Shown here piece after piece: positions 1-64,000 of a stretch of DNA of 64,000 nucleotides. Numbering within the stretch: the stretch's first letter is position 1; each line of letters begins with the position of its first letter. The notes beneath the pieces are model-generated. The model made no database searches, was not told where the DNA came from, and was given only the letters and a program-made list of their open reading frames with translations. The position numbers and the translations under genes are program-made. Source of the DNA: Hyphomicrobiales bacterium (GTDB lineage: Bacteria; Pseudomonadota; Alphaproteobacteria; Rhizobiales; JACESI01); NCBI GenBank assembly GCA_039973685.1, contig JBDWKL010000011.1:62001-126000 (forward strand), written 5' to 3'.

Positions 1-39
1 GGCTTCGTATTCTTGAATTGAACCGCAGGGGCAGGGCAT
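1..39 (-). CDS. YchJ/SEC-C-type protein, 5' end only (cut by window edge)
   Basis: Only the first 13 codons are inside the window, reading MPCPCGSIQEYEA from an ATG at 39. The Cys-Pro-Cys-Gly-Ser run is the start of the zinc-binding SEC-C motif that opens YchJ-family proteins. The ATG lies two bases after the pth stop, so the two genes are probably co-transcribed. A ychJ-like gene after pth is a common alphaproteobacterial arrangement. The family assignment is inferred from this short stretch and the context; nothing can be said about the rest of the protein. Confidence 0.65.
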   Translation of the reverse strand, partial: MPCPCGSIQEYEA

Positions 40-41
40 GG

Positions 42-770
42 CTATTCTTTGCCGCCAAACAATCGCTTCAACATATCAGCCATCGGGCCAGATGTTGGCA
101 CATCTTTCTTGCTGCCTGAGCGCGCTTGATGGATGTGGCTTTGTTTTTTCTTCTCGTGCTTTGCTGCTTTATTGGCTTGGCCGCGTGCGCTTGGTGGCTC
201 GTTTGAATTGAGTTTGAGCGCGAGCTTGTTCGTGAAGTTGGTGTCTTCGCCTTTGGCGAGCGTGTCCATGCAATCAGCAATGCCGGATAAAAGCGGGTCG
301 AGCCATGATTGATCGGCCTTGGCAAAGTCTCCGAGTACATAGCTAGAAACACGGTTCTTATCACCAGGGTGACCGATGCCGAGGCGCACGCGGCGGTATT
401 CTTTGCCGCAATGGGCGTCGATGCTCTTGATCCCGTTGTGACCGCCAGAGCCGCCGCCTTTTTTGATTTTTACTTTGCCGGGTGCAATGTCCAGCTCGTC
501 ATAGACGACAATGATATCTGCCAGCTCAATTTTATAGAACTTGCATGCTTCGCGCACAGAGCGACCAGATTCATTCATGAAGGTGGTGGGCTTTAAGAGC
601 AGCGTTTTAACGCCGTCAATTGTGCCTTCCGAAATTTCGCCCTGAAACTTTGAGCGGAAGGGTGTAAAATTATGGCGGTGGGCAATTTCGTCCACCGCCA
701 TAAAACCGATGTTGTGTCGGTTAGAAGCGTATTTCGCGCCTGGATTACCAAGTCCTACTATGAGAAACAT
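42..770 (-). CDS. pth: peptidyl-tRNA hydrolase
   Basis: This cytosolic enzyme cleaves peptidyl-tRNAs released from stalled ribosomes so that the tRNA can be reused. The protein is 242 residues and opens with the family signature [10 protein letters not shown]; the catalytic-His region reads [11 protein letters not shown], and the substrate-binding part has [10 protein letters not shown] and GGHNGIKSI. The last 55 residues or so are a Lys/Ala-rich tail beyond the usual 190-residue enzyme, as is common in rhizobial Pth. An AAGGAG Shine-Dalgarno sequence precedes the ATG at 770. The gene lies 27 bases after rplY on the same strand, so they form one translation-related operon with the ychJ-like gene behind. 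Confidence 0.96.
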
Positions 771-797
771 GGGTGTCTCCTTTAGCGCGAAGGGGCG

Positions 798-1433
798 TTA
801 CTCGTCGCCGCCTTCTGCTGGTGCTTCTTCTGCGCCTTCTTCACCGTCTTCGTCTTTCAAGTCTTCCTTGATGCCGGCTGGTGTAGCGATTGTTGCAATC
901 GTGAAATCGCGATCGGTAATCGTTGGTACGCAACCTTCAGGCAATGTCACAGAAGAAATGTGAGCACCATCGCCAAGGTCAAGAGCACCAAGATCAACAA
1001 CGAGATTTTCTGGGATTGCATCCGCAGGACATTCTAGCTCAACCGTGTAACGCACAACGTTCAACACGCCGCCACGTTTAATGCCAGGTGATGTTTCTTC
1101 GTTTTCGAAGAGAACCGGCACTTCAACAGTGAGTTTCGCACCTTTAGTAATGCGCAGAAAATCGACGTGGATCAAGATGTCACGAACAGGATCAAGAGCG
1201 TAATCTTTAGGGATCACTTTGACCTTTTCGCCGTTCACATCAATGGTTGCAACAGTCGACATAAAGCCGCCTGCGTGAAGCTTCATGAAAGCTTCTTTGT
1301 AATCAATCGCAATCGGGAGAGGAGGTTTTTTGTCGCCGTAGATTACAGCCGGAACTTTTTTGTCCCGACGTAAAGCACGAGCGGCCCCCTTGCCAACCCG
1401 GTCGCGTACTTCTGCTTTGAGTTCGTAGCTCAT
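798..1433 (-). CDS. rplY: 50S ribosomal protein L25/general stress protein Ctc
   Basis: L25 binds 5S rRNA in the large ribosomal subunit. This is the long Ctc form of 211 residues: an N-terminal L25 domain ([20 protein letters not shown], then VPAVIYG) followed by the beta-rich TL5/CTC domain and an acidic Glu/Ala-rich tail. The frame stays open upstream to 1547, but the start at 1433 matches the family N-terminus and has a GGAG Shine-Dalgarno sequence about nine bases ahead. It leads the rplY-pth operon. The leader on this strand holds short GC-rich repeats, but I see no certain regulatory structure. Confidence 0.95.
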
Positions 1434-1622
1434 AAGTACACTCCAAATTGTCTGGTATAAAAACGCTGTCTTTCGACTAGCGAGCTGGTTCCTCCAGGGG
1501 TGAACAACAGCTGAGCGGCTTATACGGCAAGAAGGTTGGGATTGCAATGTTTGTTCGACTTGTTATTACAGGCCTGCGCTCGCATTTTGGGGTGCGATAA
1601 GATCTATTTTTTAAGGAATATT

Positions 1623-2966
1623 ATGAAGAATTTTTTAGTGACGTATTTTAAGAGAAATTTGGCGAAATTTAAAACTGACAGTAGTGGTAACTTTATGATG
1701 ATCGCTGCCGTTGGCTTGCCCCTTGCAATCTTTGCCATTGGTTCAGCCGTTGATTATGCGAATTTCCTTTTGGCAACTCGTCAGGTGCAAGCAGCTCTAG
1801 ATTCGGCAAGCTTTGCGGCAACTCGTGCGATTACCGTTGAGGATCTAACACTCGATGAAGCTGCCTTATCTGCTCGTGAACAATTGATGCTGAATATTGC
1901 CAATCTATCCTTCATCGATGCGCAGGCCATTGCGAGTTCACTTCGTCTTGAGCACGATAAAGAAATTGGCAAGTTGACGGCGATTGCAGATTTGCAGACA
2001 CCAACATTGTTTGCTGGTCTTTTTGGTTATGACAATATCTCTACCACAGTGGTTGCAACCAATCAGGTGCAAAGCCTCGAAATGTCATTTGTGCTCGATA
2101 ATACAGGTTCTATGAGTTTTAGTTTCGCTGATGGATCCAGTAATAAGAATGATGAGCGCATAATTGCCTTAAGGGCTGCGATGTATAATGCGGTTGACCG
2201 TCTATTACCGGCTGGTCGCGTCAATGATAATCGCGTGCGTGTTTCTATCACCCCTTATTCTGATGCTGTTAATTTGGGTCAGTTTTATCAAGCCGCTGTG
2301 GGGGAGGATGGGCCTGATAGAGGATCATCGTGCGTTACTGAGCGCGAAGGTATGGAGGCCTTTAACGATATTGCCCCAGATGATAGTGATCCAGATACGC
2401 TATATGAAACTGACGTTGCCTTGAATCCAGATCACTGCATTAACTCGCGAATTCTTCCTTTAACGGATGATCGTGAAGATCTTTTTTCTGCAATCGATAG
2501 GCTTGATACGAAAGGTCGTACAGCAGGGCATATCGGAATTACATGGGGTCTTAATACTCTGTCTGGTGAATGGCGATTATTTTGGCCTTCAAGCGCGCGA
2601 CCTGCTCGCTACCTTACAACCAATGTCACCAAAATTTTGATTGTCATGACGGACGGTACATTCAATACGACTTATTTTGATGACAAGGCTGTTGAAGGTC
2701 CAAACGGGGATTTAGGTCGTGGTGGTTCTGCTAATGAAACCACATCAGAAAATGCAACACGCGAATTTTGCGATCTTGCTAAAGACCCATCTCGTGGGGT
2801 TCGCGTTTATACAGTCACATTAGGAACGAGTGCGGCAGCTGGCGCCTTAATGGCTGAATGCGCGACTAACGCTTCCACTGCTTTCATTGTTACGACAGGG
2901 GATGAATTGGACGAAGCTTTTGAACAAATTGTAATTCAAGCGCGTACACCAATTTTGACTGACTAG
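1623..2966 (+). CDS. TadG-like membrane-anchored VWA-domain protein, copy 1
   Basis: The protein has 447 residues. Residues 20-45 form a TadE/TadG-type segment (SSGNFMMIAAVGLPLAIFAI), a cytoplasmic Gly-Asn-Phe motif running into one membrane helix. A von Willebrand A domain follows, with the metal-site motif DNTGSMS at about residue 159 (a DxTxS form of MIDAS) and MTDGTFN further on. Such proteins accompany Tad/Flp pili or stand alone at the cell surface; the role here is unknown, as no other tad gene is in the window. The start at 1623 is chosen for its AAGGA ribosome site; the longer reading from 1536 has none. It is closely similar to the next gene along its whole length, so this is a tandem duplication. 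Confidence 0.88.
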   Translation: MKNFLVTYFKRNLAKFKTDSSGNFMMIAAVGLPLAIFAIGSAVDYANFLLATRQVQAALDSASFAATRAITVEDLTLDEAALSAREQLMLNIANLSFIDAQAIASSLRLEHDKEIGKLTAIADLQTPTLFAGLFGYDNISTTVVATNQVQSLEMSFVLDNTGSMSFSFADGSSNKNDERIIALRAAMYNAVDRLLPAGRVNDNRVRVSITPYSDAVNLGQFYQAAVGEDGPDRGSSCVTEREGMEAFNDIAPDDSDPDTLYETDVALNPDHCINSRILPLTDDREDLFSAIDRLDTKGRTAGHIGITWGLNTLSGEWRLFWPSSARPARYLTTNVTKILIVMTDGTFNTTYFDDKAVEGPNGDLGRGGSANETTSENATREFCDLAKDPSRGVRVYTVTLGTSAAAGALMAECATNASTAFIVTTGDELDEAFEQIVIQARTPILTD

Positions 2967-2990
2967 TTTGTTCAACTATAGGACTTTTAG

Positions 2991-3016
2991 AAAAACCGCC
3001 GAAAGGCGGTTTTTTT
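2991..3016 (+). terminator. intrinsic terminator of VWA copy 1
   Basis: ACCGCC and GGCGGT arms enclose a short GAAA loop and are followed by a run of seven T, 24 bases after the stop. The flanking A and T runs make it potentially bidirectional. Confidence 0.93.
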
Positions 3017-3141
3017 GTCTTAATTTTCTTCGCCTTCGGTTCCTTTAATGCGCATAACGTCGCGACCTTAACCTTAACAAGGCCTTGCTTTGATGGGTTA
3101 GCGAACAAAATTCATGAGAAAATACAAAGAATACATGGCCT

Positions 3142-3176
3142 TTAACCATTGGAATTAATGGTTAATTTGGGATTAA
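3142..3176 (+). promoter_or_regulatory. inverted repeat and CtrA-type box upstream of VWA copy 2
   Basis: Two perfect 9-base arms, TTAACCATT (3142-3150) and AATGGTTAA (3157-3165), flank six bases. The right arm ends in TTAA, which with TTAA at 3173-3176 forms an exact TTAA-N7-TTAA match (3162-3176) to the alphaproteobacterial CtrA consensus. The left arm carries TTAACCAT, described as a CtrA half-site. The element lies about 90 bases before the start at 3265. CtrA control of this gene is an inference. Confidence 0.55.
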
Positions 3177-3264
3177 TTTGAAATATTTCTTCTAACTGTT
3201 ATTGTTAAGACAAGATTACTTTTTGAGGAAGCCGGTGGGACGGGGACTAATGAAAGAGGTCACA

Positions 3265-4572
3265 ATGTCAATATTCTCGAAGAAAAAATGGACATCATTT
3301 AAAGCTGATACACGTGGTAATTTCGCGATGATGACTGCTGTCGCTTTACCGGTTGTTGCATTTACGATTGGCTCAGCTGTTGATTTGGCTAATTTCCGTG
3401 TCGCAAGCTTCGCTACACAGGCCGCCGTTGATAGCGCAAGCATTGCCGCAACACGTGCCATTACTGTTGAAGATGCCTCACTTGCAGAGGCGACCACTGT
3501 TGCCCGTGAGCAATTATCTCTTAACATTTCCAACGTTGCGTTTATCGATTCCCAAGCAGTTGAGAGTTCACTTCGCGTAGAACAAGACTTGAATGCAGGT
3601 ACGATCACTGCAAGTGCTGATGTACAAACACCTACATTGTTTGCTGGGATTTTTGGCTTCAACAATATTGTTGGTACTGTAAGTGCAACCAATCAGGTTC
3701 AAAGCCTTGAGATTGCTTTTGTGCTCGATAATACCGGCTCAATGAGATCTTCAATTCAAGGTAATTCAAATAACAACGAACGGATAAACGCGTTGCGCGG
3801 CGCTATGACGAACGCTGTGGACCTTTTGTTACCTATTGGCCGCGTCAATGATAACCGTGTTCGTGCGTCGATTATTCCATATTCTAGTGCTGTTAATGTA
3901 GGCCAATTTTATGAGGCGGCTGTGGGGCCAAATGCACCTGATAGAGGATTTACATGTGTGACAGAGCGCGAAGGTGTTAATACCTTTGAAGATGTGGTTC
4001 CTGACGAAAATATTGAAGAAACACTCTTTGAAACGGATACTACGCTTGCAGCACCAAATTGCCTTGCAGCAGAATTGCTACCTCTAACAGGTGATCGCGA
4101 TGAGTTGTTTGCGTCTGTAAATAGCCTGACGCCAAGAGGTGTTACTGCTGGACACAATGGGGTTACTTGGGGCATCAACACCATCTCTGCTGAGTGGCAA
4201 TCATTTTGGCCTGAAGAAGCGCGTCCAGCAGATTACCTAACATCTAACGTTCGTAAAATTCTTGTTGTTATGACAGATGGTGAGTTCAATTCGAGCTTTT
4301 TCGATGCAGATGTTGCTGCGGGAAGAAATATTCTCAATGCGAGAGGATCGTCTGAGTCAGCTGCGCTGGAATATTGTGATCTTGCAAAAGATGCTTCTCG
4401 TGGCGTCATTGTTTATACAGTGACATTAGGAAGCAATACTCGCGCCCAAGACCTGATGTCTCAATGTGCAACCAGCCCAGCAACAGCACTTGTTGCAACG
4501 AGTGCGGAAGAATTGGACGAAGCTTTTGAGCAGATTGTAATTGAAGCGCGCACACCACTTTTGACGAACTAA
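3265..4572 (+). CDS. TadG-like membrane-anchored VWA-domain protein, copy 2
   Basis: This 435-residue paralogue of the preceding gene has the same design: a basic N-terminus, TRGNFAMMTAVALPVVAFTI as TadG-type membrane anchor, then a VWA domain with DNTGSMR at about residue 155 and MTDGEFN as a later metal-site element. Both proteins share the segment ATNQVQSLE just before the MIDAS and end with nearly the same ARTP(L/I)LT(N/D) tail. The start at 3265 follows an AGAGGT ribosome site; an ATG at 3250 and a TTG at 3202 are less likely. It has its own terminator and a CtrA-like box upstream that copy 1 lacks, so the copies may be expressed at different times. The function is unknown. Confidence 0.88.
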   Translation: MSIFSKKKWTSFKADTRGNFAMMTAVALPVVAFTIGSAVDLANFRVASFATQAAVDSASIAATRAITVEDASLAEATTVAREQLSLNISNVAFIDSQAVESSLRVEQDLNAGTITASADVQTPTLFAGIFGFNNIVGTVSATNQVQSLEIAFVLDNTGSMRSSIQGNSNNNERINALRGAMTNAVDLLLPIGRVNDNRVRASIIPYSSAVNVGQFYEAAVGPNAPDRGFTCVTEREGVNTFEDVVPDENIEETLFETDTTLAAPNCLAAELLPLTGDRDELFASVNSLTPRGVTAGHNGVTWGINTISAEWQSFWPEEARPADYLTSNVRKILVVMTDGEFNSSFFDADVAAGRNILNARGSSESAALEYCDLAKDASRGVIVYTVTLGSNTRAQDLMSQCATSPATALVATSAEELDEAFEQIVIEARTPLLTN

Positions 4573-4593
4573 GCGTCGCTTTATACGACAAAG

Positions 4594-4621
4594 AAAAACC
4601 CGCCTTATGGCGGGTTTTTTG
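4594..4621 (+). terminator. intrinsic terminator of VWA copy 2
   Basis: AAAAACCCGCC and GGCGGGTTTTTT pair around a TTAT loop, 22 bases after the stop. A strong stem with a T run. Confidence 0.93.
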
Positions 4622-4688
4622 TTGTGTCGTTTGCTACTAAGGCGCAAAGATGACTCAGGAAATACAAAAAGCATAACGGAGAAACGAC

Positions 4689-5033
4689 ATGACAATTAAA
4701 CGCTACCACACCAACCAGCGTATGAGCCAAATGGTGATACATAACGACACCATCTATCTCGCTGGGCAGGTAGGTTCTCCTGAAAATTCAGTGGCTGATC
4801 AAACCCGTGATTGTTTGGCAAAAGTGGATGCATTATTGGCTGAAGCAGGATCTTCCAAAGAACAAATGCTGCAAGCAACCATCTGGCTTGCCGATATGTC
4901 TGACTTCGCTGCTATGAATGAAGTTTGGGATGCTTGGGTGCCAGAAGGTCAAGCACCAACACGCGCTTGCGGTGAAGCTAAACTTGCAACGCCTGAACTA
5001 CTTGTAGAAGTAATTATTATCGCCACGCGCTAA
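4689..5033 (+). CDS. RidA/YjgF/YER057c family protein
   Basis: The protein is a compact 114-residue Rid-family trimer subunit. RidA proteins hydrolyse reactive enamine/imine intermediates released by PLP enzymes. Visible features are the IYLAGQVG strand, the QTRDCLAKVDALLAEAG helix and the C-terminal TRACGEAKLATPELLVEV, which places Arg and Cys where the active RidA subgroup has its carboxylate-binding Arg. The first 15 residues are shorter than E. coli RidA, so a sibling Rid subfamily is possible. A CGGAG ribosome site precedes the ATG. It is a single-gene unit convergent with prs. Confidence 0.9.
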   Translation: MTIKRYHTNQRMSQMVIHNDTIYLAGQVGSPENSVADQTRDCLAKVDALLAEAGSSKEQMLQATIWLADMSDFAAMNEVWDAWVPEGQAPTRACGEAKLATPELLVEVIIIATR

Positions 5034-5061
5034 GTTAGCGCGCGCGACATTACAAAATTTT

Positions 5062-5105
5062 ATCAGCTCGTTTTTCTTACTTGAAGAGCGAGCTGATTGA
5101 TTTTT
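5062..5105 (+). terminator. possible terminator between ridA-like gene and prs
   Basis: ATCAGCTCG (5062-5070) and CGAGCTGAT (5089-5097) form a perfect 9-base inverted repeat around an 18-base loop, with TTTTT three bases later on the plus strand. It overlaps the prs 3' end, so it could serve the plus-strand gene or simply be a convergent-gene hairpin. Confidence 0.45.
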
Positions 5106-6009
5106 CATGGTAAGTGCTGTCGATGGCTTCGCCCAAAAGAGGCGCCAATGAGATCGCACGAATATTAGCTGTGTTTTTGATCGCTTCTGTCGGCTCAATG
5201 GAATTGGTGATTGCCAATTCTTTAAGCGCAGAGTTACCAATGCGGGCCGCTGCACCACCAGACAATACGCCGTGCGTGATATAAGCCGTTACAGAGTTTG
5301 CACCGTCTGCAAGAAGCGCTTCGGCCGCGTTGCACAATGTGCCGCCTGAATCGACGATATCATCGACCAAAATACAATCATGGCCTTTAACGTCGCCGAT
5401 AATGTTCATGACTTCAGACTCGCCCGCTTTCTCGCGGCGCTTATCAACGATTGCGAGCGGTGCATCAATGCGTTTTGCCAAGGCGCGGGCACGAACCACA
5501 CCGCCAACGTCGGGCGATACAACCATGGCTTTGCTGGTGTCGTAACGCTCTTTGATGTCGCGACCAAATACGGGCGCTGCAAACAGGTTATCCGTTGGGA
5601 TATCGAAGAAGCCTTGGATTTGTCCAGCATGAAGATCAAGCGTTAAAACGCGATCAGCACCAGCTTCTACAATAAGGTTTGATACGAGCTTAGCAGAAAT
5701 TGGGGTACGGCCTGATGTGCGGCGATCCTGACGGGCATAACCGAAATAGGGCATAACCGCTGTAATGCGTTTTGCTGATGAACGTCTCAGCGCATCACAC
5801 ATAATCAGCAATTCCATCAAGTGGTCATTTGTTGGGTAGCTTGTGGACTGGACGATGAAGACATCTTGCCCGCGCACGTTGTCTTGAATTTCTACGAAGA
5901 TTTCCTCGTCGGCGAAGCGTTTAACCTCGCATCCCACCATGTCGATATCCAGATATTCACAGATATCCTTGGCGAGTGTTCGGTTGGCATTGCCACAAAC
6001 GATTTTCAT
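5077..6009 (-). CDS. prs: ribose-phosphate pyrophosphokinase (PRPP synthetase)
   Basis: The enzyme makes PRPP from ribose 5-phosphate and ATP, feeding purine, pyrimidine, histidine, tryptophan and NAD synthesis. It is 310 residues, the normal length for class I. Motifs in order: [14 protein letters not shown], then [10 protein letters not shown] in the ATP-binding flexible region, [19 protein letters not shown], and the PRPP-binding loop [13 protein letters not shown]. The start gives [13 protein letters not shown], the usual N-terminus. It is alone on the minus strand, with a 150-base spacer to the next upstream gene. Confidence 0.97.
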
Positions 6010-6165
6010 GAAACCGGCTCACTATATGCTGACTATACGCGCGGAGGCTGCTTGTCAGCCTCAATTAACGGCGTTTAAACATGCTACGTCTTTGCTGTAA
6101 ACCAGAATGGAGGGTGGAACCGCCACAAATGATACTTTCTAACCAATTACTCAACAAACTTATGC

Positions 6166-6729
6166 CTAACTGCCGTTGTTGAGCCAATATACCAATCGGT
6201 CGGCTGCGGTTTTTGAAACTTTTTTCATTTCAATATGGCTGATGCCATGCCAGCCCGTGAAGCGAACTTTGTTGCCTCGTTCTGTATCTGTGAAATATTG
6301 CAGCTTTTTGCCGTTCGCATCTCTAATGTGCCAACGATAGCTCACTGTTGCACCTGTTGGATCCAGATCTGAGAAAATACGACCTGTTACAATGTGCGTT
6401 GGGTTTTGTTTGGGGCCGACAACTTTCACTTTATTGCGTTTTAGCATTTGCGGTACAAGTTGGTTGATAAGGGCTTGGTGATAATCCAATCCGCCTTTGA
6501 TGCGCTCAAAAGAGATGCGGGCAGCCTTTGACGTGGTCCCACTTGGTGTTGCACGGGCAAGTCCTTTGGGTCCCAAAACACTTGGGTTTTTATCGCGATG
6601 TGTTGCTGCACCCGCGATAAAGCCAGTTTCAAAGGGATTAACGCTGGATTTTTTTGAAGCTGCATAAGCGGGAATGGCAACAGCCATTGCACAAGCAAAC
6701 AAAACAGCACGCACTACAATTTTGGACAT
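6166..6729 (-). CDS. small secreted or periplasmic protein of unknown function
   Basis: The 187-residue protein has a signal peptide (residues 1-23, ending PAYA before ASKK). The mature part has a repeated-strand look, with HIVTGRIFSDLDPTG, then a Trp/Tyr-rich VSYRWHIRDANGKK stretch and a C-terminal helix AADRLVYWLNNGS. This layout recalls envelope proteins seen in many rhizobia, usually lipoproteins, but no lipobox Cys is present here. The start at 6729 is preceded by GAGGAG; the frame extends to 6792 without a better site. It lies 80 bases after the M24-family gene on the same strand. I do not assign a function. Confidence 0.75.
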   Translation of the reverse strand: MSKIVVRAVLFACAMAVAIPAYAASKKSSVNPFETGFIAGAATHRDKNPSVLGPKGLARATPSGTTSKAARISFERIKGGLDYHQALINQLVPQMLKRNKVKVVGPKQNPTHIVTGRIFSDLDPTGATVSYRWHIRDANGKKLQYFTDTERGNKVRFTGWHGISHIEMKKVSKTAADRLVYWLNNGS

Positions 6730-6809
6730 GGTTATCTCCTCTTTTATAAAGTTGGCTGCTTCGCTGTTGTCTTGCAACTGATAAACTCTCACATTTGCGT
6801 GGTGTGAGT

Positions 6810-7961
6810 TTATCGAACTTCTAGATCAAGGCTTAGTTTTGACAGATCTTCCGGCCCATTTTCCGTCGTCAGATATGTCCGACCTAATGTCATGGCCGTT
6901 TCGGTGTCAGAATCCATAATGATCATATGGGCAAACAGCACCATGTTGGGTGTTATGACCGCTGGGTTGTCGCGGTAGAACATTGGGCCGTCCATCCAGC
7001 TTGGAGTAAAGCGAGCGCCCAACGAGTAACCGCAGGCATTGAGACGGTGATTGGCAAGGCCATGTGCTTCCATAACGCGGGCATGGGCCTCAAAAACATC
7101 GCCAAATGTGTTGCCGACGACCATTGCATCGCGGCATGCGAGCAGTGCTTCATGGGCAGCTGCATAGAGTTCTTTGTGGCGCGGTGTTGCTTTGCCTACT
7201 GGCACGGTCTGCATATAAGCGACATGATAATGGCGATAGGTGCCCGCCCATTCCAATGTAATTTGGTCTTGGTCTTTAAGCACCTGACGGCCAGAGCTAT
7301 AGCGGCACATCAGTGCTTTTTTGCCAGAACCGATAATGAATTCATTGGCAGGATAATCGCCGCCGCCTCTAAAGATAACGTCATGCATGGCGGCAAGAAC
7401 GTCGCCTTCATCAACGCCAGCTTTGATTGTGTCTAAGGCTGCAAGAAATGAGGCATCGCCCAATTCGGCGGCTTTTTTGACATAAGCAATTTCTGCGTCA
7501 CTCTTTACGCAACGAAGGCCGTGAACAACACCTGATGCATCATCAATTTTTGCAAAGCTCTTAAGCGCGTCATCAACCAAGCGGCCATTGCTGGCGGTAA
7601 GGCCGTGGGTGTCATATTCAATGCCAATGTGGCTACCCAAAAGACCAAGCTCATCTAAAAGGTCGCGAAGATTGATGGCAGGATTTGCGCCTGCGCGGTC
7701 TGTCCACACGCGGATATCTTCTAAGATTGACGTGATTTGCGCCTGTCTCAAATCAGCCGAGCGGGTAAGCAGCGTGACCTCACCATTCGCGCGCACCACC
7801 ATGCACTGGAAGAAGCAATAACCAAATGTGTCATAGCCTGTGAGCCAATACATGCTTTCTTGGGCAAAGAGGAGAAGCGCATCGTAATTTTGCTCCTTCA
7901 TTTGCGCTTGCAGTAGCTGCATTCGGTTTTCAAATTCTGCATTTTCAAAGTGAACGGTCAT
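6810..7961 (-). CDS. M24 (creatinase/aminopeptidase P-like) protein lacking the metal ligands
   Basis: The 383-residue protein has a creatinase-type N-terminal domain (ALLLFAQESMYWLTGYD) followed by a pita-bread domain. The five metal ligands of M24 peptidases (D, D, H, E, E) are not at their usual places: the first two fall in ITLEWAGTYRHYHVAYMQT, the His region reads CGYSLGARFTPSW, the first Glu region MVLFAHMIIMD, and the last AMTLGRTYLTTENG. It may act like creatinase, which needs no metal, or bind without catalysis. AAGGAT precedes the ATG at 7961. It is the last gene of the lgt-methyltransferase-pgeF run, starting four bases after pgeF, an arrangement I recall from other rhizobia. Confidence 0.85.
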   Translation of the reverse strand: MTVHFENAEFENRMQLLQAQMKEQNYDALLLFAQESMYWLTGYDTFGYCFFQCMVVRANGEVTLLTRSADLRQAQITSILEDIRVWTDRAGANPAINLRDLLDELGLLGSHIGIEYDTHGLTASNGRLVDDALKSFAKIDDASGVVHGLRCVKSDAEIAYVKKAAELGDASFLAALDTIKAGVDEGDVLAAMHDVIFRGGGDYPANEFIIGSGKKALMCRYSSGRQVLKDQDQITLEWAGTYRHYHVAYMQTVPVGKATPRHKELYAAAHEALLACRDAMVVGNTFGDVFEAHARVMEAHGLANHRLNACGYSLGARFTPSWMDGPMFYRDNPAVITPNMVLFAHMIIMDSDTETAMTLGRTYLTTENGPEDLSKLSLDLEVR

Positions 7962-7965
7962 TGTT

Positions 7966-8751
7966 TTATCCTTCCAAAACAATTGCGCTTAATAGGCGGC
8001 CATAGTCTGCTTCACCGCGATGGGTTGTGCGGCGAAATGAGTAGAAACGTTGTTCGTCGGCATAGGTGTCAAGATCGAGACGATTGACGGTGCCAACGTT
8101 GAAAGCTGTGAGACGGTCGGTGACATAACCGGGCAGGTCAAACTGGGCATGGCCTTCGTTATCGTTTGGCTGGAAATAAATCGCGTTCTCGTTCCCAAGC
8201 TTGAGAAGATTTTCGACAAATTCTGGACCGACTTCATAAGAAGGTTGGGCGATGGTTGGGCCTAATACAGCTGTAATATTTGCGCGATCTGCACCAAGGT
8301 CTTCCATGGCGGTGATGGTGTTTTCTAAAACGCCACCTGTCGCACCACGCCATCCTGCATGGGCCGCACCAACAACGCCTGCTTTATCATCGGCAAAAAG
8401 AACGGGGCCACAGTCTGCTGTGGCAATGCCCATCATTAGGCCGGGAATATTGGTAACAAGGGCGTCCGCTTTCGGGCCTTCGCCTGCATCCCAAACCTCG
8501 GTGACGGTAATCACATTGGGTGAGTGGATTTGGTAAGGTGTTGCGAGTTTATCTGCAGTAATGCCGAGATCACGTGCGCAGCGTGCGCGGTTTTCTAAAA
8601 CTGCCTCGCGGTCATCTTGTGATCCAAGCCCAATGTTGCGGCTTGCGAAAATACCAGAAGACGCCCCATCCTCACGGGTGAAATAGGCATGCCGAATGCC
8701 AGAGACAGCGTTGAGTTCATCTGCCTGAACGAAAGCCTTAGTTGAAGCCAT
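7966..8751 (-). CDS. pgeF: peptidoglycan editing factor/polyphenol oxidase family (PgeF, YfiH)
   Basis: The family is known for purine nucleoside phosphorylase/adenosine deaminase activity and, in E. coli, for removing misincorporated residues from peptidoglycan precursors. It is 261 residues from the start at 8751. The zinc-site residues are visible: the Cys in TADCGPVLFAD, the His in AAHAGWRG and an upstream QIHSPNV His. The ATG at 8751 overlaps the upstream methyltransferase gene by 14 bases; an in-frame ATG at 8775 would overlap more. Translational coupling within the operon is likely. Confidence 0.93.
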   Translation of the reverse strand: MASTKAFVQADELNAVSGIRHAYFTREDGASSGIFASRNIGLGSQDDREAVLENRARCARDLGITADKLATPYQIHSPNVITVTEVWDAGEGPKADALVTNIPGLMMGIATADCGPVLFADDKAGVVGAAHAGWRGATGGVLENTITAMEDLGADRANITAVLGPTIAQPSYEVGPEFVENLLKLGNENAIYFQPNDNEGHAQFDLPGYVTDRLTAFNVGTVNRLDLDTYADEQRFYSFRRTTHRGEADYGRLLSAIVLEG

Positions 8752-9805
8752 GCAGGTCCATTCCCCTTGCCGCAAAAGTCATAGCTTTGAATAGGTTCCC
8801 CATTTTGTCCGGCGCTGCAAGCCGTTCGACGTCATTTTGGATAATTTTTTGTTGTTCAATGTCCAAATTTGCGCCCAATTGGCCCGCGCGTTGGAGGATT
8901 CCCATTTCCAGCAAGAACGCGCCTTGTGTCGTTGTCTTAACGGTGAGATCCGCGTTTTCGCCAATTTTTGCTAAGGGGTCAAAGTCTATATGAGCGGTCA
9001 AATCGGCTTGCCCGACCGTCTCAAGAACATTGACATATTGATGATCTTTGACCGCTTGGAAGGTATCGCCGAACCCGCTTTCAAGATGGCCGTAATCAAT
9101 AAAAAGCGCAGCACCACCTTGGTTTTTGATTGTCTCACATACCGATGCACAAAATGTTTGGGCGGGGGTGCAAATTTCGAAAATGTCGCCTACATTTGGT
9201 GAAAGGCGCGATGGCACGGTGATTGTTGCGGGTATCAAGCCCCATTCCAATGAACCGTCTGAGCTGAGACCAATGGCGCGTTCATGCCATCGGTTTTCTT
9301 GAAACAGAAACTGCCTGATTGGGAGCGCGTCGAGAAATTCATTGGCGAGCAAGATAATCGGCTGATCGGCAACATCGCTCAACGTGTCATGCCAATTGAT
9401 GGTGACATCGAAAGTTGAAAGCGCTTGTCTCTGTTTTTCTTTGAGGGCAGGGCTGATTTCAATCAAGCTGACGGTTGCAGCTTCCAGCATGGGTGGGGCG
9501 AGCTTTTGGATTGTTCGTAAAACATCCGCCATCAAAGTTCCGCGACCGGGGCCTGCCTCAATCAGTTGAAACTTGGCGGGCGCACCCATTTTTTGCCAAA
9601 CATCAATCGACCAAATGCCAATCATCTCGCCAAACAATTGGCTGATTTCAGGTGCGGTAATGAAATCACCTGAGCGACCAAATGGATTTTGGTTCGTGTA
9701 ATAGCCATCACTTGGATCAGTCAGCGCAATTTGCATAAATTGGCCGACGGTCATTGGGCCATTTTCTTGAATTTGACTGACAAGGCGAGGCAATAGAGGC
9801 GACAT
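8738..9805 (-). CDS. class I SAM-dependent methyltransferase, MidA/NDUFAF7 family
   Basis: The protein has 355 residues. The family signature is clear: DGYYTNQNPFGRSGDFITAPEISQLFGE near residues 32-60, then the SAM loop LIEAGPGRGTLM and LLANEFLDALP. The mitochondrial homologue NDUFAF7 methylates an arginine of the complex I 49-kDa subunit; in bacteria the substrate is less certain. It starts five bases after lgt ends and runs into pgeF, so the order lgt-methyltransferase-pgeF-M24 forms one operon. Confidence 0.93.
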   Translation of the reverse strand: MSPLLPRLVSQIQENGPMTVGQFMQIALTDPSDGYYTNQNPFGRSGDFITAPEISQLFGEMIGIWSIDVWQKMGAPAKFQLIEAGPGRGTLMADVLRTIQKLAPPMLEAATVSLIEISPALKEKQRQALSTFDVTINWHDTLSDVADQPIILLANEFLDALPIRQFLFQENRWHERAIGLSSDGSLEWGLIPATITVPSRLSPNVGDIFEICTPAQTFCASVCETIKNQGGAALFIDYGHLESGFGDTFQAVKDHQYVNVLETVGQADLTAHIDFDPLAKIGENADLTVKTTTQGAFLLEMGILQRAGQLGANLDIEQQKIIQNDVERLAAPDKMGNLFKAMTFAARGMDLHGFN

Positions 9806-9810
9806 CTTAC

Positions 9811-10638
9811 TTAAGCGCTCTTTGCTTTTTTGCGTGATGCAATCAAAAGGGCAATGCCGCCTGCCATAACAGGGAGGGATAAGATCATGCCCATTGTTAT
9901 GAAGTCCCCGAACAAGAAGCCCAATTGTTCATCTGGTTGGCGGAAGAACTCAACGAAAATACGTGAGGCTGCATAACCAATTCCGAAAATACCTGCCACA
10001 AGGCCGGGTGTTTTTAGCGCGTCTTTGTGGTGGGTGAGAAAACGAATAAAGAGCCATAGCAACAAGCCTTCAAGGGCTGCTTCATAGAGTTGGCTTGGGT
10101 GACGGGGAAGGTCGCCGCCATTTGGGAAAACCATCGCCCAAGGCACATCGGTTGTACGGCCCCAAAGTTCGGCGTTGATGAAGTTTGCAACCCGCCCGAA
10201 GAATAGTCCGAACGGTGCAGCGGTTCCCATAATGTCGCAGAAGGAAAGGAAGGAGAGGCCTTTGGTGCGGGTGTATAAAATGATTGCGACAACAACGCCA
10301 ATCAAACCACCATGAAACGCCATGCCGCCTTCCCATACTTTGAGAATCGAGAGAGGATTTTGGAGATAGAAATCGGCGTTATAAAACAGCACGAAACCAA
10401 GCCGCCCACCAATGATGACCCCAAGCCCTGCCCAAAGCAGGAAGTCTTCCATATGGTCTGCTGTGATGCGGTTCTTCGTTGGTGCCCATAAACGTTCTGT
10501 GTTGCAGATGCGCTTTGCGTAGATGTACCCAAGCAATAGCCCCGCGACATAGGCAAGCCCATACCAGCGAACCACCACAGGACCAAGCTCAATGGCGATG
10601 GGATCAATGATCGGAAACGGAATGGCGAATAGGGACAT
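9811..10638 (-). CDS. lgt: prolipoprotein diacylglyceryl transferase
   Basis: Lgt moves a diacylglyceryl group from phosphatidylglycerol to the lipobox cysteine of prolipoproteins at the inner membrane. At 275 residues it has the expected seven or so membrane helices, the catalytic-loop signature GRVANFINAELWGR and PRHPSQLYEAALEG, and the early VVRWYGLAY motif containing the key Tyr. The start at 10638 has only a weak GGAA ribosome site. It heads the four-gene operon and is divergent from the ubiK-like gene, with a 95-base shared promoter region. Confidence 0.97.
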   Translation of the reverse strand: MSLFAIPFPIIDPIAIELGPVVVRWYGLAYVAGLLLGYIYAKRICNTERLWAPTKNRITADHMEDFLLWAGLGVIIGGRLGFVLFYNADFYLQNPLSILKVWEGGMAFHGGLIGVVVAIILYTRTKGLSFLSFCDIMGTAAPFGLFFGRVANFINAELWGRTTDVPWAMVFPNGGDLPRHPSQLYEAALEGLLLWLFIRFLTHHKDALKTPGLVAGIFGIGYAASRIFVEFFRQPDEQLGFLFGDFITMGMILSLPVMAGGIALLIASRKKAKSA

Positions 10639-10733
10639 TTGTCTGTTCCAGTGGCTAATGTTTGTAACTTGGTCAGTCGTTATTGATTGATCTACGCTAT
10701 TTGCCTATATGAAGGAAACAAAATTGGGATGAA

Positions 10734-10991
10734 ATGATGAGCCAACCAACAAATAAACTTCTTGATGAGTTCGCAAAGCTAATGACAGACGTTGCAGATG
10801 TCGCACAGGGCTTCAAACGAGAAGCCGATGGCGTGGTCAAATCTCAGTTGGAACGGTTCCTAAGTGAACTCGACCTTGTGACCCGCGAAGAGTTTGATGC
10901 GGTGCGTACAATGGCCACAAAAGCGCGTGATGAAAACGATGCTCTTTTGAAGCGGATTGAAGCACTTGAGGCTAAAAAGGGCGGTAAATAA
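10734..10991 (+). CDS. ubiK: UbiK/YqiC (BMFP domain) accessory protein
   Basis: This is an 85-residue, highly helical protein. The C-terminal half (LVTREEFDAVRTMATKARDENDALLKRIEALE) is the heptad-repeat trimerising coiled coil typical of the BMFP/UbiK family; UbiK assists the aerobic ubiquinone-synthesis complex in E. coli. Two in-frame ATGs lie at 10734 and 10737; GGGAT upstream fits the second slightly better. Rhizobial relatives are usually annotated only as accessory-factor UbiK family, and the ubiquinone role is inferred from that. Confidence 0.85.
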   Translation: MMSQPTNKLLDEFAKLMTDVADVAQGFKREADGVVKSQLERFLSELDLVTREEFDAVRTMATKARDENDALLKRIEALEAKKGGK

Positions 10992-11003
10992 TCCGCGCAT
11001 TTT

Positions 11004-11145
11004 CTATCCACAATTTGTAAATCTGCTTCAAACCCACGGTTTCATTAGGTCAAAAGTTAATTTCCACAGCTTACCCACAAGACATTGAGATAGGACTCTA
11101 GTCCCGATTCCCGCTGACTCCTATATTCAATATCAGAAGCGATTC
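11004..11145. promoter_or_regulatory. cluster of GANTC sites and DnaA-box-like sequences
   Basis: Four GANTC (CcrM methylation) sites lie within 52 bases, at 11094, 11106, 11116 and 11141. Just before them are three near-matches to the DnaA box TTATCCACA: CTATCCACA at 11004, ATTTCCACA at 11060 and TTACCCACA at 11071. The region is the 294-base spacer between the ubiK-like gene and YbjN. Cell-cycle control of YbjN/proC is an inference. Confidence 0.4.
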
Positions 11146-11285
11146 GTTGGCGCAGTGATTTGCAGGCCTTTCCTGCTAAATCTCTGAACCTCAATGATGA
11201 ATTTCTTTGTGTACTGCGTTCAATCATTCAATTTATTTATTCTGCCTTGTGTCGAATGGCGCGGGGTGTAGAGGGAATCCGCCTA

Positions 11286-11789
11286 ATGAACTTCCAAGAC
11301 CTTCATTCCGATGAACGCGATGCAAGCCCAGTTGATATTATCGAGGTCATAGCAGCGCTTAATGATTGGTCGTTTGAACGGTCTGGTTCGGATGAAATTT
11401 CAATTTGCGTGGCTGGGCGCTGGTCTGACTACGACGTGTCGTTTTCTTGGATGGATGGTGTCGAATCCGTGCATCTAGCTTGCGGTTTTAGTCTGCGTTC
11501 TCCTGATCATCGCCTGACAGAGGTTCGGCGTTTGGTCAGCATGATCAATGAACAGATGATTTCTGGTCATTTTGACTTTTGGCCAGACAGCAACATGATT
11601 GTTTATCGCCAATCACTCTCCCTTGCTGGCGGCGTGCAACCGACGAACCGTCAGGTTCAAAGCATGTTGGCAACGGCTGTTGATGGCTGTGAGCGGTATT
11701 TCCAAGCGTTTCAATTCGCTTTATGGGCTGGCAGAAGTGCTGAGGACGCGCTAGCCTGTTCATTGTTTGAAACAATTGGCGAAGCGTAA
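11286..11789 (+). CDS. YbjN domain-containing protein
   Basis: The 167-residue protein belongs to the YbjN family, a fold related to type III secretion chaperones with regulatory roles in enterobacteria. Recognisable parts are the WSFERSGSDEISICVAGRW strand pair, YDVSFSWMDGVESVHLACGF, and the C-terminal helix bundle containing CERYFQAFQFALWAGRSAEDAL. The start at 11286 is chosen because homologous proteins begin near there and a GAGGGA lies ahead; the frame extends to 11160. It is followed after seven bases by proC, so the two are probably co-transcribed. Confidence 0.86.
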   Translation: MNFQDLHSDERDASPVDIIEVIAALNDWSFERSGSDEISICVAGRWSDYDVSFSWMDGVESVHLACGFSLRSPDHRLTEVRRLVSMINEQMISGHFDFWPDSNMIVYRQSLSLAGGVQPTNRQVQSMLATAVDGCERYFQAFQFALWAGRSAEDALACSLFETIGEA

Positions 11790-11796
11790 ACAATTC

Positions 11797-12627
11797 ATGG
11801 GACTAATCTCGAGCGAAAGACCTGTCGTTCTCGTAGGTGCGGGAAAGATGGGCGGGGCCATGCTGACGGGCTGGCTGAAAGATGGCCGTGCGGGCCAAGA
11901 CTTTGTAATCCTTGATCCAATGTTGGCTGATGAGATGAAGGGCCTTGTTGCCAATGATGGCGTGCGCCATTTTGAAGCAATGCCTGATGATCTGGTGCCG
12001 TCAATTGTGATCATCGCCGTTAAACCGCAAATGATGGATGCGGTTTTGCCAAAAGTTGCTGCCAGCAAAAATTTAGATGACACCGCATTTGTTTCTGTTG
12101 CTGCTGGCACGTCAGTTGCCACGTTCCAATCTCATTTTGGCGCTGAGGCTGCCATCGTTCGCGCTATGCCTAACACCCCGTCACAAGTGGGCCGTGGCAT
12201 TACCATCGGTTATCCAACAGCTGGGGTGAGTGCGGACCAAAAAGCCGCCATTGCTGAACTCTTGGAAATCACGGGTGGTTTTGATTGGGTTGATCGTGAG
12301 GCATTGATTGATGCGGTAACGGCTGTTTCTGGTTCTGGTCCTGCCTATGTTTTCCATATGGTGGAAGCGATGGCCGCAGCGGGCGAGAAGGCGGGGCTTA
12401 GCCCTGAACTGGCTCTGCGCTTGGCGCGTGCGACTGTAGAAGGGGCGGGTGAACTGCTTTATCAATCCGACCTTGATGCTGGAACACTGCGTAAAAATGT
12501 TACGTCACCAGGCGGCACAACTGCTGCTGCTTTGGATGTGTTGATGGACGAAAACGGCCTGACGTCACTTATGACCAAAGCGGTTGATGCTGCAAAGGCG
12601 AGAGCCGAAGAGCTGGGTCGCGCTTAA
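11797..12627 (+). CDS. proC: pyrroline-5-carboxylate reductase
   Basis: The enzyme catalyses the last step of proline synthesis, NAD(P)H-dependent reduction of pyrroline-5-carboxylate. The 276-residue protein opens with the Rossmann motif VVLVGAGKMGGAMLTGW, then VIIAVKPQ, VRAMPNTPSQVGRGIT, and the C-terminal P5CR signature with SGSGPAYVFHMVEAMAAAGEKAG and SPGGTTAAALDV. The start at 11797 puts ten residues ahead of the Rossmann strand, as is usual; an upstream ATG at 11767 would overlap the YbjN gene and the ribosome site is weak in both cases. Confidence 0.96.
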   Translation: MGLISSERPVVLVGAGKMGGAMLTGWLKDGRAGQDFVILDPMLADEMKGLVANDGVRHFEAMPDDLVPSIVIIAVKPQMMDAVLPKVAASKNLDDTAFVSVAAGTSVATFQSHFGAEAAIVRAMPNTPSQVGRGITIGYPTAGVSADQKAAIAELLEITGGFDWVDREALIDAVTAVSGSGPAYVFHMVEAMAAAGEKAGLSPELALRLARATVEGAGELLYQSDLDAGTLRKNVTSPGGTTAAALDVLMDENGLTSLMTKAVDAAKARAEELGRA

Positions 12628-12714
12628 CCTGCCTTAAAGGGTAACACACGCAACCATATTGATTTTTGGCGCTGAACACATACATTTAGATCGAACGATT
12701 TATTGGAGCAGATG

Positions 12715-13386
12715 ATGGCGAGCGAAAAACAACGGCTAAAAATTAGAAATGCCTTTTTGGATCTGTTGTCACAGCATGACTGGGATGAGATTTCTCTGGC
12801 GAAGGTGGCAGAAGCTGCAGAGGTGAAGCTCTCCGAACTTCGCGGTGCCTTTGATGGCAAAGTCGCGATGGTCGAACACTTCATGCGTGAAATTGACGCC
12901 AGTGTTTTGGATGAAGTTGACGTAGATGTTGCTGAAGAACTGCCGCGTGAACGTTTGATGGATATTTTATTGTCGCGCTTTGATGCATTGATGCCTCAAA
13001 AAGAGGCCGTGCGTTCTATTGCGAAGGCTGCAAAGGCTGATCTTTCTGTTGCAGCACAATTAAATCATGTCGCTCTGGTTTCTATGACATGGATGCTCAA
13101 TGCCGCAAACATTGAGACCGGTGGACTTAAGGGCGCGGTGAAAGTGCAGGGCGTGGCGATGGTCTATGCCAAGGTTTTGCAGGTTTGGCTCAACGATGAT
13201 GAGAGCATGGCCAAAACCATGGCGGCCCTCGATAAAGAACTACGTAAGGGCGAACAAAACATGCGACGGGTGGAGCGGGTGCAGAATATGCTAGGGCCGC
13301 TCAAGGGTTTCAAAAACTTGAGACGCGGGCGTCGTGCTAAGCCCCAATTTGATGATGCCAATACAGTGGACAGTGCAAGCCTATGA
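12715..13386 (+). CDS. TetR-type protein with COQ9-like C-terminal domain
   Basis: The 223-residue protein starts with a TetR-style helix-turn-helix (IRNAFLDLLSQHDWDEISLAKVAEAAEVKLSELRGAF, residues 9-45). The middle and C-terminal part (RERLMDILLSRFDALMPQKEAVRSI and WLNDDESMAKTMAALDKEL) resembles the lipid-binding COQ9 fold, which itself derives from TetR. It could be a regulator or a ubiquinone-associated protein. GGAG lies six bases before ATG 12715; the TTG at 12703 and ATG at 12712 are weaker. The C-terminus is rich in Arg and Lys. Its stop overlaps the next start (ATGA), so translation is coupled. Confidence 0.78.
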   Translation: MASEKQRLKIRNAFLDLLSQHDWDEISLAKVAEAAEVKLSELRGAFDGKVAMVEHFMREIDASVLDEVDVDVAEELPRERLMDILLSRFDALMPQKEAVRSIAKAAKADLSVAAQLNHVALVSMTWMLNAANIETGGLKGAVKVQGVAMVYAKVLQVWLNDDESMAKTMAALDKELRKGEQNMRRVERVQNMLGPLKGFKNLRRGRRAKPQFDDANTVDSASL

Positions 13387-13724
13387 GTGATGAAATTTCT
13401 TTCGACGACTTTATGAAGGTCGATATTCGGGTTGGTACGGTGATTGAGGTCAACGATTTTCCAGAAGCGCGCAAACCGGCTTATAAGCTCGTTATTGATT
13501 TTGGTGATGAGATTGGAACACGTAAAACATCCGCGCAAATTACAGCTCATTACACCGCTGATAGCCTAAAGGGGCGCAAAGTCATGGCTGTGGTCAATTT
13601 TCCACCTCGGCAAATTGGTCCGTTCATGTCTGAAGTTTTGACGCTTGGTTTTGCCGATGACAACGGTGATATTGTTCTGGCTGGCATTGAACGTGATGTG
13701 CCTAACGGTCAGCGGCTTTGCTAA
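13383..13724 (+). CDS. csaA: CsaA-like tRNA-binding protein
   Basis: The 113-residue protein is a stand-alone EMAP-II/OB-fold tRNA-binding domain. It opens with FDDFMKVDIRVGTVIEV and has the conserved RKPAYKLVIDFG and VVNFPPRQIGPFMSEVLTLG segments of CsaA, which dimerises and binds tRNA; a chaperone role in secretion has been proposed in Bacillus. The length equals the family norm. It overlaps the TetR/COQ9-like gene by four bases. Confidence 0.93.
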   Translation: MSDEISFDDFMKVDIRVGTVIEVNDFPEARKPAYKLVIDFGDEIGTRKTSAQITAHYTADSLKGRKVMAVVNFPPRQIGPFMSEVLTLGFADDNGDIVLAGIERDVPNGQRLC

Positions 13725-13733
13725 GCACCAAAT

Positions 13734-15188
13734 TTATGCAGGTATTTTTAGGGTTACTTTTAAGCCGCCCATGTCACTATCGCTCAGTTCAATAGTGCCG
13801 CCATGGCTGTTGATGGAATCTCTGGCAATAGAGAGGCCAAGCCCCGTACCTGCTTTATCTGTATTAAGGTTGCGCGCATTATCAAGTCGGTAGAAGGCAC
13901 GGAACACATTTTCACGTTCTGATTTTGGAATGCCGGGACCATCATCTTCAATCGACATTACCAACCAGCCTGACATGTTCTTTCCGGTGATTTTCAATGT
14001 GTCGGCATGTTTGATCGCGTTTGACCAAATATTATCGAGGCAACGTTTGAAGGCGATGGGGCTTACATGAACGATAGTTTCGCCTTCGAACGTATAGCTT
14101 GCCGTTTTGTTTTCTAGTTTCGCATAACCGATCAGATCTTCGTATAGGTCTGGTAGTTCAATGTCGGCGCTCTGCTCATCTGCATCCCCTTTGGCAAAGT
14201 CTAAATATCCCGCCAACATCGTCTGCATATCTTGGACGTCTTGCTCCAGATCTGCGACGTCTTTGCCTTCACCAAGAAGAGCCAATTGTAGTTTGAAGCG
14301 GGTAAGGATAGTGCGCAGGTCATGGCTGACACCGGCAAGCATCGCGGTTCGTTGCTCAATTTGACGCTGGATACGGCTTTTCATTTGGATGAACGCACGG
14401 CTTGCGCGGCGCACTTCAGTGGCGCCAGTTGGGCGGAAATTTGGGTGATCTCTGCCCTTACCAAAATCCTCAGCAGCATTGGCAAGACGTTGAATTGGTT
14501 TGATTTGATTGCGCATGAAAATGATGGCGATCACCATCAAAACCACGGCAGTACCCAACATCCAGAAAATGAAAATATGAGAGTTCGAGGCATAGGTCTG
14601 CGAACGACGTGCGAAAATTTGGACGACTTTGTCATCGAGCTGGATGCGTATTTCCACGAGTTGCGAGCGACCAACGGTATCAATCCAAAATGGCTTTCCT
14701 ATTTTCTGCGCGATTTCACCTGAAAGGGTTTGATCAAGTAGTGAGAAAAACGGTTTTGGGACGGGGGCAGGCAGAGGGTCAGGCGGTAAGATGCTCAGGT
14801 TTAAGCTGAGTTGTTCACGCGCAATGCGAATGATGTTTTCTTCATCGGTCTTTGAAGGATAGGCTTCCATAAACTTCAAAACAGAGGAAATATCCTGTGT
14901 CACAGCAGCTGAAAGGCGGCGTGTCACTGTATTCCAGTGGCGTTCCATGAACACGAAAACCAAAACAGACTGCAAAATCACAATGGGTGCGATGATGATG
15001 ATGAGGGCACGGGCATAAAGCGAGCGTGGGGTAAGCCGTCGCCATAAGGAGTGGTCGACAGGTGTTCTTTCTTGCAACGGTTCATTCTTCATGGGCGCAA
15101 TGGCAGTCTCATCCTCGCCATCTGCCGCATTTTGGGCTGTTGGTTTTTGAGGCTTGTTTGACTGTTTTTTGCTATCGGCGATATTCAT
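13734..15188 (-). CDS. sensor histidine kinase, HAMP type, partner of the PetR-like regulator
   Basis: The 484-residue inner-membrane kinase has a basic disordered N-terminus, a first membrane helix (ALIIIIAPIVILQSVLVFVF), a periplasmic sensor region of about 130 residues, a second helix (IFIFWMLGTAVVLMVIAI), a HAMP linker, the H-box GVSHDLRTILTRFKLQ with phospho-His at about 289, the N-box DNIWSNAIKHA and the ATP-lid motifs EDDGPGIP and GTGLGLSIA. The residue after the H-box Thr is Ile where EnvZ-type kinases have Pro. It lies 120 bases after the response regulator on the same strand. The ATG at 15188 is chosen over 15275, though neither has a clear ribosome site. Confidence 0.92.
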   Translation of the reverse strand: MNIADSKKQSNKPQKPTAQNAADGEDETAIAPMKNEPLQERTPVDHSLWRRLTPRSLYARALIIIIAPIVILQSVLVFVFMERHWNTVTRRLSAAVTQDISSVLKFMEAYPSKTDEENIIRIAREQLSLNLSILPPDPLPAPVPKPFFSLLDQTLSGEIAQKIGKPFWIDTVGRSQLVEIRIQLDDKVVQIFARRSQTYASNSHIFIFWMLGTAVVLMVIAIIFMRNQIKPIQRLANAAEDFGKGRDHPNFRPTGATEVRRASRAFIQMKSRIQRQIEQRTAMLAGVSHDLRTILTRFKLQLALLGEGKDVADLEQDVQDMQTMLAGYLDFAKGDADEQSADIELPDLYEDLIGYAKLENKTASYTFEGETIVHVSPIAFKRCLDNIWSNAIKHADTLKITGKNMSGWLVMSIEDDGPGIPKSERENVFRAFYRLDNARNLNTDKAGTGLGLSIARDSINSHGGTIELSDSDMGGLKVTLKIPA

Positions 15189-15308
15189 GGCATTGGTTGT
15201 CGCAACTAGGCGCTTTATTGGCAATCTCTTTTCAACGATCCCACAAAGCAAAAGCCAGCACAATATAACTTGCACTGGCTTTTCTTGGTTGTCGTCAATT
15301 TATCGGGG

Positions 15309-16115
15309 TTACCCGTCTGTTAGTATCCGGTAGCCAATGCCCCGCACAGTATGCAGGTAGATTGGATTTGCGGGGTCGATTTCAATTTTGCGGCGTAGTC
15401 GGTTGATTTGCACATCCACCGTGCGCTCGCCTGCACTGGTTGGGTCTGCAAGCAGTTCGTGACGTGGCACGCATTCACCGGCTGCCGCACAGAAAATTCG
15501 CATCATTTCTTTTTCACGGTCTGTCAGCTTTATAACACTCTCTCCTTTGCGCAGTTCACCACGATCCAAATTGAAGGTGAAAGGGCCGAAGCGAACAAGC
15601 TCAATGGTTGCGCCAAGTGGCGGACCATTGCGGCGAAGAATATTGTTGATGCGAAGCAGCAATTCGCGCGGTTCAAACGGTTTGGAGAGGTAATCATCCG
15701 CGCCAACTTCAAGTCCGCTAATGCGGTCTGAAATATCTGATTTGGCGGTCAGCATTAAGATTGGCACATCCGATTCGTCACGAATAGAAGCGGTGAGCGA
15801 AATACCATCTTCACCCGGCATCATCACGTCAACAATCAGCAATTCAAAGGCGAGCGTATTCATGAACCGACGCGCTGTCTCGGCATTTTCTGCAGCCGTT
15901 ACCCGTAAACCCTGGTCTGTCAGATACCGCTGTAAAAGTGAGCGGATGCGGTCATCATCGTCAATCACCAGAATATGGGGGGCTTCATCTTGTACGGTAA
16001 TCGCATTCATTGCTGGATGAAACTCACTAATTCGCTCGCTATCGAACGTTCGTTCAATCAATATTGGTTGATAATCCATCTTGGCACGTAGTTCCTGTCT
16101 AAACAAAGTCGGCAT
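15309..16115 (-). CDS. petR: OmpR/PhoB-family response regulator (PetR-like)
   Basis: The protein has a receiver domain (HILVIDDDDRIRSLL, phospho-Asp in LLIVDVMMPGEDG, switch residues in LMLTAKSD, and KPFEPREL) and a C-terminal winged helix ending in RTVDVQINRLRRKIE and VRGIGYRI. At 268 residues it carries about 47 residues before the receiver. The start at 16115 is supported by AAGGGGAT at good spacing; the later ATG at 16010 would give a standard length but has no ribosome site. The place between a MarR gene and a histidine kinase, next to ilvE, matches the petP-petR arrangement of other alphaproteobacteria, so the symbol is inferred from sequence and context. Confidence 0.88.
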   Translation of the reverse strand: MPTLFRQELRAKMDYQPILIERTFDSERISEFHPAMNAITVQDEAPHILVIDDDDRIRSLLQRYLTDQGLRVTAAENAETARRFMNTLAFELLIVDVMMPGEDGISLTASIRDESDVPILMLTAKSDISDRISGLEVGADDYLSKPFEPRELLLRINNILRRNGPPLGATIELVRFGPFTFNLDRGELRKGESVIKLTDREKEMMRIFCAAAGECVPRHELLADPTSAGERTVDVQINRLRRKIEIDPANPIYLHTVRGIGYRILTDG

Positions 16116-16150
16116 TGGAATAATCCCCTTATAAAAATTCCAACCGCGCT

Positions 16151-16675
16151 CTAGATGTCCTCCAACTTTTTAATCATCTCATGATCCGCATCATTGATGA
16201 GTAAATGAAGAAACTTCTTCGCGGCAACTGCCCCGTCCGGCCCAAGTTCATAAAGTGCTCGCTCGATGCGGCGACACTGTGTCTGCGCTAAGGCCAAAGC
16301 AAGATTTCTTCCTTTTTGCGTGGGAAATAACAATCGTGCGCGCCCATCATCAGGACTTGAGTGCTGCGTTATGTGCTCAGATTCGATCAATTGTTTTAAA
16401 ACTCGTGCCAAGCTTTGTTTCGTGATGTGTAGAATTTCCAAAAGATCTGCAACGCGAATGCCAGGCGTGCGGTTCACAAAATATAGAACTCTGTGATGCG
16501 CGCGGCCAAAGCCAATTTCTTCTAAAACGAGATCAGGGTCATTAATGAAATCGCGATAGGCAAAGAAGAGGTGTTCAACAACATCAAAGCGATATCCCTC
16601 AGTGTTGCGCATAGGCTCCACAAGGGCAGTATCGGGAAGGTCTTTCGGCAATTTGGAAGGATCAAACGTGGGCAT
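16151..16675 (-). CDS. petP: MarR-family transcriptional regulator (PetP-like)
   Basis: The 174-residue protein has a MarR winged helix: LVLEEIGFGRAHHRVLYFV, VADLLEILHITKQSLARVL as recognition helix, and a wing with HSSPDDGRARLLFPTQKG. The N-terminal 30 residues are an extra arm. PetP of Rhodobacter is a MarR protein beside PetR, and this gene stands in the same position, 35 bases ahead of the response regulator. ATG 16675 has AGG five bases ahead; the TTG at 16711 is unlikely. A 25-base imperfect palindrome 40 bases upstream is a candidate autoregulatory operator. Confidence 0.85.
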   Translation of the reverse strand: MPTFDPSKLPKDLPDTALVEPMRNTEGYRFDVVEHLFFAYRDFINDPDLVLEEIGFGRAHHRVLYFVNRTPGIRVADLLEILHITKQSLARVLKQLIESEHITQHSSPDDGRARLLFPTQKGRNLALALAQTQCRRIERALYELGPDGAVAAKKFLHLLINDADHEMIKKLEDI

Positions 16676-16715
16676 GTGACCTATTGCGTTCTCTTGTCTC
16701 GTTGATACCAAAAAT

Positions 16716-16740
16716 TATACGTCAGTATTGTTGACATATA
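16716..16740. promoter_or_regulatory. imperfect palindrome between petP and ilvE
   Basis: TATACGTCA (16716-16724) and TGACATATA (16732-16740) are inverted repeats matching at eight of nine positions around a 7-base spacer. The right arm overlaps a TTGACA that could serve as a -35 element for ilvE. Its place between divergent petP and ilvE suggests an operator, possibly for the MarR-type PetP; that is inference. Confidence 0.45.
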
Positions 16741-16829
16741 TTTGCCTCGTGTTACCGTCTTTGTCCAATGAAAACGCATATTGCGTGTGCATTCTCATAA
16801 ATTTTTTGCTGTGTTGAGGAGTAGTTGTC

Positions 16830-17711
16830 ATGGCAAGCGTGCCGTTTGATCAGCTTGAAGGTGTTATTTGGTTCAACGGGGAGTTCGTCCCGTGGGCTGA
16901 TGCTAAAGTGCATGTGCTGACGCATGGGTTGCATTATGCAAGTTCTGTGTTTGAGGGTGAGCGCGCTTATAACGGCAATATTTTCAAATTGACTGAGCAT
17001 ACAGAACGACTGTTCAATTCTGCCGAACTGTTAGGTTTTGAAATTCCTTACACCGTTCAAGAAATTGATGATGCGTGTAATGAAACACTTAAGCGCCAAG
17101 GCTTGAAAGACGCTTATATTAGGCCGATTGCTTGGCGCGGTAGTGAGATGATGGGTGTGTCTGCACAGGCTAACCGCATTAATGTTTCAATTGCTGTTTG
17201 GGATTGGCCATCTTATTTCTCACCAGAAGAGCGCTTGAAAGGCATTCGTCTTGATATGGCTCAATATCGCAGGCCGGATCCAAAGACGGCACCGAGCACA
17301 TCAAAGGCTGCGGGTCTCTATATGATCTGCACCTTGTCAAAACATGCTGCGGAAGCAAAAGGTTATGCTGATGCGCTTATGTTGGATTGGCGTGGCCGTG
17401 TTGCTGAGGCGACCGGTGCGAATATCTTCTTCTTGAAGGATGGTGTTATTCACACACCAGAGCCAGAAGGTTTTTTAAATGGCATTACGCGCCGTACGGT
17501 CATTGATTTGGCTAAACGTCGTGGCATAGAGCTGATTGAACGTCCTATTATGCCGGAAGAATTAAGCGATTTTGAGCAATGCTTCTTAACGGGCACTGCC
17601 GCGGAAGTGACACCTGTTTCGGAAATTGGTCCTCACAGTTTCACCGTGGGTCGCGAAATTGAAACGCTGATGATTGATTATGATGCTGAAGTTGGAAAAA
17701 CACCGCAATAA
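16830..17711 (+). CDS. ilvE: branched-chain amino acid aminotransferase
   Basis: This PLP fold-type IV enzyme interconverts Leu, Ile and Val with their 2-oxo acids. It has 293 residues. Motifs: WFNGEFVPWADAKVHVLTHG, LHYASSVFEGERAY, the PLP-lysine region in TSKAAGLYMICTLSK, the PLP-phosphate segment EATGANIFF, and FLTGTAAEVTPV near the C-terminus. AGGAG lies nine bases before the ATG. It is divergent from petP, and its stop codon lies inside the terminator stem. It appears to be a single-gene unit. Confidence 0.95.
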   Translation: MASVPFDQLEGVIWFNGEFVPWADAKVHVLTHGLHYASSVFEGERAYNGNIFKLTEHTERLFNSAELLGFEIPYTVQEIDDACNETLKRQGLKDAYIRPIAWRGSEMMGVSAQANRINVSIAVWDWPSYFSPEERLKGIRLDMAQYRRPDPKTAPSTSKAAGLYMICTLSKHAAEAKGYADALMLDWRGRVAEATGANIFFLKDGVIHTPEPEGFLNGITRRTVIDLAKRRGIELIERPIMPEELSDFEQCFLTGTAAEVTPVSEIGPHSFTVGREIETLMIDYDAEVGKTPQ

Positions 17712-17725
17712 ATTGCGGTGTTTTT
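17696..17725 (+). terminator. ilvE terminator overlapping its stop codon
   Basis: AAAAACACCGCAAT and ATTGCGGTGTTTTT are perfect arms around a short AA loop, with the TAA stop inside. The A and T runs make it usable in both directions, also for the convergent cold-shock gene. Confidence 0.9.
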
Positions 17726-17764
17726 GCCTTCAAATTTTGATTTTTCACCTATAAAATCTTTAAA

Positions 17765-17983
17765 TTATTCCTCCACGATGACCAAGTTAACCGCTTTGTC
17801 ACCCTTGCCCTTTTTGTCGGGTTCAGTTTCAAAAGTTAGTTTAATTCCTTGATCAAGTGGGGGTATCTCTGATTGCTCAACAGCAGAAATATGTACAAAC
17901 ACATCTGCGCCTCCGTCTTCAGGCGTAATAAACCCAAAGCCTTTTGATTGTAGAAAAAATTTCACAGTACCACTGCGACGCAT
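17765..17983 (-). CDS. cold-shock domain protein (CspA family)
   Basis: The 72-residue single-domain nucleic-acid chaperone has RNP1 as KGFGFITPEDGG and RNP2 as VFVHISAVE. Starts are possible at 18049, 18016, 17992 and 17983; only 17983 combines TAAGGA at proper spacing with a family-typical N-terminus (MRRSGTVKFF). The leader carries a 7-base-pair hairpin 58-77 bases upstream. Cold-shock leaders often control translation by folding, so this is a candidate regulated mRNA. Convergent with ilvE. Confidence 0.92.
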   Translation of the reverse strand: MRRSGTVKFFLQSKGFGFITPEDGGADVFVHISAVEQSEIPPLDQGIKLTFETEPDKKGKGDKAVNLVIVEE

Positions 17984-18040
17984 TCCATCCATCCTTACCG
18001 GCTCTTTAATAGCCATTTCGAAGTAAATTATATTTTGTTG

Positions 18041-18060
18041 CCACTGCATTAAGGCAGTGG
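18041..18060 (-). promoter_or_regulatory. hairpin in the cold-shock gene leader
   Basis: CCACTGC and GCAGTGG form a perfect 7-base inverted repeat around six bases, 58 bases upstream of the chosen csp start. No T run follows on either strand, so it is not a terminator. A role in mRNA stability or temperature response is only a suggestion. Confidence 0.4.
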
Positions 18061-18678
18061 CGGTATGATGCGGTGGAGTGGCTTATTGCTGTTTCCTATT
18101 GGAATTGGAAACTAAAATCCTTTTCTTAGTCCGGTCCGTACCATTTTGTATTTCCATTTTACTATGAGAAGTAGAATAAGACTTGTCTAGCTTAACTTAG
18201 AAAAAATAAATGGGTTTGCATCAAACAGTTAGTTACGAAAAATCGTTGATTTACAGGCATATCGGCGGTTTGATCGTTTTTAATGAGAAATTTAAGAAAT
18301 AAAATTATTCACAATTATGTTAATCCACGAATAATTTAATTGAATATGGGTTTTCTGGGTTTCGATAAATAAACAGAATAATCTGGAACTAATTTTTATT
18401 GGAAATCACAAAAATACCCATCGTGGTGACAAATTTGGTCCCTGCCTACACGTCAAAGAATCAATGATATTTGAGCAACCATTGTGGTGAAATGGTGGGT
18501 GAGGCATTCCGATAGCTGAAAAACTGCGGGCTGATGCTTAGCGGTTTTGGGAACCTATAATCTCACCAAGGGAAAGCTCTTTAACTCCGGCAACTACCAC
18601 TGAATTATTTCCATGTCCCTGCTGATGTCCGCTGTCGTAATCTCTCCCTTGTAAAACCAGATTGGGTCGGGCCTGAAT
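18061..18678. other. 618-base AT-rich intergenic stretch without a convincing gene
   Basis: No reading frame here has a recognisable protein or a good ribosome site. The part nearest the cold-shock gene (about 18061-18250) probably holds its promoter and leader; it contains TTTCC and GGAAA arms at 18089-18109. The rest is rich in A and T with no clear repeat. A small RNA or a decayed gene cannot be excluded. Confidence 0.5.
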
Positions 18679-18719
18679 GCAAAAAGCGCGGAAACCGATT
18701 GGCTTCTCGCGCTTTTTGC
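18679..18719 (-). terminator. terminator of the RG-rich secreted protein gene
   Basis: GCAAAAAGCGCG (18679-18690) and CGCGCTTTTTGC (18708-18719) are perfect 12-base arms around a 17-base loop. The T run on the minus strand is inside the distal arm. It lies 22 bases after the stop at 18741. Confidence 0.75.
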
Positions 18720-18740
18720 TTGTTGAAGTTTTTTAGTTAC

Positions 18741-19145
18741 TTAGCGGATACCGAAAGCTTGGCTTCTACCACCATGAAAGAAACCATGGTTCTTGAAAGA
18801 TTTTTTGTGGAAGTTATGGCCTTTGAAGCTGCGTTTTTTGTAGTGTTTACCGCTGTTAAAGCCAAACCGCTGGTTAGAGAAGCCTCTGCCTCTAAAACTT
18901 CTGCCACCTCGAAAGCTTCTGCCGCCACGAAAACCACGGTTGCCACGAAAGCCTCTATGTCCTCTGAAGCGAGCTTGTTCGATCGCACTGCCAGTTATCT
19001 GCGTTGCTGTTGTTGTTGCGATTGAATTTGTAGCGGGTGAAAGAGCTTGTGAAGGCGTTGCACTAAAGCCAATCACCGCTGCTGTTACAAAAGCCGCTAA
19101 GGTTGTTTTGATTGAGCCAGTAGTTTTTTTCATTTCTTTTGTCAT
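18741..19145 (-). CDS. small secreted Arg/Gly/Phe-rich repeat protein
   Basis: The 134-residue protein has a signal peptide to about residue 35 (ending ATPSQA before LSPA). A short Thr/Ala region follows, then tandem FRG repeats (RGFRG, GSFRG) around residues 60-90, and a His/Lys/Phe-rich tail with KSFKGHNFHKKSFKNH. It is strongly basic, with no Cys and no predicted fold. GGAGAAAG precedes the ATG. Such proteins may bind nucleic acid, polysaccharide or metal at the surface; I recognise no family. Confidence 0.78.
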   Translation of the reverse strand: MTKEMKKTTGSIKTTLAAFVTAAVIGFSATPSQALSPATNSIATTTATQITGSAIEQARFRGHRGFRGNRGFRGGRSFRGGRSFRGRGFSNQRFGFNSGKHYKKRSFKGHNFHKKSFKNHGFFHGGRSQAFGIR

Positions 19146-19318
19146 CTTACTTTCTCCTGTTCGTTCGCATTCTTTATTGCTGGCGATATTTTGTAAGTGT
19201 CACAAACGACGACCAGCGCTATTCATTACATAGGGAACAGGATTGGGTGATTTTAGTGCGCTTCCCAAAAGCGTGATGAAGCGTGAGAACGAGTTAAGGG
19301 GACGTGATCGGGGCAATG

Positions 19319-19350
19319 AAAAAAACCGCCAACAAGGTTGGCGGTTTCTA
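19319..19350 (-). terminator. terminator of the Lys/Ser/Thr-rich protein gene
   Basis: AACCGCCAAC and GTTGGCGGTT pair around AAG, with a run of A on the plus-strand left side, i.e. a T run for minus-strand transcripts. It lies 33 bases after the stop at 19383. Confidence 0.88.
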
Positions 19351-19382
19351 AGTATTTGAATTTAATCTATTTTTCTAGAACT

Positions 19383-19904
19383 CTAGCTAGTTGGCTTCTT
19401 TTTCTTAGTTGTCTTTTTCTTTTTGCTTGCAGTCTTTTTCTTAGCGGTTGTCTTCTTTTTCTTAGTTGTCTTCTTTTTTGTACCTGAGCTGCTGCTTGAT
19501 GTCGCGCTTTGGCTGCTACTTGAAGATGAATTGCTAGACGCTGTTGTTTTCTTTTTCGTCGTTGGTTTCTTTTTTGATGTCGAGCTGCTGCTAGAAGTGG
19601 TGCTTTGAGTGCTGCTTGATGATGAGCTGCTTGAAGCTGTCGTTTTCTTCTTAGTTGTCTTTTTCTTTTTTGACGCTGTTGAAGAGCCGTTACCTGGGTT
19701 CGCGCGACAGAACGCTTTTACCTTCGCGCCATTGGAGCGCGTATGAGCACCCACATAAGAACAGCCACCTTTGGCTTGGCAAGCAGACTGTGAAAGCCCT
19801 TTACAAGCCGATTGCGCAAACGCCTGCATTGGCGCGATGGTGAAAGGCAAGATCATAACTGCAAATGCAATGATGAAAGCCTGAAGGGTTGTGATAAGTC
19901 GCAT
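19383..19904 (-). CDS. secreted protein with a four-Cys module and Lys/Thr/Ser repeat tail
   Basis: The 173-residue protein has a signal peptide (residues 1-30, ending QAFAQ). A 35-residue module follows, with four Cys in the pattern ACKGLSQSACQAKGGCSYVG and then AFCRANP. About 95 residues of blocks such as KKKTTKKKTTA alternate with runs of Ser. I have seen similar Cys modules in other alphaproteobacterial proteins of unknown role. The tail is highly basic, and its repeats should be prone to length change. It is neighbour to the RG-rich secreted protein on the same strand but has its own terminator. Confidence 0.75.
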   Translation of the reverse strand: MRLITTLQAFIIAFAVMILPFTIAPMQAFAQSACKGLSQSACQAKGGCSYVGAHTRSNGAKVKAFCRANPGNGSSTASKKKKTTKKKTTASSSSSSSSTQSTTSSSSSTSKKKPTTKKKTTASSNSSSSSSQSATSSSSSGTKKKTTKKKKTTAKKKTASKKKKTTKKKKPTS

Positions 19905-20019
19905 TGGTGGTTCCGTTTTCTATTATAGGTTGTATGTAGTGGTTTCATATTCGCGCATAAGATGCAAGCCGCAAGGCGCGTTATTGGGCGGAAAATTGGT
20001 TTTTTGGGAATGATTTCTC

Positions 20020-22698
20020 TTACCGCTTCCCTCGTTTGCCAGCCTTTTGCCCCGGTCTGCCTGTGGTGCTCCGCCCAACAGGGCGTTTTTCACCTGCGGG
20101 GTCGTTTCGTTCTCCACGATAGCCGCCGGATTTGTCTTCGACCGCTGTTTGGCGTGCCAAGGGGTCGTCGGCGATAGCAAGTTCGGTTTCTTGCAGGCGT
20201 TTGATTTCATCGCGCAGTCTGGCGGCTTCCTCGAAGTTGAGGTCGGTCGCGGCGGCGCGCATGTCTTTTTCAAGCGTTTCCATATGCGCTTTGAGGTTAT
20301 GACCGACGAGGGCGCCTTCTTCTGCAAAGCCGAGATCTGGCGTGACGTGGTCGCCTTCGTAGACGGATTGTAGAATGTCGCCGATGTTCTTCTTCACCGT
20401 GGAAGGGGTGATGCCGTGTTCTTCATTATAGGCGACTTGCTTTTCGCGGCGACGGTCTGTTTCCTTCATCGCGCGATCCATGGAGCCGGTGATTTTGTCG
20501 GCATATAGAATAACGTGCCCATCAACGTTCCGCGCGGCGCGGCCAATGGTCTGCACCAGCGATGTCTCAGAGCGCAAGAAACCCTCTTTATCCGCATCAA
20601 GAATGGCAACAAATCCGCATTCAGGAATATCGAGACCCTCGCGCAGCAAGTTGATACCGACCAACACATCAAACGCACCAAGGCGCAGATCGCGCAGGAT
20701 TTCGATGCGCTCCAACGTATCAATGTCAGAGTGCATGTAGCGCACTCTTATACCTGCCTCGTGCAGATATTCTGTGAGGTCTTCCGACATGCGTTTGGTG
20801 AGCGTTGTCACCAGTGTGCGGTAACCCTTTTTGGTGGTTTTTTGAATTTCATCCAGCACGTCGTCCACCTGCGTGGTGGCGGGACGCACTTCGACGGGTG
20901 GGTCGGTTAGACCTGTTGGCCGGATGACCTGTTCCACAAACACGCCGCCAGTCTGCTCCATCTCCCAATTGCCCGGTGTCGCGGAGACGTGGACGGTTTG
21001 CGGGCGCATGGCTTCCCATTCTTCAAAGCGCATAGGTCGATTGTCCATGCAGCTTGGTAAGCGGAAGCCATATTCGGCCAAAGTTGCTTTGCGTCTAAAG
21101 TCACCACGATACATGCCACCAATTTGCGGCACGGTAACGTGGCTTTCATCGACGAAGACGAGAGCGTTATCGGGCAGGTATTCAAACAGCGTGGGCGGTG
21201 GCTCCCCCGGTTTGCGGCCTGTGAGGTATCGCGAATAGTTTTCAATGCCCGCACAAGCGCCCGTTGCTTCCATCATTTCAAGATCAAAACGGGTGCGCTG
21301 TTCCAGTCTTTGTGCTTCCAGCAATCGGCCTGCGTTTTGTAGCTCTTGCAAGCGATGCTCAAGCTCGGTCTTGATGGACTTCATTGCTTGGTTGAGCGTT
21401 GGGCGAGGCGTGACATAGTGGCTGTTTGCGTAAAGGCGGACGAATTTTTTATCGTCTGTCTTCTTGCCCGTGAGCGGATCAAACTCTGTAATCTGTTCCA
21501 CCTCATCGCCAAATAGAGAAACACGCCAAGCGCGGTCTTCATAGTGAGCAGGGAAGATGTCGATGGTATCGCCCTTCACACGGAAATTACCCCGTACGAA
21601 GGCCGCATCATTGCGCTTATATTGCAGGGCAACGAGGTCGGCGAGAAGTTGGCGTTGGTCGATACGGTCGCCAAGCTTGATGTCAAACGTCATCGCCGTA
21701 TAGGTTTCAACCGACCCGATACCATAGATACAAGAAACAGAGGCGACGATGATCACGTCATCACGCTCAAGAAGCGAGCGGGTGGCGGAGTGGCGCATCC
21801 GGTCGATCTGTTCGTTTACCGAGCTTTCTTTTTCAATGTAAGTGTCAGAGCGCGGCACATAGGCTTCTGGCTGATAGTAGTCATAATAAGAGACGAAATA
21901 TTCGACCGCATTATTCGGAAAGAAGCTTTTGAACTCACCATAGAGCTGTGCTGCCAATGTTTTGTTTGGCGCAAGAATAAGGGCAGGGCGCTGGGTCTCT
22001 TGAATGACTTGCGCCACGGTGAAGGTTTTACCAGAGCCCGTCACGCCAAGCAGCACTTGGTCGCGCTCATCCTGTTCGCTAATGCCGTGCACTAATTCTT
22101 TGATGGCTTGAGGCTGGTCGCCTTGCGGTGTGAAATCTGAAACGATTTCGATGTTTAATCCACCTTCAGACTTTTCAGGCCGCTCAGGTTTATGCGGTAT
22201 CCAAACATCGCCTTTAATCTCTTCGCGGCCATGTTCGATTAAATCTGATAGCGCTTGAACTGTCGCCGTTGCACCTGTTGTCGAGGTGAGCTTTTCGGCA
22301 TCTTCTAAAGAGACATCAAGACCGGCAACAGGATTAAGACCACCCGCCGCGCGTTCTTTTGCAGTTGCTGGCCCGCCCATAGATGTGCCGCGCGAGGTTT
22401 TAAGCGCTTTCGGTTTCTTCGGCTTCTTGTCTTTTTTATTGGCGGGCACTTGTTTGTCAGTACCTGGCCCCATTTTGCCAAGTTCTGGTTTTTTGATACG
22501 AGCAGAAGGGGGTAGGTCTTCGGCCTTGCTTATCTCATCAGCCCAATCTGAAATGGAGGTTGAAGAGATATCGACCGGCGTACCTTCAAAGCTTGCTTGC
22601 GGACTTTCTTCAAAACCAGTTGGTTCGTCTTTTCCATAGGGGGAAAAGGCGTCATCTGATTTTTGAGAATCACGTGAGCTTTGCTTCTTATCTGCCAT
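20020..22698 (-). CDS. uvrB: excinuclease ABC subunit B
   Basis: UvrB is the DNA-damage verification helicase of nucleotide excision repair. The core begins near residue 183 ([17 protein letters not shown]), followed by Walker [11 protein letters not shown], the beta-hairpin [12 protein letters not shown], helicase motifs [26 protein letters not shown] and QTIGRAARN, and a C-terminal UVR helix pair ([20 protein letters not shown]). The 892 residues include about 180 extra disordered residues in front and a Gly/Arg/Lys-rich tail; the front extension is known in rhizobial UvrB. ATG 22698 follows AGTAGG; 22740 lacks a ribosome site. Confidence 0.97.
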
Positions 22699-22937
22699 CC
22701 TACTTATATGTGACAGGACGAGCGGAATTGAAAGTACCAATTGGATTCAATTATAAAGCGCCCCTAAGAGATAAAATTTGGCGTTCTTTGTCAGGAAAAG
22801 CGAGAAAGTATGACTGTTTTGTGACTTTTTTATCACTTTTTGCGTGAATGATGAATGCCTCCAAAATTTGCGCAGTTTTCGGGTTGCCTTACGTGCACGT
22901 CAATCTGTTTTCCATAGTGCAAAGATTGGGAGGTCTT

Positions 22938-24977
22938 ATGACAAATTTACGAAAACTACTTCTTGCTGGATGCGCGCTAACTGTCAGCACAACTTTGGCT
23001 CAAGCTCAATTTGCAACCTCGGGTGACGTGATTTCCTTCGGCGATAGTTTGTCGGATAATGGCAACTTGTTTGCGATTTCGGGAGCGGCCAATGATTTTC
23101 CCGGGAGCAGTCGGTTTGTGAACCCAGGCGGTTTGACATGGATTGAACAACTACTTGGTGGAACACCTGATCCAACAGGAGCCAACGCTGTCAGTCCACA
23201 AAACTCTCCTGTTCAAGGAACAGGTGTTACTGGCGATGTAAATGTAGCTTTTGGTGGTGCATTTGCCGGAAGTGGTGGGCTTGCCGCTGGTATTCCAGGT
23301 GTGACCGAGCAGCAAGGCATTTTCGCGGGCGCAGGCGGTACGATTGATGCAGATGATACCGTTACATATTGGGCGGGTGCGAATAACTTTTTTGCAGGTC
23401 TCCCATTAGTAACAGATGCAGCAGGTGCCGCGGCTCTTGGGCAAAATGTTGGTGCTTTAGCTGTCAATGATATTACCCAACTTGCAACAGGCGCTGTTGC
23501 GCCTGGTGGTGGTCCGGGTCAACTTGTCTACCTTAATCTACCCAATCTTGCTTCTTTGCCTTCAACCAATTTGGGTGCGGAGCAAGCAGCAGCTGGCGCA
23601 GCCGCGCAAGTCGCAGCAGCAGGAGGTGATGCAGCAGCGCAGGCAGTGGCATCCGCTCAAACGCAAGCAGCCGTTTTAGGCGCCGCTGAATTTGCGACCC
23701 AAAATTACAATACCACCCTAGAAGCTGGCGTCGCCCAGCTTGCAGCGGTTGATACAAATACTGATTTTGTTCTGATTGATGTGGCGGCTGTCTTTGATGA
23801 GGTTACTGCTAATCCTGAGGCTTTTGGTTTTACCAATGTGACTGCAGGATGTGTATTTGATGCCGCATGTGCGGCCGCAGACTTTGAAACACAAAACGAA
23901 TTTTTGTTTTCTGATGGTGTTCACCCAACCAACGCGGGCCATGCTTTAATTGCAGAACTGGCGCGTCAAACAATTGATCCAACAGTTGGCGGATCAAATG
24001 CGGCGGCTATCGCGGATTTATCTTCGACTACTCGCCAGATTGTTGCAGGTTCTGCACTCAGCCGTGCGCGTAGTTTCTTCTTTAGTCAAGGAGCATCTAG
24101 CGACGTTTCATCATCGGCAGACGTTGATACGTTTAGTGAAAAAACACCAATACGCGGTGAAGCTTTTGCTGAAGTGTTGGGTGGTACAGCATCCATCGGT
24201 GCGCGCACTGGTACACCACGATCAGATATAGATCTGATCGGCGTTCGCCTTGGTGCAGACATACTTCGCTCAGAAAATCTTGTGGTTGGTGTGCAAGGTT
24301 CTTTCGTGCAAGGCGATGGCTCGCAGCCTGCTTTGAGTTTTGAATCTAATTCACTTGCGCTTGATGTTTATTTGGCTGGTAAAATTGGCAATGTATTTGC
24401 GGCTCTAACTGTTGGCGGTGCTTATAGTGAGCTTGAAGACATTACCCGTAGCGTTGGTGTCGGTCCTTTGACCAATTTAGGAGAAAGCGACGCAAAACAG
24501 TTCAGCGCAATCGGCGAACTTGGTTATGATTATAAGTTTGGCGGCTTAAGTGTTTTGCCATCTGTAACGTTGGGCTATTTCAACACAACGATCGACGATT
24601 ATACCGAGGTCGGTGTTTTCGCACCGTTGGCCTTTGGCGAGCGTTCAATTGATGCTGTAACGGGCGCCGTTAACATTCGTGCTGCTAAGACATTTAGCAA
24701 TAACGAAGGTGTTTCTGGTGTTTTGTATGCAGGTGTCGGCTATGAAGATTACTTGTCCTATGACGCTGACGACTTATCTGTTGGAGCGCTTGCATCAACG
24801 GCAGCTGCATCATCACTTGCTATTGATGATCCAGAGGGGCGTGGTTTCTTGTTTGATGTTGGAACCAAGGTGAAAATAAACAATAAGTTTTCTATTGGCG
24901 CAGAATACCGCTTGGGTGTTGGTGGCGATAATACACGAAGTCACCAAGGTAGCCTGCGCGTAAGCACTCGTTTTTAA
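22938..24977 (+). CDS. autotransporter with GDSL/SGNH esterase passenger
   Basis: The 679-residue protein has a signal peptide (1-23, TTLAQA). The passenger has the catalytic Ser in SFGDSLSDNGN (Ser37), the GANN block (Asn149), and Asp326 and His329 in SDGVHPTNAGH, i.e. a full SGNH set. An Ala/Gln-rich helix (about 210-245) lies inside. The last 270 or so residues form an autotransporter beta barrel starting near GEAFAEVLGG and ending in a Phe (LRVSTRF). The design is that of EstA-type surface esterases. GGGAGG lies ahead of the ATG at 22938. It is divergent from uvrB. The substrate is unknown. Confidence 0.92.
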   Translation: MTNLRKLLLAGCALTVSTTLAQAQFATSGDVISFGDSLSDNGNLFAISGAANDFPGSSRFVNPGGLTWIEQLLGGTPDPTGANAVSPQNSPVQGTGVTGDVNVAFGGAFAGSGGLAAGIPGVTEQQGIFAGAGGTIDADDTVTYWAGANNFFAGLPLVTDAAGAAALGQNVGALAVNDITQLATGAVAPGGGPGQLVYLNLPNLASLPSTNLGAEQAAAGAAAQVAAAGGDAAAQAVASAQTQAAVLGAAEFATQNYNTTLEAGVAQLAAVDTNTDFVLIDVAAVFDEVTANPEAFGFTNVTAGCVFDAACAAADFETQNEFLFSDGVHPTNAGHALIAELARQTIDPTVGGSNAAAIADLSSTTRQIVAGSALSRARSFFFSQGASSDVSSSADVDTFSEKTPIRGEAFAEVLGGTASIGARTGTPRSDIDLIGVRLGADILRSENLVVGVQGSFVQGDGSQPALSFESNSLALDVYLAGKIGNVFAALTVGGAYSELEDITRSVGVGPLTNLGESDAKQFSAIGELGYDYKFGGLSVLPSVTLGYFNTTIDDYTEVGVFAPLAFGERSIDAVTGAVNIRAAKTFSNNEGVSGVLYAGVGYEDYLSYDADDLSVGALASTAAASSLAIDDPEGRGFLFDVGTKVKINNKFSIGAEYRLGVGGDNTRSHQGSLRVSTRF

Positions 24978-25001
24978 GGCTCTATCTGCAACGGTATAAA
25001 A

Positions 25002-25496
25002 TTAGCGGGTCGGGTGGTTGGTTTCTAAGTTTGAAATCCACCGTCTGACCCGTTTTTCATTGGCGCTAAAATCTCGGTAGCCAATTTGTGCGCGGGAATA
25101 GATGGCAAGCGTTGCGCCGTCTTGAACATCGAAAAATTCTACGCTGATCGTATCAGGAAAACGGCAAATTGGTGAGCGCATGATGAACCGCAATCCATCA
25201 CCAGCGTCATCAACAGTGCTGCGACTTTCTGTGCCGAGCGCTGTGATGAAATTTGTCTTCAGCCGTTCTTTCGTCATTTTGAAGACAGGCGGTTCAGCGT
25301 CGGGTGTTTCGTTTTTGCAAATGTCTTTAGGGCAAAGCAAAAACTGATTTGGTCTGCTGGTCTTTTTCAACGTTGGAAAATCAACGTGGCCAAGATCAGG
25401 GTCGCCAATGACTAACTCCCAAAAAGTTTCGGGCGAGCGAAAGAATAGCAAAACCACTATACCAAGAATGAAAATGAAGGCGACGATGTAAAGCAT
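25002..25496 (-). CDS. DUF1499 family membrane-anchored protein
   Basis: The 164-residue protein has one N-terminal membrane helix (MLYIVAFIFILGIVVLLFF) and a DUF1499 domain, recognised by CRFPDTISVEFFDV and the end SRAQIGYRDFSANEKRVRRW. The function of the family is unknown. The start at 25496 is placed before the helix; the open frame extends into the sugar-dehydrogenase gene at 25613 but those residues look like readthrough. It lies 16 bases after the dehydrogenase stop, so it is the third gene of a GST-dehydrogenase-DUF1499 run. Confidence 0.85.
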   Translation of the reverse strand: MLYIVAFIFILGIVVLLFFRSPETFWELVIGDPDLGHVDFPTLKKTSRPNQFLLCPKDICKNETPDAEPPVFKMTKERLKTNFITALGTESRSTVDDAGDGLRFIMRSPICRFPDTISVEFFDVQDGATLAIYSRAQIGYRDFSANEKRVRRWISNLETNHPTR

Positions 25497-25512
25497 GGCT
25501 GTCTTTTTCACG

Positions 25513-26622
25513 TTAGTTGGCGGGAGCAAGGCGGAGGAGGTAACCACTGTCAGAATGGGTGAGTAGATATAAAGCACCATCTGGTCCTTCGACAATATCT
25601 CGCACACGCCCAACGTCGCCTTCTAACAAGCGTTCTTGTTCTGTGATCTTGCCATTGTCTTGCGATAAGCGAGAGACAAGTTCAAAAGCCAGTGCGCCGA
25701 CAAAGATGTCACCTTTCCATTTGGAAAACAGATCACCTTGGTAAAATAAAATCGATGAGGGGGCGATGGATGGATCCCAGAAAAAATGTGGTTGTTCCAA
25801 TCCATCACGTGCGACACCAGCGCCAATTTTGCGGCCGCTGTAATGGCGGCCATAAGAAATGATTGGCCATCCGTAATTTTTGCCCGCCTTTGGTTGATTA
25901 ATTTCATCACCACCACGTGCGCCGTGTTCAGATGTCCAAATCTCTCCCGTTTTAGGATGCACCGTGATGCCTTGCGCATTGCGATGACCGATAGACCAGA
26001 TTTCTGGAAGCGCCTTCTTGCCATCTGCAAAGGGGTTGTCAGCAGGAATTGTGCCGTCTGGGTTAATTCGTATGATGGAGCCTGCATGATCAAATGGATC
26101 TTGGGCGCGAGGGCGTTTGCCACGGTCACCATGGGTGATGAACAAAGTGCCATCTCGCGCAAATACAAGGCGCGAACCAAAATGTCGGCCTGTTCCAGTT
26201 TTGATGTTTTGACGGTAGATCACTTGAGTGTTTTGAAGCTCTAAGCCGTTAAGCTGCCCACGAGCAACCGCCGTGCCGCTGCCGCCTTCGCCCGCTTCTG
26301 AAAAGCTTAGATAGACCCAGCGGTTTTCAGCAAAGTTTGGATCAATTGCAACGTCGAGCAAACCACCCTGACCACGTGCACGAACTTTAGGCGTGCCTTT
26401 GAGCGGTTTTGACAAAGCGCCATCTTTGAACAGTCGCAAATTGCCGTCGCGCTCGGTTATCAAAATGCTCGCGTCTGGCAAAAATGCAAGCGCCCACGGT
26501 GTGTCGAGCTTGCTGGATAAAACCTCAACTTTGAGTTCGTAGTCTTTTGATGGAAACGGATTGGCTTGGACGGGGAAGGCAAATCCAAAAAGAATGAGGA
26601 TGAAGCTGCACAGTCTAATCAT
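25513..26622 (-). CDS. PQQ-dependent sugar dehydrogenase (YliI/Asd type), secreted
   Basis: The 369-residue soluble beta-propeller aldose dehydrogenase has a signal peptide (residues 1-21, PVQA). Typical segments are TPWALAFLPDASILITERDG, QGGLLDVAIDPNF, the GRHFGSRLVF/HGDRGKRPRAQDP region with catalytic-His context, IWSIGHRNAQGI, SEHGARGGDEIN and KNYGWPIISYGRHYSG. PQQ binding is inferred from the family; no pqq genes are in the window. AAGGCG lies ahead of the ATG. It follows the GST gene by 20 bases. Confidence 0.92.
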   Translation of the reverse strand: MIRLCSFILILFGFAFPVQANPFPSKDYELKVEVLSSKLDTPWALAFLPDASILITERDGNLRLFKDGALSKPLKGTPKVRARGQGGLLDVAIDPNFAENRWVYLSFSEAGEGGSGTAVARGQLNGLELQNTQVIYRQNIKTGTGRHFGSRLVFARDGTLFITHGDRGKRPRAQDPFDHAGSIIRINPDGTIPADNPFADGKKALPEIWSIGHRNAQGITVHPKTGEIWTSEHGARGGDEINQPKAGKNYGWPIISYGRHYSGRKIGAGVARDGLEQPHFFWDPSIAPSSILFYQGDLFSKWKGDIFVGALAFELVSRLSQDNGKITEQERLLEGDVGRVRDIVEGPDGALYLLTHSDSGYLLRLAPAN

Positions 26623-26642
26623 GGTTCGCCTTCTGCGTTGGT

Positions 26643-27260
26643 TTAAACAGATGGAAGCCAGTCCATCGAAACAAAACCATCTATACCACGAACCCGGTTG
26701 AGCCAGTCTTCAATTTTTGGAAATGTGGAAAGGTCAAAGCCGCCTTTTTCTGCTTTGTGAGTGTAAGCGTAAAGAGCAATATCCGCGATGGTGAATTGGT
26801 CGCCAACGATGAAGGATGATTTTGCCAGCTGTAACTCCATTGCTAAAAGCGCTTTCATGCCCCCTTCCATAAGGGCTGACATCTTTTCTTCCGTTGCTAA
26901 ATGGGCGCGACTTGCAATGGTTGATAGGGAGATGCGAACGGCGATGTTTGGTTCGTGGCTATATTGTTCAAAGAATAACCATTCATAGACTTTCGCCCGC
27001 TCAAAGGCATCTGTTGGCAGGTAGTTAGTGCCTTCTGCCAGATGCAATAAGATGGCATTGGATTCAGCCAATGTGCGTCCATCGGTATACTGAAGGAAGG
27101 GAACTGCGCCTTTTGGGTTGAGGGCTAGAAATTCAGGCGTTGAAGATTGTCCAGCAGATGGCGCAATGGCGATGCTCTTGAAGGGTGTTTGTTGTAATGC
27201 CAGTAAAAGGCGGACTTTGTAGCAATTTCCTGATTCAAGCATGTCATGAAGAATGAGCAT
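26643..27260 (-). CDS. glutathione S-transferase family protein
   Basis: The 205-residue protein has an N-terminal thioredoxin-like domain (LILHDMLESGNCYKVRLLLAL, then NPKGAVPFLQ with the cis-Pro, and LAESNAILLHLAE for glutathione binding) and an all-helical C-terminal domain with SFIVGDQFTIADIALYAYTH. The substrate is unknown. It is first in the run with the sugar dehydrogenase and DUF1499 genes. Confidence 0.93.
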   Translation of the reverse strand: MLILHDMLESGNCYKVRLLLALQQTPFKSIAIAPSAGQSSTPEFLALNPKGAVPFLQYTDGRTLAESNAILLHLAEGTNYLPTDAFERAKVYEWLFFEQYSHEPNIAVRISLSTIASRAHLATEEKMSALMEGGMKALLAMELQLAKSSFIVGDQFTIADIALYAYTHKAEKGGFDLSTFPKIEDWLNRVRGIDGFVSMDWLPSV

Positions 27261-27428
27261 TTGTTTCCCTTCGCGCCTGCGGATTTTCGTTGTCTTTCAA
27301 CATACTATCCATTTTGGCTGCTGTCTCATTAGAAAGACTGACACACTCATGAAAAATCCTGATGATGGAAGTCATTTATCCCCCTTGTAAGTGAAGCGTT
27401 AGGGGCGTAGGTTCGCGCCGTAAAATGA

Positions 27429-28661
<1,233 letters not shown>

Positions 28662-28676
28662 GCGAGCGGACACGTT

Positions 28677-29108
28677 ATGACGGTCTGCTTTGACCATGGT
28701 AATTCGGCCCTGCTGATTGATCGCGCTCATGCGATCCGGCGGGCCGTTTTTATTGAGGAGCAGCACGTCAGCGAGCCTGAAGAATGGGACGACCTTGATC
28801 AAGCAGCGATCCATTTTATTGGTGTTGATGCAGATGAAGACGTTGCGACCGGACGTATGATAGTGGCCAATGGGGTCGCTAAACTACAGCGCATTGCCGT
28901 GTTAAAACACGCACGCGGACGCAATCTCGGGCTCAAATTGATCAAAACGATGATGGATGTTGCTGAAAAAGGAAACAACGTTCACACGTTTAAATTAAGC
29001 GCCCAAACATACGCTATTCCATTTTATGAACGGCTCGGATTTGTCGCCTTTGGTGGTGAATATGATGATGCCGGCATTCCGCATCGGGACATGAAACGAG
29101 CCGTATAG
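28677..29108 (+). CDS. GNAT-family N-acetyltransferase
   Basis: The 143-residue single-domain acetyltransferase has the N-terminal IRRAVFIEEQHVSEPEEWDD, a pattern common to the ElaA-like GNAT branch; the acetyl-CoA loop in LQRIAVLKHARGRNLGLKL; and the C-terminal YAIPFYERLGFVAFG. The substrate is unknown. It shares a transcript with aatA, judging by spacing. Confidence 0.9.
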   Translation: MTVCFDHGNSALLIDRAHAIRRAVFIEEQHVSEPEEWDDLDQAAIHFIGVDADEDVATGRMIVANGVAKLQRIAVLKHARGRNLGLKLIKTMMDVAEKGNNVHTFKLSAQTYAIPFYERLGFVAFGGEYDDAGIPHRDMKRAV

Positions 29109-29279
29109 CGCCGTATTTGCTTGGAATCGGACTATTTTCACAAGAATATGATGGAATTTGATCGAAAAATCGGTTCTTTTTGCAATGGTGCGCAATCTTT
29201 AACCATGATCATCTATTATAAATCTAATTGACTAAAAGTGATGCCTTCAACGTGGGTATCAACATTCAGGAGAAATACT

Positions 29280-30305
29280 GTGCTGATTAAACGTCGCAAA
29301 AGCTGGGAAATTCCAGAAAATCAAGCAACACCGGAAAGCGCCTTTTTAAACCGTCGGCAATTGGTTGCCGCTGGTGGCTTGGCTGCGGGTAGCTTGGTTT
29401 TGCCAGAGAAAGCGCGCGCTCAAAATGCTTTTGAAAACGCTCTCGGTGCCATCTTTGGTAAGAGTGAAGACGAGAAAGCTGCTGCTAAAGAAGTCGACCC
29501 AAGCGCCAAACTTTATCCAGCAAAACGCAATGAGAAATATACTCTCGATCGCGAGCTGACGCCGCAAGACGTGAACGAATCATACAATAACTTTTATGAA
29601 TTCGGCTCGCACAAACGCATCGCCCGCGCTGCCCAATCGCTGAAAGTTCGCCCTTGGACAGTTGTGATCGACGGCATGGTGGATCGCCAGCGCTTCTTCT
29701 CAATCGATGATTTGCTAGCTGAAGTACAATTGGAAGAGCGCCTTTATCGCCATCGTTGTGTTGAAGCATGGTCTATGACGATACCGTGGTCTGGTTTCCC
29801 AATGTCAGAGATTGTTCGTCTTGCGAACCCGCTTTCAAAGGCGAAATATATCCGCATGGAGACATTCAACGATCCAGAAACAGCAAGCGGCCAGCGCGCA
29901 TCCTTCCAGCCTTGGCCTTATGTTGAAGGTCTTACAATGGCCGAAGCGATGAACGAGCTAACGTTTATGGTAACGGGCACCTACGGCAAGCCAATGGCGA
30001 AACAGCACGGTGCGCCTTTGCGTCTTACTGTGCCGTGGAAATATGGCTTCAAGTCAATCAAGTCGATCGTGAAATTCACGTTTACAGACAAACGCCCTGT
30101 CAGCTTCTGGGAAACCTTGCAAGCGCGCGAATATGGCTTCTGGGCCAATGTAAACCCAGAAGTAGACCATGCTCGCTGGAGCCAAGCGAAAGAGCGGGTG
30201 CTTCATACTGGCGATTTTGTGCCAACGCTTCTTTATAACGGTTACGGCGAACAAGTTGCCGACCTTTATAAAAACATCCCAAAGAGCGAGCGCTTGTTTA
30301 CTTAA
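29280..30305 (+). CDS. msrP: periplasmic methionine-sulfoxide reductase, molybdenum subunit (MsrP/YedY)
   Basis: MsrP repairs oxidised methionines in periplasmic proteins. The protein is 341 residues with a GTG start at 29280, chosen because AGGAG sits seven bases ahead and the preceding ATG at 29238 has no site. A Tat signal follows (NRRQLVAAGGLAAG, cut near ARAQ). The molybdopterin Cys is in YRHRCVEAWSMTIPW, and GAPLRLTVPWKYGFKS and VNPEVDHARW are family landmarks. The haem partner msrQ is usually adjacent but is not found here on either side. It ends in its own terminator. Confidence 0.95.
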   Translation: MLIKRRKSWEIPENQATPESAFLNRRQLVAAGGLAAGSLVLPEKARAQNAFENALGAIFGKSEDEKAAAKEVDPSAKLYPAKRNEKYTLDRELTPQDVNESYNNFYEFGSHKRIARAAQSLKVRPWTVVIDGMVDRQRFFSIDDLLAEVQLEERLYRHRCVEAWSMTIPWSGFPMSEIVRLANPLSKAKYIRMETFNDPETASGQRASFQPWPYVEGLTMAEAMNELTFMVTGTYGKPMAKQHGAPLRLTVPWKYGFKSIKSIVKFTFTDKRPVSFWETLQAREYGFWANVNPEVDHARWSQAKERVLHTGDFVPTLLYNGYGEQVADLYKNIPKSERLFT

Positions 30306-30327
30306 ACGCCGCCACAATCAAACAATT

Positions 30328-30355
30328 AAACCGCCCCTTTGTGGGCGGTTTTTTG
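30328..30355 (+). terminator. msrP terminator
   Basis: AACCGCCC and GGGCGGTT pair around TTTGT, followed by a T run; 22 bases after the msrP stop. Confidence 0.93.
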
Positions 30356-30450
30356 TTGGGCATGGGATGAAACTTATTGGTTGACGAAACTTTGGAAAAC
30401 CATTGAACTCTAACCAGCACTTAAGTCGTGAGCGAAGGGAATCGTTGCCA

Positions 30451-31770
30451 GTGGTGGATAAGAAGCTCACTCGTAAAAGTGTACTCGTTTTGGGTGCTTA
30501 TGGGCTTATCGGTTTTCATATTACCCAGAAGTTGGAGCAAGCAGGTTTTAATGTGATTGGCCTTGGCCGTAATCGCAGCACAGCTAATCGTGTCTATCCG
30601 TCGCTTGATTGGCGCATTCATGACCTTCGCGATTTAAGCGAAGCATCACATTGGCAACCTGTGCTTGAAGGTGTTGATCTGGTGGTCAATGCGGCTGGTG
30701 CGTTGCAAGAATCGGGTGATGATAAACTGGATGTCGTTCATCGCGGCATGCTAGAAAGTTTACTTCCAGCGCTGGCAGAACGTGGCATCGGGCTTGTACA
30801 AATTTCTGCGGTTGGTGCTGAACTCAATGCCGACACAGCCTTTATGAGCACCAAAGCAGAGGGCGATCAATTGGTTCGTGAGGCGGGCATTGATCATTGG
30901 ATTTTCAAACCGGGTTTGGTGCTTGCGCCAACGGCTTATGGCGGGAGTGCTTTGTTGCGGCTTAATGCTGCCGTTCCCATTGTGCAGCCTTTGGCTTTGC
31001 CTGAGACAAAAATTCAAACCGTCCATGTGGATGACATCGCGGGCGCTGTGGTGATGGTTGCACAAGGTAAAGTGGATGCTGGTATTGAGTGTGATCTTGT
31101 TGAGGAAACAGAGCACAGTTTAGAAGGCGTCATTGGCGAAATCAGAAATTGGCTCGGGTTCAATCCAGCGCGGTTCCGTTTGGTGTTGCCACGTTGGGCG
31201 CTTTCGTCAATTTCGTTCATTGCCGACAGTTTAGGGCACTTGGGTTGGCGCTCACCGCTTCGAAGTTCTGCTGTGAAAGTACTTGAAACAGGAATTTCTG
31301 GCGATGCGTCTCAATGGCGAAAATGGCATGATGTGCCGTTGTCTCCGCTTTCAAAGACGTTAGAGGCAATGCCAGCTTTGGCTGAAGACCGATTATCAGC
31401 GCGCATGGCATTATTGATGCCGATGGTTATCGCTACCCTTGCACTCTTCTGGTTCCTGTCTGGCATTCTTGGGGTAGTCAGTCTTAGCGCGGCAGCTAAT
31501 GTTTTGACGGCTGTTGGATGGTCGTCAGCACTTGCCAAATTCAGCGTGGTGTTTTGGGCTGTCGTGGATGTTGCTCTCGCAGCAGGCATTTTATATCGCC
31601 CCACGGCGAAACTTACCTGCCTTTGTATGATTGGCGTGAGCTTGTTCTACTTAGCCGCCTCTACAGTGACAGTGCCGAGCCTTTGGCTTGATCCTTTGGG
31701 CCCGCTCGTGAAAGTGTTGCCGAGCATTCTACTTGCCCTTGTTGCTCGCGTGATGTTGGAGACGAGATGA
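30451..31770 (+). CDS. SDR/NmrA-type NAD(P)-binding protein fused to a DoxX-like membrane domain
   Basis: The N-terminal part is a Rossmann SDR of the NDUFA9/NmrA branch (SVLVLGAYGLIGFHITQKL, VVNAAGA, then QTVHVDDIAGAVV). The C-terminal 130 residues hold four membrane helices of DoxX type (MALLMPMVIATLALFWFLSG, FWAVVDVALAAGILY and others). No ATG is available near the front; the most likely start is GTG 30451 after AAGGGA, with TTG 30445 or 30403 as alternatives, so the exact N-terminus is open. About 439 residues. Its last codons overlap the next gene (ATGATGG), so the two are coupled. The substrate is unknown. Confidence 0.82.
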   Translation: MVDKKLTRKSVLVLGAYGLIGFHITQKLEQAGFNVIGLGRNRSTANRVYPSLDWRIHDLRDLSEASHWQPVLEGVDLVVNAAGALQESGDDKLDVVHRGMLESLLPALAERGIGLVQISAVGAELNADTAFMSTKAEGDQLVREAGIDHWIFKPGLVLAPTAYGGSALLRLNAAVPIVQPLALPETKIQTVHVDDIAGAVVMVAQGKVDAGIECDLVEETEHSLEGVIGEIRNWLGFNPARFRLVLPRWALSSISFIADSLGHLGWRSPLRSSAVKVLETGISGDASQWRKWHDVPLSPLSKTLEAMPALAEDRLSARMALLMPMVIATLALFWFLSGILGVVSLSAAANVLTAVGWSSALAKFSVVFWAVVDVALAAGILYRPTAKLTCLCMIGVSLFYLAASTVTVPSLWLDPLGPLVKVLPSILLALVARVMLETR

Positions 31771-32240
31771 TGGAATGGATCGACCTCATTCGCGTTTTAC
31801 ATGTGCTTGGCGCCTGCGTTTTGATCGGCACGGGTAGCGGGATTGCCTTCTTTATGGTGATGGCTCATCGAAGTGGTGACGCTAAGCTTATTGCAGGTGT
31901 TGGCTCCATCGTGGTGATCGCGGATTGGGTGTTTACCGCCAGCGCCGCAGTTCTTCAACCGATCACAGGCCTGCTGCTCATCCATCATGTGGGGTGGTCA
32001 TTGGGCGACGGCTGGATTTGGCTATCGTTGGTTTTATACGGCGTGATTGGCGCTTGTTGGTTGCCTGTCGTTGTTATTCAAATGCGATTGCGAGATTTGG
32101 CGGTTGAGGCCAGTACCCAAAATACCCCCTTGCCACCACGCTATCACAAGCTCTTTCGCATCTGGTTTGCCTTAGGCATTCCAGCGTTTACCGCAATCGT
32201 TGTTCTTTTGTGGCTGATGGTAGTGCGGCCTGATTTCTAA
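31767..32240 (+). CDS. DUF2269 integral membrane protein
   Basis: The 157-residue protein has four membrane helices: residues 8-30, 43-68, 76-98 and 130-150. The first helix opens with LIRVLHVLGACVLIGTG, as in DUF2269 proteins, and has a His in the helix. It overlaps the SDR-DoxX gene by four bases, a pairing I recall from rhizobia. The function is unknown; a quinone- or haem-linked role is speculation. Confidence 0.85.
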   Translation: MMEWIDLIRVLHVLGACVLIGTGSGIAFFMVMAHRSGDAKLIAGVGSIVVIADWVFTASAAVLQPITGLLLIHHVGWSLGDGWIWLSLVLYGVIGACWLPVVVIQMRLRDLAVEASTQNTPLPPRYHKLFRIWFALGIPAFTAIVVLLWLMVVRPDF

Positions 32241-32251
32241 AATTGCAGTGA

Positions 32252-33142
32252 TTAAAACTGCCACTTTTGCGCTTCTGAAACGAGGAAATCGCGGAAGGCT
32301 TGAACGCGGGCGGAGTTGCGTAGGTCGTCGGTGTAGACGAAATAGGTGTCGAAGGACGGCACGCTTTCTTCCACAGGTAGCTGCACGAGGCCAGGTTCTT
32401 TATCCACCACATAGTCTGGCAGAAGTGCGATGCCAACGCCGCGTTGGGCTGCGTTTTTCATGGCGTATACATTGTTGACTTCGAGCGTAGAGGTGCGTTC
32501 TGTTTTACTGTCTTTACCCGCCCGCAAAATCCAATTCAGTTCCTTCAAGTGGTCAGGATAATTGCGACCGAATGAAATGATGCGGTGGTTGTCGAGGTCT
32601 TTGGTGTCTTTCAATGGGCCGAAGCGCTTTAGATAATCTTGCGAGGCATAAAGGTGAAAATGCACCGTGAAGAGCTTGCGCTGGATGAGGTCTGGTTGTG
32701 TTGGCGCATGAAGACGGATTGCAACATCAGATTCACGCATGTTGAGATCCAGCTCACTATCTGAGAGCTGCATTTGCAGTTTAATGTCGGGGTAGAGATC
32801 CGTGAAATTATTGATCCGCGATGTCAGCCACGTGCTGCCAAGACCAATGGTCGTGTTAACGCGCAACGACCCACTTGGCCGTTCCTTGGAGTCTGTCAGC
32901 CGCACCATGGCGGCTTCCAGTTTCATCAGCACATCATGGGCCGTGCGGTAAAGATCGTCGCCTTGCTCAGTTAAGATCAAACCACGGGCATGGCGATGGA
33001 AGAGGGTGACGCCCAAATCATATTCAAGCGCACTCACCTGACGACTGACCGCGGACTGGCTCAGGTTTAATGTTTCACCAGCATGGGTGAAACTGCCCGC
33101 CTCTGCAGCGGCATGAAAAATCCTGAGTTTATCCCAATCCAT
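32252..33142 (-). CDS. lsrB: LysR-type regulator of the LsrB/VtlR group
   Basis: The 296-residue regulator has an N-terminal helix-turn-helix (MDWDKLRIFHAAAEAGSFTH, LSQSAVSRQVSALE) close to LsrB/VtlR proteins of rhizobia and Brucella, which affect sRNA expression, envelope and oxidative stress. A PBP2-type effector domain follows. The protein contains no cysteine, so redox sensing by thiols, reported for rhizobial LsrB, would not be possible here. It sits 46 bases after trxB on the same strand, the usual place of lsrB. The symbol rests on sequence plus this context. Confidence 0.85.
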   Translation of the reverse strand: MDWDKLRIFHAAAEAGSFTHAGETLNLSQSAVSRQVSALEYDLGVTLFHRHARGLILTEQGDDLYRTAHDVLMKLEAAMVRLTDSKERPSGSLRVNTTIGLGSTWLTSRINNFTDLYPDIKLQMQLSDSELDLNMRESDVAIRLHAPTQPDLIQRKLFTVHFHLYASQDYLKRFGPLKDTKDLDNHRIISFGRNYPDHLKELNWILRAGKDSKTERTSTLEVNNVYAMKNAAQRGVGIALLPDYVVDKEPGLVQLPVEESVPSFDTYFVYTDDLRNSARVQAFRDFLVSEAQKWQF

Positions 33143-33188
33143 CTTGGTGCCCGTTCATTGGTTTGTTCAGCTTAGCGATACAACTTAT

Positions 33189-34151
33189 CTATTCGGCGGC
33201 TTGCTTGGCTTGATCCGCTTCATGTTCGGCAATGTATTTTTCTGCTTCCAGCGCTGCCATGCAACCCATGCCCGCAGCTGTAACAGCCTGACGGTAGATG
33301 TCGTCTGTTACGTCACCAGCAGCAAAGACGCCTGGAATATTGGTGGCGGTCGAATCTGGTGCCGTCCACATATAACCGCTATCGCGCATTTGTAGTGTGT
33401 CTTTGAAAAGATCGACTGCTGGCGCATGGCCAATAGCAACGAATACGCCGTCCACGTCTAATGTGCTGATCTCGTCTGTCTTGGTGTTCTTTACATTGAC
33501 GCCGGTTACAGATGGCATCGGTTTTGTGTCACCTGTAATTTCATCAACAGCGTGGTCCCATAGAACTTCAATCTTAGGATGAGCAAAGAGGCGTTCTTGC
33601 AAAATTTTCTCAGATCGTAATTCGTCACGACGGTGAACGAGCGTTACTTTTTCTGCAAGGTTTGCAAGATAGAGCGCTTCTTCAACAGCGGTGTTGCCGC
33701 CGCCGATGACAGCCACTTTTTTGCCGCGATAAAAGAAGCCGTCGCATGTAGCACAAGCAGAAACACCGAAGCCCATGAAGGTTTGTTCTGATTCAATACC
33801 AAGCCACTTTGCTTTAGCGCCAGTGCAGATCACCACCGTGTCAGCGGTGTAGACTTCGCCGCCATCGCCAACTGCTTTAAACGGGCGGCTTTCAAGATCG
33901 ACGCTTTTAATTGTGTCGTTCACAAGCTTAGTGCCGACGTTTACTGCTTGGTCGCGCATTTGTTCCATGAGCCAAGGGCCTTGGATTGGATCAGCGAAAC
34001 CTGGATAGTTTTCAACCTCGGTGGTGATGGTCAATTGTCCGCCTTGTTCAAGGCCTGTTACCAAAACAGGTTCTAGCATGGCGCGTGCTGCGTAAACTGC
34101 TGCGGTATAACCGGCAGGGCCGGATCCTATGATTAGGACTTTAGTGTGCAT
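33189..34151 (-). CDS. trxB: thioredoxin-disulfide reductase
   Basis: The FAD enzyme reduces thioredoxin with NADPH. It has 320 residues. The FAD site is IIGSGPAGYTAAVYAARA, the redox-active pair is SACATCDGFF, the NADPH site is VIGGGNTAVEEALYL followed by HRRDELR, and the C-terminal FAD segment is FAAGDVTD. It is on the same strand as greA and the ELM1-like gene and directly ahead of lsrB. Confidence 0.97.
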   Translation of the reverse strand: MHTKVLIIGSGPAGYTAAVYAARAMLEPVLVTGLEQGGQLTITTEVENYPGFADPIQGPWLMEQMRDQAVNVGTKLVNDTIKSVDLESRPFKAVGDGGEVYTADTVVICTGAKAKWLGIESEQTFMGFGVSACATCDGFFYRGKKVAVIGGGNTAVEEALYLANLAEKVTLVHRRDELRSEKILQERLFAHPKIEVLWDHAVDEITGDTKPMPSVTGVNVKNTKTDEISTLDVDGVFVAIGHAPAVDLFKDTLQMRDSGYMWTAPDSTATNIPGVFAAGDVTDDIYRQAVTAAGMGCMAALEAEKYIAEHEADQAKQAAE

Positions 34152-34286
34152 CGATGATGTCCCTAATGAGAAGCTTGGAAGTTACCTTGATATTGCCATT
34201 GAAGGGGGCGGGGTCAAGTATTGAGTTTTTAAATTTGATAATCTTTGTGGATCGCGGTTGATAACCTTCAATTCCGTTGAAATAGG

Positions 34287-35228
34287 CTAAAGCCGAAAGG
34301 CACCTTTAACGGCTTTGGTAATCGCGGGCGTTTCGTCAAAGCGGGGTTGAATACCTGCTTTGATCGGTTGGTCCTCTGCCATGACGAGGCCTTTTTCTCG
34401 TAGTCTGCGAATAGTCCAACGGAATTTGTTGGGATTGCCAGTTGGCTCAACCACATGAACGGGCACTCCGCTCGCCAACGCTTCGCCGACCATGTTGTGA
34501 CTATCACCGCTCACCAAAATGGCGTCGGCTTCTGACAGCATATGAAAATAGGGATTGTCGCCGGAACCATCCCAGATGAAACTTTCAGGGCAAGGGCTGG
34601 CTGCTCTAACGGCTTTCAAAAAATTATCTGGAGTTCGGCGTGAAGCCGTGACCATGACCGCGTTAAAGCCAGCGGCCTTTTGCAATTTATTTGTGAAGGC
34701 GTTGATTGCGGTATCGTCATAAGTTGCGTGCTTGCTGTTACCACCCAAGATGACGGCGAGTTTTGGTCCGGTGAGCTTGGTCAGCCTAGGATCCGGTGTC
34801 TGCTTGCAAGCATCTAGCTTTTCTTCTGATACCAAATGCGGCGCGGTAAGCGTGGAGATGACGTGCTCGCCTGAGAGCTGGTCGTGGCTCGGTGCCCATA
34901 CGTGCGCAAAAGACGAAACATTGCGGCCCGGGTTTTTCAGAAACAAAACGCGGGTGCGGCCTTTAGATTGTTTGAAGAGGCGCTTTGCATAGGGGTATGT
35001 CTGGCGATTTGCTGCGATAATGAGGTCAGGCAGCGGGGCTTCAAACTTCGATAGCTCATGTGGGTCAACAGGCCCCCACGGCATCAAAAATTTCCAAGGT
35101 TGCCTTGGCGATACTTCGATAAAGCGCACATTACTGGATAAACGGCGAGCAATCGCTTCGCATTGAACGACATCGCCTCGTCGTCCATCGGTGATAATCC
35201 AGATTGATGGCTGTGCGCCGTCTGTCAT
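34287..35228 (-). CDS. ELM1/DUF1022 family protein (glycosyltransferase-like)
   Basis: The 313-residue protein belongs to the bacterial relatives of plant mitochondrial fission protein ELM1. Landmarks: IWIITDGRRGDVVQCEAIA, LFLKNPGRNVSSF, LAVILGGNSKHATY, ILVSGDSHNMVGEALASGVPVHV. The fold resembles GT-B glycosyltransferases, and related rhizobial proteins may act on cell-envelope sugars. It lies four bases after greA, so the two are almost surely co-transcribed. Confidence 0.88.
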   Translation of the reverse strand: MTDGAQPSIWIITDGRRGDVVQCEAIARRLSSNVRFIEVSPRQPWKFLMPWGPVDPHELSKFEAPLPDLIIAANRQTYPYAKRLFKQSKGRTRVLFLKNPGRNVSSFAHVWAPSHDQLSGEHVISTLTAPHLVSEEKLDACKQTPDPRLTKLTGPKLAVILGGNSKHATYDDTAINAFTNKLQKAAGFNAVMVTASRRTPDNFLKAVRAASPCPESFIWDGSGDNPYFHMLSEADAILVSGDSHNMVGEALASGVPVHVVEPTGNPNKFRWTIRRLREKGLVMAEDQPIKAGIQPRFDETPAITKAVKGAFRL

Positions 35229-35232
35229 GATA

Positions 35233-35709
35233 CTAGACGTATTTTACGTCCAAAATTTCATAAGCGCGCGTACCGCTAGGTGCAGCAACTTCGATGCTGT
35301 CGCCTTCTTCTTTGCCGATCATAGCACGGGCGATAGGGGACGAGATTGAGATTTTACCGCTCTTAATGTCGGATTCTAAATCGCCGACGATTTGGTAGGT
35401 TTTCTCTTCGTCCGTATCTTCATCAACCATTTTCACCGTCGCACCAAACTTGATGTTACCGCCAGTCATTTTCGTCGGGTCGATTATTTCAGCACGGCCA
35501 AGCTTGTCTTCAAGCTCCATAACACGGCCTTCATTGTGGCTTTGAGCCTCTTTCGCCGCGTGATATTCCGCGTTTTCAGAAAGGTCACCATGGGCGCGCG
35601 CTTCTTCAATCTCACGGATAATTTTACCGCGAATATTTTGCTGGCGGTCTTTCAACTCGTCTTCCAACGCTTTGTAGCCTGTGATGGTCATCGGCACTTT
35701 TTCGACCAT
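35233..35709 (-). CDS. greA: transcription elongation factor GreA
   Basis: GreA rescues backtracked RNA polymerase by inducing transcript cleavage. It is 158 residues: the coiled-coil tip carries [23 protein letters not shown] with the catalytic acidic pair (DLSENAE), and the C-terminal domain ends [18 protein letters not shown]. The start at 35709 follows AGAGGT. The leader carries an 8-base-pair GC-rich hairpin followed by T residues, 44-80 bases upstream of the ATG, which could stop transcription before the gene. Confidence 0.96.
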
Positions 35710-35752
35710 GGGAACCTCTTTAAAAACTGACCCACCTATGATTGCGAGCCAT

Positions 35753-35789
35753 AAAAAGCGCGGCTCCACTAAACTTACTGAAGCCGCGC
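35753..35789 (-). terminator. terminator-like hairpin in the greA leader (possible attenuator)
   Basis: In minus-strand reading GCGCGGCT (35789-35782), a 16-base loop, AGCCGCGC (35765-35758), then TTTTT (35757-35753). The stem is 8 perfect pairs. It lies upstream of greA and downstream of no minus-strand gene for at least 1.2 kb, so it belongs to the greA leader. Confidence 0.6.
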
Positions 35790-36097
35790 GTTGCTTGATT
35801 GGCGATAACTATAAGACGGGTTTGTGTTCTTGTGAAGATAGAGAATAGCAAAACCTTATGCTGTGAATTTTTGTCAATAAATTCAATGCTTTAATTGGGT
35901 TCTTTTCAAGATCGCGTTGATTCGCAACTTGCTTCACGAATGGGTTATACCGCCTTGTCAGGGTCAAGCCGCGGTATATGCTCTTGCTGTGATCTAATTA
36001 AAAATAAGATCTCACATTCGATCTCCGTCCAATTTAGCTGCGCGTATGAGCTAAATAAAAGTGGCGGTTTAATAGTTTTTATAGGGAAAAAACAAAT
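35790..36097. other. divergent promoter region between greA and the delta-class carbonic anhydrase gene
   Basis: About 300 AT-rich bases hold the greA promoter on one strand and that of the anhydrase gene on the other. The short open frame at 35895-36101 has no ribosome site and no family resemblance. I see no certain operator. Confidence 0.5.
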
Positions 36098-36967
36098 ATG
36101 ACGAATAAGATTTCTACATTAATTGCGCCAGCAACAGCGGCTTTGTTATTCACAAGCCTAAGTGTAGGCGCTTCTTTAGCTGCTGGCTCGGTTGATGATG
36201 GCTATGTTGCGAAACAAAGAAATACTCTTGCTGAGAGCACAAAGGGTAAAGGCTATGGCCCGCAATCACCTCGCGACCTTGGTACATTAACTGGTAATAA
36301 TTCACGTGCCTTCGGTTCTGCGCCTGCGCACACGGCCATGAACCTTTGCAATATTCACTTCCATGAGAATGCTGAGCACAAGGGTGGTTCGTTTACTGCC
36401 TATGCTGGCAATGGCAATGGCAAAGGTGCTGGCACCGGCTTCCAATATACGGGTAAATTGTCTGACACCGAACTTAAGCCCTATGGCAAAAAAGTTGGTG
36501 AGGGCAAATATGGTGACCTTCAACCCGGTGATACGATTGAAGTGCATTATGTGCACACAACCGCGAAAGTTTCCCCTGGCCCAACACTGGGTTCATGCTT
36601 GAGTGAAGCAATCGGCAATCCGCAATTGCGCGTTGAAACACAGGTCTATGTGATTGTGAATGATGTGAATGCTGCGAACTTTGTTGATCTTGCAAAAGTT
36701 GAGAAGATCAATGACCTATATCAAGCGCCAAACATTCCAACTGATACGGGCGCGCCGATCCAATACGCTGGGTCGACGACGGGTCCAAGCTACAATGAAA
36801 AAGGCTCACCGTTCCAAGTAAGCTGGAGCGTGCGTCCTGAGATCAAGAAGATCACAATTCAAAGTGTTGACGCTTGGTTGGGTGGTAACATCTTTGAAGA
36901 AGACCACGCCCACGGTGTTCGTAATTTGGTGACAAACCCAGATTTGATTTCGAATATTCTCAACTAG
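36098..36967 (+). CDS. periplasmic delta-class carbonic anhydrase
   Basis: The enzyme would interconvert CO2 and bicarbonate outside the cytoplasm. The 289-residue protein has a signal peptide (1-29, SLAA). The family block is NLCNIHFHENAEHKGGSF (about 82-99) with His87, His89 and His94; further on are GDTIEVHYVHTTAKVSPGP (His150, His153), GSCLSEAIGNPQLRVETQVY, and the C-terminal EDHAHGVRNLVTNP. The delta class was first found in diatoms and later in bacteria. Only two Cys remain, fewer than I recall in other members. AGGGAAAA precedes the ATG. It is a single gene with its own terminator, lying between carB and greA, which are neighbours in many rhizobia. Confidence 0.88.
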   Translation: MTNKISTLIAPATAALLFTSLSVGASLAAGSVDDGYVAKQRNTLAESTKGKGYGPQSPRDLGTLTGNNSRAFGSAPAHTAMNLCNIHFHENAEHKGGSFTAYAGNGNGKGAGTGFQYTGKLSDTELKPYGKKVGEGKYGDLQPGDTIEVHYVHTTAKVSPGPTLGSCLSEAIGNPQLRVETQVYVIVNDVNAANFVDLAKVEKINDLYQAPNIPTDTGAPIQYAGSTTGPSYNEKGSPFQVSWSVRPEIKKITIQSVDAWLGGNIFEEDHAHGVRNLVTNPDLISNILN

Positions 36968-36994
36968 AATTTCTGGTTTAAATGCAAAATTGAA

Positions 36995-37017
36995 GAGGCG
37001 GCACGAGCCGCCTTTTT
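36995..37017 (+). terminator. terminator of the carbonic anhydrase gene
   Basis: GGCGGC (36997-37002), loop ACGA, GCCGCC (37007-37012), then TTTTT. Lies 27 bases after the stop. Confidence 0.9.
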
Positions 37018-37064
37018 ATATGCCAAGTCGGAGGTTAGGATTCAATCAAACGTGGAATACACAC

Positions 37065-37790
37065 TTATTTTCCCGCCAATTCCGCGCGGTGGGCGTCGGC
37101 TAGTTCGGCCATGCTGTTAAAACGGAAATCGTAAGTGGGCATGTCGCCGGGGTTCATTGTTGCGCCGAAACCCTCTTTTTCATGGCGGCGATAAATCCAG
37201 CAGTTTGATAAGCCATATTTGTTGGCTGAGGCGTGATCATGGAACATGCTTTCAGCTGTATGCAGGATGTCGTCCTTGTTGATACCCTGCCGTGCCAGCG
37301 TTTCCAGCATGTAGTCAAAGTTGCGATCAGACGGTTTATAGCTTCCGATATCTTCAGCAGTATAGACCCCATCGAAATGGACACCAAGGCGGGCGTTTGA
37401 TCCTGAGAAACTTTGATTGTCAGTGTTGGTAAGAACCACGAGTTTGTAATGCTGTTTGAGATAAGCAAGCGCGTCGCGGCTATCATCAAAAGCGGGCCAT
37501 TGGCGCACGGAATGGCCGTAGGCTTGGCACTCTTCCCACGTTACTTCTGCACCCCATTCTTCCGCTAGTCTGCGGTAAACAACAGCGAGAAGATCGTAAT
37601 ACTTCTTGTCGGGCGTCCAGCGTTGCGTTGTGGATTCGTGATAGGCGTGCGCTTCTAAGATGTCATCGCGAGATAGGCTGCGGCTGACTTTATCCGTTAG
37701 TGGCTTTAGCCCCGTCACCATGCCGCTTTCCCAGTCGATCAAGGTGCCATAAACATCAAATGCTAGAACTTTAAAGTCGCTAAGTTTCAT
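37065..37790 (-). CDS. HAD-family hydrolase of the haloacid dehalogenase type II branch
   Basis: The 241-residue protein has the nucleophile in VLAFDVYGTLIDW (Asp13), motif II as VVLTNTDNQSF, the KPSDRNFDYMLE Lys and motif IV in AESMFHDHASANKYGLS. L-2-haloacid dehalogenases have a Ser-Ser-Asn segment after motif III; here the run is AESMFHDH, so a dehalogenase activity is doubtful and a phosphatase is more likely. It is convergent with the carbonic anhydrase gene and lies 39 bases after the DUF1304 gene on the same strand. Confidence 0.85.
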   Translation of the reverse strand: MKLSDFKVLAFDVYGTLIDWESGMVTGLKPLTDKVSRSLSRDDILEAHAYHESTTQRWTPDKKYYDLLAVVYRRLAEEWGAEVTWEECQAYGHSVRQWPAFDDSRDALAYLKQHYKLVVLTNTDNQSFSGSNARLGVHFDGVYTAEDIGSYKPSDRNFDYMLETLARQGINKDDILHTAESMFHDHASANKYGLSNCWIYRRHEKEGFGATMNPGDMPTYDFRFNSMAELADAHRAELAGK

Positions 37791-37829
37791 TATTTTAATT
37801 CCTGATAAGGTTAGCTGCGATTTTCGCGA

Positions 37830-38210
37830 TTATGCGTCGTTTGATTTTTGACCTAAATGAAGCAGGGCCAAAGCAATGACGGACGGCACCAATTGGATGA
37901 GGCCGGGTTTAACCGCAACCGTTACAATGGCGCCAATGCCTGCAATCGCCACGAAGGCGAGGAAGCATGTTGCAATGTCCTTTTGCCATTTTACGTCTTT
38001 AACGAGCAATGACCAAACAAGCCCAATTACCAAGAATGCATTGTAAATGCCTTGGTTTGCGGCCATCTGTATGGTCTGTTCAAAAAGCTCGGGCGGGAAT
38101 GTTTCAAAAACTTTTGGGCCGCGCGATGTCCACGCGAATATTTCAAACCATGCAATATAAGAATGCAACAAGGCGATCAGGGCTATGAGTATTAAAGATA
38201 CTTTTTTCAT
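37830..38210 (-). CDS. DUF1304 membrane protein
   Basis: The 126-residue protein has four membrane helices. The pattern LIALLHSYIAWFEIFAW followed by ANQGIYNAFLVIGLVWSL matches DUF1304 (YwdK-like) proteins, whose function is unknown. The start at 38210 follows AAAGAG; the longer frame to 38228 adds only a few charged residues. It is likely co-transcribed with the HAD gene. Confidence 0.85.
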   Translation of the reverse strand: MKKVSLILIALIALLHSYIAWFEIFAWTSRGPKVFETFPPELFEQTIQMAANQGIYNAFLVIGLVWSLLVKDVKWQKDIATCFLAFVAIAGIGAIVTVAVKPGLIQLVPSVIALALLHLGQKSNDA

Positions 38211-38516
38211 GTCGGCTCTTTGGTTCAAGGGTTGTTGTTCGTGGATCAGGTTTTAAGCCCAATCTAGAGGTTTGCCAATATGATATTCTGTCTGTCCGCC
38301 ACCTTCGCTGTTGGCGTGGCAAAACACAATGATAATTGGAAGAGTTGCGAAGTTGCGCGGAATTTATTGAGAGGATTATTAAATTCTTCTCTGCTGCCTT
38401 TGCGTTGATCTCAGCCTTATCAATGTAGCTTGTTAGTCATCCTGTTTCAGCATGAGATATTGGTTTAAAGAATCTTCGATTACTGCTACACGAGATTGAA
38501 GTGTAAGAGAGATTTC
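38211..38516. other. divergent intergenic region with no gene
   Basis: These 306 bases between the DUF1304 gene and the metallo-hydrolase gene presumably hold two divergent promoters. I see no open frame with a ribosome site, no repeat and no strong hairpin. Confidence 0.5.
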
Positions 38517-39578
38517 ATGACTCGTCGTAAATTCCTAAAGTTGGGGCTTTTTGTTTCCGCAGCATCCCTACTTAGTGGGGGTGTCACAACGGCGATCGCA
38601 AAAACAAGAAATATTTATTATAACGGTCGGCGTACAGACCATTTTGATGGGTTGAAATTTTTCAATCCAAAGGGCGCTAACCCGAAAGGGCTTGGTGGGC
38701 TTTTAAGATGGAAATTAGGCAGTCAGCCGGCTCAGTGGCCCTCGACCTATCTAAGCCCGTTTGCAGGGGCAAAACCTGAACGCAGCGTTGATAATTTGGC
38801 CATTACCATGGTCGGTCATGCGACATTGCTTATTCAGATAAACGGTCTGAACTTCCTGACTGATCCAATTTTTACTGAGCGTGCCAGCCCTTTGTCCTTT
38901 GCGGGGCCAAAACGCATTGCACCACCTGGTGTATCGCTTGAAGATTTGCCGAAGATTGATGCGGTATTGTTGAGCCACAATCACTATGATCATTTGGATA
39001 AAGAGAGCTTGAAGTGGTTGGTTGAAAACCATGACCCTCTCATTATCACCCCATTGGGCAATGATACGATCATCCACAAGTCCATACCCACTGCTCGTGT
39101 GCAAACTGGTGATTGGGGGGATGTGGTTAAATTAGGTAAAGCTAAAATCCATTTCGAACCAATGCACCATTGGTCTGCGCGCAAAACCAGTGATCGCCGA
39201 ATGGCCCTTTGGGCAGCGTTTGTTGTTGAAAGCAAAGCTGGCAAAGTTTACTTCGTTGGCGATACTGGATTTCACAATGGGATCAATTTTAAAGCCGTTC
39301 GCAAAAAGCACGGCGGTTTTAAAGCGTCGATTGTGCCAATTGGTGCTTATTCGCCCCGTTGGTTCATGAAAGATGTGCACCAGAACCCTGAAGAGGCCGT
39401 TCAGTCTCATATATTATGTAATGCGGAAGTCTCTATCGCCCATCATTGGGGTATGTTCCAACTAACGAATGAACCGATAGAAGAGCCAATTGAGCGATTG
39501 GCCGCGGCAAAGTCTGCTGCAGGTTTGAAAGAATCTGCATTCTTGGCGTTGAAACCTGGCGAAGCTTGGAATGCTTAA
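38517..39578 (+). CDS. Tat-exported MBL-fold metallo-hydrolase (NAPE-PLD/UlaG-like)
   Basis: The 353-residue protein opens with a Tat signal (MTRRKFLKLGLFVSAASLL). The metallo-beta-lactamase metal sites are complete: LLSHNHYDHLD, a following PMHHWSARK, VGDTGFH, and the C-terminal IAHHWGMFQL. The pattern GHATLLIQINGLNFLTDPIF is typical of the phospholipase D-like subgroup that includes NAPE-PLD homologues. The substrate is unknown. ATG 38517 has AAGAGAG ahead; 38496 is a TTG with no site. Confidence 0.9.
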   Translation: MTRRKFLKLGLFVSAASLLSGGVTTAIAKTRNIYYNGRRTDHFDGLKFFNPKGANPKGLGGLLRWKLGSQPAQWPSTYLSPFAGAKPERSVDNLAITMVGHATLLIQINGLNFLTDPIFTERASPLSFAGPKRIAPPGVSLEDLPKIDAVLLSHNHYDHLDKESLKWLVENHDPLIITPLGNDTIIHKSIPTARVQTGDWGDVVKLGKAKIHFEPMHHWSARKTSDRRMALWAAFVVESKAGKVYFVGDTGFHNGINFKAVRKKHGGFKASIVPIGAYSPRWFMKDVHQNPEEAVQSHILCNAEVSIAHHWGMFQLTNEPIEEPIERLAAAKSAAGLKESAFLALKPGEAWNA

Positions 39579-39605
39579 AGCTTAGAGAAACAGCCTTAAG
39601 TCCTA

Positions 39606-39644
39606 ATCGCGGGCACAAGCTTGCTCCCGCGATACTGATTTTTG
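39606..39644 (+). terminator. probable terminator of the metallo-hydrolase gene
   Basis: ATCGCGGG (39606-39613) and CCCGCGAT (39626-39633) form a perfect 8-base stem with a 12-base loop that is itself palindromic (CAAGCTTG). TTTTT follows after a few bases on the plus strand. Confidence 0.65.
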
Positions 39645-39657
39645 AGGTACTTCAAGC

Positions 39658-42600
39658 TTATCCGAAATAATCCTGCAATGAACGCACTTCCACATTGCCT
39701 TGGTTGTAAGCTGCTATGCCTTGGGCAGCAGCGTTTGCACCCGATACAGTTGTGTAATACGGCACTTTGTTGAGCAAGGCTGCTTGTCTTAGAGAACGGC
39801 TATCTGAGAGGGCTTTTGAACCGTCTGTCGTGTTGAACACCAATTGGATTTCACCATTTTTGATGGCATCCACCACATGCGGGCGACCTTCAAGCACTTT
39901 GTTGATGCGCTCTACTTTGAAGCCTTGTTCTTGTAGATAGCGTTGCGTGCCACCTGTTGCGACGATTTTGAAACCGATCTCGCTCAAAATCTTGATGCCT
40001 TCTAAAACGCGTGGTTTGTCATCGCTTTTCAATGAGACAAAGACAGTGCCAGAAGTTGGCACTTTCGTGCCGCCACCAAGTTGTGATTTTGCAAAGGCGA
40101 TGCCGAAATTGCGATCAAGACCCATCACTTCGCCGGTTGAACGCATTTCTGGTCCAAGCACAGTGTCCACGCCTGGGAAGCGGGCGAATGGGAAGACGGC
40201 TTCTTTAACAGCGATATGATCAAACTGATGTTCTTTCAAATCAAAGTCTGCAAGCTTCTCACCAGCCATAATGCGCGACGCGATTTTCGCGATCGGGTCA
40301 CCGATGGTCTTGGCAACGAATGGCACGGTACGTGAAGCGCGTGGGTTGACTTCAATCACGTAGATTTCGTCATCTTTCACGGCATATTGCACATTCATCA
40401 ACCCGCCAACTTTAAGCGCAAGCGCCATTGCACGGGTCTGTTCTTTAAGACGCGCAATCACACTGTCTGAGAGCGAATGCGGTGGCAGCGAACAAGCGCT
40501 ATCCCCAGAGTGGATGCCTGCTTCTTCAATGTGTTCCATGATGCCGCAAACGAAAGTGTCTTCGCCGTCAGCCAAACAATCAACATCAATCTCGGTCGCG
40601 TTGGTAAGATAACCATCGATCAAAACCGGTGCATCACCTGAGATGATGACGGCTTTGTTGATGTATTGCTCGAACTGGGCGTCATCGCGAACGATTTCCA
40701 TGCCACGTCCGCCAAGTACATATGACGGACGGATAACAGCTGGATACCCAATGCGTTCCACAATGACTTTTGCTTCATCGCGTGAGCGGGCAATGCCGTT
40801 GTTTGGTTGTTTGAGATTAAGGTCGTTGAGCAATGCTTGGAAACGGTCACGATCTTCAGCCAAGTCAATCGCGTCTGGCGATGTGCCAAGAATTGGAATG
40901 CCTGCATCTTCAAGCGCATTGGCAAGTTTCAACGGTGTTTGTCCGCCGAACTGAACGATGACGCCGTGCAGGGTTCCGTTCTTCTTCTCTTCGCGCAAAA
41001 TGGCCAACACATCTTCTTGTGTTAAAGGCTCAAAGTAGAGACGATCAGATGTGTCGTAGTCTGTTGAAACGGTTTCAGGGTTACAGTTGATCATGATCGT
41101 TTCATAACCTTGATCAGACAAGGCGAAGGCGGCATGACAACAGCAATAATCAAACTCGATACCTTGGCCGATCCGGTTTGGACCGCCACCAAGAATGACG
41201 ACTTTATTGCGATCAGACGGGTATGATTCAGAGCGTGTTTCACCAACGAACGGCGTCTCGTAGCTTGAATACATATAGGCCGTTGGCGACGCGAACTCTG
41301 CAGCGCACGTATCAATACGCTTATAGACAGGATGCACATTCAAGCCATCGCGGTGTGCAAGAACGGCTGACTGATCTTGGTCTGTCAGCTTTGCCAAGCG
41401 CGCGTCAGAAAAGCCCATTGCTTTAACAGAGCGCATGGTGTGCTCCGTTGTTGGCAGACCGTGGATGCGGATTTTGTTTTCCATGTCCACAATGGTGCGT
41501 AGTTGATCAAGGAACCACGGGTCGATTTTGCAGAAGGAATGGATGAAGTCATTGTCCCAGCCAAGGCGCATGGCTTGTGCCACTTGCAACAGACGGTCGG
41601 GTGTTGGTGTGCCAAGAGCTGCGCGGATTGCATCTTTTTCTTGGCCGTCGCTATACCCTTCAATCTCAATGTCATCGAGACCATCAAGGCCAGTTTCGAG
41701 ACCGCGTAGAGCTTTTTGCAAGCTTTCAGCAAAGGTCCGGCCAATCGCCATCACTTCACCAACAGATTTCATGGCGGTTGTTAGGTTTGGCGATGCACCT
41801 GCAAATTTCTCGAAGGCAAAGCGTGGAATTTTTGTGACGACATAGTCGATGCTTGGTTCGAATGAGGCAGGTGTTGCACCGCCTGTAATGTCGTTTTCCA
41901 ATTCATCAAGCGTGTAGCCAACCGCAAGGCGGGCTGCAACTTTTGCAATTGGGAAGCCTGTTGCTTTTGAGGCAAGCGCTGAGGAACGAGAAACCCGTGG
42001 GTTCATCTCAATCACAACCAAGCGACCATCTTCAGGGTTTACTGCGAACTGAACGTTTGAACCGCCTGTTTCAACGCCGATCTCGCGCAATACCGCAATC
42101 GATGCGTTCCGCATGATTTGGTATTCTTTGTCCGTCAGCGTGAGGGCAGGGGCGACGGTGATGCTATCGCCTGTATGCACGCCCATCGGGTCGATGTTTT
42201 CGATAGAACAAATGATGATGCAGTTATCCGCTTTATCGCGAACCACTTCCATCTCAAATTCTTTCCAACCAAGAACGCTCTCTTCAACCAAAACTTCGTT
42301 GGTTGGTGAGGCTTCAATGCCGGATAAAACAATGTCGTAAAGCTCTTCAATCGTATAAGCGATACCGCCGCCTTGGCCACCCATGGTAAAGCTTGGGCGG
42401 ATAATGGCTGGAAGGCCCGTTGTCTCGCTTGCTTTCAAGGCTTGAAGCTGAGCTGTGAGGCGATGCTCTTCACGGCGATGACGCTCGCCTTCCATCCACT
42501 GAACTTCAAATGCTTCGAGCGCGTCATCGCTGCCTTGTTTGGCAACGTTAGCGCGCTTTGCATTATATTCGTCTTCGAAACGCTTCTTCAGGTCTGTCGT

Positions 42601-43050
42601 GTTCACAAAAGCTGCGTGCGGTGTGTCGAGGCCAATCTTCTGCATGGCATCGCGGAAAAGGTCGCGGTCTTCGGCTTTGTCGATTGCTTCAGCCGTCGCG
42701 CCAATCATTTCCACATTGTGCTCTTCAAGAACGCCCATTTTCTTGAGTGACAATGCACAGTTGAGAGCCGTCTGTCCGCCCATGGTTGGCAGGATGGCGT
42801 CTGGTTTTTCTTTCTCGATGATCTTCGCCACAATTTCTGGCGTGATCGGCTCGATGTAAGTTGCGTCAGCAAGCTCTGGGTCCGTCATGATGGTGGCGGG
42901 ATTAGAGTTCACCAAAATAATCCGGTAGCCTTCCGCTTTGAGCGACTTACAGGCTTGAGTGCCAGAGTAATCAAACTCACAAGCTTGACCAATAACGATC
43001 GGTCCGGCCCCGATGATGAGGATGGAGGAAATGTCGGTTCTTTTGGGCAT
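39658..43050 (-). CDS. carB: carbamoyl-phosphate synthase large subunit
   Basis: CarB uses ammonia from CarA, bicarbonate and two ATP to make carbamoyl phosphate for pyrimidines and arginine. It has 1130 residues with two homologous ATP-grasp halves: [21 protein letters not shown] at the front and [21 protein letters not shown] at the middle, [20 protein letters not shown] and [16 protein letters not shown] as ATP sites, and a C-terminal allosteric domain ([15 protein letters not shown]). About 50 extra residues rich in charged amino acids sit within the first ATP-grasp domain (around 150-200), as in other rhizobia. The leader has a terminator-like hairpin. Confidence 0.97.
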
Positions 43051-43091
43051 ATGGACCTGCTTTTTTAGTTAAACGACAGGGAGAGTTCTGC

Positions 43092-43122
43092 AAAAAACCC
43101 GAGACGCTGAGGGCGACCGGGT
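43092..43122 (-). terminator. terminator-like hairpin in the carB leader
   Basis: On the minus strand ACCCG (43122-43118), a 16-base loop, CGGGT (43101-43097) and then a run of six T (to 43092). The stem is only five pairs. It lies 42 bases upstream of carB, so premature termination is possible but not sure. Confidence 0.4.
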
Positions 43123-43392
43123 GACGTGCAATTTAATGTCGTGGCTAAGGCTTTTCTATAGGCAAATGATGGGCAGTTGAAAAGGGCTTTTTGTCGATTC
43201 TAGTGAATAAAGTCGCGAAAAATACGTGGTTTTTATGGTGATCTCTGATCAAGGTGAATTTGTAAGGGGGTAATGACCCTCTTTTGTCTTCTTTTAAGAG
43301 GACAAGCCGATGGTCGCACTTTATGATGCAGGTACTGTAAAGTTGTATTCGCGCAAGAATAAATAGAATTATAAATAGGGGAATTCTCAGCC
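43123..43392. other. divergent region between carB and ypfJ
   Basis: Together with the leader hairpin this forms a gap of 342 bases. It must contain the promoters for carB and for the ypfJ-like gene. Apart from an AAGGGGGTAATGACCCTC stretch (imperfect inverted repeat GGGT/ACCC type) I see nothing that can be named. Confidence 0.4.
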
Positions 43393-44304
43393 ATGCGTTG
43401 GAAGGGTCGTCGACAAAGTTCGAATGTAGAAGATGTACGAGGAAGTAGCCGAGGCGGTTTTCGGCGTCCAATAGGGAGTGGCGGAAGGCGTCGCGTTAGC
43501 CGTGCTGGCGGCGGTGGCAGCATCGGTCTCATCGTTGTTGGCTTGATTGCTTATTTCGTCTTCGGCATTAATCCGCTGACCTTTTTAGGTGGTGGGGGCG
43601 ACCTTGGTGGTTTTACAGGCGGGCAACAGCAATCTGTAGCGCCCCGAAATAGCAGCCCTGCCAATGATGAGATGAGCCAGTTTGTGCGCGTGGTTTTGGC
43701 CGATACGGAAGATGCATGGGGGCAGATTTTTGCTGAGCGTAATGCGCGTTATCAAAAGCCTGTTTTGCAACTTTTTACAGGCCAAACGCGATCTGCTTGC
43801 GGCTCGGCCTCTTCTGCGTCTGGTCCGTTTTACTGTCCAGCAGATAACAAAATTTATATTGATCTGAGTTTTTATGACGAGCTTCGCCGTCGTTTTGAGG
43901 CGCCCGGCGATTTTGCGCAGGCTTATGTGCTAGCGCATGAGGTTGGCCATCATGTGCAAAATCTCGTTGGCGTTTTGCCAGAATTCAACAAACGCCGTCG
44001 CACCATGAGCAAAGCACAAGAAAACGCGATGTCCATTCGTGTTGAGCTACAGGCTGATTGTTTTGCGGGCATTTGGGCGAACTTTGCGTCTGGAAAAGGT
44101 TATCTTGAAGCAGGCGATATTGATGAAGCTCTTAATGCTGCCACACAAATTGGGGATGATGCGATTCAAAGACGCACGCAAGGTTATGTGGTGCCAGAAA
44201 GCTTTAATCACGGTACATCTGACCAACGCAAAAGATGGTTTGGCCGTGGCTACCAATCTGGCAAACTCGAAGCTTGCGATACGTTTAACGCATCACAGCT
44301 TTAA
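43393..44304 (+). CDS. ypfJ: YpfJ-family neutral zinc metallopeptidase
   Basis: The 303-residue protein has a Gly/Arg-rich cytoplasmic N-terminus, one membrane helix (SIGLIVVGLIAYFVFGI), a spacer and a peptidase domain with the HEVGHH zinc motif in YVLAHEVGHHVQNLVG and the third ligand region ELQADCFAGIWA. CGSASSASGPFYCPADNKIYIDLSF is the conserved substrate-cleft strand. AGGGGA lies ahead of the ATG. It is followed after 15 bases by a DUF2937 gene. Confidence 0.92.
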   Translation: MRWKGRRQSSNVEDVRGSSRGGFRRPIGSGGRRRVSRAGGGGSIGLIVVGLIAYFVFGINPLTFLGGGGDLGGFTGGQQQSVAPRNSSPANDEMSQFVRVVLADTEDAWGQIFAERNARYQKPVLQLFTGQTRSACGSASSASGPFYCPADNKIYIDLSFYDELRRRFEAPGDFAQAYVLAHEVGHHVQNLVGVLPEFNKRRRTMSKAQENAMSIRVELQADCFAGIWANFASGKGYLEAGDIDEALNAATQIGDDAIQRRTQGYVVPESFNHGTSDQRKRWFGRGYQSGKLEACDTFNASQL

Positions 44305-44319
44305 GGGTTTTGCCTCAGC

Positions 44320-44829
44320 ATGTTTGGACGCCTTATAATTCTTATTTTCGGCCTTTTCGGTGCATCAGGGCTTGCGCAAGGGCCGGAAATGGCGACCCAG
44401 TACGAACAACGCATCGGCGGTGCGCTGGGTGAGCTTCAAACAGTGATTGAGCAATTTGACAAGGATGTCGCAAAGCACGGTTTAACCCGTGAAACTGCAT
44501 TGGAAACTTATAGCCAAGCCTCAGCACCATTTTTGAAAGACAGAGGGCGGTCGATGCAGATTGCTCTGTCGCGGTTTGACACTTTAACTCACCAAGTGAA
44601 GACCTTTAAAACCAGCAACGATCTTTATAAGCCGATTTATCTCTTTGCAGAGGGCGACGAAAAGGTGATGCAAGGCATGCTGAAAGATTACACCTTCGGC
44701 ATACCAGCGACCTTGTCTGGTTTCGTCTACGCGGTCTTTGGTTTTTTCTTCGGCGGATTCTTTGGTTGGGTCATACGCATATTCTCGCCACGGGATGCAG
44801 GCCATGGCGATGTTCGTGTAACCAAATAA
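44320..44829 (+). CDS. DUF2937 family membrane protein
   Basis: The 169-residue protein has an N-terminal hydrophobic segment (FGRLIILIFGLFGASGLAQG), a helical periplasmic region with PEMATQYEQRIGGALGEL, and a C-terminal hairpin of two hydrophobic segments ending GGFFGWVIRIFSP. This fits DUF2937, whose role is unknown. It is probably in one transcript with ypfJ and converges on carA. Confidence 0.87.
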   Translation: MFGRLIILIFGLFGASGLAQGPEMATQYEQRIGGALGELQTVIEQFDKDVAKHGLTRETALETYSQASAPFLKDRGRSMQIALSRFDTLTHQVKTFKTSNDLYKPIYLFAEGDEKVMQGMLKDYTFGIPATLSGFVYAVFGFFFGGFFGWVIRIFSPRDAGHGDVRVTK

Positions 44830-44846
44830 TTTTAGTTGTCAGCCAA

Positions 44847-46046
44847 TTATGCCTGTTCGTGCTCTGGCAACAGTGCCTCTTTGCGACGGGCGCGCATGAG
44901 ATTCACGAACCGACGGAAGAGATAATGGCTATCTTGTGGGCCTGGGGATGCTTCTGGGTGGTGCTGCACGGAGAAGATAGATTTTCCTGTAACAGCCAAA
45001 CCGCAATTAGATTCGTCAAACAGAGAAACATGCGTTTCTTCAACACCGTCAGGCAGGCTTGAACCATCAACCGCAAAGCCGTGGTTCATGGAGACGATTT
45101 CAACCTTGCTGGTTGTGTGGTCTTTTACCGGATGGTTTGCGCCGTGGTGGCCTTGGTGCATCTTCATTGTTTTTGCACCGAGTGCCAAAGCGAGCATTTG
45201 GTGGCCGAGACAAATACCAAAAGTTGGAATGTCTGCTGCAACGACTGCTTTGATTGTATCAATTGCATAAGCGCCGGTTGCTTCAGGGTCACCGGGGCCA
45301 TTTGATAGGAAGACACCATCAGGATTGAGGCTTGTTACATCACTTGCGCTGGCGCTCGCTGGTAACACTGTTACCTTGCAGCCAAGACCTGCAAGCAGGC
45401 GAAGAATGTTGCGCTTTACGCCGAAATCAAGAGCGACCACATGGTAAGGTGTTTCTGACGCTTTCTTGAAACCTTCATTCCAAACCCAAGGAGCTTCTGT
45501 CCACTCATAGGATTTGTCGGTTGTGACAGTCTTCGCCAAGTCCATACCAACAAGGCCCGGCCAAGCGGCGGCTTTTGCTTTCAGCGCTTCAATATCGAAT
45601 TCGCCGTCTTTATTATAAGCAATCACTGCATTTGGCATGCCGTTTTCGCGCACTAGGTTAGTCAAAGCGCGGGTGTCGATACCAGCCATGCCGATAATGT
45701 TGCGCGCTTTTAACCACTGATCGAGGTGGCGAGTAGAGCGGTAGTTTGAAGGCTCTGTAATGTCTGCTTTTATGATACAGCCGCGCACGCCGTTTAAGTC
45801 AGCGGCTTCAACCGTTTCCATGTCTTCATCATTGGCGCCAACATTGCCGATGTGCGGGAAGGTGAAGGTAACGATTTGGCCAGCGTATGATGGGTCGGTC
45901 AGAATTTCTTGGTAGCCGGTGATTGCTGTATTGAAACAAACTTCCGCTTCAACCGCGCCTTCCGCCCCAAGGCCCATGCCTTCAATAACGGTGCCATCGG
46001 CAAGAACTAGAACAGCGGTTGGTTTCGGGTCAATCCATGCGCTCAT
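44847..46046 (-). CDS. carA: carbamoyl-phosphate synthase small subunit
   Basis: CarA is the glutaminase that feeds ammonia to CarB. It has 399 residues. The N-terminal domain shows [22 protein letters not shown]; the class I glutamine amidotransferase part has the nucleophile in [24 protein letters not shown], and the catalytic His in [16 protein letters not shown] 46046 has AAGGAG; the frame extends to 46154 with no site. It is separated from carB by the ypfJ and DUF2937 genes, which run the other way, so carA and carB are not one operon here. Confidence 0.97.
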
Positions 46047-46283
46047 TCTTTTGGCTCCTTTGCACTCAGCCCGCGCGTCATCGTTTCGGCAGGCGAGTTT
46101 TTGTCGATTTTCAAAGATTGAAAGGGTGATAAGAGAAACGAGCGACCACGTCAATGTTTGAATTATTTTTGAAATTCAATAAAATCAATGGCTTAGGAAA
46201 TTTAATTATGTTGCCTGTGGAAAGGCGTCTATTTATGATCTCGCTGCACCACTCTATCTTGGCAATTTAAAGGCCCTTCCTTA

Positions 46284-46733
46284 ATGCGTGACCAAATTTC
46301 TGCAGCTCTCAAAACAGCGATGCATGCCCGTAATAAATGCGAGACGAATACGCTTCGGCTGATTACTGCCGCGATTAAAGATCGCGATATTATGGATCGC
46401 AAAGGCGGTGATGGGCGCACAACAGACGAAGAAATTCTGGATGTGCTGGCTAAAATGGTAAAGCAACGCGAAGAATCTGCACGCGTTTATGAGGGTGCAG
46501 GGCGTTTGGAACTTGCTGAGCAAGAGCGTGAAGAGATTTCAATCATCCAGCGCTTCTTACCGACACAGCTTGATGCAGAAGCCACGAAAACGGCCTGTGA
46601 AAATGCGATCTCCAATTGCGGTGCTGAAGGCTTGCGCGATATGGGCAAAGTGATGGGCGTGCTTAAAGGTGAATATCCAGGGCAAATGGATTTTGGCAAA
46701 GCGTCTTGCATTGTGAAAGAACTACTCGGTTAA
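46284..46733 (+). CDS. yqeY: GatB/YqeY domain protein
   Basis: The 149-residue protein has the YqeY fold, with MRDQISAALKTAMHARNKCE, LRLITAAIKDRD, and AEQEREEISIIQRFLPTQL as hallmarks. The domain also forms the tail of GatB, where it binds tRNA; for free YqeY a role in tRNA amidation has been suggested but not proved. It is divergent from carA, as in many alphaproteobacteria. Confidence 0.94.
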   Translation: MRDQISAALKTAMHARNKCETNTLRLITAAIKDRDIMDRKGGDGRTTDEEILDVLAKMVKQREESARVYEGAGRLELAEQEREEISIIQRFLPTQLDAEATKTACENAISNCGAEGLRDMGKVMGVLKGEYPGQMDFGKASCIVKELLG

Positions 46734-46772
46734 TGCTGAGCGTTGTGAGTGTAGGGTAGTGGGTGACTGATT

Positions 46773-47129
46773 ATGATTATTGCTGTTGCCCTTTTTCTGA
46801 TTGCTTTTAGTGCGCTTTGGCAATCTTACCGTGACCCGCAGGTGAACCTGTCTTTTCTCTCTGAAAACGCCACGGCGCTCGCTTTCCTTTGTTTGTTTGT
46901 CGCCATTGGGGCGCTGCTGATCAATCATTTGCAACGCACTGCCTATGGCGGCACGGATGGGCTTTATATGCTTGGCGTGGTTTTTAGTTGGGGCGGGTTG
47001 ATTTTGCTGTGGTTTTTGCGAAAACATCCAAAAGACCGCAAGCCACCTGATTTCTTGTTAATGCCTCTTGGCGTGGTCGATAAAGGCCTGCTTGCGGTTG
47101 CTGGTCTTTGTGTATTTATGCTGGTTTAG
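46773..47129 (+). CDS. small membrane protein of unknown function
   Basis: The 118-residue protein has four hydrophobic segments (residues 1-17, 33-51, 63-82, 96-117) and no motif I recognise. The stretch between the third and fourth helices is basic and Pro-rich (RKHPKDRKPPD). The ribosome site is weak. It sits between yqeY and dnaG on the same strand, so it may be read through from yqeY. Confidence 0.7.
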   Translation: MIIAVALFLIAFSALWQSYRDPQVNLSFLSENATALAFLCLFVAIGALLINHLQRTAYGGTDGLYMLGVVFSWGGLILLWFLRKHPKDRKPPDFLLMPLGVVDKGLLAVAGLCVFMLV

Positions 47130-47230
47130 TGAGCGATATTTATAGGCTGGAATGCCATAAATAACGTTTGTTCCCGTAATCCACATCAATGGCGCTTGAA
47201 ACAAAGCTCAATACCGACGATACCTCTTTC

Positions 47231-49231
47231 ATGGCCCGCTTTACTCCCCAGATTTTGGATGAAATCCGAAACCGATTGACCCTGTCCGACATTGTTGGAC
47301 GGCGGGTGACGTACGATAAGCGCAAGAGCCAGCCGCAAAAGGGTGATTATTGGGCTTGTTGTCCGTTTCACAATGAAAAAACACCGTCCTTTCACGTGGA
47401 TGACCGCCGCAATATTTATCATTGTTTTGGTTGTGGGGTGACGGGGGATCATTTTCGGTTTTTGACGGAAAAAGAAGGCCTGTCGTTTCCTGAAGCTGTT
47501 GAGCGGCTTGCTGATGAAGCGGGTGTGGCATTACCAAAGCTTGATCCGCGTGAAGTGGAGCGGGAGAAGAAGCGCGGTTCGCTGTATGATGTGGTGGCGT
47601 TTGCCCAACAGTTCTTTCTTGAACAATTACAAGGGCCCCTCGGCGCTGCCGCACGTGGGTATCTGCAACAACGTGGACTTACTTTAGAAACTCAGCGCCA
47701 TTTTGGTATTGGCTTTGCGCCACGTGATCGCTCTGCGTTGAAGCAGTATTTGGTTTCAAAAGGTGTTGAACACGATCAAATGGTTGAGGCTGGCTTGGTC
47801 GTTTCTGGCCCTGATGTGCCTGTATCCTATGACAAGTTCCGCGACAGAATTATGTTCCCGATCCTTGATTTGCGCGAGCGGGTGATTGCCTTTGGTGGTC
47901 GAGCGATGTCGGCAGATAATCCAGCCAAATATATGAACTCGCCCGAAACACCACTGTTTTCAAAGCGGAGCATTTTATATAACGCTGCGAACGCTAGAAA
48001 AGTCGCCTATGACCGCAAGCGTATTGTGGTTGTTGAAGGCTATATGGATGTGATCGCTTTAGCGCAGGCAGGCATTCCAGAAGCCGTTGCGCCACTTGGT
48101 ACGGCACTCACCGGAGAGCAATTGCACCTTTTATGGAAAATCGCCGACGAGCCAATTTTATGTTTTGACGGTGATGAAGCGGGTCAACGTGCGGCCAACC
48201 GGTCTGTTGATGTTGCGCTTCCCCTTTTGAAGCCTGGTAAGACTGTGCAATTTACAATGTTGCCAGATGGCCAAGATCCTGATGACCTGATCAATGCTGA
48301 GGGCATCGAGGCGGTTGAAGAGCTGTTGAATGATGCACGAAGCCTTTCAGACCTTATTTGGGTGCGCGAAGCTGAAAGCGGCACATTTGAAACGCCAGAA
48401 CGCAAAGCTGCACTGGAGGCACGGTTTTCGGAACTTATTCGCTCTATTGCAGATCAAAATGTTCGCCGACATTATGAACAGGCCTTTCGCGATAAAATGC
48501 AGGCATTTTTCTCTCCTAATGGGATGAGCGGCCAATCCAACGGCGGCTATGGCGGAAACAGCGGATACGGGCAGAATAACTATGGCCGATCTTATAATAA
48601 CAACGGCGGTGGCTATAATAGAAACTCTTCGGGCCGCCGTGGTGGATTTGGTGGTGGCAGAGCAGGGCGCAACAATGGCCCGATGATCACGGACCGACTG
48701 CGTAAAAACCCGCTCACGTCTAAAAATTATGGCCGAGGTCAACCGTTGATCCCGCGTGAGGTCGTGCTTGTTGCGACTTTGATGAACCATCCAGAATTGT
48801 TGGGCGATTATTTCGAGAGCTTTTCAGAATTAAGCTTCAAAAACTCGGTTCTTGCCAAGTTGCAGTCAGGTTTATTGAGCAGTGTCGCCGTTGGACATGA
48901 GTTTTCTGCCTCAGAATTGCGGTTATTTTTGGTTCGGGAAGGCTTGGAAGACGAAGTTTTTCGCATTGAAGCAGCCGTAAATGGCCTTCATATGTGGCAA
49001 ATTGGCGCAAATGCGCCAGTTTCTTCAGCAGAAATGGGTTACAAGCAAGCTCAAGCCTTGCATCATCGTGCACATACATTACATAAAGAGCTGAAAGCAG
49101 CCGAACGCGCTTACGCAAATGACGAAAGCGAATTAAACCTTGAGAGACTGCTAGACGTAAATGCACAAATTGCCAGTGTCGATGAAGACGATGTCTTGCT
49201 CGGCAACCTTGAAAATATGCCAAATGGCTAA
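47231..49231 (+). CDS. dnaG: DNA primase
   Basis: DnaG synthesises RNA primers at the replication fork. Domains in order: zinc ribbon (CCPFHNEKTPSF, then YHCFGCGVTGD), the RNA-polymerase core with RDRIMFPI and GGRAM, Toprim with VVEGYMDVIAL and FDGDEAGQRAA, and a C-terminal helicase-binding region. Between Toprim and the tail, residues about 432-483 are almost only Gly, Asn, Ser, Tyr and Arg. The start at 47231 (MARFTPQILDEIRNRL) fits other DnaG proteins; ATG 47189 is in frame and neither has a clear ribosome site. It precedes rpoD in the usual macromolecular-synthesis order. Confidence 0.96.
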   Translation: MARFTPQILDEIRNRLTLSDIVGRRVTYDKRKSQPQKGDYWACCPFHNEKTPSFHVDDRRNIYHCFGCGVTGDHFRFLTEKEGLSFPEAVERLADEAGVALPKLDPREVEREKKRGSLYDVVAFAQQFFLEQLQGPLGAAARGYLQQRGLTLETQRHFGIGFAPRDRSALKQYLVSKGVEHDQMVEAGLVVSGPDVPVSYDKFRDRIMFPILDLRERVIAFGGRAMSADNPAKYMNSPETPLFSKRSILYNAANARKVAYDRKRIVVVEGYMDVIALAQAGIPEAVAPLGTALTGEQLHLLWKIADEPILCFDGDEAGQRAANRSVDVALPLLKPGKTVQFTMLPDGQDPDDLINAEGIEAVEELLNDARSLSDLIWVREAESGTFETPERKAALEARFSELIRSIADQNVRRHYEQAFRDKMQAFFSPNGMSGQSNGGYGGNSGYGQNNYGRSYNNNGGGYNRNSSGRRGGFGGGRAGRNNGPMITDRLRKNPLTSKNYGRGQPLIPREVVLVATLMNHPELLGDYFESFSELSFKNSVLAKLQSGLLSSVAVGHEFSASELRLFLVREGLEDEVFRIEAAVNGLHMWQIGANAPVSSAEMGYKQAQALHHRAHTLHKELKAAERAYANDESELNLERLLDVNAQIASVDEDDVLLGNLENMPNG

Positions 49232-49336
49232 CAGCCCTTTTTTTGAGGGACGCATATTGAATGGACTGGCACATAGTAACGCCGCAAACAGCCTTAAGTT
49301 GGTAGCGGCAAGAAAGTTTGAGGTTCGGCACTAAGG

Positions 49337-49352
49337 TTAATCGACACTTAAC
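49337..49352 (+). promoter_or_regulatory. CtrA-type box upstream of rpoD
   Basis: TTAATCGACACTTAAC is an exact TTAA-N7-TTAAC match, 152 bases before rpoD. It lies in a 272-base spacer. By chance about one such match is expected in a 64-kb window, so the site is only suggestive. Confidence 0.4.
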
Positions 49353-49468
49353 TCACACCTGATAATTAAGATTCGGACGCTGACGGGTGGGCCGAACAAA
49401 GTGATGTTTAAGCCATTGACCAGATGCAGAAGAAACGAGTTGGCGAGGCGGTTTGATCACCCCCTTGC

Positions 49469-49485
49469 GGTGGCGTAACGCCACC
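49469..49485 (+). promoter_or_regulatory. hairpin just before the rpoD ribosome site
   Basis: GGTGGCG and CGCCACC form seven perfect pairs around TAA. The hairpin ends six bases before the CTGGAG ribosome site and 18 bases before the start. No T run follows. It could affect translation initiation. Confidence 0.45.
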
Positions 49486-49503
49486 AAGACCTGGAGAATA
49501 TGA

Positions 49504-51486
49504 ATGGCAACAAAAGCCACGGAAAAGAAAAGCTCTGCGGATGCTCAAGGCGAGACCACAGATGGACCGCTTCTTGACCTGACAGATGCCGCCGTCAAAA
49601 AGATGATTAAAGTCGCCAAGAAGCGCGGCTTTGTCACTTATGATGAACTCAACAACGTTATGCCATCAGACGAAGTGACGTCTGAGCAAATTGAAGACAT
49701 CATGTCCATGTTGTCTGACATGGGCATTAATGTGGTTGAAGATGATGAAGGCGAAGAAGAAGGCGAAAGCTCTGAGAGCGGCGGGGAACTTGTAGAAGCT
49801 AACAAGTCCACAGCTGTTGCAACCACCGCCAAAAAAGAACCAACCGACCGCACAGATGACCCTGTCCGCATGTATTTGCGTGAAATGGGTTCTGTGGAGC
49901 TTCTCTCTCGTGAAGGCGAGATTGCGATTGCGAAGCGGATTGAGGCTGGTCGTGAAGCGATGATTGCCGGTCTTTGTGAAAGCCCGCTGACTTTCCAAGC
50001 GATTATTATTTGGCGTGATGAGCTGGCAGAAGAGAAAATTCTGCTGCGCGACATTATCGACCTTGAAGCAACCTATGCTGGCCCAGATGCCAAGCAGGTG
50101 CCAGCTGCGCCGACTGCTGAAGAGCAAGAAGCGAAAAAAGAAGAAGAAAACCGTCGTCCAGAAAACGGCGAAGGCACTGAGGGTGATGAAGACGAAGACG
50201 ATGAAGATATGGAAAACAATATCTCATTGGCTGCGATGGAAGCTGAGCTTAAGCCTGAAGTGGTTGCAACGTTTGATGGTATTGCGAACAACTACGCGAA
50301 GCTTCGCAAACTGCAAGACAAGCTTGTAGAAACAACACTTGCTGACGGCGATCAATCTGGTAGCGACAGCACCAAGATGAAGAAACTCCGTGAGGAAATT
50401 GAGACAGACGTTAAATCCTTGTCACTCAATCAAAACCGGATCGAAGCGCTTGTTGAACAGCTTTATGAAATCAATAAAAAGCTGATCGGTTATGAAGGCC
50501 GTCTTCTCAGACTGGCTGAATCTTATGGCGTGAAACGTGAGCAGTTCATTGAGCATTATCAAGGGTCAGAATTGAACCCGAACTGGCTTGAAAACGTTGG
50601 CCAATTACCAGGCCGTGGCTGGAAGGAGTTTTCGAACTCCGAAGAAACACGCGTTTCTGATTTGCGGGCTGAAATTCAACACTTGGCCTCTGAAACTGGC
50701 CTTGTAACAGGTGAATTCCGTAGCATCGTTCATATGGTGCAAAAGGGTGAGCGCGAAGCACGCCAAGCGAAAAAAGAGATGGTGGAAGCAAACCTTCGTC
50801 TCGTGATTTCAATTGCGAAGAAATACACCAATCGCGGTTTGCAATTCCTTGATCTCATTCAGGAAGGCAATATCGGCCTTATGAAAGCGGTTGATAAATT
50901 TGAATATCGCCGTGGTTATAAGTTCTCGACCTATGCGACATGGTGGATCCGTCAGGCAATCACCCGTTCAATCGCGGACCAAGCGCGGACAATCCGTATT
51001 CCTGTGCACATGATTGAGACGATCAACAAAATCGTTCGTACAAGCCGTCAAATGCTGCACGAGATTGGTCGTGAGCCAACGCCGGAAGAATTGTCGAATA
51101 AGCTTGCTATGCCGCTTGAAAAAGTGCGCAAGGTTTTGAAAATCGCGAAAGAGCCTATTTCTCTCGAAACACCGATTGGTGACGAGGAAGATTCGCATCT
51201 TGGTGATTTCATTGAAGACAAAAATGCGATTTTGCCAATTGATGCCGCGATCCAAGCAAACTTACGCGAAACAACAACCCGCGTTTTGGCCTCGCTTACG
51301 CCTCGTGAAGAGCGTGTTTTGCGGATGCGGTTTGGTATTGGCATGAATACCGACCATACTTTGGAAGAGGTTGGACAACAATTCTCCGTTACTCGTGAGC
51401 GGATTCGTCAGATTGAAGCCAAAGCTTTGCGCAAATTGAAGCACCCAAGCCGGTCGCGTAAACTGCGTTCATTCTTGGATAGCTAA
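49504..51486 (+). CDS. rpoD: primary RNA polymerase sigma factor (sigma-70)
   Basis: The housekeeping sigma factor has 660 residues. Region 1.1 is at the N-terminus ([11 protein letters not shown]-type helices), followed by an acidic stretch; region 1.2 is [21 protein letters not shown]; a non-conserved acidic insert lies around residues 190-260; region 2 has [28 protein letters not shown] and [19 protein letters not shown]; region 4 ends in [25 protein letters not shown] lies seven bases before the ATG. A hairpin and a CtrA-like site are in its leader. It ends in a strong terminator. Confidence 0.98.
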
Positions 51487-51510
51487 GCGCTTAAGAATTG
51501 TTAGAATATC

Positions 51511-51546
51511 ATCCCGCAGGTAGCACATTGCCTGCGGGATTTTTTG
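51511..51546 (+). terminator. rpoD terminator
   Basis: ATCCCGCAGG (51511-51520) and CCTGCGGGAT (51531-51540) form ten perfect pairs, followed by TTTTTT. Confidence 0.95.
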
Positions 51547-51638
51547 TGGCCTCTTGCGTAATTCACCCCAAACCTTGACAGGCTCGCTGCAACTGGTTGC
51601 TATATCAAGACTAAGTAGATGAACGAAGGATTGGTTGG

Positions 51639-51923
51639 ATGTCGTTTTTAAAAAAGCTCTTCGGCGGTGGCGAAAGTACCCCAAAGCCTAGCAAATCTGC
51701 GGCTTCGGTTGATTATAACGGCTATAAAATCACCCCCGCACCAATGAAAGACGGGGGGCAGTTTCGTCTTGCTGGAACGATTGCAAAAGAAATTAATGGC
51801 GTTGAGAAAAGCCATATGTTGATACGGGCGGATACATTTCCGAGCAAAGAAGCCGCAGAAGAAGCGACACTTAAAAAAGCTCGTTATGTTATTGATGAGC
51901 AGGGTGACGCGGTTTTTTCTTGA
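51639..51923 (+). CDS. HlyU-family protein
   Basis: The 94-residue protein starts MSFLKKLFGGGE, and its core (YNGYKITPAPMKDGGQFRLAGTI, then FPSKEAAEEATLKKARYVIDEQG) matches HlyU-family proteins. Vibrio HlyU of similar name is a regulator, but this small alphaproteobacterial group is mostly uncharacterised. AAGGAT precedes the ATG. It stands alone after the rpoD terminator. Confidence 0.82.
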   Translation: MSFLKKLFGGGESTPKPSKSAASVDYNGYKITPAPMKDGGQFRLAGTIAKEINGVEKSHMLIRADTFPSKEAAEEATLKKARYVIDEQGDAVFS

Positions 51924-52101
51924 TGGATCAGTGTCTTCTTCTCCTTCGTCGCATTTAGGATGTTTTGTGAGGAGATTAGTTGGGACATAAAAAAACTGAC
52001 TCTTGAGAAAAAATAAGGTATGTAATAACACGAAGTGGGTGAGATTTAGGGTAGGGGCTTGGCCCAAATATTTGGGCTGCATCATCTGTCTGGAGGTTGA
52101 T

Positions 52102-52590
52102 ATGAGTATAGAGATTGAAAACTATTTGGACGCTTTTGGTATAGTCGCGCCCTCTATGTTGCAGCAGCCGAATTTCAGACGGAATTTAGCTCGTATCGTT
52201 ATGACCATTCATATGATGAAGGCCGATAACGTTGTGAAACCTTCTGAGACCTCATTTTTGACGAATATGGTTCAAGCCAAATTTGACCTCGACGACGAAA
52301 CATCAAAGCAATTGGCGCATGAACTTTGTGATGATAGTGCGCATGCCCCTGATCTGGCGGCTTTAGTGTCTTTTATAAAATCAAATTCTACTGTTGTTGA
52401 ACGCGCAGATTGTGTGCGTGAAATGTGGGAAATTGCGGTTTGCGACGAAGAGCTGCACACATTGGAAGATGACTTTGCCTATCGCTGCGCCACGCTATTG
52501 GGCTTGGAAACCAGCGAGCTTTCTTGGTTGCAAGAACTGGCTGTTGAAACACAGCTTGGTGGCGACGAAAAACTCCAGCGCGCGAACTAA
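52102..52590 (+). CDS. TerB-like helical protein
   Basis: The 162-residue, mostly helical acidic protein has MTIHMMKADNVVKPSETSFL and MWEIAVCDEELHTLEDDFAYR, two halves of the TerB (tellurite-resistance/DUF533-like) fold with an acidic pair in each. GGAGG precedes the ATG at 52102; the longer frame from 52003 is without a site. No other ter gene is near, so tellurite resistance should not be assumed. Confidence 0.75.
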   Translation: MSIEIENYLDAFGIVAPSMLQQPNFRRNLARIVMTIHMMKADNVVKPSETSFLTNMVQAKFDLDDETSKQLAHELCDDSAHAPDLAALVSFIKSNSTVVERADCVREMWEIAVCDEELHTLEDDFAYRCATLLGLETSELSWLQELAVETQLGGDEKLQRAN

Positions 52591-52783
52591 TCTAGGTCGC
52601 GATCTTTCAATCAGCGCAATAACAATTCAATCACGCATCTTCATCACGCTTTCGTGAGCATTCTTGCTGCCCAAATGACACGCCGTTCATAAGGTGTGAT
52701 TGGTAAGTAATCCCCACCATTCCCAAATTATAATTGTAGCCAACAAGCCGTCTCTTATAACGGCCTTATTGAGGATTATGATT

Positions 52784-53305
52784 ATGTCTATACTTACTTT
52801 TGACCGTGCCGATAGTGGCGCCTCTGTTTCAACCATTATTACAACAGCCTTACTTGCAGGTTTTGTTTCCCTTGGTGTTTGGGAGATTTGGTCAAAGGTT
52901 TTAGCGCCATTTTACATGGGCGGCACTTTGTCGCCGGTTGGTTTGGTCAAATCATCTCTCGGCATTGGAAAAGACACATTCGGCCCAATTGGTGCTGCAA
53001 GTGGTCGCGCGGTTGGTAATGCGGTTGCCAATGGCATGCACTTGTTCACGGGGCTTCTAGCCTATCCATTGGCCTATGTGCTTGTGGCACGTCCCGTTTC
53101 TAAGGCCGTTTTGCCGAGCCTTCCATGGTGGGTAACTGGTGCCGTATTTGGTCTCGTGCTTTATGTTTTTGCTATGTACATCATGGCGCATTTCTTCGCT
53201 GGCTTCCCTCCGTTCATGGGCTTTAATGCTCTCGGTCAAGCAAGCCTCATCGGCCACGTGGCTCTGGGTATCGCAATCGCGGGTGTGGTGGAAAAGCGCA
53301 GCTAA
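52784..53305 (+). CDS. uncharacterised four-helix membrane protein
   Basis: The 173-residue protein has four membrane helices at about residues 20-40, 85-103, 115-138 and 150-168, with Gly- and Ala-rich loops (GPIGAASGRAVGNAVANGMH). I do not recognise the family. GAGGA lies eight bases before ATG 52784; the frame extends to 52700 with no better site. Its own terminator follows. Confidence 0.78.
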   Translation: MSILTFDRADSGASVSTIITTALLAGFVSLGVWEIWSKVLAPFYMGGTLSPVGLVKSSLGIGKDTFGPIGAASGRAVGNAVANGMHLFTGLLAYPLAYVLVARPVSKAVLPSLPWWVTGAVFGLVLYVFAMYIMAHFFAGFPPFMGFNALGQASLIGHVALGIAIAGVVEKRS

Positions 53306-53373
53306 CACGTTTTCCCTCCTCGCCTGAAGAAAAGAAACAAAAAGCCCTCCATCTGCTTGTTTCTTTTCGGTGA

Positions 53374-53403
53374 AAAACCTCGGCTCTTGAGCCGGGGTTT
53401 TTG
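53374..53403 (+). terminator. terminator after the four-helix membrane protein
   Basis: ACCTCGGCTC and GAGCCGGGGT pair through eight to nine bases (one G-T) with a very short TT loop, then TTTTT. A run of A on the left makes it bidirectional. Confidence 0.88.
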
Positions 53404-53516
53404 CGTTTTAGGGTGGGTGAGGGCGAAGTATGTGCACGGGATTGATTAAACAAACGGAGCGACTTGTTTAACATCCGCAGACTGCCTAGGTTTAAGGCAA
53501 GTAAAAAGGGCAGGGC

Positions 53517-55040
53517 ATGGACGTTTTAAAAATAGAAACGCAAGATGAGCTTGAAGATTGGTTTGACGAGCGCCCACTTGCTGTTGTGCAAGTGGTTGCA
53601 GCTCGTGCTGCTTTGAGGTCGCTTCCTTATATTGTTGAAGCGAAGAATGTCAAAAATTTTGCAGGCGGCATATTGCTGCCTGTTTTTTGGGCTGTGGCGA
53701 TATCATGGGTTGCCCGCGTGTATCCAACCCATGACATTGAAGCTGCTTTCGCCCGCTCTGCGGCCCGCACCGCCGCCCGCTTCGCCGCCGACTCCTCCGC
53801 CTCCGAACACTCCATCTCCTCCGCCTTCTCCGCCCGCTCCGCCGCCGCCCTCGCCGCTACCTCCGACACCTCCGGCTCCGCCCACTTCGCCGGCCACCCC
53901 GGCCCCGCCGCTTGGCAAGAAAGCTTACAAGACTGCGCTTTTTTTGATGATGCTGTTGAGCAAGGTGAAGAGGCTGAACATGCTGCCCGCGACCTTGCAG
54001 GGCGGCCCTTATGGCGTATTCAAACAATGCCTGCGGAAACCCTTGAGCGTTGGAACGAGCTAAAGGACTTTTTGTCGAATGCAGTAGCTAATTGGCAAGT
54101 GTGGCGCGATTGGTATCAGGCGCGGCTTTATGGCGGTAAAACGCTTGATGTGCCGAGAGACTTGCTGGAAACCGTCGATGTTGGCATAGCGACCTTGGAT
54201 AAAGAGCTTTGGAAGCAAGGGCCTGCGGTGGTGAATGCGAAGATTCTAGAGTTGATGGATGGTGGCAGGCCTGTGGCCAAATTTGATGACGCGTCAAAGC
54301 ATCAGATGCTTGAAGAAATGAAATTGGAAGTTGATAGAATCTTCCAAGGCCATTCAGAAAGTTTTTCTGCTCAAGTGGAAAAAACGAGCGGTGATCAAGT
54401 AAAAATATTAACAAAAAAGCTGAATGAAGAGCTTCAAAAACACTTCGTGCTTATCAACGAAAAAGCAGGGGAAGTCGCTGAAGCTGGAGCTTTAAAGATA
54501 CAAGATACAGCTGAGAATGCGTTAACGGGTGTTCGAGCTGAGAAAATTTTCCAAGATTCATTTACTCTTTGGGCGAAAAAGAAAGTGAGCCATAGGCGAA
54601 ATTTTTGGTGCGGCGCTGGACTTTTTCTCGCTCTAATCGTGGCTTGCGGCTTCATAGGGTGGCAGCAAGTCGACGTGATAAAAAGCTTGATCGCAGAGGT
54701 TGCGCCGAGTGACAAGGCTACTGGCTCCGCGATTAGCGACACGGCTTTATTATTCAGTCGGTTCCTGATTATCTCGCTTCCAATCGCGATTGTTGTCTGG
54801 ATATTGCGGGCAATTTTGCGGTTTGCAAATATGAACCTGTCTTTAGCGGAAGATGCGGCACAGCGGGAAGTTATGGCGCAGACCTATGTCAATCTTCTGG
54901 CAACTGGCCAATTGACTGAAAAGGAAGATCGGCAATTGATGTTATCAGCTCTTTTCCGTCCGCTCCCGGGTATTCAGGAAATAGATGCGGCCCCGACGAC
55001 TATCATTGACATAAGCAATCCGACAAAGACTAAAAAGTAA
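53517..55040 (+). CDS. membrane protein with Ala/Ser-rich helical repeat region, unknown function
   Basis: The 507-residue protein has an N-terminal domain with WFDERPLAVVQVVAARAALRS; a low-complexity Ala/Ser/Arg stretch (residues 78-132); a middle domain ending WQVWRDWYQARLYGGKTLDVP and LDKELWKQGPAVVNAKI, which I recall from many rhizobial hypothetical proteins; a long helical/coiled segment (about 265-355); and two membrane helices near residues 365-383 and 418-440. The low-complexity DNA (53748-53912) is unlike the rest: nearly all codons end in C. AGGGCAGGGC upstream gives a fair ribosome site. The role is unknown; the stand-alone position offers no help. Confidence 0.78.
   Translation: MDVLKIETQDELEDWFDERPLAVVQVVAARAALRSLPYIVEAKNVKNFAGGILLPVFWAVAISWVARVYPTHDIEAAFARSAARTAARFAADSSASEHSISSAFSARSAAALAATSDTSGSAHFAGHPGPAAWQESLQDCAFFDDAVEQGEEAEHAARDLAGRPLWRIQTMPAETLERWNELKDFLSNAVANWQVWRDWYQARLYGGKTLDVPRDLLETVDVGIATLDKELWKQGPAVVNAKILELMDGGRPVAKFDDASKHQMLEEMKLEVDRIFQGHSESFSAQVEKTSGDQVKILTKKLNEELQKHFVLINEKAGEVAEAGALKIQDTAENALTGVRAEKIFQDSFTLWAKKKVSHRRNFWCGAGLFLALIVACGFIGWQQVDVIKSLIAEVAPSDKATGSAISDTALLFSRFLIISLPIAIVVWILRAILRFANMNLSLAEDAAQREVMAQTYVNLLATGQLTEKEDRQLMLSALFRPLPGIQEIDAAPTTIIDISNPTKTKK
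53748..53912 (+). repeat. C-rich low-complexity coding tract, codons ending in C
   Basis: In 55 codons in the frame of the surrounding gene, 50 end in C, and most are GCC, TCC or CGC. The units CTCCGCC and GCCGCC recur irregularly. The minus strand is correspondingly G-rich, with many GG and some GGGG groups. All three plus frames stay open or low in complexity across it. Confidence 0.85.
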
Positions 55041-55059
55041 GATTATCAATTCCCCCCAA

Positions 55060-55956
55060 CTACCCCCGTCGCGCCTTCTCCACCGCATCGAGAATAAACC
55101 GTGGCAAAGCAAAACTCGCGGCGTGCACTTCGGGCGTGTAGTACTTCGTTTCAAAACCAGCCGCTGCAAACCGTTCTTGCAACGTCTCCACGCTCACCCG
55201 TCGCAAGCCTTCGTCATCACTTGCCCAGCCCAGTGCGATGTGGCCGCCGATGTAGGTTGGGACGGAGGCGATGTAGGCGTAGGCGTCTTGGAACAAGCTT
55301 GAGAAGTGGCGGACGGAGCTTACCAGTTCGTCTTCTTGCAAAAACGGCACGCCGTTTTGCGTGACAAGGATGCCGCCATTAGTGAGGCATCTTTTGCAGC
55401 TGGTGTAGAATTCTTTGGTGAAGAGCACCGCACCGGGGCCAACGGGATCCGTTGAATCAATGATGATCACATCGAAACGATCTGCCGTGTCCGCCACATA
55501 TGCAGCACCATCGGCGATCACCAAATCAAAGCGCGGATCATCAAAAACGGGCGTGTTAAATTCGCTGAAATGCTCTTTGGAAAAATCGACGACCGACTGG
55601 TCAATTTCCACTTGGGTGAGACGCTCGACGCCTTTGTGCTTTAAGACCTCTTCGGCCATGCCACAATCACCGCCGCCAACAATCAAAACACGTTTCGCCT
55701 TGCCATGAGCAAACAGCGGCACGTGGCTCATCATCTCATGATAGATGAATTCGTCTTTGGTGGTGACCTGCGTTGCGCCATCCAGCATGAGGACTTTGCC
55801 AAACAGTGGGTTTTCAACAAGGGTCAGCTGCCACTCATCGGTTTTTTGCTCGTATAAAACGCGGTCCACTTTGAAAGAGAACTGGATGCCGTCGTGCAAT
55901 GTTTCGCTTACCCAGCCATCACGGTTTAACGGGGGCGTGTTTGTGGTGTCGGTCAT
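55060..55956 (-). CDS. speE: spermidine synthase (polyamine aminopropyltransferase)
   Basis: SpeE transfers an aminopropyl group from decarboxylated SAM to putrescine. The 298-residue protein carries FGKVLMLDGATQVTTKDEFIYHEMM, the SAM-binding VLIVGGGDCGMAEEVLKH, the active-site VIADGAAYV and IIIDSTDPVGPG, and a C-terminal Tyr/Thr-rich part. Its start overlaps the speD stop by four bases (ATGA). It forms the speD-speE operon and converges on the preceding membrane-protein gene. Confidence 0.96.
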   Translation of the reverse strand: MTDTTNTPPLNRDGWVSETLHDGIQFSFKVDRVLYEQKTDEWQLTLVENPLFGKVLMLDGATQVTTKDEFIYHEMMSHVPLFAHGKAKRVLIVGGGDCGMAEEVLKHKGVERLTQVEIDQSVVDFSKEHFSEFNTPVFDDPRFDLVIADGAAYVADTADRFDVIIIDSTDPVGPGAVLFTKEFYTSCKRCLTNGGILVTQNGVPFLQEDELVSSVRHFSSLFQDAYAYIASVPTYIGGHIALGWASDDEGLRRVSVETLQERFAAAGFETKYYTPEVHAASFALPRFILDAVEKARRG

Positions 55957-56345
55957 TTTGTTTCGCTCACTTTGTCGCCGCGTTTGAGGTTTGTCACCTC
56001 TACCTTATTCGCTTTAAAAGCGTCGGCGAGAATATCAATACATTTTTCTGGTTCGGTATCGCCGCACATAAAGACATCAAACGCCGCGTAGCCTGCTTCT
56101 GGCCATGTGTGAACGGAAATGTGGCTCTCCGCCAGTACCGCAACGCCGCTAACGCCGGACGGCTCAAACGGATGCAAATGGATATGCAGCAAAGTTGCTC
56201 CAGATGCTTCAATACATGCCCGCATCGTGCGCTCAATATGCGCCTGATCGTCCAATTGCTGTGCGTCGTAAAGGTCAATAATGAGATGCGCACCAGCAAA
56301 GGTAACACCATCTTTCGTCACGAAATGATCTAGATTGTTATTCAA
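55953..56345 (-). CDS. speD: S-adenosylmethionine decarboxylase proenzyme
   Basis: The small class 1B enzyme has 130 residues. It self-cleaves at the Glu-Ser bond in VLAESHISVHTWPE to make its pyruvoyl group; the catalytic Cys is in DVFMCGD. GAHLIIDLYDA at the front is typical. It provides decarboxylated SAM for SpeE encoded just behind it. The next upstream gene on the strand is 111 bases away. Confidence 0.96.
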   Translation of the reverse strand: MNNNLDHFVTKDGVTFAGAHLIIDLYDAQQLDDQAHIERTMRACIEASGATLLHIHLHPFEPSGVSGVAVLAESHISVHTWPEAGYAAFDVFMCGDTEPEKCIDILADAFKANKVEVTNLKRGDKVSETK

Positions 56346-56456
56346 AACTCTACTCGCGCTCTCAGGGGCTTCGACTAAGGCGCATCTAGTATTATTTAAT
56401 TGAATACAAATCCAGTTGAAAACGTGGGATTTTGAAATATTTTTTCGTCGATGTTT

Positions 56457-57212
56457 TTACTGTTCCAGTTCCCACGTCATATTCACCTGCACTGAAATCG
56501 AGGCTTCGCCACCAGAGACTGGCGCGGGGGCTGCTTCTGCAACGGCGAGCGACCTTGCGGCGGCTTTAAAACGGCGGGGTTGTTGGGCGGCGCGTCCTTC
56601 TGAGATTGCCAGCACTTTGCCGAGTGATATGCCCGCGGCCTTTGTGTAAATTTCGGCTTTGCGTCTGGCATCTTTAACGGCCTTCACCCGCGCTTCGTCC
56701 ATTAGCTCTTGGCGGTTTGAAACATCAAAGCGGATGTTGCCGAGTGAGTTGGAACCGAATTTGACGACTTCACTGATGACTTTGCCTGTGTTGTCTAACT
56801 CAACGATTTTTACCGTTACTGTGTTGTTGACTTCGTAGCCGACAATGCGCGGCGGGCGTCGTTCTTCGCCTTTGTTGGGGCGGTGATGCACATAGCGCGG
56901 CTGCACGGAGAAGTTCGAGGTTTGGATATGCTTGCGTTCAATGCCAGCGTCTTCCAGCACTTTGAAGATATTCGCCATGCTGTTTGAATTTTTGCTGAGC
57001 GCTTTTTCCGCCGTTTTGCCTTTGCTCACAACGCCCGTTGAAATGAACGCGACATCTGGCTCAGTGACGATGGTGCCCGTGCCAAGGATAGAAAACTTTG
57101 CGGGCATTTTATCGTGGGCGTTGGCGTCGGTTAAACCTAGGCCTGTTAACGCAATTGATGTGATGAGAGTGAGTGCTGGTAAAAATGAATTTTTGAAAAG
57201 TCGAAATGTCAT
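56457..57212 (-). CDS. SIMPL (DUF541) family periplasmic protein
   Basis: The 251-residue protein has a signal peptide (about 1-31, ending DANA). The SIMPL domain begins FSILGTGTIVTEPDVAFISTGV and contains the repeated helix-strand module NSNSMANIFKVLEDAGIERKHIQTSNFSVQPRY and ARVKAVKDARRKAEIYTKAAGISLG. AGGGAAAA precedes ATG 57212; the frame to 57284 has no signal. Family members in other bacteria are linked to oxidative stress or signalling; function here is unknown. Confidence 0.9.
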   Translation of the reverse strand: MTFRLFKNSFLPALTLITSIALTGLGLTDANAHDKMPAKFSILGTGTIVTEPDVAFISTGVVSKGKTAEKALSKNSNSMANIFKVLEDAGIERKHIQTSNFSVQPRYVHHRPNKGEERRPPRIVGYEVNNTVTVKIVELDNTGKVISEVVKFGSNSLGNIRFDVSNRQELMDEARVKAVKDARRKAEIYTKAAGISLGKVLAISEGRAAQQPRRFKAAARSLAVAEAAPAPVSGGEASISVQVNMTWELEQ

Positions 57213-57388
57213 AATGTTTTCCCTGTTCGTACCATTATGGGTGCCCGTTCTTCGTGGCGACAATTTGACCGTGTGGCACCACAAAAATCTAGCCTCTTTT
57301 GTGTAGCTGGCTTATTGTTCGGTGAATAATGTCTTGAATCGTGCGTTCTGCGTGATATAGCGACGTTAGCCAATTTTTTGGCTTGGTA

Positions 57389-57465
57389 GGGCGTGTAGCT
57401 CAGTTGGTTAGAGCCGACCGCTCATAACGGTCTGGTCGGGGGTTCAAGTCCCTCCGCGCCTACCA
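57389..57465 (+). tRNA. tRNA with CAT anticodon (elongator Met or Ile2)
   Basis: The cloverleaf is complete over 77 bases: acceptor GGGCGTG pairs with CGCGCCT (two G-T pairs), D stem GCTC/GAGC, anticodon stem GACCG/CGGTC with loop CTCATAA, T loop TTCAAGT, and an encoded CCA end. The anticodon is CAT. The acceptor and anticodon stem are not those of an initiator tRNA (no GGG/CCC in the anticodon stem). Elongator Met and lysidine-modified Ile2 cannot be told apart with certainty by eye; the TGGTC after the stem recalls Ile2 tRNAs. Confidence 0.95.
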
Positions 57466-57552
57466 CTTTCTCTCCATATAGTTCTGTTCATTTTTCCCGT
57501 TGCCATTAGGATGTGCTGCAATGATCGGCGTGGATGATGGAGTGTGCGGAAA

Positions 57553-58404
57553 ATGAGTGAACGGAAGATGCAGCCTCGGCGGAGTTTTATTTTCGCACCG
57601 GGCCTAAAGCCTGCCATGTTTCCCAAAGCCTTGGCCAGTGGCGCGGATATTGTTTGCGTTGAGCTTGAAGATGGTGTCGCACCCAAAGACAAGGCGCTCG
57701 CCCGTGCCAATGTGATGGCGATGTTTGCAGAGCCGCAAGCAGACGACGGGGTGGAGCGGGTTGTTCGCATCAATTGTGTGAAGGATGAGTTTGGCAAGGC
57801 TGATCTTGAGGCGATCATAAAAACCGAAACCCCGCCACCCTCGTTGATGCTGCCCAAGGTGAAGTCACCCGATGAGGTGATGGCTGTCGATAAGGTGCTC
57901 ACAGAGCGCGGCCATGCGTGTCGGTTGCAAATTATCATTGAAACCAATGAGGGGCTGGAAGCAGCCGTTGACATTGCCAATTCGAGCAAACGGATTGATG
58001 CGCTGTTGTTTGGTGGTGTGGATATGGCAGCTGATCTTCGCTGTGCGCAAACGTGGGATGCGTTGTTATATGCGCGCTCGCGCACGGTTCATGCCGCAGC
58101 GTCTGCTGGTATTGACGTGATTGATGTGCCGCATCTTGATCTTGATGATCGTGACGGGATGATTGAAGCGGCAAAGCGGGCGAAGGAACTAGGGTTTTCT
58201 GGCAAGGGATCAATCCACCCCAAGCAGATCGCGGACCTCAACGCCGTCTTCACGCCAAGCGCTGAAGAAATCGCGCGAGCAGAGCGGATCGTTCATGCAT
58301 TCAATGAGGCTGATACAGCGCTTGTTGTGATTGATGGCAAGTTGATTGAAAAACCAGTTTTGCGAGAAATGTACCGTATTTTGGCAGTGGCTGCGCGCTT
58401 TTAG
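57553..58404 (+). CDS. HpcH/HpaI aldolase-family CoA-ester lyase (CitE-like)
   Basis: The 283-residue TIM-barrel lyase is of the citrate lyase beta/malyl-CoA lyase type. Key stretches are RRSFIFAPGLKP, the metal-binding VCVELEDGVAPKDK, VVRINC (substrate Arg), LMLPKVKSPDEV, and the metal ligand region in IIIETNEGLEAAVDIAN. Which CoA ester it cleaves is not evident. An ATG at 57553 is chosen; a GTG at 57544 is in frame. It lies about 90 bases after the tRNA, and no CoA-ligase or other pathway gene is next to it. Confidence 0.9.
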   Translation: MSERKMQPRRSFIFAPGLKPAMFPKALASGADIVCVELEDGVAPKDKALARANVMAMFAEPQADDGVERVVRINCVKDEFGKADLEAIIKTETPPPSLMLPKVKSPDEVMAVDKVLTERGHACRLQIIIETNEGLEAAVDIANSSKRIDALLFGGVDMAADLRCAQTWDALLYARSRTVHAAASAGIDVIDVPHLDLDDRDGMIEAAKRAKELGFSGKGSIHPKQIADLNAVFTPSAEEIARAERIVHAFNEADTALVVIDGKLIEKPVLREMYRILAVAARF

Positions 58405-58492
58405 TAAACGAATCTGCCATGTTATACGAATGGACTAGGCGTTACGCAGCGTTATAGGCGCAGGTCTTCGAAACTTTGGCATCTTAAACGAT

Positions 58493-58510
58493 CTTGGATG
58501 CATCAAGAGG
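58493..58510 (+). promoter_or_regulatory. palindrome overlapping the ribosome site of the MarR gene
   Basis: GATGCATC (58497-58504) is a perfect 8-base palindrome, flanked by CTT and AAG arms shifted by one base. It runs into the AAGAGG ribosome site of the MarR gene at 58520. Autoregulation is a guess from position. Confidence 0.3.
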
Positions 58511-58519
58511 TAAAATCCT

Positions 58520-58954
58520 TTGGCACAGACAGATCAAGAGTTTGATTATCTACTTGATGAACAAGCAGGCTTTTTGCTGCGGCAGGTTAATCAGAGACAT
58601 CTGTCTATTTTCTCACGTTCCATCAAAGATCTAACGTCGACCCAGTTCGCAACTCTTGCGAAGATGCGTGAAATCGGTCCTGTTTCTCAAAATGATCTTG
58701 GGCGACAGATCGCGATGGATGCTGCGACCATGACAGGCATGGTGGATCGTTTAAGTAAGCGTGGGCTTGTGAGCACTAAGCCTGACCCCGCCGATCAACG
58801 CCGCGTTTTAGTGGAGCTTGAACCTCAAGCTTATAGACTGCTTGATGAATTGCTTGAGCGCGCCCACAAGATCACCGAGGACACGTTAGCTCCGTTGAAA
58901 AAGGCGGAGCGAAAACAGTTTATTGGGCTTTTGAATAAACTACTCGAACGCTAG
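58520..58954 (+). CDS. MarR-family regulator, TTG start
   Basis: The 144-residue protein has a MarR winged helix: LTSTQFATLAKMREIGPVSQ, LGRQIAMDAATMTGMVDRLSKRGL as recognition helix, and a wing with PDPADQRRVLVEL. The only start that keeps the first helices is TTG at 58520, because a stop lies in frame nine bases earlier (58511) and the next ATG is inside the helix-turn-helix; AAGAGG is spaced nine bases from the TTG. Effector and targets are unknown. The methyltransferase gene 83 bases downstream on the same strand may be its partner. Confidence 0.92.
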   Translation: MAQTDQEFDYLLDEQAGFLLRQVNQRHLSIFSRSIKDLTSTQFATLAKMREIGPVSQNDLGRQIAMDAATMTGMVDRLSKRGLVSTKPDPADQRRVLVELEPQAYRLLDELLERAHKITEDTLAPLKKAERKQFIGLLNKLLER

Positions 58955-59037
58955 GCGCTGATTTTATCGCAGCTCGTCGCAAAATCCTTGCATGAATTGT
59001 TTTTACGCTGTTCACTTTGTTGCAGGGGAGACGAACG

Positions 59038-59667
59038 ATGACTGATAAACAGCAGCAAGGATTTTTGAAGAGCGCTTATGATCATACGAGCGTGGCTGAG
59101 ACCTACGACATGTATGAAGCATGGGCAGATACCTATGATAGCGAGCTGGCTGAAAACGGTTACCAGCAACCAATACGTTGTGCGCTCGCATTAAAGGCGA
59201 TCATGCCAGAAGCCTCCAAGGTGCTCGACATCGGCTGCGGCACGGGCCTTAGCGGTGATGCTTTAAAGCGGGCCGGGTTTTCGAATATTGATGGCTGCGA
59301 TTTTTCTCCGGCCATGTTGGAAAAAGCCGAACTGACAAATACCTATCAGCGCCTCTTTCAAGCCGACCTTAACAAACCACCACTTGATGTTGCTGATCGC
59401 AGCTATGATGCGGTGACGGTTGTAGGCGTGTTTTCCATGCAGCATGTAAAGGTTGAGGCGATGGACGACCTTGTGCGCACGGTTCGGCCCGGTGGTGCGA
59501 TGGTGATCGGCCTTAATGACAAATTTTATCGCCAAGGAGATTTATGCGCTAAGTTGGACGCGCTTGCTGTGCTTGGTCGCATCAGCCAGATCGCTCATCA
59601 ACACGGCGAACATATTCCCGATATTGGTTTAACGGGTTGGGTGATTTCGCTCAAAGTTTTGGGCTAG
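59038..59667 (+). CDS. class I SAM-dependent methyltransferase, METTL27/WBSCR27-like
   Basis: The 209-residue protein carries the SAM loop VLDIGCGTGLSGDALKRAGF, the acidic pair region DGCDFSPAMLEKA and the post-II motif VVGVFSMQHV. The N-terminus has ETYDMYEAWADTYDSELAENGY, a pattern seen in the WBSCR27-type group. The substrate is unknown. GGGGAG precedes ATG 59038; the frame upstream to 59017 is not needed. It converges on the dddP candidate. Confidence 0.88.
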   Translation: MTDKQQQGFLKSAYDHTSVAETYDMYEAWADTYDSELAENGYQQPIRCALALKAIMPEASKVLDIGCGTGLSGDALKRAGFSNIDGCDFSPAMLEKAELTNTYQRLFQADLNKPPLDVADRSYDAVTVVGVFSMQHVKVEAMDDLVRTVRPGGAMVIGLNDKFYRQGDLCAKLDALAVLGRISQIAHQHGEHIPDIGLTGWVISLKVLG

Positions 59668-59689
59668 TATTTTCCCCTTATCTCCGCGT

Positions 59690-61042
59690 TTATTTGTGAA
59701 TGCCTACCATCAATTTTTCATCAAATGGGCAGGTGGTAATATTCACAGGGCCGTCTTCCGTAACGATCACTTGGTCTTCTAGCTTGATGCCGTTTTTGCC
59801 GCCAACTTCGCCAAGGTATACTTCGACACAAAAACACATGCCTACTTGGACTTCATAGTTGAAGCCGTCGGCGATGTAGTCCTCTGGATAGGCAATGCTT
59901 GGGAACTCGTCACAAAGACCAACCCCATGCATTTTGACGCCGTAGCGTTGCTCCACGAAACGATCTGGCAGCATGTGGCCTTTAAAGGTGAGGTCTTTGA
60001 ATGATGTGCCCGGCTGCAAGAGTTCCACATTGGTCATGATGTGTTCATGGGCGATGGCGTGGAGGTCGCATTGTTCTTTGCTTGGCAGGTCATCGCCACA
60101 ATACCATGTGCGGGAGATGTCGCAGCAAAAACCGTAGGGGCCAACAAGGTCGGTATCAAAGCCGAGGAGTTCGCCTGCTTCAATGCGGCGCGGTCCAGCT
60201 TCTTGCATCCACGGGTTGGTGCGAGGGCCTGAATTGAGGATGCGGGTTTCAATCCATTCTCCGCCGCGCGCGATGTTTTCAGCATGAAGCACAGACCAAA
60301 GCTCAACCTCTGCAATGCCAGGCTTCAACGCTTTACGCATTTCGGCAACCGCGATTTCGCAGGTGGCTGACGCGCATTTCATGGCTTTGATTTCTTCAGG
60401 TGTTTTGATGAGGCGTGCTTGTTCGCAAACCATGCCACCATTCATGATTTCAAGACCCTCAGCCTCAAGGGCATGAATGCCTTCAGCCTCCCATCGGTCA
60501 AGAGCGAGACGCTTATTGTCGCCGCAATGGGTGCGCATGAGGTCTGCGATACTTGCTGCAAATTCTTGCGCTATCCGTTCGCTGGCGTCCCCTGCCACGA
60601 AATAGAATATGCCGGCGCCGTGGCGGATTTCTTTGATCAAGGGGAGGTGGGCTGAGAGGTGATCACAGCCATGAAAATCCCACAGCACAATATGACCATC
60701 TGCTGTCACGAACGCGGCACGGGCGGGGTTATGCATAATCCATATATGCATGTTGGAGCTATCGGTTGCATAGCGGATGTTCAACGGATCAAAGAGCAGG
60801 GCCGCGCCATAGTCGTGTTTTTTGAGTTCCGCGCAAAGACGATCCAACCGCGCTTGGCGCATGGTCTCGAGATGAGGGGCTTCAAGGCCGAGGGCTTCCC
60901 ATTCTTGAAAGGCGATGTCTGTCGGGCCAATTTCAACGCGGTTCTTATCGTCAGGCGTGCCGTCTGGCCTTAGCGGGGCAGTGGGCCTGCGCCGCGAAGG
61001 GTCGATCTTGCGATTTGAGATCGAATACGGATTGTCTTTCAT
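59690..61042 (-). CDS. dddP: DMSP lyase candidate, DddP-type M24 metalloenzyme
   Basis: DddP splits dimethylsulfoniopropionate into dimethyl sulfide and acrylate. The protein is 450 residues, the length of that family. The N-terminus shows RKIDPSR, TPDDKNRVEIGPTDIAF and LLFDPLNIRYATDSSNM, all matching DddP as I recall it. Ligand positions are complete: Asp296 and Asp298 in GFDTDLVG, Asp308 in CCDISRTW, His372 in KMHGVGLCDEF, Glu407 in CVEVYLGE and Glu422 in KLEDQV. HAENIARGGEWIETRILNSGPRTNPW is also a family stretch (positions 253-278). ATG 61042 has AAGGGG ahead; a GTG at 61045 is adjacent. No other ddd gene is near. An M24 peptidase cannot be fully excluded without assay. Confidence 0.82.
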   Translation of the reverse strand: MKDNPYSISNRKIDPSRRRPTAPLRPDGTPDDKNRVEIGPTDIAFQEWEALGLEAPHLETMRQARLDRLCAELKKHDYGAALLFDPLNIRYATDSSNMHIWIMHNPARAAFVTADGHIVLWDFHGCDHLSAHLPLIKEIRHGAGIFYFVAGDASERIAQEFAASIADLMRTHCGDNKRLALDRWEAEGIHALEAEGLEIMNGGMVCEQARLIKTPEEIKAMKCASATCEIAVAEMRKALKPGIAEVELWSVLHAENIARGGEWIETRILNSGPRTNPWMQEAGPRRIEAGELLGFDTDLVGPYGFCCDISRTWYCGDDLPSKEQCDLHAIAHEHIMTNVELLQPGTSFKDLTFKGHMLPDRFVEQRYGVKMHGVGLCDEFPSIAYPEDYIADGFNYEVQVGMCFCVEVYLGEVGGKNGIKLEDQVIVTEDGPVNITTCPFDEKLMVGIHK

Positions 61043-61144
61043 CACAGCGCCCCTTGTTCTTGCGTTTAAAGGATGCGTTGAAACTGTGATTATTAATAGT
61101 TGAAAGCCGACATTTTATGTTGGGTGATGCGGCGTTTTATTCGT

Positions 61145-62002
61145 CTATTCTATAGCGCCTAGTGCCTTCAATTCATTCCACGCTCGCACGATATATTGGG
61201 TTTTAAATTGATGGCCACCTTCATGGAGGCAGAGCTCTAAAACTTTTTCATCTTTGTTGCGTGCGCGTTGGCATTTGAGGTCGAACGGTTCTGAACGCTC
61301 TTCACCTTCATAGCCACCTTCGGCTTTGTACATCGATAGCACGGTGAAGATATTGCCTTGGCTGGTGTTGCGGATGGGGCGGCCTTTTAGCGGGACGATT
61401 TTGTCTGATGTGCCGTGGTAGTGAAACACGTGTGCGGGCGGTGTGTCGCAGCTTTGAGGCGTGGGCGACCAAAATGTGCCAGCCATAGGCGCGAAGCCTG
61501 CGAAACTTTCGCTGCGCGCGCAAGCAAGCGTCCATGTCATCATGCCGCCTGCTGAAAACCCAGTCATCATCAGGTTGGATGTGTTGATCGGGAAACGTTC
61601 GCTTGCGTCTTTGATGACGGCATCGAAATATTCTGGTTCTTTTTGCTCTTCAACAGGTGTTTCGCTCGGTGAATTGGGGAGCAACCAATCATCACCGCCA
61701 GATTTTACAGCGATGAGGGCGAGGCCAAGGTCTGAGACGGCTTTGCCGAGCGACTTGTTACGCATGGCGCCAGCTGCTGTTCCCTTGTAGCCATGAGCAT
61801 AGACAATCGCGCCAACGGGCGTTTTGCCATCGTGACCTTCTGGCATACGAATAAGGTAATGGCGGTTTTCTAAAATGTCGCAGTTCGTATCAGCGCCGCA
61901 GGCATTGGCGTGGTTTGGTTGGAAGCTCAGCCCAGCTGCTAATGTTGTGGCTGCGATGGCGAGACTTGCCATGCTGCTTGAAATTTTCTGACTGTGCGCC
62001 AT
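61145..62002 (-). CDS. secreted PHB depolymerase/feruloyl esterase-like alpha/beta hydrolase
   Basis: The 285-residue protein has a signal peptide (about 1-33, NHANA) and an LpqC-type fold. The nucleophile is in MTGFSAGGMMTW, the Asp in YHGTSDKIVPL and the His in LHEGGHQFKT, giving a full triad; AHGYKGTAAG supplies the oxyanion loop. Several Cys suggest disulfides outside the cytoplasm. ATG 62002 has GGGAG nine bases ahead; ATG 62009 is too close to it. It is upstream of dddP on the same strand with a 102-base gap, so linkage is possible but not shown. Confidence 0.88.
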   Translation of the reverse strand: MAHSQKISSSMASLAIAATTLAAGLSFQPNHANACGADTNCDILENRHYLIRMPEGHDGKTPVGAIVYAHGYKGTAAGAMRNKSLGKAVSDLGLALIAVKSGGDDWLLPNSPSETPVEEQKEPEYFDAVIKDASERFPINTSNLMMTGFSAGGMMTWTLACARSESFAGFAPMAGTFWSPTPQSCDTPPAHVFHYHGTSDKIVPLKGRPIRNTSQGNIFTVLSMYKAEGGYEGEERSEPFDLKCQRARNKDEKVLELCLHEGGHQFKTQYIVRAWNELKALGAIE

Positions 62003-62158
62003 TGCCCGCATCTCCCATTTGTTCGCCTAAACATGCAGCAATGGTTGAAAATTTCCACCTCAAAATGGTGTTACTTAATCCCGTACCACTCACAACGCTT
62101 GCACCGTCGTCTTTAACCCCCTAAATAGGCAGCAAATCTAAGCAAAGCGGGAACTTTT

Positions 62159-63814
62159 ATGGCACGCGAATTTATCTACTTTATGCAAGGTCTATCGAAA
62201 GCCTATACGGGCGGCAAAAAGGTTTTGGATAATATCCACCTTTCATTCTACCCCGATGCAAAAATCGGCGTTCTTGGTCCCAATGGTTCTGGTAAATCTA
62301 CCTTGCTAAAAATCATGGCGGGTCTTGAAAAAGATTTCACTGGTGAAGCATGGGTCGCTAAAGGCGCAACTGTTGGCTACCTGCCGCAGGAACCGCAGCT
62401 TGATGAGAGCAAAGACGTTAAAGGCAATGTCATGGAAGGCGTTGCCAAGCAGCAAGCCATTCTTGATCGCTATAACGAACTGATGATGAACTATTCTGAT
62501 GAGACCGCCGATGAAGGTGCGGCTCTTCAAGATCAGATTGATGCTGAAAATCTTTGGGACTTGGACAGCAAAGTTGAAATGGCGATGGATGCGCTTCGTT
62601 GTCCGCCGTCTGATAGTTCTGTTGAACACCTCTCAGGTGGTGAGAAGCGTCGTGTTGCGCTTTGTAAGCTTTTGCTTGAAGAGCCTGATCTGCTCCTCCT
62701 CGATGAGCCTACCAACCACCTTGATGCGGAAACTGTTGCTTGGCTTGAAAAGCACCTGCGTGAATTTAAAGGCGCTGTGTTGATCATCACCCACGACCGT
62801 TACTTCCTTGACAATGTAACGGGTTGGATTTTGGAACTCGACCGTGGCACGGGCATTCCTTATGAGGGTAATTATTCGGCCTATCTTGAGGCTAAGGCGA
62901 AACGTCTTAAGCAAGAAGGCCGCGAAGACGAAGCGCGCCAAAAAGCATTGGACCGCGAGCGCGAGTGGATGGGGGCAAGCCCGAAAGCACGCCAAGCCAA
63001 ATCCAAAGCGCGTATCAAAGCCTATGATGAATTGCTTAAACGCAACGAGGATCGTTCACCGGATAAAGCACAAATCGTTATTCCGGCTGGCCCACGTCTC
63101 GGCGATGTTGTGATTGATGCTGAAAACATCAAGAAGGGTTACGATGATCGTCTGTTGATCGGTGATCTTTCATTCAGACTACCACCAGGCGGTATCGTCG
63201 GTGTTATCGGCCCCAATGGTGCGGGTAAATCGACATTGTTTAAAATGATCACCGAGCAAGAAACACCTGATGATGGTTCGATCCGTTTGGGTGAAACTGT
63301 CAAGCTTGGTTATGTGGACCAAAGCCGTGATGATATGGATGCAAAGAAAACCGTTTGGGAAGAAATTTCTGAAGGCAATGACATCATCACACTTGGCAAA
63401 CGTGAAGTGAACTCGCGCGCTTATTGTTCAAGCTTCAACTTTAAGGGCGGCGATCAGCAACAACCTGTTGGCACGCTTTCAGGTGGTCAGCGTAACCGTG
63501 TGCACCTTGCCAAGATGTTGAAATCTGGTTCGAACGTCATCCTGCTCGATGAGCCGACCAATGACCTTGATACAGAAACCTTGGCAGCGCTCGAAGATGC
63601 GCTCGAAGATTTCGCAGGTTGCGCCGTGGTCATCTCTCACGATCGTATGTTCCTCGATCGGTTGGCAACGCACATTTTGGCGTTTGAAGGCAACAGCCAT
63701 GTGGAGTGGTTTGAAGGCAACTATGATGACTATGAGGAAGACAAAAGACGTCGCCTCGGTCCTGATGCCGTTGAGAACCCGCGTCGCATTAAGTACCAGC
63801 CGTTTACGCGCTAA
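62159..63814 (+). CDS. ettA: energy-dependent translational throttle protein EttA (ABC-F)
   Basis: This ribosome-associated ABC-F ATPase has 551 residues. ABC domain 1 has Walker [21 protein letters not shown] and [12 protein letters not shown]; the linker arm that reaches the ribosomal E site follows, with [23 protein letters not shown] domain 2 has [20 protein letters not shown] and [11 protein letters not shown]. It ends early after [10 protein letters not shown], as EttA does, unlike Uup. Single gene divergent from the secreted esterase gene. Confidence 0.96.
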
Positions 63815-63827
63815 GTTTGTAATTCTC

Positions 63828-63859
63828 AAAAAAAGCCCGCCTCAAAAAGCCGAGGCGGG
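63828..63859 (-). terminator. intrinsic terminator directed leftward
   Basis: CCCGCCTC (63836-63843) and GAGGCGGG (63852-63859) pair through eight bases around AAAAAGCC. A run of seven A on the left gives a T run only for minus-strand transcripts. It therefore ends something read from the right, not ettA alone. Confidence 0.8.
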
Positions 63860-64000
63860 GGTAAGATATAAGCGGTGAGGGGGGTAATGTCCGCTCATCT
63901 ATGAGTATTGTCGCTTATTCGCGTAGAGCAATATCCTTTGCACGTTATCCCCGCTATCAACACTTAAGGTTGCATACCTTTAGGAAGGGCGACCTATTTA
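63860..64000 (-). other. end of an unidentified minus-strand transcript
   Basis: The 141 bases between the leftward terminator and the window edge hold no clear minus-strand reading frame. They may be the 3' untranslated end of a gene lying beyond the edge, or a small RNA that ends at the terminator. The sequence alone does not decide. Confidence 0.35.

Follow-up and report, generated by a model that had tools for sequence, protein, structure and literature searches.

A very probable DddP-type DMSP lyase, somewhat diverged, in a genome of probable Hyphomicrobiales background

Results

Overview

The window analyzed here, a stretch of 64,000 nucleotides, encodes close to its right end a protein that is very probably a genuine DddP, an enzyme that would cleave DMSP to dimethyl sulfide (DMS) and acrylate as the published members of the family do. 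This reading is based on the sequence score, the clade, the fold, the conserved residues, the literature on related enzymes, and candidate partner genes elsewhere in the genome. Against it stand a score 10 bits under the curated cut-off of the DddP model, the longest end branch of its subclade, and the lack of an adjacent DMSP gene. Taken as a whole, the protein is a somewhat diverged, otherwise ordinary member of the DddP family.

Gene organization

The dddP gene is an intact open reading frame of 450 codons on the minus strand, running from an ATG at position 61042 to a stop codon at 59690, with an alternative GTG one codon upstream at 61045; the first frame of the plus strand across the same segment contains seven stops. 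Ahead of the ATG is an AAGGGG stretch that we read as a putative ribosome site. The positions of the gene, its neighbors and its key residues are listed in Table 1. The neighbors are those described in the sequence-only reading, with an esterase gene 102 bp upstream on the same strand and, on the opposite strand, a methyltransferase gene ending 22 bp from the dddP stop codon and a MarR gene behind it; to these we add a gene for a CitE-like lyase. No DMSP gene adjoins dddP in the window. The GC content of dddP (0.50–0.55) is like that of its surroundings, and the composition is flat around the gene with no island signal.

Table 1. Features of the window, with positions counted from its first nucleotide
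Feature	Position	Strand	Basis or remark
dddP, probable DddP-family (peptidase M24 fold) DMSP lyase, 450 aa	59690..61042	-	ORF, similarity, tree, fold
Asp296, metal ligand (RlDddP Asp295)	60155..60157	-	alignment
Asp298, metal ligand (RlDddP Asp297)	60149..60151	-	alignment
Asp308, metal ligand (RlDddP Asp307)	60119..60121	-	alignment
Tyr367, proposed catalytic or sulfur-binding residue (RlDddP Tyr366)	59942..59944	-	alignment; PMC4108388, PMC5395565
His372, metal ligand (RlDddP His371)	59927..59929	-	alignment
Asp378, proposed catalytic base (RlDddP Asp377)	59909..59911	-	alignment; PMC4108388
Glu407, metal ligand (RlDddP Glu406)	59822..59824	-	alignment
Glu422, metal ligand (RlDddP Glu421)	59777..59779	-	alignment
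Esterase / short-chain PHA-depolymerase-like protein	61145..62011	-	below NCBIfam cut-offs
SAM-dependent methyltransferase, convergent with dddP	59017..59667	+	similarity
MarR-family regulator	58520..58954	+	similarity
CitE/RipC-like HpcH-HpaI lyase	57544..58404	+	similarity; beyond MarR gene
tRNA-Met	57389..57465	+	last feature of block common to congeners

Relationship to DddP proteins

Several lines of comparison place the protein within the DddP family. First, the best matches in the PDB are the chains of the Ruegeria lacuscaerulensis enzyme RlDddP (E = 4e-152) and the Roseobacter denitrificans enzyme RdDddP (E = 5e-141), after which there is a drop to prolidases at 6e-14. The NCBIfam DddP model NF043017 gives 590 bits (E = 2.8e-177), and Pfam domains PF00557 and PF01321 are both over their cut-offs. 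Chance similarity to DddP is thus excluded at the sequence level by the E values to RlDddP and to the DddP model. The curated equivalog cut-off of NF043017 is 600 bits, so that the NCBI rule alone would not name the protein DddP. Among ten other proteins scored with the same model, seven from the DddP core reach 610–870 bits (four relatives from the window's subclade 610–631, Oceanisphaera and Oceanimonas 626–628, and Loktanella 870), and three M24 relatives outside the core reach 378, 440 and 483; the score of the window protein therefore sits with the DddPs, though below all seven tested.

Secondly, the sequence-only reading had named placement outside the DddP clade as the result that would count against it, and the protein falls inside. 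In a maximum-likelihood tree of 62 rows (13 of 75 were left out as long branches, distant rows or near duplicates) the window protein lies with RlDddP and RdDddP in a DddP core of 48 rows with support of 100/99. Within this core it belongs to a subclade of 12 rows (support 98/95) whose members come from Mesorhizobium, a Roseitalea bin, a Kiloniellales bin, a Roseovarius bin, gammaproteobacterial bins and genomes of the window's own order; many rows of the tree are metagenome bins whose taxonomy may be wrong. Its end branch of 0.44 is the longest in the subclade, and its exact sister is not resolved. Three trees agree on both the DddP core and the window's subclade, including one of 102 rows drawn from 118 after removal of L071, which is partial, and 15 redundant rows; the loci from named genomes are the best 80 of the scan, and the tree was built without the fungal, HWgs001 and O. 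doudoroffii DddP enzymes.

Thirdly, an AlphaFold2 model of the protein (22 sequences, mean pLDDT 85.3) has the predicted whole-chain fold of the DddP crystal structures. In a Foldseek search the four DddP chains come out on top with a TM score of 0.91 by query length, the others among the 50 matches listed reaching at most 0.68, and in VIA-align the same four chains have Z scores of 48.6–48.8, with the next match at 32.4.

Metal ligands and catalytic residues

The sequence-only reading had picked out Asp296, Asp298, Asp308, His372, Glu407 and Glu422 as the metal ligands, and these positions are correct, each aligning with a ligand of RlDddP. The six ligands of that enzyme are given in PMC4108388, in which Tyr366 and Asp377 are proposed to lie above the metals, and the position of Asp297 is described as a metal ligand without conservation in methionine aminopeptidases. 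In an alignment of 102 proteins, comprising 85 rows of the DddP core and 17 rows outside it, the eight DddP residues (the six ligands, the tyrosine and the aspartate) are identical throughout with a single exception: in the Roseitalea DddP (L049:8001-9329), which belongs to the same subclade as the window protein, Asp replaces the metal ligand Glu407. Three of the 17 outside rows that keep the ligands are annotated only as Xaa-Pro peptidase family. In a separate set of 17 sequences the ligands are likewise present in all, including four M24 proteins outside the core (L014, L020, L028 and L031), and among 11 farther M24 relatives with 27–45% identity, four keep all eight residues and seven lack at least one. 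We note that more distant M24 relatives from the same order, at L157, L158, L161, L162, L163, L166 and L167, each lack at least one DddP metal or catalytic residue.

The metal ligands were rejected as a sole discriminator of DddP, as they are also kept in rows outside the core. Because all 17 outside rows of the alignment keep them, the six ligands alone would be weak evidence for DddP, and the case is carried by the clade, the fold and nine core-specific positions. These nine positions tell the 85 core rows apart from the 17 others, and at each of the nine the window protein has the core letter (the core set was defined by the tree, and this result is thus not independent of it). Wherever 95% of the other core rows share a letter in the 102-row alignment, the window protein has it too. 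In the conserved segment before the first metal ligand, WFQECG is the common form, found in 56 of the 85 core rows, and WMQEAG is found in ten, all of them in the window's subclade and including the window protein itself. The rows of this subclade without WMQEAG are L005, L049 and L065, and L049 has WFQEAG.

Candidate pathway partners

As the sequence-only reading had claimed, no gene for acrylate use or DMSP transport adjoins dddP. This is normal for dddP and no weakness of the assignment, because acuI and dddP are not tightly linked in Roseobacters and candidate genes are present elsewhere in the genome. According to PMC3338564, acuI is not tightly linked to dddP in any Roseobacter, with a member of SAR116 as the exception. 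Our survey of dddP neighbors agrees: among 94 of the 96 loci (L047 and L130 were left aside), six have an AcuI-family gene as the immediate upstream neighbor of dddP, of which four are labelled SAR116 and one groups with them (L074, L077, L078, L082 and L100 being the SAR116-type loci), and one is from Arenicellales (L107). Membership of the AcuI family was checked with a model at one of the six loci, where the protein passes the cut-off of the family and falls short of that for the AcuI equivalog; the neighbors were called with a simple ORF caller that may miss or misplace some, and short contigs cut some of the neighborhoods. The Arenicellales arrangement goes beyond the single SAR116 case described in PMC3338564 (2012).

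Candidate partners are encoded elsewhere in the window's 3.2 Mb genome. An AcuI-family reductase scores 364.8 against a family cut-off of 297 and is under the AcuI equivalog cut-off; the family is not tied to dddP, since two of three congeners without dddP have members over the cut-off. There is also a gene for a BCCT carrier, and PrpE-like synthetases score 709 against a cut-off of 827. A free-standing DmdA-like protein (L155:8881-10014) scores 398.9 against the DMSP demethylase cut-off of 410, and its gene adjoins one for an O-acetylhomoserine aminocarboxypropyltransferase; a similar DmdA-like protein in congener G118 scores 379. Since the scores fall short for the AcuI equivalog, DmdA and PrpE alike, none of these putative partners is certain; together they would lend plausibility to DMSP use without proving it. 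No match to the cupin DMSP lyases (PF16867) was found in the window's genome. The same genome has ten matches to the DmdA (GcvT-like) model, six of them in open frames of more than 800 aa, a number that, for a genome of this size, suggests much methylated-amine oxidation.

Natural substrate

The neighbor survey also bears on the substrate. In eight of the 94 loci an MttB-like methyltransferase is encoded no more than four genes away from the dddP homologue; two of these loci (L052 and L065) are in the window's subclade and one (L129) is outside the core. One of the methyltransferases was checked against the family model and scores below its cut-off. At the Mesorhizobium tamadayense locus (L052:2739-7930) genes for an MttB-like protein, an MtgC-like corrinoid protein and a GbdR-like regulator precede dddP, the latter two proteins both scoring below their model cut-offs, and this arrangement suggests a putative betaine pathway. 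Along with the high DddP Km for DMSP (14–17 mM; PMC5395565), these neighbors raise the prospect that the window protein is an M24 enzyme of the DddP clade whose main substrate is a nitrogen betaine or a related onium compound (for example beta-alanine betaine, giving trimethylamine and acrylate), with cleavage of DMSP as a side activity. We consider this unlikely. No MttB-type gene is beside the window's dddP, and a Roseovarius nubinhibens dddP mutant is reported to make only 10% of the wild-type DMS (PMC5395565). The AcuI-family genes directly upstream of dddP in six of the 94 loci would fit an acrylate product, though they do not separate the two substrates, because beta-alanine betaine also yields acrylate. 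A broader version, in which the WMQEAG subclade would be a lineage of DddP fold common to Hyphomicrobiales and Gammaproteobacteria with a nitrogen betaine as the natural substrate, or with sulfur and nitrogen onium compounds accepted alike, appears less probable still; if true, the mttB, corrinoid and gbdR neighbors of some members would be the downstream pathway.

Genome background and congeners

The sequence-only reading had placed the window in a probable Hyphomicrobiales background, which is consistent, at the level of order only, with the best matches of the EttA protein encoded in the window. The seven best listed in a plasmid collection are from Sinorhizobium, Shinella, Rhizobium and Methylobacterium (72–80%), all genera that we take to be Hyphomicrobiales, followed by Pseudorhodobacter at 67%. 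Of 297 genomes from the order, 62 give at least one match at E <= 1e-30, and 11 encode a protein of the DddP core (rows of at least 560 bits), the ten others all being in the core by tree.

Searches of the whole genomes of three congeners (G043, G118 and G083) found no dddP. A block that extends up to the tRNA-Met gene is common to the congeners, as one piece in G043 and G118 and split between two contigs in G083. The congeners also retain the esterase-EttA pair, at another place; the tRNA-Met gene and the esterase gene are about 31 kb apart on one contig in G043, and on different contigs in G118 and G083. The segment with the CitE, MarR, methyltransferase and dddP genes was not found in the fetched congener neighborhoods, the absence of the first three having been assessed at the protein level in seven fetched stretches and at the DNA level in the whole congener genomes. 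Because the congeners lack dddP and the segment was not found in their fetched neighborhoods, a gain of dddP in this lineage or its loss in the others is likely, the more parsimonious of the two being gain in this species. The congener arrangement shows no clean insertion with an empty site and does not separate gain, loss and rearrangement.

Functional links between dddP and its neighbors were also considered. A functional pair of esterase and dddP is unlikely, and the esterase is probably unrelated to dddP, because all three congeners have the esterase gene while lacking dddP. In G043 and G118 the genes near the esterase are instead, with names given by eye, those of a 2-hydroxyacid dehydrogenase, an amidase and a TRAP transporter. 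A linkage of CitE with dddP was set aside, since beyond the window the loci compared show a CitE-like gene near dddP in a single genome (G133, L004/L136); there, in a genome of the same order, a CitE-like lyase gene (L136:10479-11426) adjoins dddP.

A recent acquisition that looks intact and is non-functional or unexpressed would fit the absence of dddP from all three congeners and the long end branch, and no sigma-70-like promoter match was found in 59600-62250, although promoters in Alphaproteobacteria often differ from the sigma-70 consensus. The full-length frame, the eight retained residues and a GC content like that of the surroundings make such an acquisition very improbable.

Discussion

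Proposed activity

The same fold, the two Pfam domains and the general M24 ligands would suit an ordinary M24 peptidase of the prolidase or aminopeptidase P type, but this is barely credible with Asp298 and the Tyr367/Asp378 pair kept while one or more of the eight residues are missing from seven of the 11 farther M24 relatives, with prolidases scoring far lower by sequence (E = 6e-14 against 4e-152) and by fold (Z 32.4 against 48.8), and with RlDddP described in PMC5395565 as having no measurable activity on valine-proline.

As a DddP lyase, the window protein would be a homodimer with a two-metal, probably iron, center held by the six ligands of Table 1. With its carboxylate bound to a metal, DMSP would lose the alpha proton to Asp378 (acting with Tyr367) and be split by beta-elimination into dimethyl sulfide and acrylate. 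We infer the metal, mechanism and activity from work on RlDddP, RdDddP and RnDddP together with the conserved residues and the clade; the mechanism set out in PMC4108388 and PMC5395565 involves two iron-type metals, six residues, binding of the DMSP carboxylate, proton removal by an aspartate (Asp377 being favored) and elimination. Further conversion of the acrylate may depend on an acyl-CoA ligase and the AcuI-family reductase, with genes elsewhere in the genome, and DMSP uptake is possibly through the BCCT carrier. DddPs are reported also to cleave DMSOP, with most preferring DMSP (PMC10686828).

Significance

The assignment would extend a proven family of DMSP lyases to one more, probably Hyphomicrobiales, lineage. 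The gain is modest, as an earlier study already describes DddP from Hyphomicrobiales, in a Rhodobiaceae symbiont whose enzyme was shown to be active (PMC10989825); no report on the window's subclade was found in the open-license literature searched. The protein offers a diverged test case, at 52–53% identity to the solved enzyme RlDddP, and the DmdA-like protein in the same genome raises the prospect that DMSP cleavage and demethylation coexist. The family-wide neighbor survey, moreover, poses a testable question on the natural substrate of some DddP subclades.

Comparison with known DddP systems

The closest structural comparison is with RlDddP (PDB 4RZY, 4S00 and 4S01), which shares with the predicted model the whole-chain fold (Z 48.8, rmsd 1.7 over 427 residues), the six metal ligands, and the residues equivalent to its Tyr366 and Asp377. 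It differs in lying in the Roseobacter branch and in having WFQECG where the window protein has WMQEAG. RdDddP (PDB 4B28), also in the Roseobacter branch, has the fold and catalytic residues in common with the window protein at 49% identity. RdDddP itself is reported to share 50% with an Aspergillus enzyme and 32% with a Fusarium enzyme, both of which make DMS in E. coli and fall in one clade with it (PMC4108388), and this range, wider than the distance from RdDddP to the window protein, supports the lyase reading.

Within the window's subclade, the putative DddPs of Mesorhizobium waimense (L050), M. tamadayense (L052) and Roseitalea sp. (L049) share 63% identity with the window protein and have different gene neighbors. 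At the level of the order, Hyphomicrobiales are among the taxa to which a metagenome study attributes its combined set of dddD, dddX and dddP genes (PMC13280387). The DddP of Rhodobiaceae bacterium HWgs001, the symbiont mentioned above, is likewise from a bacterium assigned to Hyphomicrobiales and makes DMS in E. coli; according to PMC10989825 its closest counterpart is Oceanimonas DddP2 (55%), DddP1 branching separately.
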